Shown here one piece after another: positions 1 through 64,000 of a stretch of DNA of 64,000 bases; the stretch's first letter is position 1; each line of letters opens with the position of its first letter. Source of the DNA: Streptomyces spiramyceticus (lineage in GTDB: Bacteria; Actinomycetota; Actinomycetes; Streptomycetales; Streptomycetaceae); contig NZ_JARBAX010000001.1 of NCBI RefSeq assembly GCF_028807635.1, forward strand, positions 2,452,001 through 2,516,000. Direction: 5' to 3'. The notes below the pieces were generated by a model. The model saw only the letters and a list, made by a program, of their open reading frames with translations, did no database searches and was not told where the DNA came from. A program made the translations under genes and the position numbers.

Positions 1-107
1 CGCAGTCGGAGATCGGCGAGGAGCTGGGCATCTCGCAGATGCATGTGTCACGACTGCTCTCGCGCACGCTGAACAAGCTGCGGAAGGGCCTGACGGTCGT
101 GGAATAG
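1..107 (+). CDS. RNA polymerase sigma factor, SigB/SigF family (3' end only)
   Basis: Only the last 34 codons lie in the window; the reading frame starts at base 3 and ends with TAG at 105-107. The residues EIGEELGISQMHVSRLLSR form the helix-turn-helix of sigma region 4.2, which contacts the -35 element, followed by a short basic tail. This wording of region 4.2 is typical of the SigB/SigF/SigI group of Streptomyces stress and sporulation sigma factors. The specific paralogue cannot be named from this fragment, and any anti-sigma partner would lie to the left. A strong hairpin follows about 37 nt after the stop. Confidence 0.85.
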   Translation, partial: QSEIGEELGISQMHVSRLLSRTLNKLRKGLTVVE

Positions 108-143
108 GCACGCGTGCGGTATGCGGAATACCGAACGCTGAAT

Positions 144-183
144 GAGGGCCTGCCCCGGGCGATATCCGGGGCAGGCCCTCTTT
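144..183 (+). terminator. Rho-independent-like terminator between convergent genes
   Basis: A perfect 15-bp stem (144-158 with 166-180) closes a 7-nt loop and is followed by TTT. It lies between the plus-strand sigma factor gene and the minus-strand hutI gene, so it may act in both directions. Confidence 0.8.
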
Positions 184-228
184 CATGGCTCGCCTACCCC
201 GTTCCGCGTCGCCCAGTGCTCTTGTGCC

Positions 229-1404
229 CTAGGGCTTGCGGGCGCCGTGCTGCCAGACCGCGGTCACCAGGGGTACGCCCGGGCGGTAGGCGAGGTGGAC
301 ATGGCTCGGGGCGTCGAGCAGCGCCAGGTCGGCGCGGGCGCCGGGGGCGACGCGGCCGACGTCGGTACGGCGCAGGGCCTGGGCACCGCCCGCTGTGGCC
401 GACCAGAGGGCCTCGTCCGGGGTCATCCCCATGTCGCGTACCGCCAGTGCAATGCAGAACGGCATGGAGCTGGTGAAGGACGAGCCCGGGTTGCAGTCGG
501 TGGACAGTGCGACGGTCGCGCCCGCGTCGATGAGGCGGCGGGCGTCGGGCCAGGCGGCTCGGGTGGAGAACTCCGCTCCGGGGAGGAGGGTGGCGACCGT
601 ACTGCCGTTCGCGAGGGCGTCGACGTCCGCGTCGGTGAGGTGTGTGCAGTGGTCGGCGGAGGCGGCGTCGAGCTCGACCGCGAGCTGGACGCCGGGGCCG
701 TAGCTGAGCTGGTTGGCGTGGACCCGGGGGGTCAGGCCCTTGGCCTGGCCGGCGGTGAGGATGGCGCGGGCCTGGTCGCCGTCGAAGGCTCCCTTCTCGC
801 AGAAGACATCCACCCAGCGGGCGTACGGGGCGCAGGCGTCGAGCATCTCGCCGGTGACCAGGGCGACGTACGCCGCCGGGTCGTCGGCGTAGTCGGGCGG
901 GACGATGTGGGCGCCGAGGTAGGTGACCTCGTCGGTGTGCTGCGCCGCGATGCGCAAGGCGCGGGCCTCGTCCTCGACGGTCAGCCCGTACCCGGACTTG
1001 GTTTCGAGGGTGGTCGTGCCCTGGCTGAGGGCCTCGGCCAGGTACTTGGCGACGTTGGCGCTCAGCTCCGCGTCGGTGGCGGCGCGGGTGGCGGCGACGG
1101 TGGTACGGATGCCGCCGGCGGAGTAGGCGCGGCCCGACATACGGGCGTTGAACTCCTCGGTGCGGTCGCCCGCGAAGACGAGGTGCGAGTGCGAATCGAC
1201 GAAGCCGGGGATGGCGGCGCGACCCTGTGCGTCGTACACGTCGTCGGCGGCGGGGGCACCCGCGGCGGGGCCGACCCAGGCGATGCGGTCGCCGTCCATG
1301 ACGACGGCGGCGTCCTGGAGGAGGCCGAGGGGGGTGTCGCCGAGGGCGGGGTCGTTGGTGACGAGGGTGCGGATGTTGGTGACGAGGGTGGTGCGGGTGG
1401 TCAT
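229..1404 (-). CDS. hutI: Imidazolonepropionase
   Basis: Third step of histidine degradation: hydrolyses 4-imidazolone-5-propionate to N-formimidoyl-glutamate in the cytoplasm. The 391-residue product is the usual length for the family. It shows the amidohydrolase metal site HSH in [14 protein letters not shown] (around residue 70), further metal and substrate residues near H(I)VPP, and the conserved block [15 protein letters not shown]. The start is the ATG at 1404, preceded by AGGAG with 7-nt spacing; the open frame runs on upstream to 1821 but through non-coding-like repeat DNA. It is last in the hutU-M20-hutF-hutI set but separated from hutF by 537 bp, so it may have its own promoter. Confidence 0.95.
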
Positions 1405-1941
1405 GGTGCGTCTCCTGTCCTGACGATTGATACTGGGCGGCCGGCGCCGTGCGCGGTGTCGGGCGATGGGGGGATCCGCTGCGCGGGGCGGCTGTCCCCT
1501 GCCTGCCCCTTCCCGACCCTGGGGCGAGGCCGCGGGCCCCGGAGGATGCGCACGGGCGCGGCGCCCATGCCATAAGCGGGGCGGGTGCCCCCACTTCCGA
1601 CGGCCTGGGGGCCGACGGGCGTGCCCACGCCCTGGGGCGGCGAGGTCGGCACGGGACCTCTGACGCCCAAGGGCGGATGAACGCAGCACCCACCCGGTGT
1701 GGCCAGCGGCCGACGGGCGCAGCGCCCGCAGCCTCTGGGCCCCGGGGCCATAGGGGCGCGGGCCCCACAGCTGTGGGGTTCGCCCGGCAGCCGGTGGCCG
1801 CGTCGGGCCTGTGGGGGCCATTGGTGGGCGGTTGGCCGCCGGAGTCGTGAACTTCCGCGGCCCTCCCCCCGTGGGTGGGCCGGGTCGGGCAAGGCCTGGC
1901 GCGCAGCGCCGGGGGTGTGTTCCTCCCCGCCGCGCGCAAGG
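1405..1941. other. 537-bp GC-rich, hairpin-rich spacer between hutF and hutI
   Basis: No gene is supported here although several frames are open because of the high GC. The spacer is full of short perfect dyads, for example CCCCACAGCTGTGGGG at 1763-1778 and a 7+1+7 dyad at 1714-1728. It includes one copy of the dispersed CTGCCCCTTCCCGA element near 1500-1545. It interrupts an otherwise overlapping operon. Confidence 0.6.
1485..1545 (+). repeat. Dispersed intergenic element, copy 1
   Basis: Core CCTGCCCCTTCCCGA at about 1502-1516, preceded by a CTGCG-rich stretch and followed by a CTGGGGC...GGGCCCC inverted pair. Related copies lie near 4510, 9235 and 25340, all in the same orientation. Copies of this kind are common between Streptomyces genes in my recollection; their function is unknown. 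Confidence 0.6.
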
Positions 1942-3276
1942 TCATCCGTGCACTGCTGCGATCGCCTTTGCCAGGGCCGCCGGGACCGAGTCGATCATCG
2001 TGTGCGCCCCGTCCCGCACCACGTGCCGGCCGCCCACCACCGTGTGCCGTACGTCCGCCGCCGACGCCGCGAACACCGCCGTCTCCGCGCCCAGCCGTGG
2101 CAGCGGGCCCGCCGTCCTCACCGTGTCCAGGGCGATCGTCGTCAGGTCCGCCAGCGCCCCCGGCTCGATCGTGCCCGCGTCGTGCCAGCCCAGCGCCGCG
2201 TATCCGTCGGCGGAGGCCGCGCGGATCAGGGCCGCAGCCGTCCAGTGGCCCCGGGTGCGCGAGCGCAGGCGTTCGTTCAGTTCCATCGCCCTCGCCTCTT
2301 CGAGGAGGTCGATCACCGCATGGCTGTCGCTGCCCAGGGACAGCTTGGAGCCCGCCTTCTGCAGGCGCGTCGCCGGGCCGATGCCGTCCGCCAGGTCGCG
2401 TTCCGTCGTGGGGCACATGCACGTGCCCGTGGAGGTGGAGCCCAGCAGCGCGATGTCCTCGTCCGACAGGTGCGTGTTGTGGACACCTGTCGTACGCGGG
2501 CCCAGCACCCCGTGGTCCGCCAGCAGACGGGTGGGGGTCAGGCCGTGAGCCACCAGGCAGGCGTCGTTCTCGGCCGTCTGCTCCGAGAGGTGGACGTGCA
2601 GCGGGGCTTCCCTGGACTGCGCCCAGGACGCGACCGTCGAGAGCTGGTCGGCGGGTACGGCGCGTACCGAGTGGATCGCCGCGCCGATCCTGACGTGGTC
2701 GCTCTCCTTGAGCAGCGAGGCCCGCTCGGCCCACCCCTCGGCGGTGCCGTCCGAGAAACGCTGCTGGTGGCGGTTGGGCGCCACACCGAAGCCCGACGAA
2801 AGGTACGCCGTGTCGAGGAGCGTGATGCGGATGCCCGCCTCACCGGCCGCCGCGATCAGCGCCTCCCCCATCGCGTTCGGCTCGGCGTACGGCGTACCGC
2901 CGCTGCCGTGGTGCAGGTAGTGGAACTCGCCCACCGCCGTGATCCCGGCCAGCGCCATCTCGGCGTACACGGCACGGGCGAGCTCGAAGTACGACTCCGG
3001 GGTGAGGCGGCACGCCACGCGGTACATCACCTCGCGCCAGGTCCAGAAGGTCCCGGAGCCGACCTGGACGGTGGAGCGCAGTGCCCGGTGGAAGGCGTGC
3101 GAGTGGGCGTTGGCCAGACCCGGGATCGTCAGGCCCCGCAGGACCGTCGCGCCGGGCGGCGGCGCGGGAACGTCCTTGCGGACGGCCGTGATCCGGCCGT
3201 CCGTGAGGTCCAGGGCCACGCCCGGCTCGACAAAGGGGTCGAGCCAGGCGTGTTCCAGCCAGTAGGTCACGTGCAC
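1942..3276 (-). CDS. hutF: Formimidoylglutamate deiminase
   Basis: Converts N-formimidoyl-glutamate to N-formyl-glutamate and ammonia, the branch of the hut pathway that bypasses one-step HutG/FtcD chemistry. The 444-residue amidohydrolase contains the metal motif NAHSHAFHRA (about residue 57), a central HVHLSEQ block, NTHLSDEDI, and the late metal Asp in LSLGSDSHAVIDLLEEARAMEL. The start is GTG at 3276 with GGAGGGG 5 nt upstream. It overlaps the end of the M20 amidohydrolase gene by 10 nt, which indicates translational coupling. An adenosine deaminase-like or guanine deaminase annotation is possible in automated pipelines, but the ALRSTVQVGSGTFWTWRE stretch and the context fit HutF. Confidence 0.93.
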   Translation of the reverse strand: MHVTYWLEHAWLDPFVEPGVALDLTDGRITAVRKDVPAPPPGATVLRGLTIPGLANAHSHAFHRALRSTVQVGSGTFWTWREVMYRVACRLTPESYFELARAVYAEMALAGITAVGEFHYLHHGSGGTPYAEPNAMGEALIAAAGEAGIRITLLDTAYLSSGFGVAPNRHQQRFSDGTAEGWAERASLLKESDHVRIGAAIHSVRAVPADQLSTVASWAQSREAPLHVHLSEQTAENDACLVAHGLTPTRLLADHGVLGPRTTGVHNTHLSDEDIALLGSTSTGTCMCPTTERDLADGIGPATRLQKAGSKLSLGSDSHAVIDLLEEARAMELNERLRSRTRGHWTAAALIRAASADGYAALGWHDAGTIEPGALADLTTIALDTVRTAGPLPRLGAETAVFAASAADVRHTVVGGRHVVRDGAHTMIDSVPAALAKAIAAVHG

Positions 3277-4624
3277 GCGAGCCCCTCCAGTACGTCGGCG
3301 AGTGCGATGACCCCTGCGACGCAGTCGTCCTCGGCGGCGTACTCGGCCGGGGAGTGCGAGATGCCCGTGGGGTTCCGTACGAACAGCATGGCGGTCGGGA
3401 CTGAAGCGGACAAAATACCCGCATCGTGTCCCGCGCCGGTGCCCAGAACGGGGATGTCGCGGCCGAGGATGCGCGCGAGCTCGTCGCGCAGGGCGTGTTC
3501 GAATTCGACCACCGGGGTGAACGACTCACGCGTGATGCGCAGGTCGATGCCCGCCCGGGCGGCTTCTGCCTTTGCCGCCTGTTCGATGGCCGCGATCACC
3601 TGGTCGAGAGTTGCCTGGTCAGCGGCGCGGGAGTCGAGCCAGCCCCGGACCAGGGAGGGGATGGCGTTGACCCCGTTCGGCTCGACGGAGACCTTGCCGA
3701 AGGTGGCCAGGGCGCCGGTGAGCTGCGCCTCGCGGCGGGCGGCGATGACCGTCTCGGCGTACGTCAGCATCGGGTCACGGCGGTCCTCCAGGCGGGTGGT
3801 GCCCGCGTGGTTGGCCTCGCCGTGGAAGTCGAACCGCCAGCGGCCGTGGGGCCAGATGGCGGATGCGATGCCGACGGGGTGGTCGGTGCCCGCGGCGGAG
3901 CCGCTGTCAGACACGGCCAGGGCTCGGCCCTGTTCCACGTGCAGCTCGATGAACGCGCCGATACGGGAGAGGCGCTCCGGGTCCGGGCCGATGGTGGACG
4001 CGTCGTAGCCCGCGGCCTCCATGGCCTGGGGGAGGCTGATTCCGTCCGCGTCGCGGAGCTCGTGGGCCTTTTCGGGCGTGAGCTGCCCGGCTGCGAGGCG
4101 GGAGCCCACACAGGCCAGGCCGAAGCGTGCGCCCTCCTCGTCGCCGAAGTTGGTGATGGCGAGGGGCTTGGTGAACTCCGCTCCCCTGCGGCGGAGTTCG
4201 TCGAGGGCGGCGAAGGACGATACGACGCCCAGGGGGCCGTCGAAGGCGCCGCCGTCGGGGACGGAGTCGAGGTGGGAGCCGGTGACTACCGCGTCGCCTG
4301 CGAGGGGGTCGCCCTGCCAGGCCCACTGGTTGCCGTTGCGGTCTACCTCGTAGGTCAGGCCTCGGGATTCGGCCTGGGCGCGGAACCAGGTGCGGCAGTC
4401 TTTGTCGGCCTCCGTCCAGGCGTAGCGGCGGTAGCCGTTGGAGGTGGCGTTGCGGCCGATTGGGCGCAGCTCCGCCCACATTTCGTGGAACGAGGTGGAA
4501 GATCCCCCAGCCCCACCCCTTCCCGAAACCGGGGGCACCCCGGGCCCCGTGGGACGTGCGGGCACCGTTGTGCCCACCCGTTCCGCCCCAGCGGAACGAC
4601 TGCCCACAACAGGGTGGTTCGGAG

Positions 4625-4628
<4 letters not shown>
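3267..4628 (-). CDS. M20-family amidohydrolase (allantoate amidohydrolase-like), probable N-formylglutamate hydrolase of the hut operon
   Basis: Zinc-dependent M20 peptidase/amidase of the hydantoinase-carbamoylase group. Metal and catalytic residues are visible in [25 protein letters not shown] and IELHVEQG. Databases call this family allantoate amidohydrolase. Between hutU and hutF, and with no HutG seen, it more likely removes the formyl group from N-formyl-glutamate; this is inference. A GTG at 4628 has GGGAGGG upstream and overlaps the hutU stop as GTGA. However, this start gives a 40-residue Pro/Gly/Arg-rich N-terminus not seen in homologues as I know them, which usually begin a few residues before FHEMW. 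That extension is encoded by a copy of the dispersed intergenic element. The start is therefore uncertain; the core from about 4490 is secure. Confidence 0.88.
4505..4560 (+). repeat. Dispersed intergenic element, copy 2, inside the 5' end of the M20 gene
   Basis: CCCACCCCTTCCCGA at about 4512-4526 followed by AACCGGGGGCACC and CGGGCCCCG. It is in the same orientation as the other copies but falls inside the open frame of the amidohydrolase gene, adding an unusual N-terminal segment. Confidence 0.55.
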
Positions 4629-6301
<1,673 letters not shown>

Positions 6302-6333
6302 GGTGTGCCTCCTCGATCACGAGTGTTGCATCG

Positions 6334-6371
6334 TCTATTCACATCCTGTCCAGATGAATAGAACTAGTCAA
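6334..6371 (-). promoter_or_regulatory. hutU promoter with overlapping operator dyad
   Basis: On the minus strand TTGACT (6371-6366) and AGGATG (6347-6342) are spaced by 18 nt. An inverted repeat, TCTATTCA at 6334-6341 and TGAATAGA at 6355-6362, covers the -10 and the spacer, as expected for a repressor site. The RpiR-type regulator encoded at 16.6 kb and its TTTATTCA upstream sequence make that protein one candidate ligand; this link is speculative. Confidence 0.6.
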
Positions 6372-6421
6372 TACGTCGGAGCGCTCTGCGCCGGATCACA
6401 CCGGGTGATTGGCTGAGACAC

Positions 6422-7765
6422 ATGCCTTCGGACATCAGCGGCCCCGCCCGCCGAGAGCAGGCCGTACGCGCCGCCGTCGAACAGGGAGTCGTCGGCCTCG
6501 ACCACCCCATCGTCGGCCTCTTCGACATCACCGGCATCCGCGCGTCCGCCGCCGCCCTGCGCGCGGCGTTCGCCGAGGTCACCCCCACCGGCACCCCCGT
6601 CCTGCACGCCTTCGCCGTCAAGGCGACGCCACTCGTGCCCGTCCTCAGGCTGCTGTACGAGCACGAGGCCATCGGCGCCGAAGTCGCGAGCCCCGGCGAG
6701 CTCGCCCTGGCCCAGGCCGCCGGCGTCCCCCCGGACCGCACCGTCCTCGACTCCCCCGCCAAGACCACCGCCGAGCTGCGCCAGGCACTGGCACTGGGCA
6801 TCGCGGTCAACGCCGACAACGCCCAGGAACTGGCCCGTATCGACTCCCTGATCGCATCGGGCCCCGCCTCCCTCTCCCCCATCGGCCTGCGCGTGAACCC
6901 GCAGATCGGCGGCGGCTCCATCGGCGCGCTCTCCACCGCCACCGCCACCTCCAAATTCGGCGTGGCGCTCCGCGACCCCGGCACCCGCGACTGGGTCGTA
7001 CGGACCTACCTCGAACGGCCCTGGCTGACCCGGGTCCACACCCATTCCGGGTCGCAGGGCCTCTCCCTGGAGCTGATGGCCCAGGGCGTGTCGGCGGCCT
7101 ACGACCTCGCCGAGGAGATCAACGCGGCGGCCGGCCGGCAGCAGGTCGACACCGTAGACATCGGCGGCGGCCTGCCGGTCGAATTCACCTCCGACGCCGA
7201 GACCCCGACGTACGCCGATTACGCCCGCCTCCTCAAGCAGCAGGTGCCCGGCCTGTTCGACGGGCGCTACGGCCTGGTCACCGAATTCGGCCGCTCCCTG
7301 CTCGCCAAGCACGGCACGGTCCTCGCCCGTGTCGAGTACGCGAAGACCTCGGGGGCCCGCTCCATCGCCGTCACCCATGCGGGTGTCCAGATCGCCACCC
7401 GCGCCGTGTACGCGCCCGAATCCTGGCCGCTGCGCATCGCGGCGTACGACGCGAAGGGCCACCCCAAGCCGGGCCCGGCCGTCGCGCAGGACGTCGCGGG
7501 ACCGGCGTGCTTCGCGGGCGACCTGCTCGCCGAGAACCGCTCGCTGCCGCTCCTCGAACAGGGCGACTACGCTGCGGTGCTGGACACCGGCGCGTACTTC
7601 ATGGCCGCGCACTACGCGTACAACAGCCTTGCCAGACCCGGCCTTTACGGCTTCACGACCACCCGCGAGGGGACGCGCTTCAGCGTCGTACGACCGCCGC
7701 AGAGCCTCGACGAGATCGTCGCCGAGTCGGGGGGCGCGCACGCCGACGCGCTGCTGAACCCGTAG
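6422..7765 (+). CDS. PLP-dependent decarboxylase of the diaminopimelate/ornithine decarboxylase fold
   Basis: Fold-type III (alanine racemase-like) PLP enzyme of 447 residues. Visible are the PLP lysine in HAFAVKAT (about residue 65), THSGSQG, the phosphate-binding DIGGGLPV, the EFGRS element, and GPACFAGDLLAEN, which corresponds to the catalytic Cys region of diaminopimelate decarboxylases. The C-terminal YNSLARPGLYG block is also family-typical. It is a LysA paralogue rather than the housekeeping enzyme: it sits alone beside hut genes and an amino-acid permease, so a catabolic amino-acid decarboxylase is likely, with the substrate unknown. No good Shine-Dalgarno precedes the ATG. It is divergent from hutU and shares its regulatory interval. 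Confidence 0.88.
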   Translation: MPSDISGPARREQAVRAAVEQGVVGLDHPIVGLFDITGIRASAAALRAAFAEVTPTGTPVLHAFAVKATPLVPVLRLLYEHEAIGAEVASPGELALAQAAGVPPDRTVLDSPAKTTAELRQALALGIAVNADNAQELARIDSLIASGPASLSPIGLRVNPQIGGGSIGALSTATATSKFGVALRDPGTRDWVVRTYLERPWLTRVHTHSGSQGLSLELMAQGVSAAYDLAEEINAAAGRQQVDTVDIGGGLPVEFTSDAETPTYADYARLLKQQVPGLFDGRYGLVTEFGRSLLAKHGTVLARVEYAKTSGARSIAVTHAGVQIATRAVYAPESWPLRIAAYDAKGHPKPGPAVAQDVAGPACFAGDLLAENRSLPLLEQGDYAAVLDTGAYFMAAHYAYNSLARPGLYGFTTTREGTRFSVVRPPQSLDEIVAESGGAHADALLNP

Positions 7766-7828
7766 TCGGCCACGCATCACCCGAGCCACGTGGGGAAGAA
7801 CCTGCCCAACCCACCCGGGGAGGTCCAC

Positions 7829-9196
7829 TTGTCCACATCCGCCGCTACACCACCACCGGCATCAGCACCACCAGACGACGAGACACCCCTCAAACGCGCC
7901 CTCGGTCCCAAGCTGCTGATCCTGTTCGTGATCGGCGACATCCTGGGCACCGGCATCTACGCCACCACCGGCAAAGTCGCGGGGAAGGTGGGCGGCGCGC
8001 TGTGGCTGCCGTTCGCGATCGGCTTCGTCGTGGCGATCCTGACGGCGGCGTCGTACGTCGAACTCGTCGGCAAGTATCCGAAGGCGGCCGGCGCCGCGCT
8101 CTACACCCAAAAGGCCTTCAAGGTCCCGTTCTTCACCTTCATCGTCGCCTTCATGGTGATGTGCTCGGGCCTCTCGTCCGCGAGCGCCGCCGCCCGCGCC
8201 TTCAGCGGCGACTATCTGGCGGAATTCACGGACGCCGTGCCGCCGACGCTCATCGCGATCCTGTTCATCCTGGCGCTCGCCGCGCTCAATCTGCGCGGCG
8301 TCTCCGAGTCGGTGAAGACGAACGTGGTGCTGACGCTCGTCGAACTGACCGGCCTGACAGTGATCCTCGTGATCGGCGCGTACGCCGTGATGACGGGCGG
8401 CGGAGAGCCTTCGCGGCTCGGCGAGTTCGAGGCCAGCGGCACCGGTTACGCGCTGCTCACCAGCGTGCTCGGCGCCACCGCACTCGGCTTCTTCGCCTTC
8501 GTCGGCTTCGAGGACTCCGTCAACATGGCGGAGGAGACGAAGGATCCGCACCGCACCTTCCCGAAGGCGATCTTCATCGGGGTGGCGGTCACCGGCACCA
8601 TCTACGTCCTGGTCGCGCTCATCTCGTCGCTGCTCGTCGACTACACGGTGCTGGAGAAATCCAGCGGCCCGCTCCTCGAAGTGGTGAAGGCGGGCGGTGT
8701 CGACTTCCCGCCCAGACTCTTCGCGCTGATCGCGCTGTTCGCCGTGACCAACTCCGCGCTGATCAACATCATGATGGCCTCGCGCCTCTGCTACGGCATG
8801 GCGAACGAACGCATCCTGCCGCGCGGCATGGGCCGGGTCCTGGCCAGGCGGCGTACACCGGTCGTCGGCATCGTCTTCGTCTCGCTGCTCGCCGTCGGCC
8901 TGGTGTCCACGGGCGAGATCGAGGGTCTGGGCGACACCACGGCGTTCCTGCTGCTGTGCGTCTTCGCCGTGGTGAACGTCGCCGTGCTGGTCCTGCGCAA
9001 GGACCGGGTCGAGCACGAACATTTCCGTACGCCGACGGTCCTGCCCGTGCTGGGCGCGATCACCGCGATCATCCTGGCCAGCCCGCTGGCGGACCGCCCG
9101 GCGGACGTCTACATCCGGGCGGGCGTGCTGCTGCTGATCGGCATCGGTCTGTGGGGGCTCAACAAGGTGGTTATAAAGGCACGCGGGGAGGAGTGA
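7829..9196 (+). CDS. APC-superfamily amino-acid permease
   Basis: Integral membrane transporter of 455 residues with about 12 hydrophobic segments, beginning with the APC signature GDILGTGIYATTG (TM1) and followed by AASYVELVGKYPKAAGA. FAFVGFEDSVNMAEETKDPHRTFPKAI is the conserved loop after TM6. It resembles YfnA/CAT-type permeases. The start is placed at TTG 7829 because GGGGAGG lies 5 nt upstream; an in-frame GTG at 7790 lacks any ribosome-binding site. The gene follows the decarboxylase by 63 bp and is probably co-transcribed, so it may import that enzyme's substrate or exchange substrate and product. Confidence 0.9.
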   Translation: MSTSAATPPPASAPPDDETPLKRALGPKLLILFVIGDILGTGIYATTGKVAGKVGGALWLPFAIGFVVAILTAASYVELVGKYPKAAGAALYTQKAFKVPFFTFIVAFMVMCSGLSSASAAARAFSGDYLAEFTDAVPPTLIAILFILALAALNLRGVSESVKTNVVLTLVELTGLTVILVIGAYAVMTGGGEPSRLGEFEASGTGYALLTSVLGATALGFFAFVGFEDSVNMAEETKDPHRTFPKAIFIGVAVTGTIYVLVALISSLLVDYTVLEKSSGPLLEVVKAGGVDFPPRLFALIALFAVTNSALINIMMASRLCYGMANERILPRGMGRVLARRRTPVVGIVFVSLLAVGLVSTGEIEGLGDTTAFLLLCVFAVVNVAVLVLRKDRVEHEHFRTPTVLPVLGAITAIILASPLADRPADVYIRAGVLLLIGIGLWGLNKVVIKARGEE

Positions 9197-9381
9197 GGGG
9201 GCTGAGGTAGGGGCCTGCGGCGCTTTGTTCCTCTACCCGCCCCTTCCCGATGCTCCAGACTGACACTTCTGGAGTGATCAGCCCATGGTGGCATCCTCGC
9301 GGTCCATTGGTGGCTCCTTCGTCAGGGGGACGGTGCAGTCCATTTCGGCCCGCCGCAGACGTCGTCCACCGGCCAACTTGT
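9197..9381. other. Intergenic region at the left edge of the accessory block
   Basis: Contains copy 3 of the dispersed element near 9209-9256. Beyond that no gene, tRNA or clear hairpin can be supported. The region up to 9666 separates conserved metabolic genes from the accessory block. Confidence 0.4.
9209..9256 (+). repeat. Dispersed intergenic element, copy 3
   Basis: GGGCCTGCGGCG followed by CTCTACCCGCCCCTTCCCGA (9231-9250). The longer upstream part matches copy 4 at 25.3 kb (GCCTGCGGCGCAGTTCCCC) best, so the unit is longer than the 14-nt core. Confidence 0.6.
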
Positions 9382-9627
9382 TCAGTCGCACGATCTGTCG
9401 GGGGCCCTAGCCCAATGGCAGTCCGAGACCTTCGACGGCGCGCCGCTGCGGACCCATTCAGCGCGCAAATAGTGCAGCGTCACCGTGATGGCCGCCGCGG
9501 CGGCCACCCTGCCGATGGTCACCATCCGGCAGCCGCATATCCAAGCCGCCGTAACAGCGCCGAATGCGGCGACGGAGCCGGTGCGCATCAGCGGTCGCCC
9601 GCCGATGGGGCGGGCGACCGCTCTCAT
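9382..9627 (-). CDS. Small hydrophobic protein, uncertain
   Basis: An 81-codon frame 40 nt after the methyltransferase gene, in the same direction. The middle of the product is hydrophobic (AAFGAVTAAW and AAAAAITVTLHYL), suggesting one or two membrane segments, with a charged C-terminus. GAGAAGG lies directly against the ATG, so the start is poor; a second ATG at 9588 is possible. I do not recognise a family. It may be a chance open frame in GC-rich DNA. Confidence 0.3.
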   Translation of the reverse strand: MRAVARPIGGRPLMRTGSVAAFGAVTAAWICGCRMVTIGRVAAAAAITVTLHYLRAEWVRSGAPSKVSDCHWARAPDRSCD

Positions 9628-9666
9628 CCTTCTCGCCGTCGAGCGGCCGCCCGGCGGACGACTCCG

Positions 9667-10785
9667 TTACGCGGAGGGGATCACTCGTCTCAGTTCAATC
9701 ACCCGTCCTGGGTGGGTAAGCCACACTTCCTGACCGCGCGGACTGACGGTCAGTCCGAATGCGTCAGCGGTCGGCGAGCCGAGACCCACGTAATCCTGGT
9801 ACGCCGTCTCGATGTCCCACCACAGGTCTCGCTCGCCGTACTGCCACGCCTCGCCGGCCTCGGCACAGGCGCCCGAACCTGCCTGGTCCATCAGCCACAC
9901 GGTGATCGTGCCGTCCTCTTCGGCGTGGACCATCGAGACGCCGGGCACCCGAGCGCCCGCGTAGATGGAGAAGCCGACGGTGAGCAGGAGCCGAGGGTCA
10001 ATGTTGGTGTCACTGCGGCGGCCCGGTCCTTCGGCCAGCGGTGGGCGTGCGGGGGCTCGGTGAGATCTCATCGGCATGTACGACACACCGCCCCGGAATG
10101 GGCCTGACGCGATGCCTCCCTCCTGGATCGACAGCTGGACGATCGCGCCGCTCCAGAACTCCCCTGTCGTAGGCGCGACCAGAACGCCGCCCGGTTTCAC
10201 CTGCCGCACCAACTCATGCGGTACGCGGCGCAGTGCGCACGTGGAGATGAGCCGGTCGTACGGCGCTTCGTCCGCATAGCCGTGCTCGCCGTCGGCCACC
10301 ACCACCGTGGGCGCATAGCCCAGGGCCGCCAGGTTGTCCTTCGCCTGGTGAGCCAGAGGCGGGTCGATCTCCAGGCTGAAGACGTGCTCGTCGCCCAGGC
10401 GCTCGGAGAGAAGCGCCGCGACGTAACCGGTAGCGGTGCCGATCGCCAGCACCTTGGTGCCGTCCTCCACATTCAGGTGCTGAAGCATGGTGGCGACCAT
10501 CCCGGGGTGGCTGTTGGAGGACGTGGCCACCCCGGGACCGTCGGCCGCCCCGTCGTCGATCTGGGTCACCACCGGCTCGTTGCTGTAGACGAGCTGCCAC
10601 CACTCAGCCTCCGTGCTGACCGGCTCGCACCGCTCCGGCTCCTGGCGCCAGACCGTCGGTGGGATGAAGCGGTGGCGAGGGACTCGCTCCCAGACCTCGC
10701 GCCAACGCTCGGACAAGAGGCCCTGCTTGGCCAGTAACTCGACGAGCGCGGCGTGCTGTGGGTGCACCTGCACGGTGCTGCCCAC
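9667..10785 (-). CDS. PIMT-fold SAM-dependent O-methyltransferase, peptide-modifying type
   Basis: 372 residues. The N-terminal about 210 residues are like protein-L-isoaspartate O-methyltransferase: RVPRHRFIP, a SSNSHPGMVATML segment equivalent to the SQP..VA loop, SAM motif I VLAIGTATGYVAALLSERLG, and RVPHELVRQVKPGGVLVAP. A further about 160-residue C-terminal domain is not part of housekeeping PIMT. Stand-alone or RiPP-linked enzymes of this type methylate Asp in short precursor peptides (imiditides, and the partner methylases of graspetides and lanthipeptides). Here GTG 10785 starts 2 nt after the stop of a 38-codon peptide gene, within a minus-strand operon below an XRE regulator gene. 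Codon 17 (10737-10735) is TTA, so translation should need the bldA tRNA. The substrate is inferred. Confidence 0.85.
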   Translation of the reverse strand: MGSTVQVHPQHAALVELLAKQGLLSERWREVWERVPRHRFIPPTVWRQEPERCEPVSTEAEWWQLVYSNEPVVTQIDDGAADGPGVATSSNSHPGMVATMLQHLNVEDGTKVLAIGTATGYVAALLSERLGDEHVFSLEIDPPLAHQAKDNLAALGYAPTVVVADGEHGYADEAPYDRLISTCALRRVPHELVRQVKPGGVLVAPTTGEFWSGAIVQLSIQEGGIASGPFRGGVSYMPMRSHRAPARPPLAEGPGRRSDTNIDPRLLLTVGFSIYAGARVPGVSMVHAEEDGTITVWLMDQAGSGACAEAGEAWQYGERDLWWDIETAYQDYVGLGSPTADAFGLTVSPRGQEVWLTHPGRVIELRRVIPSA

Positions 10786-10787
10786 CG

Positions 10788-10904
10788 TCAGTCCCCCGCC
10801 TGGCTGGTGACCTTGGGCGGCGGTCCGTCAGGGGACGGCGGAGGGGGCGGTGGGGTCCATGGTTTGTCGGAGGGCGGGCCAGCGTGCTTACCGTCATCGG
10901 ACAT
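10788..10904 (-). CDS. 38-residue proline-rich peptide, candidate substrate of the adjacent methyltransferase
   Basis: A short gene found by reading the sequence. ATG 10904 is preceded by GGGAGAG 5 nt upstream, and the TGA at 10790-10788 lies 2 nt before the methyltransferase GTG, so the two are translationally coupled. The peptide begins MSDDGKHAGPPSDKPW, continues with a TPPPPPPSPDGPPP tract and ends KVTSQAGD. It has four Asp, three of them in Asp-Gly, Asp-Asp or Asp-Lys contexts, and no Cys. Asp-Gly is the favoured site for methylation-driven succinimide formation by PIMT-type enzymes. A RiPP precursor is therefore a reasonable hypothesis; a small regulatory or accessory protein is the alternative. 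Confidence 0.65.
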   Translation of the reverse strand: MSDDGKHAGPPSDKPWTPPPPPPSPDGPPPKVTSQAGD

Positions 10905-10996
10905 GTGACTCTCCCGGTTCGATGTGATGGGTGAAGAGGCCTGCCTCGTCCGTCGACCTATCCAGGGCGTGGCAGCCGAGGCAGGAGTCAGGTGGC

Positions 10997-11278
10997 TCAG
11001 CTCGCAGGACTGCGGCCTGCCTCGCCGATCGGATTGTCGAGAGCCGGGGTGACACGCCAGAACGACGTCTGCACGGCCCGATAGCCGCGATGCCCTGGAT
11101 TTAGGCCGGTGTGCTTGAGTGCCCAGATCTCAGCCGGCAGCCGCGAGCCGACAACACAAGCCGGGCTCTCCCCGCACGTCGTGCACTCCACGTCGTGCAA
11201 CGGCTGCTGCGGTGCTCCGTCCTCCGTATCAGCGCCGAGGGTCCAGTCCGCGGCTCGAATGATCGCCTTGACGGTCAC
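10997..11278 (-). CDS. DUF7848-type small conserved protein
   Basis: 93 residues from GTG 11278, which has GAGGGGG about 4 nt upstream and overlaps the stop of the preceding gene as GTGA. The product has the pattern ADWTLG, ECTTCGES, EIWALKHTGLNPGHRGYR and TSFWRV. The CxxC pair suggests a small metal or redox site. I recognise it as a Streptomyces-restricted family that accompanies XRE regulators; the function is unknown. An upstream open frame to 11470 is antisense noise from the neighbouring gene. Confidence 0.75.
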   Translation of the reverse strand: MTVKAIIRAADWTLGADTEDGAPQQPLHDVECTTCGESPACVVGSRLPAEIWALKHTGLNPGHRGYRAVQTSFWRVTPALDNPIGEAGRSPAS

Positions 11279-11754
11279 CGCGCCCCCTCGACGAGTCGCC
11301 GGTGGCCAAGGTCGATCAGCTCGGACACGGCATGAGGTGAGCACAGATCGCCGGCGCTCTTCAGGGGGACCGACCAATACGGGTCGCTCGTCTCCAGCGT
11401 GGTGCGGTCTGTACGCGGTACGCCGAGCCACGCCCCACCCCCTAGGCACCTGGCGAAGGGCGAGCGCCACGCCTCTGTAGTCCTTGGCGGCACCAGTGCG
11501 TAGAACCAGCGGTGCGGATCATGGATAACCGGGCCGTCGAGGACCTCTCCGAGGAATCCATCGATCACCGCCCAGTCGTTGCTACGTGCTGCGGCGCGCA
11601 CCACCTCGGAAGGAATGCGCACGGCGTCGAACAGGCCGCCCACCCGAAGCATCGCGGGGGCGCCCGTGTCCCACTCCAACTGAGCTTCCTCCGGCGAGGG
11701 CAGTGTGCAAGCAAGCCAGTCGGCGGCACGCGTTCTCACCCCTTCCGTGCTCAC
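11275..11754 (-). CDS. Conserved Streptomyces hypothetical protein (159 aa)
   Basis: GTG 11754 overlaps the stop of the upstream gene (GTGA), and its own stop overlaps the next start (GTGA), so it sits in a tightly coupled operon. The product contains TGAPAMLRVGGLFDAVRIP, DGPVIHDPHRWFYALVPP and AWLGVPR. I recall such sequences as conserved in Streptomyces, with a weak resemblance to the N-terminal domain of primase-polymerase-like proteins. No catalytic motif is certain. Confidence 0.75.
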   Translation of the reverse strand: MSTEGVRTRAADWLACTLPSPEEAQLEWDTGAPAMLRVGGLFDAVRIPSEVVRAAARSNDWAVIDGFLGEVLDGPVIHDPHRWFYALVPPRTTEAWRSPFARCLGGGAWLGVPRTDRTTLETSDPYWSVPLKSAGDLCSPHAVSELIDLGHRRLVEGAR

Positions 11755-11996
11755 GGTCGGCCCCCCAGGAGGCGTGAGGTGGCCCCGAGGGTGATGGCGC
11801 TCGGAAGACTGTCGAGCAATCGCGTCAACGTCGCGTGCAGACCGCGAGCTTCGACGAGGGAGAGGACAAGGTCGACGTCACCCTGCGGCTGGTCGAGGCG
11901 AAATAGAGCAAGCGGTAGCCGAACCTCGCCCGTTCCGCTGTCACTTGTCGCGGTTGCGGCTCGGCGCGGGGATGCGTGCCAGGCTTGGACGGTCAT
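11751..11996 (-). CDS. Small conserved hypothetical protein (81 aa)
   Basis: Chosen start ATG 11996 (MTVQAW) with GGGGG 4 nt upstream; the frame is also open to 12032. The product has a short variable N-terminus and a conserved-looking RLPLALFRLDQPQGDVDLVLS core with helices after it. It is the first small gene below the XRE regulator gene and overlaps the next gene by 4 nt. Function unknown. Confidence 0.6.
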   Translation of the reverse strand: MTVQAWHASPRRAATATSDSGTGEVRLPLALFRLDQPQGDVDLVLSLVEARGLHATLTRLLDSLPSAITLGATSRLLGGRP

Positions 11997-12053
11997 ACGG
12001 CCCCCGATCGGCGGACTTTGATGGGCCGTCACCGTAGAGCCGTATCCGCCTGA

Positions 12054-12078
12054 GCAGGGGGACAGCCTGTCCCCCTGC
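12054..12078. promoter_or_regulatory. Perfect 25-bp dyad between the XRE regulator gene and the small-gene operon
   Basis: Arms GCAGGGGGACA (12054-12064) and TGTCCCCCTGC (12068-12078) around a 3-nt centre. It lies 15 nt past the regulator stop and about 58 nt before the next start. It could be an intrinsic terminator, but there is no T-run. The perfect symmetry equally fits an operator for the XRE protein controlling the downstream genes. Confidence 0.6.
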
Positions 12079-12092
12079 CCCCAACGGACCCC

Positions 12093-13325
12093 CTACACGG
12101 CGGCTCTGATGCCGACCTTCTCGGCCAGTTGGTCGGCCGCAGGGCGCAGCGCGCGAGGAGCTGTCCGCCAAAGCTCGGCCGCCACCGTCCTCGCCGACGG
12201 GGTGTAGGCCACGGTTTCCTCGCCGATCTTGTGAGCGATCTCCATTACATGCAGAGCAGCGGTGCAGTCACCGCGCTGAAGATGACCGCGGGCGACCTCA
12301 ACCCACAGCCGGGCGCGGCGCTCTGTCGACGGCATGATGTCCGGGTCGAGATCGTCAGCGAGAGCCAGTGCTTTGCCGGACGCGCGCAGATCCGTTGCCA
12401 CCGAGATCGCGTGGAAGTCGACGTTGGCGCGGCCGAAGACTGTTGAGGGATGGACGTACGCGGACGGCAGGGACTTCGCGACCTGGTCGCCCGCATCCCA
12501 GTACCGCCAAGCGTCGCCCTCTCGGCCGTCGCGGGCGCAGGTGACGGCGGCGTGCAGCTGCAGGGCGCCGTAGATACCGCGCCAGTCGTTCGGAGCGCCG
12601 TCGAGGTGTGGCCGTATCAGGGCCGCCGCGTCCATGACCACCCTGAGCGCCTCTTCGGGATAGTCCGTTTCGCGGAGGATGTTGCCCATGTTCCAGGCGG
12701 CGGCCGCAATGGCGGCGGGCTGGTCCGCCTGCTGCGCTGCAGCCAGCGCCCGGTCAGCAACCACCCACGCGAGTTCGGCCGGCGCCACGTATGCGGTGGC
12801 TTGCCCGGTGAGGCGGTAGACGTCGGCGAGGGTGACCAGGGCGGCGCGGCGTTCGTCCCCTTCGAGCGTGCGGGCGGCGGCCTCGGCGTCGCGGATCAGG
12901 TCCGGGAGAAGGGCTCCCACCTCGGTACGGTTGTGCTTCGACGTGTGCCACAGCTTCCAGGTCTGATCGACGCGTCCCTGGAGAGATGCGATGGCCATCG
13001 GCTCCGGACGGTTGGCCGACAGACTGCGGCCCATGACGGCAGACCAAATACCGGGCATGGCAGGGTGGTTGAGCCGACCGAGCGGCACAGGCTGCGTCAC
13101 CTGCGAGGAGCCGCCGGTGATGATCGACAAGTCCGAGACCTGAAGGGCTGCGGCCAGTCGCATCAGTAGGCCGTGGGAGCGGAGCGGCCGATCGCCTGAC
13201 TCGATCTTCTTGAGCCAGTCAGGGCCGCGACCGCACAGACCCGCGAGGACAGGGCGCGACATGCCTCGGGACTCTCGCAGTAGTCGGATGCGCTCGCCGG
13301 TGCTGAGGTCGGTGGGGATGTCCAC
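12093..13325 (-). CDS. XRE-family transcriptional regulator with C-terminal helical-repeat sensor domain
   Basis: 410 residues. GTG 13325 is preceded by GAAGGGG at 5 nt. Residues 10-65 form an HTH_XRE domain (GERIRLLRESRGMSRPVLAGLCGRGPDWLKKIESG). The remaining about 330 residues are Ala- and Leu-rich helices with TPR-like spacing (ADVYRLTGQATAYVAPAELAWVVADRALAAA and similar), a layout typical of actinomycete peptide- or metabolite-sensing regulators. It heads the minus-strand block of small genes and the peptide/methyltransferase pair, and is the obvious candidate controller of them. No signal peptide or membrane segment is seen. Confidence 0.9.
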   Translation of the reverse strand: MDIPTDLSTGERIRLLRESRGMSRPVLAGLCGRGPDWLKKIESGDRPLRSHGLLMRLAAALQVSDLSIITGGSSQVTQPVPLGRLNHPAMPGIWSAVMGRSLSANRPEPMAIASLQGRVDQTWKLWHTSKHNRTEVGALLPDLIRDAEAAARTLEGDERRAALVTLADVYRLTGQATAYVAPAELAWVVADRALAAAQQADQPAAIAAAAWNMGNILRETDYPEEALRVVMDAAALIRPHLDGAPNDWRGIYGALQLHAAVTCARDGREGDAWRYWDAGDQVAKSLPSAYVHPSTVFGRANVDFHAISVATDLRASGKALALADDLDPDIMPSTERRARLWVEVARGHLQRGDCTAALHVMEIAHKIGEETVAYTPSARTVAAELWRTAPRALRPAADQLAEKVGIRAAV

Positions 13326-13443
13326 AGGTGCCCCTTCGTCTGGCCGGTGCCGTCTCGGCCAGCGTACGGCCGCCAGGTGTGCAGAAGGGAGCGTGGCGAT
13401 GCGCTCCCCGCAGAAGCCAGCCGACGCGGGTGCGTGAAGAGGA

Positions 13444-13551
13444 TCAAACATCTTCGTCGTCGTCTTCGTCTGACACTCTCTGACTCTGGGTGACAACGAC
13501 GGTGCGGGTGACTGTCCCGCCTTGATTCTCGTGGGGCGGCTTCTGTTCCAT
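13444..13551 (-). CDS. Candidate 35-residue acidic-tailed peptide
   Basis: Short frame from ATG 13551, upstream of and in the same direction as the XRE regulator gene. The product begins MEQKPPHENQGG, has a TVTRTVVVTQ middle and ends in a strongly acidic SDEDDDEDV tail. AGGG lies only 2 nt before the ATG, so the initiation signal is marginal. It could be a leader or a small protein; it could also be chance. Confidence 0.3.
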   Translation of the reverse strand: MEQKPPHENQGGTVTRTVVVTQSQRVSDEDDDEDV

Positions 13552-13718
13552 GACCCTGAGCCCCCGAGCCCGTCGCGAATCCGCGGTCCACCCCGTGGAC
13601 GAGCCCGACCAAAGAAGAGTCCCGAGCGCTGCGCATCTGAGGAACCGGGTCACGGCTCGTGTCGGTGTACACACGCACCGGGGGACGCCGACAGGAAGGC
13701 CACGGTGTGGTGTCCTGC

Positions 13719-14990
13719 TTACTTCCAGTCTGCGACCTCGTAGGAGGCCTTCGCATTGTGGGAGTTGCCCGGGATGTTCGCCCAGGCGAGGCGGTCGGCC
13801 TTTGCGTAGATGACGCTGAAGCCTTCTTCAGCGCCGACTCGCCACAGCTTCCCGGACTCGAACTCGTACACGTACTGGCCTGCGTCCCCGGCGGCGCTGC
13901 CGTTGCCCCACACGAGGTGATCGTCGGTGGAGCGCAGGAACATCGTGGATGGCCCGGCATGGCCGAGTTTGAACGTGACGGCGTTGTTGGTCTTCAAGTC
14001 GAGCGAGTAGAGCCTTGAATTTGCCTGTTCGGGGTTGGCGATGACCCAGTTCACGCGTGAGGATTTCACGGAGAGCGTGGAAACCTCCTGGCCCGCGGTG
14101 AGTGGGCCGCCTGCGACCAGCCTGTCGGTTCCGTTCGCCTCCCTCTTCCGGATCTCGAAGCGGTCCTTGGGGAAGCCGGGTGCAATGTCTGCCGAGCGGA
14201 CATAGAAGAGCGTGTCACCCACCGCCCGGGGCAGCTTGGCGTGGTCAACAGCCGTTTCCAGGCCCGAACCGCCGGTCAGCTGCCGCGCCACCACCTTGAC
14301 TCCGAACTTCGGTTTGCCGGAGGTCTGGTAGGTGGTGGCCCAGAACGCCTTGGACTGGCCGAGAGACACAGCGGAACTGCCTGAGGGTTCTGGCATCCCC
14401 TGCTGCCTGCCGCTGACAGAGGCGGAGTCTCCCAAGAGGGTGGTGGTCTTGGTGCCTGGATCGTAGGCAAAGACGCACCAGTCGAAGGCGTACAGATTTG
14501 TGCTGGCGGACTCGACCCAGGCAACGGTCCCGTCGCGTTCGTCGGCGTAGACGGCCTGGCGAGGAGTGTTGCGGCACGTGCCGTTCTTGGCGGCGGGGAA
14601 GGGGGAGAAGGACGTCGCGTCCTGGAGGCCAACTCGGCTCTGGCCGATGCGGACTACACCGTCAGTGCTCTTCGGTTCTGAGTTGGCGGCGGCCACCAGC
14701 CGACCGGATGCGGTGATGTCCAGGATGTTCGTCGTGAGGCCCGCACCCAGGTTGGCCTTGGGCGCGTAGCGCGGGTCGTACTGTCGGCCCGCGCTCGCCG
14801 ACCGGGCAGTGTCTGTGCCGATCTCGGATGTCAGGTTGAACGATCTCCCTGCCGCAGGCTTCGTTGCCGTAGGTGCGGTGGGCCGGGCTGAGGGGGTGTC
14901 CCCCGCCGGCGGGCGGGGACTTTCCTCACTGGTACAGGCGGTCAGCCCGACGAGCAGGATCACGATGGGCAGCGCCGGGCTGACTCGCAT
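13719..14990 (-). CDS. Secreted lipoprotein, beta-propeller-like
   Basis: 423 residues with a lipoprotein signal: MRVSPALPIVILLVGLTAC, lipobox LTAC with Cys19. A Pro/Thr/Ser-rich linker follows (about residues 20-55). The rest shows repeated Leu/Trp strands such as GTVAWVESAS, SKAFWATTYQ, SRVNWVIANP and DHLVWGNGS at similar spacing, consistent with a beta-propeller on the outer membrane face. The start is 2 nt from the stop of the C39-like gene upstream, so the two are co-transcribed. No enzymatic motif; a binding or chaperone role for the partner is inference. Confidence 0.8.
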   Translation of the reverse strand: MRVSPALPIVILLVGLTACTSEESPRPPAGDTPSARPTAPTATKPAAGRSFNLTSEIGTDTARSASAGRQYDPRYAPKANLGAGLTTNILDITASGRLVAAANSEPKSTDGVVRIGQSRVGLQDATSFSPFPAAKNGTCRNTPRQAVYADERDGTVAWVESASTNLYAFDWCVFAYDPGTKTTTLLGDSASVSGRQQGMPEPSGSSAVSLGQSKAFWATTYQTSGKPKFGVKVVARQLTGGSGLETAVDHAKLPRAVGDTLFYVRSADIAPGFPKDRFEIRKREANGTDRLVAGGPLTAGQEVSTLSVKSSRVNWVIANPEQANSRLYSLDLKTNNAVTFKLGHAGPSTMFLRSTDDHLVWGNGSAAGDAGQYVYEFESGKLWRVGAEEGFSVIYAKADRLAWANIPGNSHNAKASYEVADWK

Positions 14991-14991
14991 G

Positions 14992-15897
14992 TTAGTAGGC
15001 GTATCCGTTCGACTGGAGGAAGTAGCTGGTGAAGTTGCGGGTGTTGTACGCGAACGTCTTGCTCACGCCGTTCCACACCGTTGTCGAGGGATCTGCCCAC
15101 TTACTGCTTGAGCCGTTGGAGGTGTAGCCGTAGGCGGTTATCCAGTGACCGATCGTCTTGTTGACCGGATGGCCGTTGTAGTGCCGCCCGTTCGCGAACT
15201 CGACGGTGTCCGCAGCGATCGGCATACCGTTGCCGCCGATGCTGTGGAGCATCGTCTTCACGGCGTTCGTGGGTGTCGGCGAAGGGACCTGCACGTACCA
15301 GTTCTGCCCCCGCCACCGGTTGATACCCGTGACGAACTTCTTGGTTCCCCAGTCGGTCACGCGCGCGTTCGCGGTGTTCATGTGAGCGCTGTTCGCCAGG
15401 TTCTGCTGGCTGAAGGCATTGTTGTTGTAGCGGCTCCTGATCGACCCGTTCACGCTCTTGATCATCATGGCTGCGGTCGCCGGCCCGCAGAAGTAGCCTG
15501 TTGCCTGACCGTAGTGCCTCAGCGACAGCGTGCGACTACTGGGCGCCGCGGTGGCGGCATAGGGCGAAGCGGCGTTGAGCTGGGCTGCGCCCTGCTTGTC
15601 CAGCCCATATTTTTGAAGGAACGTCTTCTCCCGCTCGGCGTACTCCGCCTTACTGCTGCGACCCTCGTGGGCACTGAACCACGCGTCGGTCAGCGCGATT
15701 TTCTCCTTGGCCTGCGCGGACAGCTCCTTGCCCTGCTGCGGGCGGGAAACGTCGCCGCCCGTGTAATTACCGACGATTCCGCCGTGGGGTCCTTCCTCGG
15801 CGTGCGCTGCCGGAGCGATCACCATTACCGACCCGACAGCAGTGGTAGTGCAGATGGCGGCGATAATTCCGGATCTTAATTGACGTGGGACCCTCAT
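14992..15897 (-). CDS. Secreted C39-like (papain-fold) protein, bldA-dependent
   Basis: 301 residues from ATG 15897, with GGGGGA 8 nt upstream. Sec signal peptide about residues 1-35, ending APAAHA. After a helical propeptide-like region comes RHYGQATGYFCGPATAAMMI, the catalytic-Cys block of C39_2-type cysteine peptidases. GHWITAYGY holds the His and WADPST the Asp. Related Streptomyces proteins are exported and of unproven activity. Codon 7, inside the signal peptide, is TTA (15879-15877), so expression should wait for bldA tRNA and fit late growth or development. It is coupled to the lipoprotein gene downstream. Confidence 0.85.
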   Translation of the reverse strand: MRVPRQLRSGIIAAICTTTAVGSVMVIAPAAHAEEGPHGGIVGNYTGGDVSRPQQGKELSAQAKEKIALTDAWFSAHEGRSSKAEYAEREKTFLQKYGLDKQGAAQLNAASPYAATAAPSSRTLSLRHYGQATGYFCGPATAAMMIKSVNGSIRSRYNNNAFSQQNLANSAHMNTANARVTDWGTKKFVTGINRWRGQNWYVQVPSPTPTNAVKTMLHSIGGNGMPIAADTVEFANGRHYNGHPVNKTIGHWITAYGYTSNGSSSKWADPSTTVWNGVSKTFAYNTRNFTSYFLQSNGYAY

Positions 15898-16608
15898 TAG
15901 CGCTTTCCCCCTTTGCGTAGACCTAGCGGTGCCTGTCATTCAGAGGACTGCATGAACAGAGCATCCATGTGGCCGCTCGTCGTCCAACACCCTCTGTAGA
16001 CCACAACGAAGCCAACACCTCGTGCGCCTTGACCGTCAACTGCCTTTGCGCTGGTCCCGGCACACCGCAACTTCACGGAAGCAGTAAATTCGCGTCACGG
16101 GAGTTCTAACCGGAAGTTCTAATTGATGCAGGAATCGGGAGGTTGCGCGAACGAGGGAGAGGCAAAGGGAACCTGCCATCCAGTTTCTCCGGCCCACCGT
16201 CGCGCATTGGGTGGCGCAATCTTGCCCCCCGTTTATGCCTCAAAGTCCAGCATCACAAAAGGGCGAAAAATCATTAAAGGTGCATGTGGTCGGTCGCCGA
16301 CAACTCCTACAACTTCTGGCCATGCCTGATGGAAGCGACCGGCGACATGGGCGATTTCCATCAACGCCCGGCTTCCGTTTTTTCCAGCTTTCACCGATGC
16401 CTGTCCCGAGGCGGAGGTCGGCGAGCAGCGAACTCAGCCCTGACGGACACTCGACTTCAGGAGTCCTTGATGCGGCGTTTCCGGCTTCGCATCGCCACAT
16501 CACGAACAGGCACCTGGCCACAGGGCACGTCGTGTCCGCCATCGCCCTAAGCGCCGACTGCCTGGGGGTAGGGGAAGAGAGAAAGCTCCGCCCGGCACGT
16601 CGGCACGC
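15898..16608. other. 711-bp intergenic region, lower GC than its surroundings
   Basis: No convincing gene. The stretch 16070-16290 is distinctly AT-richer and has a near-direct repeat (GGAGTTCTAAC and GGAAGTTCTAAT at about 16099-16122). Open frames at 16123-16329 and 16240-16542 have no recognisable product or ribosome-binding site. It must include the promoter of the C39-like gene. It may be decayed DNA at the right edge of the accessory block. Confidence 0.45.
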
Positions 16609-17448
16609 CTAATCCACGAACAACCCCCGCGCCGCCGCCTTCGCGTCGAACTCCTCCAGCCGCGCCTGCGCGTCCGGCAGGTCGTCGCACATCGCTTCGA
16701 GCAGCACCCGCCCCAGCAGCATCGGCGCGCACGCCGTGTCGAAGGCCAGGCCCGTGCCGACCGCCGCCGGGATCAGCAGGTCGCTGTGCTTGGCCACCGG
16801 CGCGAAGGCGGAGTCGGCGACCGACACGACGGTCAGGCCCTGCGTCCGGGCGTACGCCAGTGCCTCCACGACCTCGCGCGGGTGGCGCGGCAGCGCGAAG
16901 CACAGCAGCGCGGTGGCTCCCGCCCGGCGCGCGGCGTCGATGCGGTCGGCGAGCATCGTGCCGCCCTCGTCGAGGAGGCGTACGTCGGGATGCACCTTGG
17001 CGGCGAAGTACGCGAAGCCGCGGGCCTGCGAGGAGGCGGCGCGCAGGCCCAGCACCGGCAGGGGGCGGGACGCGGCGAGGATGCGGCCGGCCTCCTCCAC
17101 GGGGCTGGGGTCGGCGAGCAGTTCGGCGAGGTGGCGGAGGTTCTCGATCTCGGCCTGGACCGCCTGCTGGTACTCGTTGTACGCATCCTCGCCCCGCGCC
17201 GCGGCCTCGGCGGGGGCGACGTCGCGCAGGTGCTTGCGCAGCGCCGGATAGCCGTCGAAGCCGAGCGCGACGGCGAAGCGGGTGACGGACGGCTGGCTGA
17301 CCCCGGCCAGTTCGGCGAGCTCGACGCTGGACAGGAACGGCACATCGGCGGCCTTGCGCACCATGCAGTGCGCGATACGCCGCTGGGTGGGCGTGAGCCG
17401 ATGCCCTTCGAAGAGCTGCTGCAGTCGTGCGGCAGGGCTGTCGTTCAT
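16609..17448 (-). CDS. MurR/RpiR-family transcriptional regulator
   Basis: 279 residues: an N-terminal HTH_6 domain (about 1-80, with FLSSVELAELAGVSQPSVTRF) and a C-terminal SIS phosphosugar-binding domain (about 120-260). The SIS domain contains VLGLRAASSQARGFAYFAAK and a DLLIPAAV region. ATG 17448 has GAGGGGG at 5 nt. The upstream interval holds a TTGGC...GCCAA dyad around TTTATTCA near 17495-17513, likely its own operator. RpiR proteins usually respond to sugar phosphates; given the hut operon 10 kb away and the shared TATTCA half-site at hutU, control of hut genes is possible but unproven. Confidence 0.9.
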   Translation of the reverse strand: MNDSPAARLQQLFEGHRLTPTQRRIAHCMVRKAADVPFLSSVELAELAGVSQPSVTRFAVALGFDGYPALRKHLRDVAPAEAAARGEDAYNEYQQAVQAEIENLRHLAELLADPSPVEEAGRILAASRPLPVLGLRAASSQARGFAYFAAKVHPDVRLLDEGGTMLADRIDAARRAGATALLCFALPRHPREVVEALAYARTQGLTVVSVADSAFAPVAKHSDLLIPAAVGTGLAFDTACAPMLLGRVLLEAMCDDLPDAQARLEEFDAKAAARGLFVD

Positions 17449-17649
17449 GCCGTCCCCCTCAGGAAGTCCACCACCACAGTCTTACCTCGGGCATTGGCAT
17501 TTATTCAGCCAACCCGAGACCTGCATGACCATATACAGGCGCGGTGGTGGAGGAAACCTGCCCCTCGGGGCGGAGCATAAGAGGGAAGTCCGCGTACGTC
17601 CGGATCAATACGTCCGGATCAATGCGTCCGTATCAAGGGGCCTCGGGAG

Positions 17650-18111
17650 TCACCACTGACCGTGGTTGCCGCTGTCCCGCCCGCCCTGGTAACCGCCGTC
17701 GACGGACTCGCGCCAGTGCACGACGACGTTACGGACGATGAAATTGTCGATCTGACCGCCCGACGACTGGCCGTGCTGGACCTGGATCGTGTTCCGCCCC
17801 TGCCGGAGGATGCCACGTTCGATCGGGTCCATCCAGGTCTGCCAGAGGACCTGCCCTCTGGCCCCTCTGGCGATGTCGAACTCGGCCAGGTCCCTGTCGT
17901 TGACGAGAATCCGGTGGTTGTTGAAGTCCACCCCGTAGACCTGGATCACCAGGTAGCCGTCCCCCACGGGGTCCTTGTCGATCTCGAACGACTCCAACGA
18001 CGTCTGGTCGCCCATGAACCGTGACGAGCCGGGATCGAAGTTGGAGGGGGGTGTGCGCGTGCCGATGCGCTGGTTGAAGCGGATCATCCTGAAGTCGGAT
18101 CGCGTCTCCAT
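17650..18111 (-). CDS. DUF7383-type conserved hypothetical protein
   Basis: 153 residues, no signal peptide. The product contains SRFMGDQTSLESFEIDKDPVG, HRILVNDRDLAEFDI, WQTWMDPIE and a NFIVRNVVVHWRES end, suggesting an all-beta carbohydrate-binding-like fold. The C-terminal tail is Gly-rich. I recognise it as a Streptomyces-conserved family near regulators of sugar metabolism. Start ATG 18111. Function unknown. Confidence 0.75.
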   Translation of the reverse strand: METRSDFRMIRFNQRIGTRTPPSNFDPGSSRFMGDQTSLESFEIDKDPVGDGYLVIQVYGVDFNNHRILVNDRDLAEFDIARGARGQVLWQTWMDPIERGILRQGRNTIQVQHGQSSGGQIDNFIVRNVVVHWRESVDGGYQGGRDSGNHGQW

Positions 18112-18247
18112 ACTGAGCCTTCGTCCTTCCGGTGCGGGGGAGCCAGGCTGCAGTTCTGCCGGCCCGAGTTCATCCTTGGCCAGGCCTCCACGGCCCGCCA
18201 GCCGTGGCCCCCGAAGGGGTTATGCCTGGCAGCCCCCGTGCGCGGGA

Positions 18248-19027
18248 TCAGGCGCGGATAACTTCCACGCCCGCCTCGGCGAACCGGTCGGCCATCTCGT
18301 CGGACACCGCGGCGTCCGTGACCAGCGTGTCCACCTGCTCCGTCGCACAGATCCGGGCGAAGGCCCGCTGACCCAGCTTGGTGGAGTCGGCGGCCACGAC
18401 GACGCGTCCCGCGCGCTCGCAGAGCAGCCGGTTGATGGCCGCCTCGTCCTCGTCGTGGGCCGTGGCCCCGTGGACCGCGTCGAAGGCGCCCACGCCGAGG
18501 ACCGCGGTGTCCATCGTGATCTGACCGAGGACTCCGCCCGCGAGCGGGCCGATGAGTTCGTACGACTGCGGGCGCGCGACCCCGCCCGTCACCACGATCT
18601 TGAACTGCGGCCGGATGGCCAGCTCATTGGCGATGTTGAGCGCATTGGTCACCACCGTGAGGGCGGGCGATCCGGTGGCCAGATCGGGGCGCGCGGCAAG
18701 GGCGCGGGCGACCTCGGTGGTCGTGGTGCCCCCGGTGAAACCCACCGCCTCGCCGGGCGAGATGAGTGCCGCGACGGCCGTGCTGATACGCCGCTTCTCC
18801 GCCGCGCGCCGGGACGTCTTGTAGCGCAGGGGGAGTTCGTACGAGACGCCGTGAACGAGCGCCCCGCCCCGGGTACGTACCAGCATCTGCTGTTCGGCGA
18901 GCTGGTCGAAGTCGCGCCGGATGGTGGCGGCCGACACGTCGAGCGCCGTCGCCGCCTCCTCGACGTCCAGCCGGCCCTGCTCGACCAGCAGATCCAGCAG
19001 TGCTTTCCAGCGGGCGTCGCGGGACAT
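18248..19027 (-). CDS. DeoR-family transcriptional repressor of sugar catabolism
   Basis: 259 residues. HTH_DeoR at about 5-60 (RLDVEEAATALDVSAATIRRDFDQLAEQQMLVRTRGGA), then a DeoRC sensor domain with GFTGGTTTTEVARAL, VTGGVARPQSYELIGPLA and VVAADSTKLGQRAFA. The start ATG 19027 (MSRDARW) has GGAG 6 nt upstream; an earlier ATG at 19039 has GAGGA too close. It is divergent from the SIS/aldolase genes and presumably represses them in the absence of a phosphorylated amino sugar or tagatose-type sugar. Confidence 0.9.
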   Translation of the reverse strand: MSRDARWKALLDLLVEQGRLDVEEAATALDVSAATIRRDFDQLAEQQMLVRTRGGALVHGVSYELPLRYKTSRRAAEKRRISTAVAALISPGEAVGFTGGTTTTEVARALAARPDLATGSPALTVVTNALNIANELAIRPQFKIVVTGGVARPQSYELIGPLAGGVLGQITMDTAVLGVGAFDAVHGATAHDEDEAAINRLLCERAGRVVVAADSTKLGQRAFARICATEQVDTLVTDAAVSDEMADRFAEAGVEVIRA

Positions 19028-19080
19028 CCGCAGCTCCATTCCTCGACCGTTCGATGTGACACTAGCGCACCGCCACATGC

Positions 19081-19108
19081 TTGAAGTTGCGCGAAAGATG
19101 CGTATATC
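19081..19108 (+). promoter_or_regulatory. Promoter of the SIS/aldolase operon
   Basis: TTGAAG (19081-19086), 16-nt spacer, TATATC (19103-19108). A dyad AAGAT-6-ATCTT overlaps the -10 and would suit DeoR binding. Confidence 0.55.
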
Positions 19109-19147
19109 TTGCAGGAACGAGCATTCGGACCAGGGTGGGAGTACGGC

Positions 19148-20032
19148 GTGAGTCATGTCGAGAACGAGTTGGCGAGCCAGCCGGAGTGCTGGAACCGGGC
19201 CGCTGAACTGGCCGCGAGCCTGAGCGGCACGCTCCCGGCGGCGGGAGAGCGGGTGGCGATCGTGGGCTGCGGAACCTCGCTCTTCATGGCGCAGGCCGCG
19301 GCGGCGCTGCGCGAAAGCTCCGGACACGGCGAGACGGACGCCTTCGCGGCCTCCGAGTTCCCGACCGGCCGCCGCTACGACCGGGTCGTCGCCCTCACCC
19401 GCTCGGGCACCACGACCGAGGTCGTCGAACTCCTCGCGGCACTGCGCGGGCGGATGCCTACGACTGCGGTCACCGCCGACCCGGACACGCCGGTGATGTC
19501 GGCCGCCGACGACGTGGTCGTACTCGACTTCGCGGACGAGAAGTCCGTCGTACAGACCCGGTTCGCCACCACCGCCCTCACCCTCCTGCGCGCGCACTTC
19601 GGCCTGCACTCGGAGGCCGTCGTGGACGACGCCAGGGACGCGCTCGCCGAGCCGCTGCCCGAATGGCTGGTGGGCTGCTCGCAGTTCACCTTCCTCGGCC
19701 GGGGCTGGACGGTCGGGCTCGCCTCCGAGGCCGCGCTCAAGATGCGGGAGGCCGCGCGGTCCTGGACCGAGGCGTACCCGGCCATGGAGTACCGGCACGG
19801 CCCGATCAGCATCTCCACCCGTGGCACGGCCACCTGGATGATCGGCGACGCCCCCTCGGGCCTGGCGGACGAGGTGCACGCCACCGGCGCCATGTGGGTG
19901 GCCGGCGGCCTCGACCCGCTGGCGGAGCTCGTACGGGCGCAGCGCCTCGCGGTCGCGGTCGCGGCGGCCCGCGGGCTCAACCCGGACAGGCCGCGCCACC
20001 TCACCCGTTCCGTCATCCTCGCGGGAGCCTGA
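19148..20032 (+). CDS. SIS-domain sugar isomerase/deaminase (AgaS-like)
   Basis: 294 residues with two SIS domains, as in AgaS and the isomerase half of GlmS: ERVAIVGCGTSLFMAQAAAAL, LTRSGTTTEVVELLAALRG, and FLGRGWTVGLASEAALKMREAARSWTEAYPAMEYRHGP, where the Glu and His are the usual active-site region. GTG 19148 is preceded by GGGAG at 7 nt. It probably deaminates or isomerises an amino-sugar 6-phosphate to feed the aldolase encoded 2 nt downstream. The exact sugar is unknown. Confidence 0.85.
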   Translation: MSHVENELASQPECWNRAAELAASLSGTLPAAGERVAIVGCGTSLFMAQAAAALRESSGHGETDAFAASEFPTGRRYDRVVALTRSGTTTEVVELLAALRGRMPTTAVTADPDTPVMSAADDVVVLDFADEKSVVQTRFATTALTLLRAHFGLHSEAVVDDARDALAEPLPEWLVGCSQFTFLGRGWTVGLASEAALKMREAARSWTEAYPAMEYRHGPISISTRGTATWMIGDAPSGLADEVHATGAMWVAGGLDPLAELVRAQRLAVAVAAARGLNPDRPRHLTRSVILAGA

Positions 20033-20034
20033 CG

Positions 20035-20889
20035 ATGCCTCTGGCCGAGACCGGCGCCCTGGTCGCCGAGGCCGCCACGAACCGGCACGCGGTGGCGGCG
20101 TTCAACATCATCACGCTGGAGCACGCGGAAGCGGTCGTCGCCGGAGCGGAGGCCGCGGGCGCCCCGGTGATCCTGCAGATCAGCGAGAACGCGGTGAAGT
20201 TCCGCTACGGGCGGGTCCTGCCCCTGGCCCGCGCGGCGGCGGCCGCGGCCCGGGATGCCGGGGTGCCCGTGGCGCTCCACCTGGACCACGTCAAGAGCGG
20301 CGAGCTGCTGCGGCAGGCGGCCGACGCCGGGTTCAGCTCCGTGATGTTCGACGCGGCCCACCTTCCGTACGAGGAGAATCTCGCCGCCACCCGGTCCGCC
20401 GCCGCATGGGCGCACAGCAACGGCCTGTGGATCGAGGCCGAGCTGGGCGAAGTCGGCGGCAAGGACGGCGCGGAGCCCCTGGACGCACACTCGCCCGGGG
20501 CGCGCACGGACCCGGAGGAGGCCCGCGCCTTCATCGAGGCGTCGGGCGTCGACGCGCTGGCCGTCGCGATCGGCAGCTCGCACGCCATGACGTCCCGTAC
20601 GGCGGCACTGGACCACGCACTGCTGGCCAGGCTGGCCGACGCTCTCGAAGTGCCGCTGGTTCTGCACGGCTCTTCGGGCGTGCCGGACGGCGAACTCTCG
20701 GCGGCGGTCGCCGGAGGAATAGCGAAGGTCAACATCGGTACGGCCCTGAACATCGCGATGACCGGGGCGATTCGCGCGTACCTGGCCGCCAATCCGAAGG
20801 CGGTCGACTCCCGTACGTACCTCTCGGTCGGCCGGAGGGCGATGACGGCCACGGCCACCGAGCTGATCGGCGTACTGCGGGCGGGCTGA
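20035..20889 (+). CDS. Class II ketose-bisphosphate aldolase (tagatose/fructose type)
   Basis: 284 residues. Zn2+-dependent aldolase signatures: ALHLDHVKSG (catalytic Asp and first Zn His), SVMFDAAHLPYEENLAATR, EAELGEVGGKDG, VAIGSSHAMT, LVLHGSSGVPD (Zn His) and GIAKVNIGTALN (phosphate site). ATG 20035 follows the isomerase stop by 2 nt and has GGGAG at 7 nt. The KbaY/GatY subgroup fits better than glycolytic Fba because of the SIS partner and DeoR control. No sugar kinase or transporter is adjacent. Confidence 0.88.
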   Translation: MPLAETGALVAEAATNRHAVAAFNIITLEHAEAVVAGAEAAGAPVILQISENAVKFRYGRVLPLARAAAAAARDAGVPVALHLDHVKSGELLRQAADAGFSSVMFDAAHLPYEENLAATRSAAAWAHSNGLWIEAELGEVGGKDGAEPLDAHSPGARTDPEEARAFIEASGVDALAVAIGSSHAMTSRTAALDHALLARLADALEVPLVLHGSSGVPDGELSAAVAGGIAKVNIGTALNIAMTGAIRAYLAANPKAVDSRTYLSVGRRAMTATATELIGVLRAG

Positions 20890-21022
20890 CGGGGACCTGC
20901 GCATCCGGGTGAAGACAGGGCCAAGATCTTTCGGGCAGGTCGTCGGCGGATACGACATGGTGCACCGGCTCGTGGCAGCTGCCTGTGAAGCGATGCCGGA
21001 CCTGCTCCGAGAGGACTCGACC

Positions 21023-21844
21023 ATGCCCGTACCGTCCGCGATCGACCATCACGCCGACTCGTACAGCCTGGCCCACGCCTACTGGCTGGCCCAGGCGTCG
21101 GATCTGGCCTACAAGAGCGAGGCCGCCATCGAGGAGCGCGCCGGGAGCTGGGGCTTCGACCGGGTGCGTCATCACCACACCCGGTTTACGCCGCCGTTCC
21201 CGCTTCAGGACACGCAGGCGTTCACGATGGCCAGCGACCACATGATCATCACCGCGTTCCGCGGTACGGAGCCGGCGCAGATCCGGGACTGGCTCTCGGA
21301 TGCCACGACGCCGCCCTGGCCCGGGCCGGGCAAGACGGGTTACATCCACTACGGCTTCGGGGAGGCGCTCGAATCCGTCATCCCGGACGTGAAGGACACC
21401 CTCGCGGAGCTCCGTACCAACGGGCAGAGCGTGTGGTTCACCGGCCACAGCCTCGGCGGCGCCCTGGCCATGCTCGCCGGGGCGCGGATGTATCTGGAGG
21501 AGCCGCGGCTGCACGCGGACGGCGTCTACACCTTCGGCCAGCCGCGCACCTGCGACCGGCTGCTTGCGGCCGCGTACAACAAGGGCTTCAAGCAACGCAT
21601 GTACCGCTTCGTCAACAACAACGACATCGTGCCGCAGTTGCCCCCGGAGCCCGCGTACACCCACGTCGACCACCTGCGGTACATCGACTCCAGCGGCAGG
21701 ATCCGCGAGTCCATGACCGTGCTGGGCGGGCTGGCCGACCGGGCCAAGGGCATGACCGCCGACCCCTTCGCCCCGGCCGCCGACGGCCTCCGTGACCACT
21801 CGATCCACCAGTACATCCGGGCGCTGGAGAAGAACCTCACCTGA
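21023..21844 (+). CDS. Lipase (class 3) family alpha/beta hydrolase
   Basis: 273 residues without a signal peptide, so cytoplasmic. The nucleophile elbow is VWFTGHSLGGALAMLAG (Ser in GHSLG), preceded by ITAFRGTEPAQIRDWLSDA, the class 3 oxyanion region. NNDIVPQLPP carries the catalytic Asp, and the His is probably in the DHLRYIDSSG block. Start ATG 21023 with GAGAGGA at 8 nt; the frame is open upstream to 20909 without a better start. Natural substrate unknown. Confidence 0.85.
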   Translation: MPVPSAIDHHADSYSLAHAYWLAQASDLAYKSEAAIEERAGSWGFDRVRHHHTRFTPPFPLQDTQAFTMASDHMIITAFRGTEPAQIRDWLSDATTPPWPGPGKTGYIHYGFGEALESVIPDVKDTLAELRTNGQSVWFTGHSLGGALAMLAGARMYLEEPRLHADGVYTFGQPRTCDRLLAAAYNKGFKQRMYRFVNNNDIVPQLPPEPAYTHVDHLRYIDSSGRIRESMTVLGGLADRAKGMTADPFAPAADGLRDHSIHQYIRALEKNLT

Positions 21845-21934
21845 TCCGGGAGCACGGCCGTTCGGCTTCCCCCCGGGAAGAAAGGGGGGGTAGCCCCACT
21901 GCCACGCGCCGCGCCCGCTCCGTAAATTGGGTGC

Positions 21935-22354
21935 ATGGAAGCCCGCGACCCTGAGCTCAAGAAGGAACTCGACGCCACCTTGCACGCGCGCAAGGAGCTC
22001 GGGCCGGACTACGAGTCCGCACTCATCGAATCGTTCCTGGAGAAGGTCGACCAACGCCTCGACGGTACGGTCGACCGCCGCGTACGCCGTCAGCTGGCCG
22101 AGCAGCAGATGGTCGTCGCCAGGGGCAGCACCAAGCCGGCGCAGAGCGGGGAGTCGAGCTTCGGGGAGCGCTTCGGCTTCGGCGCGATCTCGCTGGTTCT
22201 GGCCATCCCGCTGTCGGCGATCGGTGTCGTGAACGCGGACCTCAAGGGCCTGATCGTCGCCTGGGCCGGCATCGTCGGCGTCAACGCGGTCCACGCGGCG
22301 CGGGGCTGGCCGTGGATACGGCGGACCCGGGAGAAGTCCGACTGGGAGGACTAG
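21935..22354 (+). CDS. Conserved membrane protein with two C-terminal transmembrane segments
   Basis: 139 residues: a charged helical N-terminal half (about 1-75, likely coiled-coil), then two hydrophobic segments (GAISLVLAIPLSAIGVVN and GLIVAWAGIVGVNAVHAAR) and a short basic tail. It is a Streptomyces-conserved type without known function. No clear Shine-Dalgarno precedes the ATG. Confidence 0.75.
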   Translation: MEARDPELKKELDATLHARKELGPDYESALIESFLEKVDQRLDGTVDRRVRRQLAEQQMVVARGSTKPAQSGESSFGERFGFGAISLVLAIPLSAIGVVNADLKGLIVAWAGIVGVNAVHAARGWPWIRRTREKSDWED

Positions 22355-22375
22355 GACACGCCCTGGTGTCCCGCC

Positions 22376-22408
22376 GGGGCGGGGCGGGGCGGGGCGGGGC
22401 GGGGCGGG
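22376..22408. repeat. (GGGGC)6 tract, potential G-quadruplex
   Basis: Six uninterrupted GGGGC units plus GGG on the plus strand, between the membrane-protein gene and the cbs terminator. Seven G-runs of at least three with single-base loops satisfy the usual G4 pattern. Confidence 0.8.
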
Positions 22409-22410
22409 TC

Positions 22411-22477
22411 AAAAAATACCGCGGGGACCGCCGCACCCCCGGTTGCCCAGGGGGCGGGACGACGGCGGTCCCCGCGG
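22411..22477 (-). terminator. Intrinsic terminator of cbs
   Basis: A 15-bp perfect stem (22419-22433 with 22463-22477), with further CCCCC/GGGGG pairing inside, is followed on the minus strand by TTTTTT (22416-22411). It lies about 220 nt past the cbs stop. Confidence 0.85.
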
Positions 22478-22696
22478 GACACGGTCCGGGTCAGGGCCGG
22501 TCTCCGCGTCCAGGCGTCCATGGAGGTCCGGGAGCCGCTCCGGTTGTCCTTGACGCCGACAACAACCAATGTGCAGGACGCGTGTTAAGCCGGTGCTGCG
22601 CGGACGTGTCGCGCTCGTACCACTTTTGCGAAGCTACGCCCTCACCGCGCCGTCGCTGCGGCCTCGTTGAGGTTCGCCACGGCCTCGCACGGTTCG

Positions 22697-24085
22697 CTAC
22701 GGCTTCGCCAGGAAGGCCAGCAGGTCCTGCCTGCTCACCACACCCGTCGGCTTGCCCTCGACCAGCACGATGGCAGCGTCGTGCTGCCCCTTGCCGCCCA
22801 GTACGGACATCAGGTCCTCCACCGGCTCGCCCGAGCCGACCTGCGGCAGCGGCGCGCTCATGTGCTTCTCCAGCGGGTCGTTCAGCGACGCGCGCTGCGC
22901 GAACAGGGCGTCGAGCAGGTCCCGTTCGACGACCGAGCCGATGACCTCCGCGGCCATGACGTCGGGGTGGCCCGCGCCCGGCTTCACGATCGGCATCTGC
23001 GACACGCCGTACTCGCGGAGCACCTCGATCGCCTCGCCGACCGTCTCCTCCGGGTGCATGTGCACCAGCTTCGGGATGTCGCCCTCCTTGTGCTGCAGGA
23101 CGTCGGCGACGCTCGCGTGCTGGCCCGACTCCTCAAGGAAGCCGTAGTCCGCCATCCACTCGTCGTTGAAGATCTTGCTCAGGTAGCCGCGGCCGCTGTC
23201 CGGCAGCAGTACGACGACCACGTCGTCCGGTCCGAGCCGCTCCGCGACGCGCAGTGCGCCCACGACCGCCATGCCGCAGGAGCCGCCGACCAGCAGGCCC
23301 TCCTCCTTGGCGAGACGGCGCGTCATCTGGAACGAGTCCTTGTCCGACACGGCGACGATCTCGTCCGTCACGGTCCGGTCGTACGCCGAAGGCCAGAAGT
23401 CCTCACCGACGCCCTCGACGAGGTACGGCCGTCCCGAGCCGCCCGAGTACACGGAACCCTCGGGGTCGGCCCCGATGACCTTGACCTTGCCGCCGCTGAC
23501 CTCCTTCAGGTAGCGGCCGGTGCCGGAGATCGTGCCTCCGGTGCCGACGCCCGCGACGAAGTGGGTGATCTTCCCGTCCGTCTGGTCCCACAGCTCGGGA
23601 CCGGTGGTCTCGTAGTGCGAGCGCGGGTTGTTCGGGTTGCTGTACTGGTCGGGCTTCCAGGCGCCCGGCGTCTCTCTGACCAGACGGTCGGAGACGTTGT
23701 AGTACGAGTCGGGGTGCTCGGGGTCGACCGCCGTGGGGCATACGACGACCTCCGCGCCGTACGCGCGCAGCACATTGATCTTGTCCGTGGACACCTTGTC
23801 CGGGCAGACGAAGATGCACTTGTAACCCTTCTGCTGCGCCACTATGGCGAGCCCGACACCGGTGTTTCCACTGGTGGGCTCGACAATGGTGCCGCCTGGC
23901 TGGAGCTCGCCGCTCTGCTCCGCCGCCTCGATCATGCGCAGGGCGATCCGGTCCTTCACGGACCCGCCAGGATTGAAGTACTCGACCTTGGCCAGGACTG
24001 TTGCCTGGATGCCGGCCGTCACGCTGCCCAGCCTCACAAGCGGGGTATTGCCGACGAGGGTGATCATCGAGTCGTGAAATTGCAC
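22697..24085 (-). CDS. cbs: Cystathionine beta-synthase
   Basis: 462-residue cytoplasmic PLP enzyme joining serine and homocysteine in transsulfuration. Fold-type II catalytic domain (1-310): NTPLVRLG, PLP Lys in FNPGGSVKDRIAL, PTSGNTGVGLA and the phosphate loop GVGTGGTISGTGRYL. The C-terminus has two CBS motifs (about 335-460: MHPEETVGEAIEVLREYGVSQMPIV and APLPQVGSGEPVEDLM). It lacks the haem N-terminus of animal enzymes, as bacterial versions do. GTG 24085 has GGAG at 7 nt. It is monocistronic with a strong terminator. Confidence 0.94.
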   Translation of the reverse strand: MQFHDSMITLVGNTPLVRLGSVTAGIQATVLAKVEYFNPGGSVKDRIALRMIEAAEQSGELQPGGTIVEPTSGNTGVGLAIVAQQKGYKCIFVCPDKVSTDKINVLRAYGAEVVVCPTAVDPEHPDSYYNVSDRLVRETPGAWKPDQYSNPNNPRSHYETTGPELWDQTDGKITHFVAGVGTGGTISGTGRYLKEVSGGKVKVIGADPEGSVYSGGSGRPYLVEGVGEDFWPSAYDRTVTDEIVAVSDKDSFQMTRRLAKEEGLLVGGSCGMAVVGALRVAERLGPDDVVVVLLPDSGRGYLSKIFNDEWMADYGFLEESGQHASVADVLQHKEGDIPKLVHMHPEETVGEAIEVLREYGVSQMPIVKPGAGHPDVMAAEVIGSVVERDLLDALFAQRASLNDPLEKHMSAPLPQVGSGEPVEDLMSVLGGKGQHDAAIVLVEGKPTGVVSRQDLLAFLAKP

Positions 24086-24234
24086 GGTGGTCTCCGGGGT
24101 CTCCGTGATGGTGATGCCAGCGTATGCGGCTCACGACCCTCGGTTCACCTCAAGGCGAGATTGAAGAACGCCCACTACCGGGCAGTAAGCACTTGTGCGG
24201 GAGGCTCGAAGGCTTCGAGGAGGTGGCTGCGACT

Positions 24235-25257
24235 GTGTCGAGAGCGAGGGTGGCACGGCGGATCGCCGCTGGCGCGGCGTACGGAGGCGGCGGCATCGGC
24301 CTGGTCGGTGCCGCCGCGGTGGGGATCTTCCTCGCGGAGGTCCAGCTGGCGAAGCGATCGGTGGGGGGCGGGCGGGCGCCGGTTCCGCCACCGGCGGACG
24401 GGATCTACGGCATGCCCCCGCCTGGGCCCGGGCAGTCCGCGGATCCGCCGCTGCGGCTGGCCATGCTCGGCGACTCGACGGCGGTGGGCCAGGGCGTGCG
24501 GCGGGCCGGACAGACGCCGGGGGCGCTGCTGGCCTCGGGGCTCGCGGCGGTGGCGGAGCGGCCGGTCGAGATGCGCAATGTCGCGCAGCCGGGGGCACAG
24601 TCCGACGACCTGGAGCGCCAGGTCACGGCGCTGCTGACGGATCCGGCGCGGCGGCCCGACGTCTGCGTGATCATGGTTGGCGCGAATGACGTCACGCACC
24701 GGATGCCGGCCACGCAGTCGGTCCGTTACCTCGTTTCGGCGGTACGCCGCCTTCGCGCGGCGGGGGCGGAAGTAGTCGTCGGGACCTGCCCCGACCTGGG
24801 CACGATCGAGCCGGTCTACCAGCCGCTGCGGTGGCTCGCCCGGCGGGTGTCGCGGCAGCTCGCGGCGGCGCAGACGATCGGCGCGGTGGAGCAGGGCGGG
24901 CGTACGGTGTCGCTGGGCGACCTGCTGGGCCCGGAGTTCCAGGCGAACCCGCGTGAGCTGTTCGGACCGGACAATTACCACCCCTCGGCGGAGGGTTACG
25001 CGACGGCGGCGATGGCCGTCCTGCCCACGCTGTGCGCGGCGCTGGGCCTGTGGCCGGAGACGGACCGCCTGGACGCCACGCGCGACGAGGGCATCCTGCC
25101 GGTTGCGAAGGCGGCGGCGGAGGCGGCGTCGGCGGCCGGCACGGAGGTCACGGCGGCCCGAGCCCCCTGGGCCCTCCTGAAACACCGCCGCCGCAGGCGC
25201 CTGCCGGCCCGGACGGAGCCCACGGAACCGGCGACACCGGACGCGGCGCGGGGGTGA
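24235..25257 (+). CDS. SGNH/GDSL-family hydrolase, membrane-anchored or secreted
   Basis: 340 residues. The N-terminal hydrophobic stretch (about 8-32, GAAYGGGGIGLVGAAAVGIFLAEV) is a signal anchor. Block I is LAMLGDSTAVGQG (Ser nucleophile), block II VAQPGAQS, block III VIMVGANDVT, block V DNYHPSAEGY (Asp and His). The last 60 residues are low-complexity Ala/Arg. Start GTG 24235 with AGGAGG 11 nt upstream; the frame is open to 24124. It is divergent from cbs. Substrate unknown; an esterase or cell-wall deacetylase role is possible. Confidence 0.85.
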   Translation: MSRARVARRIAAGAAYGGGGIGLVGAAAVGIFLAEVQLAKRSVGGGRAPVPPPADGIYGMPPPGPGQSADPPLRLAMLGDSTAVGQGVRRAGQTPGALLASGLAAVAERPVEMRNVAQPGAQSDDLERQVTALLTDPARRPDVCVIMVGANDVTHRMPATQSVRYLVSAVRRLRAAGAEVVVGTCPDLGTIEPVYQPLRWLARRVSRQLAAAQTIGAVEQGGRTVSLGDLLGPEFQANPRELFGPDNYHPSAEGYATAAMAVLPTLCAALGLWPETDRLDATRDEGILPVAKAAAEAASAAGTEVTAARAPWALLKHRRRRRLPARTEPTEPATPDAARG

Positions 25258-25312
25258 GGGGCGGGGGTGCGGTGTGGCGGGTGCGGTGCGGTGCGGCCGG
25301 GGTCGGCGGGTG

Positions 25313-25410
25313 CGGGTTGCCTGCGGCGCAGTTCCCCCTACCTGCCCCTTCCCGAAACTGGGGGCAAGCCCCCAGACCCCGTTTGTCCTCAAACGCTGGA
25401 CGGGCTGAAC
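25313..25410 (+). repeat. Dispersed intergenic element, copy 4 (longest)
   Basis: GCCTGCGGCG...CCTACCTGCCCCTTCCCGA at about 25318-25355, then a CTGGGGGC/GCCCCCAG hairpin, then CAAACGCTGGACGGGCTG. It is the most complete copy in the window and lies after the SGNH gene. Confidence 0.65.
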
Positions 25411-25422
25411 ATTTACCAGAAA

Positions 25423-25438
25423 CTGAGCGGGCGCTTAG
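25423..25438 (+). promoter_or_regulatory. Operator-like dyad upstream of the thiolase gene
   Basis: CTGAGCGGGCGCTTAG is a near-palindrome with AGCG-2-CGCT symmetry, resembling TetR-family sites that control fatty-acid oxidation genes in actinomycetes. It lies 100 nt before the thiolase start. Confidence 0.5.
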
Positions 25439-25537
25439 AAAAGAGGTCCGCATCACATGGTCCGGGCGGTGACCCGGGCCATACGTGCGGGTAACTTCCC
25501 AGACAGCCCTGCATACTCGCCCCCTCATGGAGCCGTG

Positions 25538-26758
25538 ATGACCGAAGCCGTGATCGTCTCTGCCGCCCGTTCGCCCATCGGCCGCGCCTTCAAGGGTTCG
25601 CTGAAGGACCTGCGGCCCGACGACCTGACCGCCACCATCGTTCAGGCCGCCCTCGCCAAGGTGCCCGAGCTCGACCCGCGCGACATCGACGACCTGATGC
25701 TCGGCTGCGGCCTCCCCGGCGGCGAGCAGGGGCACAACCTGGGGCGGATCATCGCCGTACAGATGGGGATGGACCACCTTCCCGGCTGTACGGTCACCCG
25801 CTACTGCTCCTCCTCCCTCCAGACCTCCCGCATGGCGCTGCACGCCATCAAGGCCGGCGAGGGCGACGTCTTCATCTCCGCCGGTGTCGAGATGGTGTCC
25901 CGCTCCGTCAAGGGCAGCTCCGACGGCATGCCCGACACCCACAACCCGCTCTTCGCCGACGCGGAGGCCCGTACCGCCGCCGTCGCGCAGAGCGAGGGCT
26001 CGGACTGGCACGACCCGCGCGAGGACGGGCTGGTCCCGGACGCGTACATCGCAATGGGGCAGACCGCCGAGAACCTCGCCCGCCTCAAGGGCATCACGCG
26101 CGCGGAGATGGACGAGTTCGGCGTACGTTCGCAGAACCTCGCCGAGCAGGCCATCAAGAACGGCTTCTGGGAGCGCGAGATCACCCCCGTCACGACCCCC
26201 GACGGGACCGTCGTGTCGCAGGACGACGGCCCGCGCGCCGGCGTCACCCTCGAAGGCGTCCAGGGCCTCAAGCCCGTCTTCCGCCCCGACGGCCGCGTCA
26301 CCGCCGCCAACTGCTGCCCGCTGAACGACGGCGCAGCCGCCCTCGTGATCATGAGCGACACCAAGGCGCGCGAGCTCGGCCTGACGCCGCTCGCGCGGAT
26401 CGTCTCGACCGGCGTCTCCGGCCTGTCCCCCGAGATCATGGGCTACGGCCCCGTCGAGGCCAGCAAGCAGGCACTGAAGCGCGCCGGGCTGACCATCGGC
26501 GACATCGACCTCGCCGAGATCAACGAGGCCTTCGCCGCCCAGGTCATCCCGTCCTACCGGGACCTCGGCCTCGACCTGGACAAGGTCAACATCAACGGTG
26601 GCGCCATCGCCGTCGGCCACCCCTTCGGCATGACGGGCGCCCGCATCACCGGCACGCTGATCAACAGCCTCCAGTTCCACGACAAGCAGTTCGGCCTGGA
26701 GACGATGTGCGTGGGCGGCGGCCAGGGCATGGCGATGGTCATCGAGCGCCTCAGCTGA
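25538..26758 (+). CDS. Acetyl-CoA C-acyltransferase (thiolase)
   Basis: 406 residues. Degradative-type thiolase cleaving 3-ketoacyl-CoA in beta-oxidation. Catalytic residues: nucleophilic Cys in [11 protein letters not shown] (about residue 92), His in [14 protein letters not shown] and the second Cys in [15 protein letters not shown] [11 protein letters not shown] near the C-terminus; NEAFAAQ is also present. Start ATG 25538 with GGAG at 5 nt; the frame is open upstream. No FadB partner is adjacent; control by the AGCG-CGCT operator is likely. Confidence 0.95.
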
Positions 26759-26807
26759 TCACGCGGCCCCCCGTCGGGCGCCTCGTCGCACCCGGTTCGT
26801 AACCCAA

Positions 26808-26842
26808 TCTCCCCCAGGATGTGATCTATCTCCTGGGGGAGA
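26808..26842 (+). terminator. Hairpin after the thiolase gene
   Basis: 12-bp perfect stem TCTCCCCCAGGA (26808-26819) with 26831-26842, 11-nt loop, no T-run. Fifty nucleotides past the stop. Confidence 0.65.
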
Positions 26843-26990
26843 GGCATATTCCCAGGTCAGCGCCCATTCGGGGCTAAACAGCCAACCAAAAGACCTGTCC
26901 AATTCGTGACGTAATGCACTGACAGGTGGCGCAGGCCCACGGCAAGCTGCTGTAGGAAGTCGGGGGATCGATGAAACCGGGAGTAAGTCA

Positions 26991-27833
26991 GTGAGCGCCA
27001 TGTCTATTGCCCTGCTGCTGACCACGGCCGCTGCCACGGCCGTGGGCGCCGCTGCCCTGCACGCTGTCCACGGACTGCGCAGGCAGGTCACCGCCCTGCG
27101 CACCGAGCTGACGGCCGCCGCGTTCGGCCGTGCCGGAGCCGCCGTCCCCCAGCAGACCCGTGCCGCCGAGGCCGACGGCATACGGGCCGCGGTCGCCGAA
27201 GCACTCGCCGAGGAACGTGAGCGCGAGCTCGCCGAGGCGCGTGCCTTCTGGGCCGCGCAGGAAGCCCGCGACGCCGCGGACGCCCCCTCGCTGCTCGGCG
27301 GCCTGACCGGGCTCGGCGACGACAGCCCGCCGTTCTTCGTGCCGCGCCAGGCCGACTTCGCGGGCCTTGAGGCCTTCGACGCGTACGAGGCCCTGGAGGC
27401 ACTCGACGGCCCCGACGGTCCCGACGACCTGGAGCCGGCCGACGCGTACCCCGAGGACTCCGCCGAGCTGGCCGCCGCCCGCCGCCGCCACCCCTCGCAC
27501 CCCGACTTCGTCCCGGTCCAGACGCCGGTCGTCACCGACCACGAGCGCACCGTGACCCGCCTCGAAGAGCTCGCGGCCGCCCGCACCGAGCTCGCCGACG
27601 TACGCCCGGGACCGCTCGGCACCCTCGACGTGTACGTCTTCACGGACGGTACGACGCTCTGTATGACGCCGGGACACCGCGAGACCGCCGAGCGCCTCGC
27701 CGAGGCCCTGCGTGACGGCGAGACGCCGATACTGCTGGGCGGCTCCGGCATCTCCGGCGCGTACGCGCTGACCTTCGCCTGCGGCGAGGACAGCGTCTAC
27801 ATCCTGGCCGACCGGGTCATCGCCTCGATCTAG
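26991..27833 (+). CDS. Conserved Streptomyces hypothetical protein with N-terminal membrane anchor
   Basis: 280 residues. A hydrophobic N-terminus (ALLLTTAAATAVGAAALHAVHGL) is followed by a coiled-coil-like Ala/Glu/Arg stretch (about 50-95), an acidic variable middle, and a conserved C-terminal domain. That domain contains GTLDVYVFTDGTTLCMTPGHRETAERLAEAL and GGSGISGAYALTFACGEDSVYILADRVIASI. GTG 26991 has GGGAG at 8 nt. The family is known to me only as a Streptomyces hypothetical. Confidence 0.75.
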   Translation: MSAMSIALLLTTAAATAVGAAALHAVHGLRRQVTALRTELTAAAFGRAGAAVPQQTRAAEADGIRAAVAEALAEERERELAEARAFWAAQEARDAADAPSLLGGLTGLGDDSPPFFVPRQADFAGLEAFDAYEALEALDGPDGPDDLEPADAYPEDSAELAAARRRHPSHPDFVPVQTPVVTDHERTVTRLEELAAARTELADVRPGPLGTLDVYVFTDGTTLCMTPGHRETAERLAEALRDGETPILLGGSGISGAYALTFACGEDSVYILADRVIASI

Positions 27834-27933
27834 AGCGACGCCTCGGAGCCACGCCTCACCACCCCGGCCACAGGCCACGCCTCGCGGCCGCGCCCGCGCC
27901 GCCGCGATCTAGAGCTGCGCCCGCGCCGCCGCG
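27827..27933. repeat. Direct repeats embracing two convergent stop codons
   Basis: GATCTAGAGC occurs at 27827-27836 (contains the TAG of the 26991 gene) and at 27906-27915 (contains the minus-strand stop of the 27909 gene). GCGCCCGCGCCGCCGCG occurs at 27890-27906 and 27917-27933, a 27-bp period. GCCACGCCTC occurs twice in between. Confidence 0.75.
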
Positions 27934-28229
27934 GCTCTCACCAGACTCACGGCCTCGTCCAGCTCCTGCTCCGACGGGGCCGTTTGCAATGCCACGGCCA
28001 AATCATGGCCTGCCACCGCCAATTGATCAGCCACCGCGAACGCACCCGCGTCCGGCATGATCCGCGGCTCGCTCTCCGGCTCCTCCAGCCGCTGTGCCCG
28101 TACGGCCAATTCCCTGGCCAGAGCAAGACCTTCGGCGGCGGCGCCGCGCTGCAGGCGGCTCTGCGGGGCGGCCCGCAGCCGGTCGGCGAATCGGTCCACG
28201 GCGGCCGTCAGAGGCGTTGTATCGAGCAC
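27909..28229 (-). CDS. Small conserved Ala-rich helical protein
   Basis: 106 residues, all-helical, no signal or membrane segment (TPLTAAVDRFADRLRAAPQSRLQRG, PSEQELDEAVSLVRAAAARAQL). GTG 28229, with AGGG about 7 nt upstream. It is conserved in Streptomyces in my recollection; function unknown. It converges on the preceding gene; its 3' end is duplicated just beyond its stop. Confidence 0.65.
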   Translation of the reverse strand: MLDTTPLTAAVDRFADRLRAAPQSRLQRGAAAEGLALARELAVRAQRLEEPESEPRIMPDAGAFAVADQLAVAGHDLAVALQTAPSEQELDEAVSLVRAAAARAQL

Positions 28230-28329
28230 TCCGCGACCCTACGCGCCCGCCCTGGACTGTTGCCAACGGGCGAACGCTCAGGCACGGTGGCGTGAAGGAG
28301 CACTCGCGCAATGCGTCCGGAGGCGCCGA

Positions 28330-28560
28330 ATGTCCCAAGTCTTCTCCGAAGAGACCCATCGAAATCTGCTCTCCCGTATCCCCCACTGCACCGGTCGTGA
28401 AATCTCCGACTGGCTCCGCACCGTAGATGACGGCCCAGCCCTCTTCCGCTTCGACGAGAAGGTGAGCTGGCTCCGGAGCGAACACAACCTCGCCTACGGT
28501 CACGCGAAAGCAATCGTCCACGAGTACGACTTGAGGCGGGCCGCGCGCCGCCTGCTCTAG
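28330..28560 (+). CDS. DUF4287-domain protein
   Basis: 76 residues beginning MSQVFSEETHRNLLSRIPHCTGREISDWL and ending with HAKAIVHEYDLRRAARRLL. This small helical domain is widespread in actinomycetes and sometimes fused to DUF5655. The function is not established. ATG 28330 with GGAGG at 6 nt. Confidence 0.8.
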   Translation: MSQVFSEETHRNLLSRIPHCTGREISDWLRTVDDGPALFRFDEKVSWLRSEHNLAYGHAKAIVHEYDLRRAARRLL

Positions 28561-28580
28561 CGGACAGCGGTCGGCAACGC

Positions 28581-28618
28581 GGAAGGGCCCGCCCGGCACA
28601 CGCCGGACGGGCCCTTCC
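28581..28618. terminator. Bidirectional terminator between the DUF4287 and BI-1 genes
   Basis: Long stem GGAAGGGCCCG...CGGGCCCTTCC with an inner CCGGC/GCCGG pair and a 4-nt loop, between convergent genes. Confidence 0.8.
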
Positions 28619-28634
28619 TCATTGCCTGGGACTG

Positions 28635-29516
28635 CTAGTCGTCGCCGCTGAAGATGGCGACAAGGCGCAGCATCTCCAGGTAGATCCACACCAGCGACAT
28701 CGTCAGACCGAACGCCGCCAGCCAGGACTCCTCACGCGGAGCACCGTAGGCGACGCCGTCCTCGATCTGCTTGAAGTCCAGCGTCAGGAAGAACGCGCCG
28801 AGCAGGATCGCGATGATGCCGACGACCGCGCCGAGCGGACCCATGCTGCGCAGGCCGCCGTCCTCGACTCCGCCGAAGACCACGAGCAGCAGATTGACCG
28901 CCATCACGAGAATGAAGCCGATGGCGATGGCCATGCCGATACGGGCATACCTGGCGGTGACCCGGATCCAGCGCTGCTTGTAGGCGAACAGCGTTCCGGC
29001 CGCGACCGCCATCGTGCCGAGGACCGCCTGGAACGGGGCTCCCGACCAGCGCTCGTTGAACATCTCGCTGATGACGCCGAGGAAAACGCCCTCGAAAGCC
29101 GCGTAACTCAGAATCAGCGCGGGAGACGCCTTGCGCTTGAACGACTGGACGATGGCCAGTACGAAGGCCACCAGCGCGGCACCGACGGCCAGACCGTAAC
29201 TGGTCGGCGTGGTCGGCAGCAGCGCCCAGGCGAGCGTGGCGCCGACGACGACGGTGCCGAGCGTCATGGCCGTACGGGTCACGACGTCGTCGAGCGTCAT
29301 CACGTCGGTGCGCGCGGGCGCCTGCGGGGCGCCGTACTGCGTGTCCTGCTGGGCGTACGGGTTGGTCGCGTACGGGTTCGTGGCGCCCTGGGCATAAGGG
29401 TTGCCCTGCGTCGCACCGACGGCGGGGCCCCCGGCCTGCGGTGCCGCGTTGAAGCCCGCGTAGCCGTTGTCGCGGCTGAAGCCCCGTCGCGAGAAGACCG
29501 GGTTGCTGCTCCTCAT
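28635..29516 (-). CDS. Bax inhibitor-1/YccA family membrane protein
   Basis: 293 residues. A cytoplasmic N-terminus rich in NPYAQ/NPYA repeats (about 30-70) precedes seven hydrophobic segments from about residue 85 (GTVVVGATLAWALLP through SLVWIYLEMLRLVAIF). The C-terminal half, with GVFLGVISEMF and TLDFKQIEDGVAYGAPREESWLAAFGLT, identifies the BI-1 family. Members leak Ca2+ or protons across membranes; the role in Streptomyces is unknown. ATG 29516 with GGAGGAG at 4 nt. Confidence 0.9.
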   Translation of the reverse strand: MRSSNPVFSRRGFSRDNGYAGFNAAPQAGGPAVGATQGNPYAQGATNPYATNPYAQQDTQYGAPQAPARTDVMTLDDVVTRTAMTLGTVVVGATLAWALLPTTPTSYGLAVGAALVAFVLAIVQSFKRKASPALILSYAAFEGVFLGVISEMFNERWSGAPFQAVLGTMAVAAGTLFAYKQRWIRVTARYARIGMAIAIGFILVMAVNLLLVVFGGVEDGGLRSMGPLGAVVGIIAILLGAFFLTLDFKQIEDGVAYGAPREESWLAAFGLTMSLVWIYLEMLRLVAIFSGDD

Positions 29517-29631
29517 CTCACTCCTCCATGGCCACCGTGTGTGGTCTCTGGACAAGAGTAATGGGAAAGCAAAAGGAACACCCTAGTGCCAGAGGAGGAT
29601 CTTTCGAGGATCCCGCCTCTACGGCGAAAGG

Positions 29632-29713
29632 TGCCCGGAGCCGGACTCGAACCGGCACGCCCGCGAGGGCAGCGAGGTTTAAGCTCGCCGTGTCTGCGTT
29701 CCACCATCCGGGC
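29632..29713 (-). tRNA. bldA: tRNA-Leu (anticodon UAA)
   Basis: The minus strand folds as a leucine tRNA: acceptor GCCCGGA with TCCGGGC plus discriminator A, D-arm, anticodon stem GGCGAG/CTCGCT around loop CTTAAAC (anticodon TAA), a long variable arm (GCCC-TCGC-GGGC) and T-arm GCCGGTTCGAGTCCGGC. The 3' CCA is not encoded (ACCTTT follows). In Streptomyces the single tRNA-Leu(UAA) is bldA, which decodes rare TTA codons and gates aerial growth and secondary metabolism. Its sequence matches my memory of S. coelicolor bldA except in the variable arm. Confidence 0.95.
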
Positions 29714-30113
29714 CAGGTGCGCGGCTCCACAATTCGCGGGTCAGAGCCTATCCGGAGGCTTCCCCCGAACAGCGGAACGCCTGGCCGATGTTGTCTTATT
29801 TTATTGACGCTTGAGGGCCCGTCAGCGCCTGTAAAGGGCCGTCGGCACATGCCGGGCGCGGTAGGCGGCCGCAAGGGCCGGCGTACGGGAATGACGGAAA
29901 CTCGCCTGCGCGCGCCTCTTTTCACGCACGCCCTCTGCCCTGCTTCGTCCCTCCCCCGGTCTCAGGGGCGACGTCATACCAAAGGAGGACGGGCGAGGGC
30001 GCCGATGCGACTCAAGAGGGCCCCGGGAACGGGCTCGGGGGCTGATCCGTGGGGGCCGAACGGACGGGACGATGAATCCGTTCCCGTAATCGTCCGCGAC
30101 AGGAGTCCCACTC
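29714..30113. other. Region between bldA and the ABC transporter genes
   Basis: No gene. An AT-rich island (GTCTTATTTTATTGACG, about 29793-29808) stands out and probably marks divergent promoters for bldA and the transporter. I could not assign -35/-10 pairs with confidence. Confidence 0.4.
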
Positions 30114-30881
30114 GTGACCACCACCACCGCTCACCGCGCCACCGCGGTGGCAGCACGCGCCACGGAGCTTTCCAAGGTCTACGGACAGGGCGAGACCCAG
30201 GTGGTCGCCCTGGACCGGGTCACCGTGGACTTCCGGCAGGGTGAGTTCACCGCGATCATGGGCCCGTCGGGATCCGGCAAGTCGACGCTGATGCACTGCG
30301 TCGCGGGCCTCGACTCGTTCAGCTCCGGCTCCGTACGGATCGGCGAGACCGAGCTGGGCACCCTGAAGGACAAGCAGCTCACGCAGCTGCGCCGGGACAA
30401 GATCGGCTTCATCTTCCAGGCGTTCAACCTGCTGCCGACGCTCACCGCCGCCGAGAACATCACGCTGCCGATGGACATAGCGGGCCGTAAGCCCGACAAG
30501 CAGTGGCTGGAGAAGGTCATCGGCATGGTCGGCCTCTCCGACCGGCTGAGCCACCGGCCCACCGAGCTCTCCGGCGGCCAGCAGCAGCGTGTCGCCGTGG
30601 CCCGCGCGCTGGCGAGCCGCCCCGAGATCGTCTTCGGTGACGAGCCGACCGGAAACCTGGACTCGCGCTCCGGCGCCGAGGTGCTCGGCTTCCTGCGGAA
30701 CTCCGTGCGGGAACTGGGCCAGACCGTCGTCATGGTGACGCACGACCCGGTGGCCGCCTCGTACGCGGACCGTGTGATCTTCCTCGCCGACGGCCGGATC
30801 GTCGACGAGATGCTGAACCCGACCGCGGACGGCGTACTCGACCGGATGAAGGAGTTCGACTCCAAGGGCCGCACCAGCTGA
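30114..30881 (+). CDS. ABC transporter ATP-binding protein, MacB/LolD type
   Basis: 255 residues, cytoplasmic ATPase. Walker A GPSGSGKSTL (about 48-57), Q-loop IFQAFNLLP, signature LSGGQQQRVAVARAL, Walker B IVFGDEPTG and H-loop THD. GTG 30114 has AGGAG at 8 nt. It forms a pair with the permease gene 60 nt downstream; together they make an efflux or lipoprotein-release type exporter. Substrate unknown. Confidence 0.94.
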   Translation: MTTTTAHRATAVAARATELSKVYGQGETQVVALDRVTVDFRQGEFTAIMGPSGSGKSTLMHCVAGLDSFSSGSVRIGETELGTLKDKQLTQLRRDKIGFIFQAFNLLPTLTAAENITLPMDIAGRKPDKQWLEKVIGMVGLSDRLSHRPTELSGGQQQRVAVARALASRPEIVFGDEPTGNLDSRSGAEVLGFLRNSVRELGQTVVMVTHDPVAASYADRVIFLADGRIVDEMLNPTADGVLDRMKEFDSKGRTS

Positions 30882-30941
30882 TCATCCCGGCCCGCAGCCC
30901 GCCCGGCCTCCCGGCCGCCCCACCCCAGGACTGACAGAAAC

Positions 30942-33485
30942 ATGTTCCGTACCGCCCTGCGCAATGTGCTCGCGCACAAGGCCCGACTGCTGATGACCGT
31001 GCTCGCGGTCATGCTCGGCGTGGCCTTCGTCTCCGGCACCCTCGTCTTCTCCGACACCATCGGCAACGCCTACAAGAACAAGTCGGCGAAGAGCTTCGAC
31101 CATGTGTCGGTCGCCATCCAGCCCGACCGTTCCTCCGAACCCTCCGGTGAGACAGGCCAGGGAGCCAAGCAGCAACCCCTGCTGACGGACGCTCTGCTGA
31201 AGAAGTCTCAGGACCTTCCCGGCGCCTCCTCCGTCATCGGCGACATGTCCGGTTTCACGGCGCTCGCCGACAAGAACGGCAAGCTCGTCGGCCAGAACTG
31301 GGGCACCACGGGCGCCAACTTCTACCCCGGCGCCGACGGCAAGGACTCCCGTTACGACTTCACCGCCGGGCACGCACCGCGCAAGGCCGGTGAGATCGCG
31401 CTCGACAGCCGCACCGCGGAGCGCACCGGCTACAAGGTCGGCGACACCGCCCGGCTGTCCACCGACGGACCGGTGGCTGAGCAGCGGGTCAGCGGCATCT
31501 TCGACACCTCCAACGGCAACGTGGTGGCCGGCGGCAGCCTGGTGCTGTTCGACAACGACACCGCGCGCAAGATGCTCGGCAAGACCGAGTACGACCAGAT
31601 CGACATCAAGGCGGCGGCCGGCACCTCCCAGGCCGCCCTCAAGAGCGCGGCCGAGAAGATCCTGCCGAAGGACACGATGGCCGTCACCGGTGACACGCTC
31701 GCCGACGACCAGGACCGGATGATCGCCGCGCAGACCAGCGCGCTGAGCCAGACGCTGCTCTACTTCGCCGCCATCTCGCTCTTCGTCGGCATCTTCATCA
31801 TCGCCAACACCTTCACGATGCTGGTCGCCCAACGCACCAAGGAACTGGCGCTGATGCGCGCCATCGGCGCCTCCCGCCGCCAGGTGACGCATTCCGTACT
31901 GACCGAGGCGTTCCTCGTCGGCCTCATCGCCGCGGTGACCGGCTTCGCCCTGGGCATCGGCGTGGCGGTCGGCCTGCGGTCCCTGGTCAACTCCATCGGC
32001 GCCTCGCTGCCGGAAGGACCCCTGGTCATCGCCCCGACGACCGGCGTCGTCGCGCTCGTCATCGGTGTGGTCGTCACCATGCTCGCCGCCTGGCTGCCGG
32101 GCCGCCGGGCCGCGAAGATCCCGCCGGTCGCCGCGATGAACAGCGTGCACGCCACCCCGACCGTGCGCGGTCTGGTCGTACGCAACACCATCGGGTCGGT
32201 CATCGCCGCCCTCGGTCTCGGCGCCCTCTTCATGGGCGTCTCCGCCGGCAAGGACGGCATGCCGTACATGGCGCTGGGCGCCGGGCTGATGCTCATCGGC
32301 GTCATCGTGCTCACGCCGCTGCTCTCCCGCCCGTTCATCGCCGCCGCCACTCCGCTTCTGAAGCCGTTCGGAGTGACCGGCAAGCTGGCCCGGCAGAACT
32401 CGCTGCGCAATCCGCGCCGTACGGCCTCCACCGCTGCCGCGCTGATGATCGGCCTCACCCTCATCACGGCGATGACCGTGATCGCGACCTCCATGCAGAC
32501 CGCGATCAACAAGATGGCGGCGGACTCCCTGAAGTCCGACTACACCGTCTCCATGGCCAACTACCAGCCGCTGTCGCCCGAGGTGAACAAGAAGCTGGCG
32601 GCCCTCCCCGACGTCGAGGCGAGCAGCCCGATGCGCGTCGCCTACGGAGAGGCCGACGGTACGTTCACGAGGATCGCCGGCGTCGACCAGAAGCACATCG
32701 GTGACCTGCTGAACCTCGACTTCACCAGCGGCTCGCTGGACGGCCTGACCGGCAACTCGACGATCATGGATCACGACACCGCCGACCGGAAGGGTCTGAA
32801 GGCGGGCGACACCACCTCGGTGAAGTTCGACGACGGCAAGACGGCCGAGCTGAAGGTCACCGGCGTCTACCGCGAGAACGACATGCTCAATGGGCTCTTC
32901 ACGCCGACCGCCGTGGTCGACCCGCACCTGGAGAAGACCGCCGACGAACAGGTCCTGCTCAAGATGAAGAACGGCCCCTCCGACCGGGCCGAGGACTCCA
33001 TCGTCAAGGCCCTCGGCGAGAACCCCGCCATCAAGATCCAGGACAAGCAGGACATCAGCGACGAGGTCGGCGGCGCCATCAACCTCATTCTCAACATGCT
33101 GTACGGCCTGCTGGCGATGGCCGTCCTGATCGCGGTGCTCGGTGTCATCAACACGCTGGCCATGTCGGTGTTCGAGCGCAAGCACGAGATCGGGATGCTG
33201 CGGGCGATCGGCCTCGACCGGTCGAAGGTCAAGCAGATGGTGCGCCTGGAGTCGGTCATCATCTCGCTGTTCGGCGCGGCGCTCGGCATCGGCCTCGGGA
33301 TCTTCCTGGGCTGGGCCGCGGGCAGTGGCATCAGCGACTCGGTGAAGACGTACGCCATGGAAATCCCCATCGCCCGGATCGGGGTCTTCCTCGCCATCGC
33401 CGCCCTGGTGGGCGTGCTCGCCGCCATGTGGCCGGCACGCAGCGCGGCGCGGCTGAACCCGCTGGCGGCGATCAAGGCGGAGTAG
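30942..33485 (+). CDS. FtsX-family ABC transporter permease (duplicated MacB architecture)
   Basis: 847 residues. TM1 near residue 15-40, then a large extracytoplasmic MacB_PCD domain (about 45-250), three TMs with FtsX signature (MLVAQRTKELALMRAIGASRRQV, about 290-310), a second TM and periplasmic domain (about 490-690), and three final TMs with the matching VFERKHEIGMLRAIGLDRSKVKQMVRLE block. The two-half duplication is normal for actinobacterial ABC3-type exporters. It works with the ATPase encoded upstream. Confidence 0.93.
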   Translation: MFRTALRNVLAHKARLLMTVLAVMLGVAFVSGTLVFSDTIGNAYKNKSAKSFDHVSVAIQPDRSSEPSGETGQGAKQQPLLTDALLKKSQDLPGASSVIGDMSGFTALADKNGKLVGQNWGTTGANFYPGADGKDSRYDFTAGHAPRKAGEIALDSRTAERTGYKVGDTARLSTDGPVAEQRVSGIFDTSNGNVVAGGSLVLFDNDTARKMLGKTEYDQIDIKAAAGTSQAALKSAAEKILPKDTMAVTGDTLADDQDRMIAAQTSALSQTLLYFAAISLFVGIFIIANTFTMLVAQRTKELALMRAIGASRRQVTHSVLTEAFLVGLIAAVTGFALGIGVAVGLRSLVNSIGASLPEGPLVIAPTTGVVALVIGVVVTMLAAWLPGRRAAKIPPVAAMNSVHATPTVRGLVVRNTIGSVIAALGLGALFMGVSAGKDGMPYMALGAGLMLIGVIVLTPLLSRPFIAAATPLLKPFGVTGKLARQNSLRNPRRTASTAAALMIGLTLITAMTVIATSMQTAINKMAADSLKSDYTVSMANYQPLSPEVNKKLAALPDVEASSPMRVAYGEADGTFTRIAGVDQKHIGDLLNLDFTSGSLDGLTGNSTIMDHDTADRKGLKAGDTTSVKFDDGKTAELKVTGVYRENDMLNGLFTPTAVVDPHLEKTADEQVLLKMKNGPSDRAEDSIVKALGENPAIKIQDKQDISDEVGGAINLILNMLYGLLAMAVLIAVLGVINTLAMSVFERKHEIGMLRAIGLDRSKVKQMVRLESVIISLFGAALGIGLGIFLGWAAGSGISDSVKTYAMEIPIARIGVFLAIAALVGVLAAMWPARSAARLNPLAAIKAE

Positions 33486-33505
33486 CCGACGGAGTGGAGC
33501 GGTAC

Positions 33506-33554
33506 GCAGACGGCGAAGGGCCGGCCCACGGGGGGTCGGCCCTTCGCCGTCTGC
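33506..33554. terminator. Terminator between convergent permease and CFA-synthase-like genes
   Basis: Perfect 18-bp stem (33506-33523 with 33537-33554), 13-nt loop, followed by TTGCC. Confidence 0.85.
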
Positions 33555-33570
33555 TTGCCGGGGGTGCGTA

Positions 33571-34875
33571 TCAACGACCTCCGGAATTCCTCCAGTCACG
33601 CGACCGCAACGGCATGCCGGACGTGCCGCCCTCCCCGGACCGTACGGCGAGTACCTGATTGACGCCGATCTTGTTGTGCTCGAAGGAGAGCGCGGAGGCC
33701 GCCATGTAGAGCTGCCAGACGCGGGCCCGCCCCTGCGAGGTCGCCCGTACCGCCGCCTCCCAGTTGTCCTCCAGGTTGGAGACCCACTGGCGCAGCGTCA
33801 GGGCGTAGTGCTCACGGAGCGACTCGACGTCGCGCACCTCGAAGCCGGCCTCCTCCAGCGTCGCGACGGTGCGGCCGACCGGCGCCAGCTCGCCGTCGGG
33901 GAAGACGTACGCGTCGATGAACTCGTCGACGTGGTACGACTCTTCGTCCGGTTCGGGGCGGCGGGCGATCTGGTGGTTGAGCAGCCGGCCGCCCGGCTTG
34001 AGCAGCGAGAACAGCGTGCCGGCGTACTCCCGGTAGAGCGCCGAGCCGACGTGCTCGGCCATGCCGATCGACGAGATCGCGTCGTACGGACCGTCCCTGA
34101 CGTCCCGGTAGTCCTGGACCCGGATCTCGATGCGGTCGGTCAGGCCCTCCTCGGCGATGCGCTTGCGGGCGAACGCCGCCTGCTCGGTGGAGAGCGTGAC
34201 ACCGGTGACCTGGGCGCCGTACTCGCGCGCCGCGTGGATGGCCATGGAGCCCCAGCCGCAGCCGACGTCGAGCAGCCGGACGCCCTCCTTGAGGCCGAGC
34301 TTGCGGCTGATCAGGTCCAGCTTGTCGCGCTGGGCCTCTTCGAGGGTGAGCCCTTCATCGAAGTACGCGCACGAGTAGACCATCGACCGGCCGAGCACCA
34401 GGGCGTAGAAGTCGTTGCCCACGTCGTAGTGGTGGCTGATCGCTTGCTTGTCGCGGCGCTTGGTGTGCAGCGGGCCGCTGCGCCGCCTGACCTCTTCGCG
34501 GGGCGGGGGAGGCGGCGGCCACAGGCCCACCAGGCCGATCAGGCCGCGGGCGGCGGCGCGCAGGCGGGGGTCGCGCACGGGATGGATGGGGGACTTGGTC
34601 TCGGCGCCGCGTTCCCAGAGCAGCCCCGCGAGGCGGTCCAGGGCCTCGTACAGATCGCCCCGTACCGAGATCTCGCCCGCCACCCAGGCCCGGGCGAGGC
34701 CGAGTTCGCCGGGCTTCCAGAGCAGGCGGCGCAGGGCACGGCGGTGGTGGATGACGAGGGTCGGCGCGTCGGGCGGGCCGGACTCGCTGCCGTCCCAGGC
34801 CCGGATGCGGACCGGTAGTGGTTGCCCGAGGAGTTCCTCGGCAAGCGTGGTCAGCCGCAGGGCGGCGTCGGCCAT
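33571..34875 (-). CDS. Cyclopropane-fatty-acyl-phospholipid synthase family methyltransferase
   Basis: 434 residues. SAM-dependent modification of unsaturated acyl chains in membrane lipids is the family role. Visible: the SHHYDVGNDFYALVLG block (about 150), YSCAYF, SAM motif VRLLDVGCGWGSMAIHAA, GVTLSTEQAAFARKR, SIGMAEHVG and a C-terminal DVESLREHYALTLRQW. ATG 34875 has GGAGG at 8 nt; an upstream in-frame ATG at 34920 is not needed. It could be a cyclopropane synthase or a 10-methyl-stearate-type enzyme; the substrate cannot be read from the sequence. Confidence 0.9.
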   Translation of the reverse strand: MADAALRLTTLAEELLGQPLPVRIRAWDGSESGPPDAPTLVIHHRRALRRLLWKPGELGLARAWVAGEISVRGDLYEALDRLAGLLWERGAETKSPIHPVRDPRLRAAARGLIGLVGLWPPPPPPREEVRRRSGPLHTKRRDKQAISHHYDVGNDFYALVLGRSMVYSCAYFDEGLTLEEAQRDKLDLISRKLGLKEGVRLLDVGCGWGSMAIHAAREYGAQVTGVTLSTEQAAFARKRIAEEGLTDRIEIRVQDYRDVRDGPYDAISSIGMAEHVGSALYREYAGTLFSLLKPGGRLLNHQIARRPEPDEESYHVDEFIDAYVFPDGELAPVGRTVATLEEAGFEVRDVESLREHYALTLRQWVSNLEDNWEAAVRATSQGRARVWQLYMAASALSFEHNKIGVNQVLAVRSGEGGTSGMPLRSRDWRNSGGR

Positions 34876-35001
34876 GGTGCACACCTCCGTGACAGTGGAG
34901 CCCGGATGCCTTGGCGACATTCATTCCACATAACACCGGGCGCCACCCCGCAACATCCCGGTAGCGGGGTACCGAGTACCGGGAAGTGCGGGAATGCCGA
35001 A

Positions 35002-35035
35002 GGGGCCGCCCGCACCACGGATGGCGGGCGGCCCC
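35002..35035 (-). terminator. Terminator of ndh
   Basis: 12-bp perfect stem GGGGCCGCCCGC (35002-35013) with 35024-35035 and a 10-nt loop, 26 nt past the ndh stop. Confidence 0.8.
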
Positions 35036-35060
35036 CTCGGGCTGCGACGTACTGGCTGTA

Positions 35061-36461
35061 CTAGGAGGCCTTGGCCTTCTCGCCGTCGGCGGGCGCGGCG
35101 GCCTTGGCGGCCGGAGCCGGTGCCGGTGCCGGCTTGGCGGCCTCGTAGAACTCCTCGCGGGGAGTCTCCATGGCGCCGAGCGAGACGACCTCGCGCTTGA
35201 GGAACATCGCGAGGGTCCAGTCGGCGAGGACGCGGATCTTGCGGTTCCAGGTCGGGACGGCCATGCCGTGGTAGCCACGGTGCATGTACCAGGCGAGACG
35301 GCCCTTGAGCTTGATCTTCACCTTGCCCATGACGATCATCGCGACGCCCTTGTGCAGGCCGAGACCGGCGACCGCACCCTTGTTGGCGTGGCTGTACTCC
35401 TTCTGGGGGAAGCCCCTCATGCCGGAGATCACGTTGTCGCCGAGGACCTTCGCCTGACGGAGCGCGTGCTGGGCGTTCGGCGGGCACCAGGCATTCTCGA
35501 CGCCGGCCCTGCGGGCGGCCATGTCCGGGACCTGGGCGTTGTCGCCCGCGGCCCAGATGTAGTCGCTGCCCTGCACCTGGAGGGTGGCGGCGGTGTCCAC
35601 GTGGCCGCGCGGGCCGAGCGGCAGGCCGTAGCGGGCCAGCGCCGGGTTCGGCTTCACACCGGCGGTCCACACGATGGTGTTGGAGTCCACTTCGAGGCCG
35701 TTGTTGAGCACCACGTGGCCGTCGACGCAGGAGTCCATGCCGGTCTTGAGGTAGACCTCGACGCCGCGGCTCTCCAGGTGCTCCTTGCCGTACGCGCCGA
35801 GCTTCGGCCCGACCTCGGGAAGGATCTTGTCGGCCACGTCGACGAGCAGGAAACGCATGTCTTCGCGCTTGACGCTCGTGTAGTACTTCGCGGCGTCGCG
35901 GGCCATGTCCTCGACCTCGCCGATGGTCTCCGCACCCGCGAAGCCACCGCCGACGAAGACGAAGGTGAGCGCCTTGCGGCGGACGTCCTCGTCGGTCGTG
36001 GAGTCTGCCTTGTCCAGCTGCTCAAGGACGTGGTTGCGCAGGCCGATGGCCTCCTCGACGCCCTTCATGCCGATGCCCTGTTCGGCCAGGCCGGGGATCG
36101 GGAAGGTGCGGGAGACCGCGCCGAGCGCGATGACCAGGTAGTCGAAGGGCAGCTCGTAGGCCTCGCCGACGAGCGGCGCGACGGTGGCGACCTTGCGGTC
36201 CTGATCGATGGTCGTGACCCGACCGGTGAGCACCTCGGCCTTGGGCAGGACGCGTCGCAGCGGTACGACAACGTGCCTCGGCGAGATGCTGCCGGCGGCA
36301 GCTTCGGGGAGGAAGGGCTGGTACGTCATGTACGAGCGCGGGTCGACGACCGTGACGGTCGCTTCCGCATAACGCATCTTCTTGAGAATGCGTCGTGCTG
36401 CGTACAGGCCTACGTACCCACCGCCTACTACGAGGATCCTGGGACGCTCCGTGGTGCTCAT
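35061..36461 (-). CDS. ndh: Type II NADH:quinone oxidoreductase
   Basis: 466 residues. Single-subunit, non-proton-pumping NADH dehydrogenase on the inner membrane face. FAD-binding ILVVGGGYVGLYAARRI near the N-terminus, NADH-binding FVFVGGGFAGAETIGEVED (about 170), AAGDNAQVPD, and an amphipathic C-terminus (RKIRVLADWTLAMFLKREVV) for membrane attachment. The last 25 residues are Ala/Pro/Lys-rich. Start ATG 36461. Two Rex-type operators upstream suggest control by the NADH/NAD+ ratio. Confidence 0.94.
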   Translation of the reverse strand: MSTTERPRILVVGGGYVGLYAARRILKKMRYAEATVTVVDPRSYMTYQPFLPEAAAGSISPRHVVVPLRRVLPKAEVLTGRVTTIDQDRKVATVAPLVGEAYELPFDYLVIALGAVSRTFPIPGLAEQGIGMKGVEEAIGLRNHVLEQLDKADSTTDEDVRRKALTFVFVGGGFAGAETIGEVEDMARDAAKYYTSVKREDMRFLLVDVADKILPEVGPKLGAYGKEHLESRGVEVYLKTGMDSCVDGHVVLNNGLEVDSNTIVWTAGVKPNPALARYGLPLGPRGHVDTAATLQVQGSDYIWAAGDNAQVPDMAARRAGVENAWCPPNAQHALRQAKVLGDNVISGMRGFPQKEYSHANKGAVAGLGLHKGVAMIVMGKVKIKLKGRLAWYMHRGYHGMAVPTWNRKIRVLADWTLAMFLKREVVSLGAMETPREEFYEAAKPAPAPAPAAKAAAPADGEKAKAS

Positions 36462-36496
36462 GCCATCGAGTATCCACCCCACCGAAGGGGGTGGCT

Positions 36497-36512
36497 CGTG
36501 AGCCCCTTCACA
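36497..36512 (-). promoter_or_regulatory. Rex-like operator, ndh-proximal
   Basis: On the minus strand TGTGAAGGGGCTCACG compares with the Rex consensus TGTGAA-N4-TTCACA: the left half is perfect, the right half matches 4 of 6. It lies about 36 nt before the ndh ATG. Confidence 0.5.
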
Positions 36513-36715
36513 AGCTCCTTGGGGCACTCTGCTACACTCCGCCGCCCACGTGACACAGGTCATGGCGCGGCGGGGGAACCAGGGTGTAGGGCGGCACGTT
36601 GAAAACCCCCCGTGAGCTGGCCCCTCGGCCTATATCCGGGGGTGGACCACCGCCCCGGTCCACCCGGACATGACGCGTCCGGAACGGTCCGAAATGGGAC
36701 CGCAGGACGCGAGTT

Positions 36716-36754
36716 GGGCCCCCGACCGCCCCGCAGGGGGCAGATCGGGGGCCC
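36716..36754 (-). terminator. Hairpin downstream of the Ppx/GppA gene
   Basis: 10-bp perfect stem GGGCCCCCGA (36716-36725) with 36745-36754, extended by inner C/G pairing, about 55 nt past the Ppx stop. A second hairpin lies at 36636-36667. The remaining 36462-36807 interval holds the ndh promoter region and two Rex-like sites. Confidence 0.6.
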
Positions 36755-36769
36755 AGAGACCCCAATTCC

Positions 36770-36788
36770 TTGTGAAGAACTTCACGAA
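36770..36788 (-). promoter_or_regulatory. Rex-like operator, distal
   Basis: TTGTGAAGAACTTCACGAA contains TGTGAA-GAAC-TTCACG, matching 11 of the 12 conserved Rex positions. It lies between the Ppx/GppA stop and ndh, about 310 nt before ndh. Confidence 0.55.
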
Positions 36789-36807
36789 GTTCGTCGGCGG
36801 GTGCCTC

Positions 36808-37749
36808 TCAGGCGATGGACCAGCCGATTCCATCAAGAATGTCGTGCTCGCTGACGACGACCTCCGAGGCCCCGGTCCGCTCCATGATCTCCAGCAGTAC
36901 GAGCGCTCCCGCCGCGATGACATCCACCCGGCCGGGGTGCATGACGGGGATCGCGGTCCGCTCCGCGTGCGTCGAGATGAGCAGCTCGCCGGTGATCCGC
37001 TTGACCGACTCGTACGTGACGCGCGAGTGGTGGATCAGCGCCGAGTCGTACGCGTGGAGCCCCAGCGCGATGGCGCCCACGGTCGTCACCGAACCCGCGA
37101 GCCCGACCAGGGTGTGCGCCTCGCGGAGCGGCACCGTCTCCTCCGCGAGGTCGAGGGCGGCGCGGATGTCGGCTCGTATGGCCGTGATCTGGCCGAGGGT
37201 GGGCGGGTCGGAGACGACGCCGTCGCGCATGAGGTGGCGCTCGGTCATCCGTACGCAGCCGATGTCGACGGAGCGGGCGGCCCGTACGTGGTCGTCGCCC
37301 ACGACGAACTCCGTGGAGCCGCCGCCGATGTCGACCACCAGGTAGGGCCTGGGCAGGTCGGCGCGTCCCGCGAGCTCCTTGGTGGCGCCGGTGAAGGAGA
37401 ACTCGGCCTCCTGGTCACCGGTGATCACCTCGGGCTCGACGCCGAGGATGTCGACGACGCCGCGGACGAATTCCTCGCGGTTCTCGGCGTCGCGCGATGC
37501 GGAGGTCGCCACGAAGCGGATCTTCTCGGCGCCGTGCGCCTTGATGACATCGGCGTACTGGCGACAGGCGGCGAAGGTACGCTCCAGCGCCTCCGGGGCG
37601 AGGCGGCCGGTGCGGTCGACGTCCTGGCCGAGGCGCACGATCTCCATGCGCCGGTCGAGATCGACGATCTCGCCCGTCCCGGGGTCGGCGTCGGCGACGA
37701 GCAGCCGGATGGAGTTCGTACCGCAGTCGATGGCGGCAACACGGGTCAC
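36808..37749 (-). CDS. Ppx/GppA-family exopolyphosphatase or pppGpp phosphatase
   Basis: 313 residues of the ASKHA fold. Phosphate-1 loop AAIDCGTNSIRLLVAD, RFVATSASRDAENREEF, phosphate-2 loop LVVDIGGGSTEFVVG, and GLAGSVTTVGAIALGL. It hydrolyses polyphosphate and/or pppGpp. GTG 37749 has AGGAGG at 7 nt and overlaps the DUF501 stop (GTGA), so the two are coupled. The short form without a C-terminal HD domain is usual in actinobacteria. Confidence 0.93.
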   Translation of the reverse strand: MTRVAAIDCGTNSIRLLVADADPGTGEIVDLDRRMEIVRLGQDVDRTGRLAPEALERTFAACRQYADVIKAHGAEKIRFVATSASRDAENREEFVRGVVDILGVEPEVITGDQEAEFSFTGATKELAGRADLPRPYLVVDIGGGSTEFVVGDDHVRAARSVDIGCVRMTERHLMRDGVVSDPPTLGQITAIRADIRAALDLAEETVPLREAHTLVGLAGSVTTVGAIALGLHAYDSALIHHSRVTYESVKRITGELLISTHAERTAIPVMHPGRVDVIAAGALVLLEIMERTGASEVVVSEHDILDGIGWSIA

Positions 37750-38291
37750 TTGTCTTCCTCCTGGCCGGTCTTGTCGGCGCACGGCGTCACGCACGGGCCC
37801 TTCGCCCACCACTCGGGCAGCAGCGCGAGCGCTTCGTCGCCGAACGGGTTCACCCCCGGCCCGGCCGCCAGCGAGTGGCCGACCAGGACGTGCAGGCACT
37901 TCACGCGGTCCGGCATGCCGCCCGCGCTCGGGAAGCCCTGGAGCACCTCGATCGCGTCGCGGCGCTGGATGTAGTCCTCGTGGGCCGCGCGGTAGGCGGC
38001 GGCCAGCTCCGGGTCGTCGGCGAGCCGGTCCTGCATCTCCTTCATCAGTCCTGAGCCCTCAAGGGTGCCGATGGCGCCGGCCGCGCGGGGGCAGGTGAGG
38101 TAGTACAGCGTCGGGAACGGCGTGCCGTCCTCCAGACGCGGGGCCGTCTCGACCACGTCCGGCTGTCCGCACGGGCAGCGGTGCGCGATGGCGCGCAGGC
38201 CGCGCGGCGGGCGGCCCAGCTGCAGCTTGAACGCGGCGATGTCCACCTCGGTGGGCTCGGTGCGCGGGGTGGTCGGGGGTGCGGCGTCCAT
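37746..38291 (-). CDS. DUF501-family protein
   Basis: 181 residues. Cys-rich core RCPCGQPDVVETAPRLEDG, then LYYLTCPRAAGAIGTLEGSG and CLHVLVGHSLAAGPGVNPFGDEAL. The family is almost always encoded between divIC and ppx, and its function is unproven. Start ATG 38291 lacks a strong ribosome-binding site; an internal GTG just before DIAAFKLQLGRPPRG would match shorter homologues. Confidence 0.85.
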   Translation of the reverse strand: MDAAPPTTPRTEPTEVDIAAFKLQLGRPPRGLRAIAHRCPCGQPDVVETAPRLEDGTPFPTLYYLTCPRAAGAIGTLEGSGLMKEMQDRLADDPELAAAYRAAHEDYIQRRDAIEVLQGFPSAGGMPDRVKCLHVLVGHSLAAGPGVNPFGDEALALLPEWWAKGPCVTPCADKTGQEEDK

Positions 38292-38321
38292 GCGTGCGTT
38301 CGTGCCTTCGTGTTGTGTTGG

Positions 38322-38375
38322 CTTGCTGATTACCACGTGCTGATTACTGCTTGCTGCTTGCTGATCACTACTGCT
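38322..38375. repeat. Short degenerate tandem repeats across the divIC stop
   Basis: Variants of TTGCTGATTAC recur four to five times (38322-38375), including the divIC stop codon, in the 76-nt gap to the DUF501 start. Confidence 0.6.
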
Positions 38376-38847
38376 GGTCCGGGCGGTCGGCGTTGTCGAC
38401 GCCGTCCCAGAGGTTGGAGTACCAGGGCCGGTCCGCGGCGCCCTGGTCGTCGCGGCGCTTGTCGCGCGCGTCCGGGTCGAAGACCGTGAAGCCCGTCTCG
38501 CCGGGGCGTACGAGATGGAGGTGCTCACGGGCCAGGCGCTCGATGTACGCGTCGTCCTTGAGCCGGGCCTTCTCGTCGCGCAGCTGCTCGACCCGGGCGC
38601 CGGCTTCCTGCATCTTCCGCTGCTCGTCGGCGATCTCACCGCGCTGCGACACGTACTGCCGCATTGGATAGGCGAGCGCCACGATGAGCGAGCAGAGCAC
38701 CAGGACGAGCAGCGCCGCCCGGCCGGTGAGCCGGGAGCGGCGGGCCTGACGGCGGGTCTGGGACCGGTAGACGCGGGCGGCGGTCTGCTCACCGAGCAGC
38801 CTCAGCCTGGTCGCAGTGGAGAACCGGTCCCGGTTCTTCGCGGCCAT
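38368..38847 (-). CDS. divIC: Septum formation initiator DivIC/FtsB-like
   Basis: 159 residues: basic cytoplasmic N-terminus, one TM (LTGRAALLVLVLCSLIVALAY, about 41-60), a coiled coil (RGEIADEQRKMQEAGARVEQLRDEKARLKDD), then the extracytoplasmic conserved YIERLAREHLHLVRPGE. It joins FtsL/FtsQ at the division septum; Streptomyces needs it for efficient sporulation septation. Upstream of DUF501 and ppx in the same direction. Confidence 0.93.
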   Translation of the reverse strand: MAAKNRDRFSTATRLRLLGEQTAARVYRSQTRRQARRSRLTGRAALLVLVLCSLIVALAYPMRQYVSQRGEIADEQRKMQEAGARVEQLRDEKARLKDDAYIERLAREHLHLVRPGETGFTVFDPDARDKRRDDQGAADRPWYSNLWDGVDNADRPDQQ

Positions 38848-38874
38848 GTCTCCCGCCTCCCCTTATACGCGCGT

Positions 38875-38912
38875 ACGTCCCCGCACACGGTACGGGACCG
38901 TGGGCGGGGACG
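38875..38912 (-). terminator. Terminator of eno
   Basis: Stem of ACGTCCCCGC with GCGGGGACGT and inner CACGGT/ACCGTG pairing, about 50 nt past the eno stop and before divIC. Confidence 0.7.
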
Positions 38913-38961
38913 TAGGGAGGCTGGGGCCTTCAGCCCTTGCTGTGCTTAACCCTTGCCGCGC

Positions 38962-40488
<1,527 letters not shown>

Positions 40489-40494
40489 TCAGGC

Positions 40495-41157
40495 TCAGCC
40501 GAGGTGCAGCTGCTGGCCCGGGAAGATCACGTCGGCGTCGCTGATGATGTCCTTGTTCAGCTCGAAGATCTTCTTCCAGCCGCCCTCGACGTCCTCCGCC
40601 TCGGCGATCTTGCCGAGGGTGTCGCCGGACTTCACCTTGTACTCGCCGTCGCCCTTCTTCACCGCCTTGCGGCCCTCGCCGCGGGAGGCCGCCTGGGCGT
40701 CGCCGGAGCTGCGCTCGGCCTTGGGCTCGGCCTTCGGCTGGGCCGCCTCGGGCTGGGCCTGCTCGGCGGAGCCACTGTCGTACGCGGCGCCGGACAGGCC
40801 CACGCCGCAGTTCGGCCACGCGCCCTTGCCCTGGCCGGCCAGGACCTTCTCGGCTATCTCGATCTGCTGCGCCTTGGAGGCCTGGTCGGCGGTGCCGGCG
40901 TACGCGGTGCCGCCGTACGCGGCCCAGGTGGACGCCGAGAACTGCAGGCCACCGTGGTAGCCGTTGCCGGTGTTGATGGACCAGTTGCCGCCGGACTCGC
41001 ACTGCGCGACCTTGTCCCACTCCCCGGCGCTGGCGGCCGAGGCGGACGTGGCACCCATCAGCGGGGCGGCGACGGCGACACCGGTGATACCGGCGAACGC
41101 GGCGAACCGGACGGCCTTGGACGGGCGACGGTGCTTGGCCTTGCTGGAAAACAGCAT
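40495..41157 (-). CDS. rpfA: Resuscitation-promoting factor (transglycosylase + LysM)
   Basis: 220 residues. Signal peptide about 1-42 ([26 protein letters not shown]). The Rpf domain follows immediately ([28 protein letters not shown]; catalytic Glu in CESGG), then a Gln/Pro/Ala/Lys linker and a C-terminal LysM ([14 protein letters not shown]...[10 protein letters not shown]). It cleaves peptidoglycan during spore germination. ATG 41157 with GAGGAG at 7 nt. Expression is probably shut off by c-di-AMP through the upstream riboswitch, as described for S. coelicolor rpfA; the gene symbol follows that homology. Confidence 0.92.
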
Positions 41158-41169
41158 GCGACATCTCCT

Positions 41170-41402
41170 CACCGACGCCTACGAGGTGAGCTGTCGGGTT
41201 CGGGCCATGTGAGTTGCCCGGCCGCGCGACCTGGTGCGATCTGTCGCGCGGCTTCACCCCAAGCCGGTTCCGGTGCGTCCTTCGACGTTCGCCTTTCGGC
41301 GTTCGCCCTTCGACGGCCGGGCCCGGCACTTACCTGGTTCCCCCGCTCCTGCCTACGGCGCTTTACGCGTCAGCTACTCCCCCGACCGACGGCAGGATTC
41401 GG
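41170..41402 (-). promoter_or_regulatory. ydaO/yuaA c-di-AMP riboswitch in the rpf leader
   Basis: On the minus strand the leader shows ordered ydaO elements: AATCCTGCCGTCGG, AGGAGCGGGGGAACCAGG, TTGGGGTGAAGCCGCGCGA, and CCGAACCCGACAGCTCACCT followed by CGTAGGCG, ending about 13 nt before the rpf start. This class binds c-di-AMP and turns off cell-wall hydrolase genes. Confidence 0.85.
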
Positions 41403-41639
41403 CGTGACGGTCGACGGGGCCCGCGGTGGCGAGCGATCCGACCGTAAACACATGACTCCCCGATGTTCAAAGACGCACATCGAGGAGAAATCGCCCCTAC
41501 TTGCCTTCGCATAACCGGCATTCACGCAGGTCAGAGGCGAAACGGGTGGAGCGTCCGGACCGACCGCGCCAGTTGAGGCAAAGAGACCCTTGTCTCACTG
41601 GCTCCAATTCGGACATAGCAGCCCGAACTGCCCCTGTTT
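41403..41639. other. Upstream part of the rpf leader/promoter region
   Basis: No gene. It contains the promoter of the riboswitch transcript; GATCGGACCG/CGGTCGGATC-type dyads near 41435 could be regulatory. The downstream end borders the stop of the second rpf gene. Confidence 0.4.
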
Positions 41640-42605
41640 TCAGCTCAGATCAAGGCGCTGGCCAGGAAGGATGAGGTCCGCGTCGGACCCGATGGCCTTC
41701 TCGTTGGCCTCGTAGAGCGCGGGCCAGCCGCCGGGGACGTCGTGCGCGTCGGCGATGGCCCAGAGGTTGTCACCGGTTCGCACGGTGTACTCACCGCCAT
41801 CCGCATTGCGTGCCTTGTCCGCACTGCCCGCGTTCGCCGCATCGCGTGACGATCCGTCACCTCGGGAGGCGTGGCGGCCCGATTCATGCTTGTTGCCCGA
41901 ATCGCCTGCTGCGGCGTCGGTGCGGTTCTCCTCGCGGGCTTCCTCGCCGCGGTGCTTGCCCGAGGGGGCGCTCTTCTCGGGGGCGGGCGGAGTGGTCTCG
42001 TCCGCGGGGGTGGCGTCGGGGGCCTTGGCGGGCTCGGAGGCGTCCGACCCGGCAGGCTCCTCACTCACGTCGGCCTTGTCGGCCTCGTCGGCCTTCTTTG
42101 TCCTGTCGGCCTCGGAGTCGGAGCCCACGATGTCCTCAAGGGGCTCGGACCGTTCCGAAGTGTCCGGGCTATCCGGAGCCTCCGACGGCGTCGGCTCGGC
42201 GGGCGTGCCGACGCCCGGCGGGGTGTCGTCACCCTCCACCAGGCCGGAGATCGTCGCGCAGCTGGGCCACGCCTTCGGCCCCTGGTCGGCCAGGACCTTC
42301 TCCGCTATCTGGATCTGCTGGGAGCGGCTGGCGAGGTCGGCGCGCGGCGCGTACGCCGTACCGCCGTTGCTCTCCCAGGCCTCCTGCGAGAACTGCAGTC
42401 CGCCGTAGTAGCCGTTGCCGAGGTCGGCACTCCACATGCCTCCGCTCTCGCACTCGGCGACCCGGTCCCAGGTCGTGGCCTCGGCAGCGTTCGCGCCGGT
42501 CGCGCCGAGGAGCGGGATGGCGATGGCCGATCCGGCGACGCCTGCCGCGACGACGAGAGCTGGGGCCTGACGCGGGCGTCGGTGTCGACCGTTCCCGGAG
42601 CGCAT
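41640..42605 (-). CDS. Second Rpf-like secreted hydrolase with long acidic linker and LysM
   Basis: 321 residues. Signal peptide about 1-40 (ending ATGANA), Rpf domain (WDRVAECESGGMWSADLGNGYYGGLQFSQ, catalytic Glu retained), a about 150-residue linker very rich in Asp, Glu, Ala, Ser and Lys, and C-terminal LysM (YTVRTGDNLWAIADAH...LILPGQRLDLS). It is a paralogue of the next gene; no riboswitch is seen in its 113-bp leader. ATG 42605 preceded by AAAGG. Confidence 0.9.
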   Translation of the reverse strand: MRSGNGRHRRPRQAPALVVAAGVAGSAIAIPLLGATGANAAEATTWDRVAECESGGMWSADLGNGYYGGLQFSQEAWESNGGTAYAPRADLASRSQQIQIAEKVLADQGPKAWPSCATISGLVEGDDTPPGVGTPAEPTPSEAPDSPDTSERSEPLEDIVGSDSEADRTKKADEADKADVSEEPAGSDASEPAKAPDATPADETTPPAPEKSAPSGKHRGEEAREENRTDAAAGDSGNKHESGRHASRGDGSSRDAANAGSADKARNADGGEYTVRTGDNLWAIADAHDVPGGWPALYEANEKAIGSDADLILPGQRLDLS

Positions 42606-42718
42606 GCGGTTGCCTTTCGAGTGACGGCTGAGGTTGACGGTGAACGTAGCCGTACTCGAACGCTTGTCACAAGTCGATGCAGCAGAGATCACGTGAAGGT
42701 CTCATACTTGACGTACCG

Positions 42719-43972
42719 TCAAATTTTTCCGGCGTCGAACTCCACAGGAAGCGTGCGCAGTCCGCGCATAATGAGGCCCCCACGCCACCGCAAATCGTCA
42801 TGTTCCACCGCAAGTCGCAGATCGGGAAGGCGTCGAAGCAGCGTCGCGATCGCCGCCTGCCCTTCCAGCCGGGCCAACGGTGCACCGAGGCAGTAATGGA
42901 TGCCGTGCCCGTACCCCAGGTGCGGGTTGTCGCGGCGCGAGAGGTCGAGCATGTCCGGATCGCGGAAGCGCTCGGGGTCCCGGTCGGCGGCGGCGAGCAC
43001 GACGAGTACGGGGTCGCCGGCCGCGATGTCCTGGCCGCCGAGGGTCAACGGCTCGGTGGCGTACCGCCATGTCGCGAGCTCCACCGGCCCGTCGTAGCGC
43101 AGGAGTTCCTCGACTCCGGTGGCGAGCAGCTGCGTATCCCCCTCGGCGAGTGCGCGCTGGAGCCGCTCGCGCTGCTCCGGGTTGCGCAGGAGCGCGTACA
43201 CACCATTTCCGATCAGATTGACCGTCGTCTCGAAGCCGGCGAAGAGCAGGATGAAGGCCATCGCGGCGGCTTCGTTCTCGGTGAGGTGCTCGCCGTGGTC
43301 GCTGGCGCGGATGAGGCCCGAGATGAGGTCGTCGCCCGGTTCTTCCCTTTTGCGGTGGATGAGTTCGGCGAGGTAGTTGCGCATCTTTTTCACCGAACGG
43401 GCAACGCCACCGCGCGGACCGCCTCCATGCCGAATCATCATCCCGGCCCAGTCGCGGAAGTCGTCCTGGTCCTCGCGCGGTACGCCGAGAAGGTCGCAAA
43501 TGGCATAGATGGGGAGCGGGAAGGCGAACTCGTGGATGAGGTCGGCGCTCCCCTTCTGCGCGAAGCCGTCGATCAGCTGGTCTGTCAGCTCTTGCACGCG
43601 CGGTGCGAACTCGGCGACCGTGCGTGGCGTGAAGGCCTTCGACACCAGCCGCCGCAGCCGGGTGTGGTCGGGCGGGTCGATGTTCAGCAGATGCGTCATG
43701 AGCTCGGCCTTGCGCTCACCCGGAATGCCGGTCCTGCGCTTGGCGTGCGCGGACCCGGCGTGGTGCGCCGGATCCTTGGAAAGCCGCTGGTCGGCCAGCG
43801 CCTGCCGGGCATCCCCGTACCGCGTCACCAGCCATGCGTCGACCCCGCTGGGCAGTGTGGTCCGGTGCACGGGCGAGTGCTCGCGCAGCCAGGCGTACGC
43901 GGGGTAGGGGTCGGTGGCGAACTCCCAGGTGAAGAGCGCGGGAGTGGGGCCGGAGGCGTGCTGGTCGGGCAT
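42719..43972 (-). CDS. Cytochrome P450 (CYP107-like)
   Basis: 417 residues, soluble class I bacterial P450. I-helix oxygen motif FAGFETTVN, ExxR in EELLRY, and haem loop LGYGHGIHYCLGAPLARLEG with the Cys ligand about residue 363. The position beside the rpf genes and the overall sequence suggest the CYP107U1 orthologue (SCO3099 in S. coelicolor), reported to affect sporulation. No ferredoxin gene is adjacent, so redox partners come from elsewhere. Confidence 0.93.
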   Translation of the reverse strand: MPDQHASGPTPALFTWEFATDPYPAYAWLREHSPVHRTTLPSGVDAWLVTRYGDARQALADQRLSKDPAHHAGSAHAKRRTGIPGERKAELMTHLLNIDPPDHTRLRRLVSKAFTPRTVAEFAPRVQELTDQLIDGFAQKGSADLIHEFAFPLPIYAICDLLGVPREDQDDFRDWAGMMIRHGGGPRGGVARSVKKMRNYLAELIHRKREEPGDDLISGLIRASDHGEHLTENEAAAMAFILLFAGFETTVNLIGNGVYALLRNPEQRERLQRALAEGDTQLLATGVEELLRYDGPVELATWRYATEPLTLGGQDIAAGDPVLVVLAAADRDPERFRDPDMLDLSRRDNPHLGYGHGIHYCLGAPLARLEGQAAIATLLRRLPDLRLAVEHDDLRWRGGLIMRGLRTLPVEFDAGKI

Positions 43973-44088
43973 GCGTCGACACTAGCTGCGGGCGGTGCCG
44001 GGTGCGCTGGGCCGTCCCCTGCGCTCCCGTTCCAGCTGTGACATTTTGCGGCTGCCGCCGCGTGAGGGGCTCCGCGCCGGACCCGCGC

Positions 44089-45078
44089 CTACCGCCGCCC
44101 CGCCGCCTCCGTTGCGCGGATCGCGTCGCGGTATGTCCTGCCCGCTGCTCGCAGTGCCGCCTCCGGGTCTACACCGGCCGCCTCTGCCCGTACCGCCAGG
44201 GCCAGCAGTTCGTAGCCGATGCCTTCGCCCGTCGGGAGTGGGACTTCCAGGCCTGCCGTTCGTACGCGGGAGGCCAGTTTTGCCGCCAGGGCCAGGCCCG
44301 GCTGGCCCAGGGGGACGCCGTCGGTCAGTGAGTCGCGCTGCTTTTCGGCCGCCTTCGTGCGGAGCCAGTGCTCCTTGACCTCCTCTGGCGTCTCGGCCTT
44401 CTCGTCGCCGAAGACGTGCGGGTGGCGGTGGATCAGCTTCTCGACGATCGTGCCTGCGACGTCGTCGATCGAGAACGGCTCGTCCTCGTCCTCCTGCGCG
44501 ATGCGCGCGTGGAAGACGACTTGGAGGAGTACGTCGCCGAGCTCCTCGCGGAGTTCGTCGCGGTCGCCGTCCTCGATGGCCTCGACGAGTTCGTACGCCT
44601 CCTCGATGCCGTACTTCGCGAGGCCCTTGTGGGTCTGCTGCGACGACCACGGGCATTCGAGGCGGATGCGGTCCATGACCTGGATCAGGTCGAGCAGGCG
44701 CGCGCCCGGCAGGTCGTACGAGCCGGGGAGCAGCTCCAGGTCGGGCATCTGGACGCGACCGGACCCGGCCAGCCTGGCGAGGCCGTCGGTCAGGGCCTTG
44801 TCGCCCTCGCCCGAGGGGATGACGACGACGGTGCGGTCGCCCTCGCACGCGTCGAGCAGCTCCTGCGCGGTCGGGGCCGCGTGCTCGACGGTGATGCCCG
44901 CCTCGCGCAGGTACGGCAGCTGCGGGTGGCCCGCGTCGGCGCACAGCACCTGGTCGGCGGCCCGCAGCGTCTGCCAGGCGGGCCAGGACAGCAGGCCGGG
45001 CGCGACGCGGTGGCTGGCGGTGAGGAGGACGATGCGGCCGGGGTCGGCGGGTGCGGGTGCGGAGGCTTCGCTGGTCAC
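44089..45078 (-). CDS. mazG: Nucleoside triphosphate pyrophosphohydrolase MazG
   Basis: 329 residues. The N-terminal about 115 residues resemble a degenerate tetrapyrrole-methylase domain (IVLLTASHRVAPGLLSW). The MazG domain follows: CPWSSQQTHKGLAKYGIEEAYELVEAIEDGD with metal-binding EExxE, then ELREELGDVLLQVVFHARIA (ExxD). It removes aberrant NTPs and may lower (p)ppGpp through ATP supply. GTG 45078. Confidence 0.92.
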   Translation of the reverse strand: MTSEASAPAPADPGRIVLLTASHRVAPGLLSWPAWQTLRAADQVLCADAGHPQLPYLREAGITVEHAAPTAQELLDACEGDRTVVVIPSGEGDKALTDGLARLAGSGRVQMPDLELLPGSYDLPGARLLDLIQVMDRIRLECPWSSQQTHKGLAKYGIEEAYELVEAIEDGDRDELREELGDVLLQVVFHARIAQEDEDEPFSIDDVAGTIVEKLIHRHPHVFGDEKAETPEEVKEHWLRTKAAEKQRDSLTDGVPLGQPGLALAAKLASRVRTAGLEVPLPTGEGIGYELLALAVRAEAAGVDPEAALRAAGRTYRDAIRATEAAGRR

Positions 45079-45112
45079 CTCTCGAACGTACCTCGCCCCT
45101 GTGACAACGCCG

Positions 45113-45760
45113 CTACACGCCCTCGGGGGCGGCCGCCTCCTTGGTGACCTGCGTGATCCACGGGGCCTTGTAGTCGCCGAGCTGCATCTTCTCGTCGTCC
45201 CAGGTGCCGTAGCGCGGGTTCACGTCGATGCGCAGTGCCTTCGACGCCGCGATGAACGCCTCGTTCACCTTCTTCTGGCCGGCGGGGGTGTTCGTCGCGC
45301 CGATCGCCGCCGCGAGCTTGCCGACCAGGACGTCCCTGCGGATGGCGTTGTCGATCTGGTCCGGGGCGACGCCGCGCTGCTGGAGATACATCGCGGCGAG
45401 CTGCTCCTCGCCGCCCGCCTGCCGCACCGCGTCCGCCTTCGCGGTCTGGATCTCCTTGCGGCTCACGCTCACACCGGCATCGTCGGCGGCCCGCTGCACG
45501 ATCCGGTCGACGATCAGGTCGTAGAGCTTGGCGCGGCCGAGCTGCCCGGTCGAGCCGACCAGCTGGGCGGCCTGCGGGGAGGACTGCTGGGCCTGGCGTA
45601 CGTCCTTGACCTGGTCCTGGAGCGCAGCCACCTCGATACGACCGCCGCCCACGACGGCCGCCGCTCCTGGATGCGCCTCATTGCCGCAGGCCGCGAGGAA
45701 CGGTGCCGCGACGAGGAGCGCGGCGGAGACGGAGAGCGCGGTGCGACGGCGGCGGTGCAA
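45113..45760 (-). CDS. SurA N-terminal-domain lipoprotein
   Basis: 215 residues. TTG 45760 is chosen because GGGAGG lies 6 nt upstream; it gives a classic lipoprotein signal (RRRRTALSVSAALLVAAPFLAAC, lipobox LAAC). The mature part is helical with a SurA_N-like chaperone fold (AALQDQVKDVRQAQ, LYDLIVDRIVQRAADDAGVSVSRKEI) but no PPIase domain. It probably assists folding of exported proteins. It lies 34 nt upstream of mazG in the same direction. Confidence 0.85.
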   Translation of the reverse strand: MHRRRRTALSVSAALLVAAPFLAACGNEAHPGAAAVVGGGRIEVAALQDQVKDVRQAQQSSPQAAQLVGSTGQLGRAKLYDLIVDRIVQRAADDAGVSVSRKEIQTAKADAVRQAGGEEQLAAMYLQQRGVAPDQIDNAIRRDVLVGKLAAAIGATNTPAGQKKVNEAFIAASKALRIDVNPRYGTWDDEKMQLGDYKAPWITQVTKEAAAPEGV

Positions 45761-45831
45761 AGGGTGCCTCCCGGCGGTGATCGTGCGGCATAGCAACGAA
45801 AGTGCGACGAACGACCTTGCGGTGATCGATG

Positions 45832-46281
45832 TTAGGCAGTCGGAGTGGTCCGGGCCACTGATTCGCCCAACGATTCGTTCGCGTTCGGGGATGCGCTGTC
45901 CCCGGAGTCCCTGGAGGGACCGCCGAGCATGATCGTGCGGGAGACCACGAAAGTGATCGGGATCGCGGCGGACGCGGCGATCAGGGGGGCGTACGTGCTG
46001 GTGAAGTGCAGGACGTCCACCAGGAGGTAGACGCCGCTCGTGGTGATCACGAAGTTGGCGGCGTTGGTGAGCGGGAAGAGCAGGAACTTCCGCCAGGTGG
46101 GGCGCGTGTTGTAGGTGAAGCGGCAGTTGAGGAAGAAGGAGCCGGTCATGCTGACGGCGAAGGCCACGACGTGCGCGGCGACATACGGCAGCCAGGGCAG
46201 GAGCAGCAGGTAGCAGGCGTAGTACGTGCCGGTGTTCACCACGCCCACGAGGGCGAACCTGACCAGCTGACGGCGGATCAT
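45832..46281 (-). CDS. GtrA-family membrane protein (polyprenyl-phosphate sugar flippase)
   Basis: 149 residues, four TMs (FALVGVVNTGTYYACYLLLLPWL; AAHVVAFAVSMTGSFFLNCRFTY; FPLTNAANFVITTSGVYLLVDVL; APLIAASAAIPITFVVSRTIML). GtrA proteins move undecaprenyl-phosphate-linked sugars outward. Its start overlaps the GT2 stop by 4 nt (ATGA). Confidence 0.9.
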   Translation of the reverse strand: MIRRQLVRFALVGVVNTGTYYACYLLLLPWLPYVAAHVVAFAVSMTGSFFLNCRFTYNTRPTWRKFLLFPLTNAANFVITTSGVYLLVDVLHFTSTYAPLIAASAAIPITFVVSRTIMLGGPSRDSGDSASPNANESLGESVARTTPTA

Positions 46282-47249
46282 CGGCGGACGAGCTCCCTGC
46301 CCTGCGGCTGCTGGGTCGCGACGGCCGCTGTCTCCACATTCGTCGCCTGAACCAGGAAGTGCGGGCGCCTTTTCACCTCGTAATAGATGCGGCCGACGTA
46401 TTCGCCCACAACACCGATCATCATCATCTGCACGCCGGCGAGTGCCGTGAGGGCGACGAGCAGCGTCACATATCCCGGGGTTTCCACTCCGTTCACGACG
46501 GCGTCACCGACAATCCACGCCGAATACGCCATCGCGACGGCGAGAAGCAGCAGGCCGAGATAGAGCGCGGCCCGCAGTGGCTTGTCATTGAACGAGAGAA
46601 GTCCGTCGAGCCCGTAGTTGAGCAGCTTCGAGAAGCTCCATTTCGAGCCGCCCTCCTCGCGGACGGCATTCTCGTACTCGAAGGTGACCTTGGAGAATCC
46701 GACCCAGGCGAACAGGCCTTTGGAGAAGCGGTTGTACTCGGTGAGTTCGAGTACGGCGTCGACGCCGCGGCGCGACAGCATGCGGAAGTCGCCGACGCCG
46801 TCGACGAGCTCGACGTCGACCAGACGGTTGATGAGCCGGTAGTACGCACGGGCGGCAAGCGTACGCGTGACCCTGTCGCCCTTCCTGGTGCGGCGGGCAA
46901 TGACCTGGTCGAAGCCCTGCTCGTGCAGCGCCACCATGCGGTGGACCAGCTCCGGCGGGTGCTGGAGGTCGGCGTCCATGATGACGACGGCGTCGCCGGA
47001 CGCGTTGCGCAGGCCTGCCAGCATCGCCGCCTCCTTGCCGAAGTTCCGGCTGAAGGAGACATAGCGCGTACGCGGATCCGATTCCGCGATCTCCTGGAGG
47101 ATCGCGAGCGTACGGTCGCTGCTTCCGTCGTCGACATAGACGAGTTCGACGGGGTGGCCGAGGCTGCCGAGCTCCTCGGTCACGCGCTGGTGGAAGCGGC
47201 CGATGATCTCCTCTTCGTTGAAGCACGGCACAACAATTGAGATGAGCAC
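46278..47249 (-). CDS. Polyisoprenyl-phosphate glycosyltransferase (GT2, GtrB/CsbB-like)
   Basis: 323 residues. GT-A domain with SIVVPCFNEEEIIGRF, DDGSSDRT and the metal site VIMDADLQHPPEL, then two C-terminal TMs (ALYLGLLLLAVAMAYSAWIV; GYVTLLVALTALAGVQMMMIGVVGEYVGRIYYE). It attaches a sugar to undecaprenyl phosphate on the inner face. It is divergent from the YfhO-type gene and coupled to gtrA. Confidence 0.93.
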   Translation of the reverse strand: MLISIVVPCFNEEEIIGRFHQRVTEELGSLGHPVELVYVDDGSSDRTLAILQEIAESDPRTRYVSFSRNFGKEAAMLAGLRNASGDAVVIMDADLQHPPELVHRMVALHEQGFDQVIARRTRKGDRVTRTLAARAYYRLINRLVDVELVDGVGDFRMLSRRGVDAVLELTEYNRFSKGLFAWVGFSKVTFEYENAVREEGGSKWSFSKLLNYGLDGLLSFNDKPLRAALYLGLLLLAVAMAYSAWIVGDAVVNGVETPGYVTLLVALTALAGVQMMMIGVVGEYVGRIYYEVKRRPHFLVQATNVETAAVATQQPQGRELVRR

Positions 47250-47460
47250 GGCTCTCCCCGGTGGGCACTCGGTTGAGGCAGGCGGTCAGCGAAGAACAGC
47301 CCCCGGATATGGCGGAGGTCGACGCTCCACATGACGCTGGGGCATCCAATAAGTGAACTCGCCAGATTATGACCGCTTTTAGCCGGAGCCGGTGTCATTG
47401 ACATCTCTTTTGCCTTCACATGCTGGCTTATTCGGTATGACACACAGTAGAACGATCATT

Positions 47461-49962
47461 ATGTCGACTACGGATTCGGTCAGAGGCCGCGCCATGGCGC
47501 TCTCCGCGCTGATCACCGCCGTTTCCGTGTGCGCGGGGGACGCCCTCGCCCGTAGCCACCCCTTCGGCCCGCGCACCCGCAGCGTGAACGACCTCGGCAA
47601 CCAGTTCGTGCCGTACCACGCCCGTCTGTGGGACCTGCTGCACGGGCGGGCGGACGGCGGGGCGCTGGTCAACTGGCAGTCCGGGTACGGCACGAGCTTC
47701 CTGCCCGACATCGGCACATACGTCAGCAGTCCCTTCGCGCTGCTCGTCGGACTCTTCCCGCGCGACGAGATCGACCTCGCCGTGTACGTCGTCACGGTGC
47801 TCAAGATGGCCGCGGCCGCCGCCGCCATGACGCTCCTGCTGCTCGCCCTGCGCGAAGGCGGCAGCCGGTGGTGGGCAGCGGCGGTGCTCGGGTCCTCGTA
47901 CGCACTGTGCGGGTGGGCGGTCACGGAGGCCGTCTACAACCCGATGTGGATGGACGGCCTGATCGCCTTCCCGCTGCTGTGCCTGGTGGGCGAGTGGGCG
48001 CGTACGGGCAGCCGTCGCGTCCTTGGTCCGGTGGTCGTGGCCGTCGCGTGGACCGCGAACTTCTACACGGCGTACATGGCCACCCTCGGGGCCGGTCTCG
48101 TCCTGCTGCTCCGGTTGCTGACCGAAGAGCCTGTCGTACGGGCACGGGTTCGGGCCATGCTGCGTGCCGCCCTCACCACGTTGCTCGGCATCGGTCTCGC
48201 GGCCCCCGTCCTGGCCGTTGTCTTCCTCGGGGCGAAGCACGCCTACCCCGGCTGGACGAAGGATTTCGCGCCCGCCGGGTGGAGTGATGTGTTCGCCCGC
48301 GCCCTCCCGGCGACGTACAGCTTCTTCACGCCTGCCGTCTTCCTCGGCACCGGCGCACTGCTGCTCGCCTGCACGCTGCCGTTCAACCGGGCGGCACGGC
48401 GGCGCGAGCGGGTCGGCTGGACCCTGCTGGCCGTCGCCGTCGCGGTGTCGATGCAGTGGGGGCCGACGCACCTGGTGTGGCACGTCTTCGCGACGCCCAA
48501 CGGCAGCCCCTACCGGCAGACGTTCGTCCTCAGCGGGATCCTGGTGATCGCTGCCTGGCTGTCGGTCTCGTACGGCTGGCCCGGGCGGCGCGCGCTGCTC
48601 GGCGGGACGGGCGTGGTCGCGCTCATGGCCCTGGGCGCGGTGACAAGCCCCCGGATCACCGCCTGGACGTACCCGCTCTTCGCGGCCGGGGTGGCGGCGG
48701 CGGTGGGCGGGGTGGTGCTGGCCCGGCGGGGCCGGGTGCTCGGGGTGGCCGCCGCACTGCTGCTGATCTGCGCGCAGGTCGGGCAGGCCGCCGTCACCAC
48801 CGCTCACGCCGACCGGCAGCGCCTCAACAGGCTCGACGACTACGCGCCGTGGGGAGCACGGCAGGAGGCCCAGGCGGACGCGGTGGCGGAAGCGGACGGG
48901 TGGCCGGCCTTCCGTACCGAACCGGGGCGTGAACAGACCACGGCCAACGACCCGCTGACCGTCGGCGGCCAGGGCGCGTCGTACTACAGCAGCCACACCC
49001 CTGACGTCCTCACCCGCACGCTCGCCGCGCTCGGCACCGGCTGGACGTCCAACGGCCGGTCCGTACAGAGCATCGACAATCCTGTGACGGACGCCCTGTT
49101 CTCCGTCGGCGCACGCGTGCACATGCCGCGCGATCGGCACCAGCGCTGGGCGCGGCCCGACGACCGCAAGGTGACGGTGACGCGGGCCGCCGTGCCGCAG
49201 CTGGTCACTGTGCGCCCACCCGGTACGGAGCCGCGCTTCGGCGTCTCGCCCTTCCGTAACCAGGAGAAACTGCTGGGCACGTCCGTCTATACGCTCCCGG
49301 CCACCGCACTGCGGTCGTCCGGGACGCTGACCGCCACCTGTCCGGCCGGCAGTGAAGTCTTCCTCTGGGCACCCGATTTCTTCGGTACAGCGCGCCTCCA
49401 AGGCGGCGGTACAGAGGCCGACATACGCGGCGGGCTCCCCGCGCGGCGTGCGGCCGTGCAGCCGCTGGGCACCGTACCGGCCGACGGCCGCGTATCGATC
49501 ACCCTCAAGGGAGGGCCGGCCAAGGGGCTCCCCCGCCAGAGCGTCGGCTGCCTGGACCGGGACCGGCTGGCCGACGCCGTGGACGGCCTCAGGGCGGGCG
49601 GCGCGACCGCTGTGCATGTCACGGACAGCGGCGTACGGGCGGTCGTCCCGCCGGGCGCGAAGGGAACGGCTGTCTTCGCCATGCCCCGCATCGCGGGCTG
49701 GAGCTGCGCCACCGACGGCGGAAAGGCCCGGCCCGCCGGCTCCTACCTGGGCCTGGTCGCCGTCCCCCTGGAGGGTGACGGCCGGGCCGTCACCCTTGCG
49801 TGTGAATTCAGCCCGCCGGGCCTGCGCATCGGCGTGCTCGTGGGCGGTCTTTCGCTGCTCGTGCTCCTGGCGGTGGCCGCCGTTCCACGGTTTCAGGACC
49901 GCCGCAGGAGCGCCATGAAGACTTCACCCCAGGACCATCGGCCCGTGGCCCACGCGGCATGA
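47461..49962 (+). CDS. YfhO-family membrane glycosyltransferase (GT-C)
   Basis: About 833 residues with about 12 TMs in the first half and a soluble extracytoplasmic C-terminal region ending with a last TM (IGVLVGGLSLLVLLAVAAV). The GT-C acidic site is in the first loop (SVNDLGNQFVPYHARLWDLLHG), followed by NWQSGYGTSFLPDIGTYVSSPF. Family members transfer polyprenyl-phosphate-linked sugars to cell-wall polymers. The start is uncertain: ATGs at 47437, 47461 and 47494 are possible, and only 47494 has AGAGG at 7 nt. It is divergent from the GT2/GtrA pair and likely works with them. Confidence 0.88.
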   Translation: MSTTDSVRGRAMALSALITAVSVCAGDALARSHPFGPRTRSVNDLGNQFVPYHARLWDLLHGRADGGALVNWQSGYGTSFLPDIGTYVSSPFALLVGLFPRDEIDLAVYVVTVLKMAAAAAAMTLLLLALREGGSRWWAAAVLGSSYALCGWAVTEAVYNPMWMDGLIAFPLLCLVGEWARTGSRRVLGPVVVAVAWTANFYTAYMATLGAGLVLLLRLLTEEPVVRARVRAMLRAALTTLLGIGLAAPVLAVVFLGAKHAYPGWTKDFAPAGWSDVFARALPATYSFFTPAVFLGTGALLLACTLPFNRAARRRERVGWTLLAVAVAVSMQWGPTHLVWHVFATPNGSPYRQTFVLSGILVIAAWLSVSYGWPGRRALLGGTGVVALMALGAVTSPRITAWTYPLFAAGVAAAVGGVVLARRGRVLGVAAALLLICAQVGQAAVTTAHADRQRLNRLDDYAPWGARQEAQADAVAEADGWPAFRTEPGREQTTANDPLTVGGQGASYYSSHTPDVLTRTLAALGTGWTSNGRSVQSIDNPVTDALFSVGARVHMPRDRHQRWARPDDRKVTVTRAAVPQLVTVRPPGTEPRFGVSPFRNQEKLLGTSVYTLPATALRSSGTLTATCPAGSEVFLWAPDFFGTARLQGGGTEADIRGGLPARRAAVQPLGTVPADGRVSITLKGGPAKGLPRQSVGCLDRDRLADAVDGLRAGGATAVHVTDSGVRAVVPPGAKGTAVFAMPRIAGWSCATDGGKARPAGSYLGLVAVPLEGDGRAVTLACEFSPPGLRIGVLVGGLSLLVLLAVAAVPRFQDRRRSAMKTSPQDHRPVAHAA

Positions 49963-50025
49963 GCCCAGGCATACGGTCGGGCACCTGCCCCCCACCCACA
50001 GGACCGAAGCCAGAGGCGAATCCGC

Positions 50026-50928
50026 ATGCCATCTCTGCTGAGCAACCGGCTGACGAAGTGGGCCCTGCGCCCTGTCGCCGCGCTCGTCGACCAGCGCATC
50101 TCACGCAGCACCGCCGGACTCCGCAAGGAAGTCACCGAGCTCCGGCGCAGGCAGCACGGCATCAGCATGCTGCTCGACCGCACCGGGCGCGGCCAGCACC
50201 GCATGCCGACACCCGATCAGATCAGCACGCTCGTGAGCGAGGTCGGGGCCGCGACGGACGAGAGTGAGCGCGCCCGCCGCAATGTCACCGTCGCCTACCG
50301 CAATGTGGTCGCCATCGAGGCGCTGGGCGTCGGCCGCATGGCGGGCGGTACGTCCAATGTGTGCGGCAAGCTCGCCACCATCCCGCTGCTGGCGCCGCGC
50401 AACGGCAATGATCTCGAAGTCCTCGAAATCGGCACGCTGCACGGCCTGTTCGCGGCCGCCCTGATGCGCATGCTGCACCGTACGGGCATCGAGGCGACGC
50501 TGACGATCGTGGACCCGCTGGCGGGCTCCCAGCTTCAGCCGGGCACATCGGACTACGAGGAGCCGACGGGCACTCCGGTCCGCGAGGACGTCGTACGGGC
50601 CAACCTGGCGCTCGGCGGCGGCCGTCCGGGCGTCGAGGCGCGCATCAGGCAGGGCTTCTCCGGCGATCCCGACGTACGGGCGGAGATCTCCGACCGGAAG
50701 TACGGCGTGATCGTGGTGGACGGGGACCACTCCTTCGAGGGGGTGCGCGCCGACCTGGAGTGGGTCGAGCTGATCGCCGCACAGGGCGGGATCGTGGTCC
50801 TCGACGACTACGGCGACGGGCGCTGGCCCGGGGTGAAGGACGCCCTGGACAAGCACCTGGCGGGCGGCGACAGCCGGCTCCAGATGGTGGGCCGGGTGGC
50901 CACGTCCGCGTTCCTGCGGGCGCACTGA
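50026..50928 (+). CDS. Class I SAM-dependent methyltransferase
   Basis: 300 residues. Helical N-terminus (about 1-100), then LEVLEIGTLHGLFAAALMRML (motif I), LTIVDPLAG, YGVIVVDGDHSFEGVRADLEWV and GGIVVLDDYGD, the Methyltransf_24 pattern used by sugar or cell-surface O-methylases. It is 63 nt after the YfhO gene in the same direction, so it may methylate the transferred glycan. No signal peptide. Confidence 0.85.
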   Translation: MPSLLSNRLTKWALRPVAALVDQRISRSTAGLRKEVTELRRRQHGISMLLDRTGRGQHRMPTPDQISTLVSEVGAATDESERARRNVTVAYRNVVAIEALGVGRMAGGTSNVCGKLATIPLLAPRNGNDLEVLEIGTLHGLFAAALMRMLHRTGIEATLTIVDPLAGSQLQPGTSDYEEPTGTPVREDVVRANLALGGGRPGVEARIRQGFSGDPDVRAEISDRKYGVIVVDGDHSFEGVRADLEWVELIAAQGGIVVLDDYGDGRWPGVKDALDKHLAGGDSRLQMVGRVATSAFLRAH

Positions 50929-50936
50929 CCAACCGG

Positions 50937-51036
50937 CACCTGTATCGGGCGCCGCTGCCGCCCTGTATCAGGCGCCGCTACGGCGGCCCGTAACAGGCGC
51001 CCTGCATCCGGCGGCCCGCATCAGGCGCCCCGCATC
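50937..51036. repeat. Degenerate tandem repeats overlapping the kinase stop codon
   Basis: About four to five units of roughly 22-28 bp containing (A/T)TCAGGCGCC and GGCGGCCCG, running from the kinase 3' end (including RMRGA-stop) into the gap before the methyltransferase gene. Confidence 0.7.
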
Positions 51037-52565
51037 CTCTGGTGCCGGTCGAGGGCGCGGCGCACCTCGGCCGGCAGTGGGTGGTACGCCCCGTACGCGC
51101 GCTCAGCGTCGTACAGCAGGCCCTGCAACTGGCCGTGCGCGGCGGCATGGTCGCCCATCGCGAGCAGCAGGTTCGCTATGCGGTGCCGGATGTCGAAGGC
51201 GCGGGCGGTGGCGTCGGCTGTGGCGGACGAGGCGGCCGCCCCCTGCCCGTACTGGTTCTCGTAGTACGGGAGCAGGCCGCGGTACTCGGCGAGCGCCGCG
51301 GCCGGTTCGCCGAGCTGCTCCAGGCACTGCGCCGCGTCGTAACGGAACTGGAGCGCCTGCGGGTCGGCCAGGCCCGACTCGGCCGCACGGTCGTCGGCGA
51401 GGCGGCGCAGCTCGGGCAGGGCGCGGCGGTACTGCCCGTCGTCCAGCAGCGTCGCGGCGTACTGCTTGCGCAGGATGCGGACGACCGGGGAGCGCTCACC
51501 GTGCTGCGCGGCGGCCGCGGGGAGGATGCCGCCGAGGATGTCGACGGCCTGCGTGATGCGCCCTTCGCCGAGGAGCTGCTTGACCTCGTCGACCGCGGCC
51601 GCGACGTCCGGCTGCGCCTCGGTGGGCGTCGGCTGGGCGACGGGCGGGGTGGTGGCGCGGTCGGGCCAGGGGGCGTGCGGGCGCAGGAAGGGGCGGGTCG
51701 GGTCGAGCGGGCCCGACGGCACACCACCGTGCGCCGGCAGCAGCGGGACCAGGGCCTCGTAGACCTCCTGAGCGGAGGAGGGTCGGTGCTGGGGATCCTT
51801 GGCGAGCAGCCGCAGAACGAGCGCTTCGAGCGGCTCGGGGATGTCCTGGCGGAGCTGGCGCACCGGGAGGGGCGGCTCGTACAGGTGTCGGTGGAGGACC
51901 CCCAGGACGGTGGATCCGGCGAACGGGACATTGCCGCTGAGGAGTTCGTGCAGGAGGACGCCGAGTGCGTAGAGGTCGGTGTACGGGCCGACCGCGCCGC
52001 CCATCGCCTGTTCGGGCGCCATGTAGGCGGGGCTTCCGATGGGTGACCCGGTGTGGGTGAGGCGGGTGGTGTCGGTGTCGAGGACGGAGGCGACGCCGAG
52101 GTCGAGGACGGTGACTGTGCCGTCGGGCTTGACCATGACGTTCCGCGGCTTGAGGTCGCGGTGGACGATCGGCACGGCGTGTACGGCGGAGAGCACGGCG
52201 CATAGCTGGGCGGCCACGGAGACGGCCCACGGCCAGGGGTACGGGTCGTGCTCGGCGAGGTGGTCCGCGAGGTCGGCGCCCTTGACGTACTGCATGACGA
52301 GGTAGAGGTCGTCGTCGTCGCTGCCCGCGTCGTGGACGGTGACGAGACCGGGGTGGTCGACCTGCGCGGTGACACGGCACTCGCGCACGAAGCGGCGGCG
52401 CATGTCCTCGGCGGCGGTGGCGGCGGCCATGCGGTCGGGGCGCAGCAGCTTCACGGCTACGCGGCGGTCGAGGCGCTGGTCGTATGCGTTCCAGACCTGG
52501 CCCATGCCGCCCTGCCCGATGACGGTGGCCAGCTCATAACGCCCGGCGATGATCCGTCCGTTCAC
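51021..52565 (-). CDS. Serine/threonine protein kinase with C-terminal helical repeats
   Basis: 514 residues, cytoplasmic, no TM. Kinase domain 1-275: IGQGGMGQVWNAYD (P-loop), VAVKLL (Lys), HRDLKPRNVMV catalytic loop, LDLGVAS in place of DFG, GSPAYMAPEQ (activation segment/APE) and RLLAKDPQHRPSSAQE. The C-terminal about 200 residues have TPR-like helices (QYRRALPELRRLADDRAAESG, EQLGEPAAALAEYRGLLPYYEN). GTG 52565 overlaps the stop of the membrane gene upstream. Substrate unknown. Confidence 0.93.
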   Translation of the reverse strand: MNGRIIAGRYELATVIGQGGMGQVWNAYDQRLDRRVAVKLLRPDRMAAATAAEDMRRRFVRECRVTAQVDHPGLVTVHDAGSDDDDLYLVMQYVKGADLADHLAEHDPYPWPWAVSVAAQLCAVLSAVHAVPIVHRDLKPRNVMVKPDGTVTVLDLGVASVLDTDTTRLTHTGSPIGSPAYMAPEQAMGGAVGPYTDLYALGVLLHELLSGNVPFAGSTVLGVLHRHLYEPPLPVRQLRQDIPEPLEALVLRLLAKDPQHRPSSAQEVYEALVPLLPAHGGVPSGPLDPTRPFLRPHAPWPDRATTPPVAQPTPTEAQPDVAAAVDEVKQLLGEGRITQAVDILGGILPAAAAQHGERSPVVRILRKQYAATLLDDGQYRRALPELRRLADDRAAESGLADPQALQFRYDAAQCLEQLGEPAAALAEYRGLLPYYENQYGQGAAASSATADATARAFDIRHRIANLLLAMGDHAAAHGQLQGLLYDAERAYGAYHPLPAEVRRALDRHQRMRGA

Positions 52566-53140
52566 CGGTCCTGGTCACCCCGCTGGTCCTTGCGCAGGAG
52601 GTCGCTCAGTTCGTCGAGCTCGGCGCGGACCTGGTCCATGCGGTGGGGTGGTTGCTGCTGTGGCGGCTGAGGCTGCTGCACCGGGGCCGGATTGGTCGCC
52701 GGGGTGTTCGCGTACGGGTTCGGGTAGCCGTAGTGCGGCGGGGCGGCTGCCGGGGCTGCGTACGGCCCGTAGGGGACGCGCGGGGCGGGGGGCGTGTACG
52801 GGGCGCCCGTCGCCTGGAGCCGTGCGTAGTACCGGATGTCGAACGTCAGGAAGTACCCGGCGCTCGCGGCTCCGAGGAGCAGGATGCAGGCCAGCGCGAT
52901 GTCGGTCCTGACGTCGCCCTCGGGCAGCGTGCCGACGACGGCGAAGCCCGCGATCGCGACCGGCAGGCTCAGCCAGGCGAGGGCCCAGTCGAACCGTCGC
53001 CCCCGCAGGATGGCGATACGGAACAGCGGCACGCACGACAACATGCCGCAGCTGAATACGGCGCCGACCGCGAACAGCACACGCATGGTGATGACGACGC
53101 CGTCGCTACGAACGGGCGGCGCGCTGCCGGAGCCGTGCAT
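52562..53140 (-). CDS. Membrane protein coupled to the kinase, Pro/Tyr-rich C-terminus
   Basis: 192 residues. Three TMs (ITMRVLFAVGAVFSCGMLSCVPLF; WALAWLSLPVAIAGFAVVGTL; IALACILLLGAASAGYFLTF) are followed by a cytoplasmic tail of PYG/PYA/NPY repeats and a short coiled coil (MDQVRAELDELSDLLRKDQ). ATG 53140 has AGGAG at 5 nt. The 4-nt overlap with the kinase gene suggests that it anchors or is phosphorylated by the kinase; this is inference. Confidence 0.8.
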   Translation of the reverse strand: MHGSGSAPPVRSDGVVITMRVLFAVGAVFSCGMLSCVPLFRIAILRGRRFDWALAWLSLPVAIAGFAVVGTLPEGDVRTDIALACILLLGAASAGYFLTFDIRYYARLQATGAPYTPPAPRVPYGPYAAPAAAPPHYGYPNPYANTPATNPAPVQQPQPPQQQPPHRMDQVRAELDELSDLLRKDQRGDQDR

Positions 53141-53323
53141 GGCTGCTCCTGAAAGCTGGTGGGACCCGCACATGGGGACGTGCACGGGGACAACGCGCGT
53201 CGTGGGGTACGCGCTTCGAGCGTATACACCGACACTGACAACGGTCTCCGGGTTGTACGGATCCGGTGTGGCGCACCTCACCCCGGACTCGCCGTCCCTC
53301 ACTCGGGCCCCACGTCCCCCGGC

Positions 53324-55390
53324 TTACTCCGGTCGTACGGTCCCGTCCGTCAGCCCGTCGTACAGCCCCTGCACCAGCTGCTCGCCGAGGCGCCCGGCCA
53401 TGCGCAGGGCGTCCTCGAAGGCGGCGAGTGTGCGGAAGCGTTCGCCGTAGAGCCGCTGGTCTTCGAGCGGCAGCCGGGGCAGCTGGAGGCGGCGTACATC
53501 GAGCCGGGTCGAGGTGGAGGCATAGCTGCTGGCCTGCCGGTTGTTGGCGGTGCCGCGCAGGAACCCGGCGAGGAACCAGGGGTCCAGTGCCTCCGGGTCC
53601 GGCCTGAGCAGCTGGAGGCTGCGGCCGAGGGCGGCGCCCGCCGTCGCCTCGTCGACGACGCGGACGACGGCGCCGCCGCCCAGTACGGGCACGACGATGT
53701 CGCCCGCCTCGACGAGTACGGGGTCTTCCGCCGGTCCTTCGGGAAGGGTGCCGGAGGGTGCACCTCCCGTGAGGACGTCCTGTTCGGTGAGGACGGTTTC
53801 TCCCGATCCGGCTCCCGCGCCGCCCGCGCGCAGTACCAGTGCCCCGGCCCTGGCGAGTTCGCCGACGGTGGTGGCGGGCCAGCGGACGGGCTGCGCGGAC
53901 TCGACGGTGGAGGGCGTGAGTTCGGTGGTCATCCGCAGCGTGTCGGCCAGCTGCTCCCGTACGTCGGCGAGTTCGGCGGCGCCGCCGCCCGCGGCGGGGG
54001 GCGGGAGGTGGCGGGCGGGGGCGAGGTCGACGTCGTCGTCGAGGAGCTCGATGACGGACACGGCGCGGCTGACACCGGGGCGCTCCTCGACGGTGCCCCG
54101 GCGGTCGAAGGTCTGCCAGGTGTCGAGGACGGTGGTGTGCAGGGCCTGCCAGTCGAGCTTGTCGCGGCCGGCGGCGGAGAGGTCGGCGGTGTCGACGAGG
54201 AGGAGTTCGTGGGCGGGCCGGCCGTCGGCGGCGGGCTTGCGCAGCACCCACAGGTGCAGCGGGATGCCGTACGGGGGCGCGGCGCCGGCGGGCAGGGCGA
54301 CGACGGCGCGCAGGGCGCCCCGGCGGAGCAGGTCGGCGCGGATGCGGCGGCCGGAGCGGCGGGAGGCGGCGGCGGGTGGCATCAGCAGGACGGCGGTGCC
54401 GCCGTCGCGCAGCCGGGCGAGTGCGTGCTGGACCCAGGCGAGTTCGGACTCCGTACGGGCCGGGAAGCCGTACTCCCAGCGTGGGTCGTACGCCAGCTCG
54501 TCATGGCCCCAGTTGCGTTCGTTGAACGGCGGGTGGCAGAGGACCGCGTCGGCGGCGAGGTGCGGGAAGGCGTCGGCGCGCAGCGAGTCGTCGGCGGCGA
54601 TGCGTACTTCGACGGCGCCGTTCTCGGCGTGCAGGGCGAGGCGCAGGGCGGTGAGGGCGGCCAGGTCGGGGTCGGCCTCCTGACCGTGCAGGGCGGTGGC
54701 CGCGGGGCCTTCCGGGGCGGCAGGGGACTGCGACGCGACGGCGCGGAGCAGGGTGCCGGTGCCGCACGCCGGGTCCAGGACGCTGCGGGGGCTGCCGGCG
54801 AGGGCGGCCATCAGGGCGGCGGGGCCGGGCGGGGTGAGCGTGTACTGGCGCGGGTTGGCGTCGAGGTGGCGGCCGAGCAGGAACTCGTACGTCTGGCGCG
54901 CGCCGCCCAGCCCGGCTGCGAGTTCGGCGGTCGCGCGCAGCAGGGGGACGGAGGGGGTCAGTTCTGGCGTGCCCGGGGTGGGTACGGCGCGGTGCGCGCC
55001 GAAGCGCGGGGTGAGGATTTCCTCCAGGGCGGGCGGGAGGAGGTGTGCGAGCTTCTCGTCGGAGACGGCGGCCAGTTGGAGCCAGGCGGTGGGCCTGTCG
55101 CGTACGAGGAGGAGCACGCAGCCCGCGTGGATCAGGGCGGGGACGGCGCCTGCCGGGTGACCGGCGAGCTGCTGCCAGACGCGCTCGCGCAGCGGGACCT
55201 CTGCGATCTTCCCCTGGTCGCGCAGCCACTGCTCGACCTCGGCCAGGGCGAACGAGGGACTCGTCTCGGTGCCGCCGACCGGTCTGGGGAAGTCGGGGTG
55301 GCGACGGCGCCAGTTGCTGACGGCGGCGCGTCCGACCCCCGCGAGCCGGGCGATTCCTGCGGCGGTCACCTCTGCTGCGTTGTCCGACAC
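53324..55390 (-). CDS. Orphan N6-adenine DNA methylase-like protein with N-terminal HTH
   Basis: 688 residues. GTG 55390 has GAGGGGAG at 7 nt. N-terminal HTH (about 8-55: VTAAGIARLAGVGRAAVSNWRRRHPDFPRP). A HsdM-like methylase core follows: YEFLLGRHLDANPRQYTLTPPG, motif I VLDPACGTGTLLRAV (about 255). Motif IV reads CHPPFNERNW, with His in place of the canonical Asn/Asp/Ser of [DNS]PP[YFW]. The C-terminal about 200 residues (GDIVVPVLGGGAVV, FLAGFLRGTANNRQASSYAS, LPLEDQRLYGERF) resemble a type I specificity-subunit half. No restriction gene is adjacent. It may be a regulatory DNA-binding protein rather than an active methylase. Confidence 0.85.
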   Translation of the reverse strand: MSDNAAEVTAAGIARLAGVGRAAVSNWRRRHPDFPRPVGGTETSPSFALAEVEQWLRDQGKIAEVPLRERVWQQLAGHPAGAVPALIHAGCVLLLVRDRPTAWLQLAAVSDEKLAHLLPPALEEILTPRFGAHRAVPTPGTPELTPSVPLLRATAELAAGLGGARQTYEFLLGRHLDANPRQYTLTPPGPAALMAALAGSPRSVLDPACGTGTLLRAVASQSPAAPEGPAATALHGQEADPDLAALTALRLALHAENGAVEVRIAADDSLRADAFPHLAADAVLCHPPFNERNWGHDELAYDPRWEYGFPARTESELAWVQHALARLRDGGTAVLLMPPAAASRRSGRRIRADLLRRGALRAVVALPAGAAPPYGIPLHLWVLRKPAADGRPAHELLLVDTADLSAAGRDKLDWQALHTTVLDTWQTFDRRGTVEERPGVSRAVSVIELLDDDVDLAPARHLPPPAAGGGAAELADVREQLADTLRMTTELTPSTVESAQPVRWPATTVGELARAGALVLRAGGAGAGSGETVLTEQDVLTGGAPSGTLPEGPAEDPVLVEAGDIVVPVLGGGAVVRVVDEATAGAALGRSLQLLRPDPEALDPWFLAGFLRGTANNRQASSYASTSTRLDVRRLQLPRLPLEDQRLYGERFRTLAAFEDALRMAGRLGEQLVQGLYDGLTDGTVRPE

Positions 55391-55496
55391 CGGCCGGCTC
55401 CCCTCGTACACCTGCGCCTGCTTGTGCATCGAGCATACCCATGGACACAAGACGCCCCGATTCACGACGCGAACAGGCATGAATCTGTGAATCCTG

Positions 55497-55525
55497 TTGA
55501 CTCGGTTCACAAGCTCTGCTGTGAT
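55497..55525 (+). promoter_or_regulatory. Promoter of the DUF4190-type gene
   Basis: TTGACT (55497-55502), 17-nt spacer, TGTGAT (55520-55525), about 60 nt before the start. In the 195-bp divergent interval with the methylase gene. Confidence 0.55.
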
Positions 55526-55585
55526 TACCGCATCGCAGCACGGGGCGGCAGACAGTCCCGAACACACCTTGTCCGGAGGACATCC

Positions 55586-56389
55586 ATGTCTCAGCACACG
55601 CAGCAGCCTCAGTTCCCGCAGGCACCGGTTCCTGCCGCGCAGGCCCGCAACGGCCTGGGCACTGCCGCCCTGATCCTCGGCATCATCGGCGCACTGTCGG
55701 GCCTGATCCCGTTCCTCTTCTGGCTCGCCGGCATCCTCGGCATCCTGGCCCTGATCATGGGCCTGGTCGGCCGTGGCCGCGCCAAGCGCGGCGTCGCCAC
55801 CAACAAGGGCGTGGCCCTCACCGGCGCCATCCTGGGCCTGGTCTCCCTGATCATCTCGGTCGTCGGCGCGGTGATCCTGTTCAAGGCCGTGGGCGAGGCA
55901 GTCGACGAGATCGACAAGGCGACCAACGGCGCGTCCGCGTCGAAGAAGCCGGGCGACGACTCCGCCAAGGGCGGCGACAGCGGCGGCGACAAGGGCGGCG
56001 AAACCCTGGCTGCCGGCGACTCGGCCCTCTACCCCGACAAGCTGACGGTCACCGTCTCCGAGCCCAAGCCGTACACCCCCAGCGAGTTCGCGGTCGGTCA
56101 CACCAAGGGCAACAAGGCCTACCAGGTCACGATCGTCGTCGAGAACGCCGGCAAGAAGGCGTTCGACGCCTCCCTCTTCACCACCGAGGCCCGCGCCGGC
56201 AAGGACGGGGTGAAGGCCGAGGGGGTCTACGACGACAAGGTCGGCGAGCCCCTCACCGGCAAGATCATGCCGGGCAAGAAGGTCACTCTGCAGCAGGCAT
56301 TCGACGCCCCCGCCGACGCCAAGGGCCTCACCGTCGAGGTCTCCCCCGGCATCACGTACGACGCCTCGCAGTGGGACCTGAAGCTCTGA
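55586..56389 (+). CDS. DUF4190/DUF4352 membrane-anchored protein
   Basis: 267 residues. Gln/Pro-rich N-terminus, two or three TMs in the DUF4190 region (GTAALILGIIGALSGLIPFLFWLAGILGILALIMGL and ALTGAILGLVSLIISVVGAVILF), a Lys/Gly/Asp-rich linker, then an extracytoplasmic DUF4352 immunoglobulin-like domain (KAYQVTIVVENAGKKAFDASLF). ATG 55586 with GGAGGA at 5 nt. Probably binds a cell-surface ligand; function unknown. Confidence 0.85.
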   Translation: MSQHTQQPQFPQAPVPAAQARNGLGTAALILGIIGALSGLIPFLFWLAGILGILALIMGLVGRGRAKRGVATNKGVALTGAILGLVSLIISVVGAVILFKAVGEAVDEIDKATNGASASKKPGDDSAKGGDSGGDKGGETLAAGDSALYPDKLTVTVSEPKPYTPSEFAVGHTKGNKAYQVTIVVENAGKKAFDASLFTTEARAGKDGVKAEGVYDDKVGEPLTGKIMPGKKVTLQQAFDAPADAKGLTVEVSPGITYDASQWDLKL

Positions 56390-56411
56390 TCACCAGCAGC
56401 ACCGCGAGACC

Positions 56412-56441
56412 GGGCAGGCCGTCGGAGGGGACGGCCTGCCC
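56412..56441 (+). terminator. Terminator after the DUF4190-type gene
   Basis: 12-bp perfect stem GGGCAGGCCGTC (56412-56423) with 56430-56441 and a 6-nt loop, 23 nt past the stop. Confidence 0.8.
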
Positions 56442-56461
56442 AGTCCCATGTGTGTGTACGG

Positions 56462-57220
56462 CTAAGCCCCGCACTGCCTGAGCATCATGCTCTTGTCGGC
56501 CGCCGTCACCGGCATCTCGTACTTCAGGGCCACCTGCGCGAACCGCGTCACGTAGGAACAGCGGATCCTCTTGTTGGGCGGCAGCCAGGAAGCCGGCCCC
56601 GAGTCACTCTTGGAACCATTGGCCGGCCCCGACACAGGCAGAAGATTCAAGGGATCGTTGGCAAGCCGCTTCCGCTTGTCCTCGCCCCACCGGGCAGCGC
56701 CCATCTGCCAGCCGTAGGACAGCGGAATGACGTGATCGATCTGCACGGCGGTGGCCTTCTGCTTCCGCCATTCAATGGTGGTGGCGGTGTACGGGTCGTC
56801 CAGCGTCATCGCCACGACGACACAGTCGGAACCCGAGCGGTACATGAGGTCCTTCCCGTCCCTGGCCAGGAGGTCGTTCCTCGTGTCGCAACCATTGCGC
56901 GCCAAGGGCACGCCGTCCGCCGTATCCATCCAGGCGTACCCGAACTCGTCCCGGTCGTAGCCCGTCTTCGGCCCGCGCCCCTTGGTGGACACCGCGCCGA
57001 TCAACTCCCGGGCAGCGGCCCTGCCCTTCTCGGAGCCGATCGGCCCCAGGCCCGCCCTCGTCCCATCGGGATTGTCCAGCGGGCGGGCACCACCGCCGAC
57101 AACCGCGTCTCCCGACCCCCCACCACTCTCCGCACCCGAGGTACCCGGGGTACAGCCGCTGACGGCGAGGGCAACGGCAAGCGCCGTGGCGGGAAGGGCG
57201 GTGCGGAGCGCGCGTATCAA
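56462..57220 (-). CDS. Secreted HNH-family nuclease lipoprotein
   Basis: 252 residues if TTG 57220 is the start, giving a lipoprotein signal IRALRTALPATALAVALAVSGC (lipobox VSGC). The frame is open upstream (ATG 57289 and 57328) without a better signal. The C-terminal half carries the HNH/DUF1524 site QIDHVIPLSYGWQMGA (Asp-His) and LANDPLNLLPVSGPANGSKSD (Asn). Cys pairs (NGCDTRNDLL, GSDCVVVA, RCSYV, RQCGA) may form disulfides outside the cell. A surface nuclease for nutrient DNA or defence is likely; the cleavage target is unknown. Confidence 0.82.
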   Translation of the reverse strand: MIRALRTALPATALAVALAVSGCTPGTSGAESGGGSGDAVVGGGARPLDNPDGTRAGLGPIGSEKGRAAARELIGAVSTKGRGPKTGYDRDEFGYAWMDTADGVPLARNGCDTRNDLLARDGKDLMYRSGSDCVVVAMTLDDPYTATTIEWRKQKATAVQIDHVIPLSYGWQMGAARWGEDKRKRLANDPLNLLPVSGPANGSKSDSGPASWLPPNKRIRCSYVTRFAQVALKYEMPVTAADKSMMLRQCGA

Positions 57221-57306
57221 GGCATTCCGTCCTGACGGGTCGGGATTGAGCAGCCCAGAATCCCACAGGGGCCCTTCGCCTCTCCGCATTCGCCCGACTA
57301 CCCTTC

Positions 57307-57345
57307 GAAACATACATAGAGGTATCATTCATCAATGTACGTTTC
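57307..57345 (+). promoter_or_regulatory. Long dyad upstream of the DUF234 ATPase gene
   Basis: GAAACATACAT (57307-57317) and ATGTACGTTTC (57335-57345) pair at 10 of 11 positions. The interval is AT-rich (AGAGGTATCATTCATCA) and ends 25 nt before the start, so it likely covers the promoter of the ATPase gene and perhaps the divergent nuclease gene. Confidence 0.55.
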
Positions 57346-57369
57346 ACCGGTGACGGCTAAGGGCGGGAC

Positions 57370-58809
57370 ATGGGTTTCTACGGACGTCAGCACACGCTCG
57401 ATGACCTCGGACGACGCCTGGACCGCATCCGGGAGACCGGCACCGGCCAGATGCTCGCCGTCCGCGGCCGACGCCAGGTGGGCAAGTCCCGGCTGTTCAC
57501 ACGCTTCGTAGAAGAGTCGGGCCTGCCGTATCTGTACTTCTCGGCAGTCAAGAACGCACCACCATCGGCTCAGCTCCACACCCTCACCGCCGAACTGCAC
57601 ACCTCGACGACGCCGCTGAAGGACGCCGAGTCGCTCTTCTCGGCCCCTCCCGCCGACTGGCGTGACGCCCTGGGCCGGATCGCCGTCGCCTGTCGTGACA
57701 CGCCTTCCGTCGTCGTGATCGACGAGTTCCCCTGGGCCGCCACAACAGATCCTTCGCTCGAAGGGCAGCTGCAGAACGCCTGGGACCGGCATCTGGAGAA
57801 CACGCCCGTGCTCTTCGTGCTGATCGGTTCGGACGTCACCATGATGGAGCGGCTGACCGAACACGACAGGCCTCTGTACGGGCGCGCGAAGAACATGCCG
57901 GTCCAGCCCTTCAACCCCGCCGAGTGCGCGCAGGCGCTGGGTCGGGACGCTGATCCGCTCGCCGTCGTCGATGCCGCGCTCATCACGGGTGGCTACCCCC
58001 GGCTCGTACTCGACCTGGCCCGTGCGGGCAGCACCCACGACTTCGTTCACGAACAGCTCGGGGACGAGAACAGCGACCTCGTGGTCATGGGGCAGCGGTC
58101 CCTCGACGCCGAATTCCCCGATGCCCAGCAGGCGCGGCGCGTTCTTTCCGCGATCGGCGGCACGGATGTCGGCTTCAGTTCCTTCACCCAGGTCGTCGGC
58201 AGGCTTCCCGAAGAGGGGGCCACCGCGCAGACCGCGGTCACGCGGGCCATAAGAGTCCTTGCGGACAAGGGGGTTGTGGCCGTTGACGTTCCGGTGGGCG
58301 CCGGTACAGGCAGCAAGCTGCGCCGCTACCGGATCGGCGACCCCTATCTGCGTTTCTGGTTCCGCTTCATCGAGGAACAACAGGCACACATCGCGCGAGG
58401 CCGGCCCGACATCGCGCGCAACGCCTTCGACCACGGCTGGAGCAGTTGGCGGGGCAGGGCGGTCGAGCCGCTCGTCCAGGAGGCCGTCTCACGCCTCGGC
58501 CCCGATCTGCCCGCCCTCAAGGATGCGGGGAGAGCGGGCAGCTGGTGGAATCGCGACAACAGTCTTGAGTACGACGTCGTCGTCCCCGCCACGAGCGGCA
58601 AGAAGGTACTGCTCCTCGGCTCGGTGAAGTGGCGCGAGAACAAGAAGTTCAGCGACCGCGAACTCGCCCACCTCGCCGAGGCCCGCATCAACGTCCCCGG
58701 CGCGGCAGCGGCACCGCTCCTCGCGGTGTGCCCGGCGGGCATGGCCGTGGGAGTGGCACCGGACCTGACCCTCACCCCGGCCGACCTTCTGGCCGCTTGG
58801 CGAGCTTGA
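57370..58809 (+). CDS. AAA ATPase with C-terminal DUF234 (nuclease-like) domain
   Basis: 479 residues. MGFYGRQHTLDDLGRRL at the N-terminus, Walker A VRGRRQVGKSRLF (about 31-43), Walker B VVVIDEFPWA, LIGSDVTMMERL sensor, then ITGGYPRLVLDL and a winged helix. DUF234 follows: RYRIGDPYLRFWFRFIEEQ and SWWNRDNSLEYDVVVP...VLLLGSVKWREN, a PD-(D/E)xK-like E-x-D...K arrangement. This archaeal/bacterial family spreads horizontally and its role is unclear. Its end abuts a truncated SGNH gene, and its base composition is slightly less GC-rich upstream. Confidence 0.88.
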   Translation: MGFYGRQHTLDDLGRRLDRIRETGTGQMLAVRGRRQVGKSRLFTRFVEESGLPYLYFSAVKNAPPSAQLHTLTAELHTSTTPLKDAESLFSAPPADWRDALGRIAVACRDTPSVVVIDEFPWAATTDPSLEGQLQNAWDRHLENTPVLFVLIGSDVTMMERLTEHDRPLYGRAKNMPVQPFNPAECAQALGRDADPLAVVDAALITGGYPRLVLDLARAGSTHDFVHEQLGDENSDLVVMGQRSLDAEFPDAQQARRVLSAIGGTDVGFSSFTQVVGRLPEEGATAQTAVTRAIRVLADKGVVAVDVPVGAGTGSKLRRYRIGDPYLRFWFRFIEEQQAHIARGRPDIARNAFDHGWSSWRGRAVEPLVQEAVSRLGPDLPALKDAGRAGSWWNRDNSLEYDVVVPATSGKKVLLLGSVKWRENKKFSDRELAHLAEARINVPGAAAAPLLAVCPAGMAVGVAPDLTLTPADLLAAWRA

Positions 58810-58845
58810 GGCCGGTGGTGGGCCGCGAGGAACCGATCACCCGGG

Positions 58846-59276
58846 CTCAGCGAGCCGGGCGTGCGCACGGTCATCGTGCTCGAAGGCCTCAACGACATCG
58901 GCGGCAACGGCTGGCAGGGGTTCCCTGGCGGTCCCACCCCCGAGGTGTCCGCCGACCAACTCATCGACGGCCACCGTTCGTTGATCCGCCAGGCGCACGC
59001 CAAGGGCATCAAGGTGGTCGGCGCGACCCTGACGCCCATCAAGGGCTCGTTCTACGACGATGCCGAGAAGGTCAACGAGGCCAAGCGCGACGCGGTCAAC
59101 CACTGGATCCGTACCTCCGGCGAGTACGACGCCGTGGTTGACCTGGACCGCGCCCTAGCCGACCCCTCCGACCAGGACCGCATCGCCACCGCCTATGACT
59201 CGGGCGACCACCTGCACCCGAACGACGCCGGATACCGCGTGATGGCCGACGCCATGGACCTCGACGCGCTTAGACG
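58846..59276 (+). pseudogene. Truncated SGNH/GDSL hydrolase (C-terminal remnant)
   Basis: The frame reads LSEPGVRTVIVLEGLNDIGGNGWQ (block III GxND-like), then VVGATLTPIKGSFYDD, VDLDRALADP and SGDHLHPNDAGYRVMADAMDLDAL (block V Asp/His), about 140 residues of a secreted SGNH hydrolase. The N-terminal half with the Ser nucleophile block is absent: only 36 nt separate the remnant from the ATPase stop. The native stop is also lost; the frame runs on into mfd antisense, with an out-of-frame TAG at 59271. Confidence 0.8.
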
Positions 59277-59288
59277 GACCGGCCGGGC

Positions 59289-59321
59289 GTGCCCGGGGTC
59301 GCGCAGAGGCGACCCGGGCAC
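59289..59321. terminator. Terminator-like hairpin between the SGNH remnant and mfd
   Basis: GTGCCCGGGGTCGC pairs with GCGACCCGGGCAC with one bulge and a 6-nt loop, between convergent genes. Confidence 0.65.
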
Positions 59322-59330
59322 TCCCCGGCT

Positions 59331-59378
59331 AGTACTGGCTAGTACTGGCTACGACTCGCTACGACTCGCTACGACTCG

Positions 59379-59386
<8 letters not shown>
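59331..59386. repeat. 10-bp tandem repeats at the mfd stop
   Basis: Two units of AGTACTGGCT followed by three of ACGACTCGCT and a partial unit, all in exact 10-bp register. The mfd stop (minus-strand TAG at 59381-59379) lies in the last unit, so TAG recurs every 10 nt downstream of the gene. Confidence 0.9.
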
Positions 59387-62909
<3,523 letters not shown>

Positions 62910-63043
62910 GAAGGGCTTCCGTCCGGGTAAGCGGTGTGGGTGTGGGCAACGCGAAGGACCCGACACGTGGAACGGGCCGGGGTTCTTCCAGACTACGGCT
63001 CGCTGCTGACAACCGCGTCCGCTATCCACACCCGCACAAACAG

Positions 63044-63081
63044 CCCGGCCCGGCGTGTTCCTCGGAACACCCCGGGCCGGG
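63044..63081 (-). terminator. Terminator of the right-edge permease gene
   Basis: Stem CCCGGCCCGG...CCGGGCCGGG with inner GTGTTCC/GGAACAC pairing, followed on the minus strand by TGTTTGTG. Confidence 0.8.
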
Positions 63082-63121
63082 CCCGCCCCCGTACCGCCCC
63101 CCCGTACCCCGTTCCGCCCCG

Positions 63122-64000
63122 CTAATCCGTGGCGATCGCGTTCAGTACGTTCATCCGCCCCGCCCGGAACGCCGGGACCAGCGCCGCGAACAGGCCCACG
63201 AAGGCCGAGGCCACGAAGACCGTGATGATCGTCGGCCACGGGATGTCCAGGATGCCCAGGCCCTCCAGGGCCAGCAGCTTCTGCGCCGACGTGCCCCAGC
63301 CCATGCCCAGGCCGAGGCCCAGCAGGGCGCCGAACAGGGCGATGACCACCGACTCCAGGCGGATCATGCGGCGCAGCTGGCGGCGCGAGAGGCCGATGGC
63401 CCGCATCAGGCCGATCTCTCTGGTCCGCTCGACGACCGACAGGGCCAGCGTGTTCACCACGCCCAGCACCGCGACGATGATCGCGAGGGCCAGCAGGCCG
63501 TAGACGATGTTGAGCAGCTGGCCGACCTGGTCCTTGAGGTCCTGCTTGAAGTCGGCCTGGTTCTGCACCTTGTACTGCGGGTACTCGGACAGCGTGTCCT
63601 TGAGCGCGGCGTACGCGGCTTCCTCCTTGCCTTCCACCGCCTTCGCATACATGACCGGGTTCAGCGGCATCCTGTCGGCCGACAGGTACTGAGCGGCGGT
63701 CGTGATGTTGGTGTACATCGCGCCCTCGTCGACGTCCGTGTCGTCCGAGGTGATCGCCGCGATCTTGAGCTTCGCGGTCTCGCCGCCCTTGAAGGCGACC
63801 GTCATCTCGTCGCCGACCTTGATGCCGTGCTTCTTGGCGTACGTGTCGCCGACGGACATGGCGTTCTTGCCGTACGCCGCCGACAGTTCACCGGCGACGG
63901 TCTCGCGCCGCAGGTCGCTGGTGTACGTCGGGTCGGCGGCGGCCAGCTCCGTCTCCTCCGACGTGCCGTCGGGGGCGGTCAGCTCGGCCTCGATGCCCTT
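63122..64000 (-). CDS. FtsX-family ABC transporter permease (3' part only)
   Basis: 293 codons are visible; the gene continues beyond the right edge. The visible part is the end of the second MacB-like periplasmic domain, three TMs with VVERTREIGLMRAIGLSRRQLRRMIRLE (FtsX signature) and a C-terminal AFRAGRMNVLNAIATD. It is a paralogue of the 847-residue permease at 30.9 kb. Its ATPase should lie further right. Confidence 0.92.
   Translation of the reverse strand, partial: KGIEAELTAPDGTSEETELAAADPTYTSDLRRETVAGELSAAYGKNAMSVGDTYAKKHGIKVGDEMTVAFKGGETAKLKIAAITSDDTDVDEGAMYTNITTAAQYLSADRMPLNPVMYAKAVEGKEEAAYAALKDTLSEYPQYKVQNQADFKQDLKDQVGQLLNIVYGLLALAIIVAVLGVVNTLALSVVERTREIGLMRAIGLSRRQLRRMIRLESVVIALFGALLGLGLGMGWGTSAQKLLALEGLGILDIPWPTIITVFVASAFVGLFAALVPAFRAGRMNVLNAIATD

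Follow-up and report, generated by a model that had tools for sequence, protein, structure and literature searches.

Lee et al. described type I pamtides in 2023 as two-gene clusters that pair a precursor with a PAMT (protein L-aspartyl O-methyltransferase, a PIMT homologue) bearing a C-terminal domain (PMC10787088). In the part of that study covered here, the precursors are given as ~45 residues long, rich in the three residues Gly, Pro and Asp and with one conserved Asp close to a Pro or Gly; the SpaA/SpaM pair of Streptomyces sparsogenes DSM 40356 is reported to form, from a linear peptide, species shifted by +14 and −18 Da, and by the same text its authors did not directly confirm isoaspartate for SpaM (PMC10787088). 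The covered sections of a 2026 review by Zhu and Link equate type I pamtides with imiditides and count 1414 of them (PMC13001092). Two further classes share parts of this plan. Type II pamtides (cysimiditides) have the same two-gene layout with a PAMT but a precursor containing a CxxCxGxG zinc ribbon. Group 13 graspetides (graspimiditides) use a related methyltransferase, with TIGR04188 the best model both for it and for the enzyme studied here, and Asp-Gly is the site in four characterised cases, as given in the covered part of the review (PMC13001092); they differ from our locus in having an adjoining ATP-grasp synthetase and a pattern of ester-forming residues in the peptide. The Thermotoga maritima protein of entry 1dl5, named PIMT in the PDB, is according to the part of Lee et al. 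covered here the only solved structure of the PAMT clade (PMC10787088).

The window, our term for the whole 64,000-nucleotide stretch of Streptomyces spiramyceticus DNA that we analysed, contains a pair of genes with the following features.

10788..10904, minus strand: precursor peptide gene, by our reading of the type I pamtide/imiditide kind (translation, conservation, homologues and purifying selection)
10910..10915, minus strand: GGGAGA, likely ribosome-binding site of the peptide gene (sequence)
10827..10829, minus strand: codon of Asp26, the predicted modified residue (sole Asp invariant in the close clade, 33/33 aligned rows)
9667..10785, minus strand: PAMT gene, GTG start, 372 residues (profile matches, tree and predicted model)
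9703..10053, minus strand: predicted C-terminal domain of the PAMT, residues ~245–361, beta-alpha-beta4-alpha plus two strands (predicted model and 1dl5 alignment)
10423..10446, minus strand: motif I, AIGTATGY, residues 114–121 (alignment of 56 enzymes)
9772..9792, minus strand: YVGLGSP, the clade form of the WxxxGxP motif of RiPP-associated PIMTs (alignment)

Translation of 10788–10904 on the minus strand gives the 38-residue peptide MSDDGKHAGPPSDKPWTPPPPPPSPDGPPPKVTSQAGD, which includes a PPPPPP run and is composed of 13 Pro, 5 Asp and 4 Gly among other residues, so that it exceeds the published average for type I in Pro and falls below it in Gly; it has no Cys, and hence no zinc ribbon of the type II kind. 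The original prediction, made from the letters alone, had proposed a 38-codon gene with a good ribosome-binding site ending 2 nt ahead of a methyltransferase gene, and this arrangement is present as described, with GGGAGA 5 nt before the ATG and the TGA of the peptide gene followed by 2 nt and the GTG of the 372-residue enzyme frame. It had also singled out two Asp-Gly sites flanking a poly-Pro tract in a peptide without Cys. Both dipeptides exist, at residues 4–5 and 26–27 on either side of the tract, and Cys is absent, but only the 26–27 site is conserved.

The enzyme matches PCMT in Pfam (E 6e-31), and its best NCBIfam model is TIGR04188, which covers residues 14–353 at 313.8 bits against a curated cutoff of 380; the model of canonical repair PIMTs, TIGR00080, scores 100 bits against a cutoff of 159. 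A predicted structure (pLDDT 88.4) consists of a PIMT core and a C-terminal domain, in line with the architecture proposed from the sequence, and aligns to T. maritima PIMT over residues 10–361 with an rmsd of 7.0, a fold match over almost the full length, C-terminal domain included. To our knowledge, no precursor has been linked to that protein. In the model, the C-terminal extension exceeds 100 residues, as in type I pamtide enzymes. Within AIGTATGY, which we take to be motif I and the SAM site, residue 114 is Ala in the window enzyme and Glu in 53 or Asp in 2 of the 56 aligned enzymes. Ala114 might lower the activity of the enzyme; decay is not suggested, because comparison with its two nearest relatives gives low pN/pS values (~0.27 and 0.30). 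The WxxxGxP motif near the C-terminus keeps its Gly in 52 and its Pro in all 56 aligned enzymes, and its first residue in the 33 close enzymes is Y in 30, W in 2 and F in 1.

These features lead us to read the two genes as a type I pamtide (imiditide) locus, with a probability of about 0.88, and the locus almost certainly adds a member to an already published class and does not open a new one, because the published class fits and a homologue of the peptide occurs in the strain from which SpaA/SpaM come. That homologue, P0216 of S. sparsogenes DSM 40356, has the sequence MIPQGKHKGDPAPIKPWTPPPPPPPDGNQPPKEK, matches our family profile at E 3e-6 and is likely SpaA itself; no peptide identical to it was found among the 392 genomes searched. 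With its middle KHKGDPAPIKPWTPPPPPPPDG it plainly belongs to the family of the window peptide, the two falling on different sides of a subtype division, PSDKPW for the window and PAPIKPW for the S. sparsogenes strain. Like SpaA/SpaM and NmaA/NmaM (Nonomuraea maritima), the window locus has a two-gene layout, a short linear Pro/Gly/Asp-rich peptide whose conserved Asp lies close to Pro and Gly, a PIMT homologue with a C-terminal domain and, among the genes scanned, no primary enzyme of another RiPP class. At 38 residues, the precursor is Gly/Pro/Asp-rich, with Gly below the published average. The type I WxxxGxP motif reads YxxxGxP in most of the window clade, and modification, demonstrated for SpaM, is predicted for the window pair. 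The original prediction was thus right about the class of mechanism and wrong about novelty: it had called the locus a candidate new RiPP locus whose peptide resembled none of the precursors known to it, and such clusters have been in print since 2023 under the names type I pamtides and imiditides (PMC10787088, PMC13001092), with a clear relative of the peptide in the source strain of SpaA/SpaM.

The pair is conserved. We defined the close clade as places at ≥47% identity among 295 genomes of the same genus, which gave at least 36 places in 28 of the 295; with L001 of Streptomyces sp. ISL-98, and leaving aside a remnant at C1:3228163-3228999, the set comprises 37 loci. A peptide frame lies upstream in 35 of the 37 listed close enzyme relatives, and in 33 it has an ordinary start. 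A clean precursor is missing at the other four listed loci. Two of these, G230 and G100b, keep the frame with the ordinary start absent nearby; in G096a (L073) a frameshift beyond the KPW motif has cost the precursor its Asp-Gly, while the enzyme frame is open and the genome also has an intact sister copy; and in G175 the enzyme is 5'-truncated and the upstream peptide absent. Two of the 33, G273 and G194, have shortened enzyme frames. The reverse search, started from a 34-residue relative of the peptide, matched 22 of 392 genomes at no fewer than 27 places, and a PAMT match lay downstream at 12/12 of the loci fetched from the 27 places listed, 4 of them already in the close set and 8 new, with partial matches at L154 (contig end) and L164 (from residue 88).

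Aligning the 33 close precursors with one distant row from the same genome as the window (G000c), and leaving G230, G100b, G096a and G175 aside, gives 34 rows with the consensus KHxGxP-(SD or API)-KPWTPP...PSPDGxxP. Asp26 and Gly27 are invariant in all 34, including the 33 close rows. Elsewhere, position 13 is Asp in 27/34. Of the conserved charged residues expected at the ends of type I precursors, K6 occurs in 31/34 and K14 in 32/34, but the C-terminus is variable. We rejected Asp4-Gly5 as a conserved site, position 4 being Asp in only 11 of the 34 rows. A profile built from 17 peptides recovered 108 homologues in the database with E ≤ 1, and wherever a listed match names its species this is a Streptomyces; with the window peptide added, Asp26 is kept in 106/109 rows and Gly27 in 107/109, and two of the three Asp26 exceptions look frameshifted. 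Selection on the peptide frame is purifying but not uniform over pairs: pooled over 20 peptide pairs chosen within subtypes, some rows being used in more than one pair, pN/pS comes to 0.37 in the frame of the peptide, compared with 1.61 and 1.25 when the reading is shifted to the other frames, and one pair of the 20 (G210a/G251) has pN slightly above pS. Both of the sequence checks suggested at the outset, conservation of the short frame ahead of homologous methyltransferases and purifying selection on its 38 codons, thus came out in favour of the pair (33/37 listed loci with an ordinary start and 12/12 in the reciprocal search; 0.37 versus 1.61/1.25). Together, the conserved pairing and the selection support, at the level of sequence, the proposal that the peptide is the substrate of the PIMT homologue, as in imiditides.

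Leader peptides control the translation of some resistance methyltransferases, and the short frame could instead be a regulatory leader, with ribosome stalling at the poly-Pro tract setting translation of the methyltransferase. The frame does contain PPPPPP and end 2 nt before the enzyme start, and GGGGGA inside the end of the peptide gene could serve that start. Across the close loci, the peptide stop lies close to the nearest enzyme start in 33/33, at positions from 4 nt inside the enzyme gene to 10 nt ahead of it (−4 to +10 nt), with a 4-nt overlap in 13/33, and translation is therefore probably coupled. Equally tight coupling is, however, what a precursor–enzyme operon predicts, and K, H, G and W residues as well as the Asp-Gly are conserved outside the Pro tract. 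Moreover, other clades of the enzyme have at this place Gly-rich peptides with Asp-Gly and without poly-Pro, and we found no conserved RNA structure across the peptide gene in the six sequences folded (z 0.62, −0.73, 0.70, −0.86, 1.64, −1.89). We regard a regulatory leader as improbable.

That the frame encodes a type I pamtide precursor agrees with the way precursors are distributed over the enzyme tree. The tree holds 56 rows, namely 33 close enzymes, 3 distant ones from the same genome as the window and 20 distant ones hand-picked among the places listed, with large contigs favoured; the short close frames G100b, G273, G194 and G175 were excluded, as were the remnant and G000f. Precursor type follows enzyme phylogeny: with labels set by motif patterns, including a class of others, 6 changes are needed on the tree, where the minimum is 5 and the mean after shuffling 28.2. 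The window enzyme lies in a clade of 26 PSDKPW rows with support 100/100. Beyond the close clade, eight precursors are of type B (KHGGGGSDEGG; L084, L085, L087–L090, L092, L095), four of type C (DGHKP with KPIPP; L086, L091, L096, L099) and three of type D (DGQSPT or similar; L094, L097, L100), and further types also occur. In other PAMT clades, type I-like precursors stand directly upstream of the enzyme, some of them Gly-rich and without poly-Pro. Two distant loci, xG007 and xG089, have a TIGR04187 gene directly upstream that scores over its cutoff (375.8 and 370.2 bits) and are therefore graspetide loci. We dropped the TIGR04188 cutoff as a separator of pamtides from graspetides because the xG007 methyltransferase, beside a graspetide synthetase, also scores below 380 (316.5 bits).

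Upstream of the pair lie three neighbouring genes.

10997..11278, minus strand: small DUF7848 gene, in a ~2 kb block shared with a second family copy at 79% DNA identity
11275..11754, minus strand: 159-residue frame, mostly within the same ~2 kb shared block (DNA comparison)
12093..13325, minus strand: XRE-family (HTH_31) regulator, 410 residues, start placed by homology

The second intact family copy of the genome, at C1:4584553, is 81% identical and keeps Glu114; the block common to it and the window covers the enzyme, the peptide, the DUF7848 gene and the greater part of the 159-residue frame, and excludes the regulator. A third copy, the remnant at C1:3228163-3228999 (L043), has an internal gap, a frame break and no recognisable precursor. 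Type I-like peptides also accompany more distant PAMT copies at C1:2302931, C1:3350449 and C2:1886962. At C2:1886962 the peptide lacks an ordinary start nearby. We rejected the small neighbours as general PAMT partners, given their presence in 1–3 of 61 other contexts searched: DUF7848 adjoins a PAMT in three (G000b, ISL98 and, on the far side, G266), the 159-residue frame in one (G000b) and a 93-residue frame in two (G230, G100b). Beyond the XRE gene, at 13719–15939, a lipoprotein-like gene of 423 residues adjoins a C39-like peptidase gene (PF13529); the C39-like protein, encoded ~4 kb upstream of the pair, looks secreted, and neither gene had a match in the 61 other PAMT contexts searched. 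On the downstream side, a convergent gene for an amino-acid permease and one for a PLP decarboxylase are followed by genes for urocanase, an M20 peptidase and an amidohydrolase; the group looks like one for histidine use, with no relation to the pair. The earlier remark that no ATP-grasp, lanthionine synthetase or exporter gene is adjacent agrees with our scan of the neighbouring genes, among which we likewise found no leader peptidase. The one TIGR04187 match of the genome (L152, C1:769206-770114) scores over the curated cutoff and is ~1.7 Mb from the window.

This distant ATP-grasp synthetase could in principle act in trans, forming ester rings on the peptide before the methyltransferase acts on a ring, as in a graspetide pathway; that TIGR04188 is the best model for the window enzyme fits such a route. 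But no ATP-grasp synthetase adjoins the window pair among the genes scanned, whereas xG007 and xG089 have theirs directly upstream, the enzymes of those two loci branch apart from the window clade, and the precursor lacks a repeated pattern of Thr/Ser and Asp/Glu, so that a graspetide route appears even less probable than a regulatory leader. Least probable of all, and scarcely credible, is an ordinary protein-repair PIMT behind an unrelated small frame, which would account for the PCMT core but not for the extra C-terminal domain, the scores under the cutoffs of repair-enzyme models or a conserved precursor that tracks the enzyme tree.

For a type I pamtide locus, published relatives suggest how the pair may work, and the points observed directly at these loci, which are the pairing and its conservation, the tight coupling of the two genes, purifying selection on the peptide, an invariant Asp-Gly and the architecture of the enzyme, can be set beside a chemistry, a site and a mode of linear-substrate recognition that we infer by analogy. 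The 38-residue peptide would be made on the ribosome and, as in published type I cases, bound by the adjacent PAMT in linear form. Next, the PAMT would most likely use SAM to methylate the side chain of Asp26 in PSPD-G, the resulting methyl ester would close on the backbone amide of Gly27 to form an aspartimide, and the aspartimide would then open largely to isoaspartate.

The XRE regulator upstream may be functionally linked to the pair. We built an HMM from the regulators near close loci and ran it on all loci and, for comparison, on 20 stretches of 20 kb of control DNA taken from genomes of the set. A match lies ≤6 kb upstream in 16 of the 37 listed close loci, a figure that is biased because these loci trained the HMM, and in 13 of 24 distant loci, none of whose regulators were in the training set; the 13 comprise 11/20 hand-picked loci, one graspetide locus among them, and 2/4 distant copies from the window's own genome. 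Control DNA gave 4 matches in 400 kb, and on the downstream side there were matches at 5/37 close and 2/24 distant loci. For the distant set, the enrichment has a one-sided binomial value of 2e-5, calculated with relatedness ignored. Upstream matches are on the strand of the enzyme in 16/17 cases in the close set and 5/13 in the distant set. Loci with an XRE gene upstream include L048, L051, L062, L064, L065, L070, L071, L073, L076, L077 and L079, and PAMT loci of this kind are mostly type I pamtide-like. Within the window's own genome, which has 52 HTH_31 matches in 7.08 Mb, one lies within ~2.4 kb of 3/6 PAMT-type places, a count that leaves out the remnant and a short match at C2:1546752; the corresponding value is 0.0035 for 4 kb either side.

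We rejected the idea that the window regulator is dedicated to pamtides: a PAMT lies within the 1.5 kb flank in 3 of 30 regulator loci fetched (the window, G100 and G112). Its 120 listed homologues are 76–100% identical, and a homologue above 70% occurs in 6 of 150 sampled genomes, its own included. In sequence searches against solved structures, chiefly the HTH part of the regulator is matched, with PlcR and ComR among many; the rest has two weak matches, 9k7u (E 0.0011) and 8glv (E 0.0054), neither as a single stretch. A parallel comes from group 13 graspetides, which according to the part of Carter et al. (2026) covered here may co-occur with DUF397/DUF5753 XRE pairs (PMC13097080). In the parts of the literature covered here, we found no statement of an XRE association for type I pamtides. 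It is conceivable, if rather doubtful, that the type I pamtides of Streptomyces are part of intracellular peptide signalling, in which the XRE regulators with a large C-terminal domain, present upstream of loci of several precursor families at well above the chance rate, sense the Asp-rearranged peptide or control its making.

More broadly, these comparisons provide a clean, family-wide definition of one type of pamtide, KHxGxP-SD/API-KPWTPP...PSPDGxxP, with a single invariant Asp that therefore indicates the residue to test, and they show precursor type and enzyme phylogeny moving together. The enrichment of XRE genes and its graspetide parallel offer a handle on the role and timing of type I peptides and, if the signalling reading is true, a link between this class and a receptor would have been proposed for the first time.
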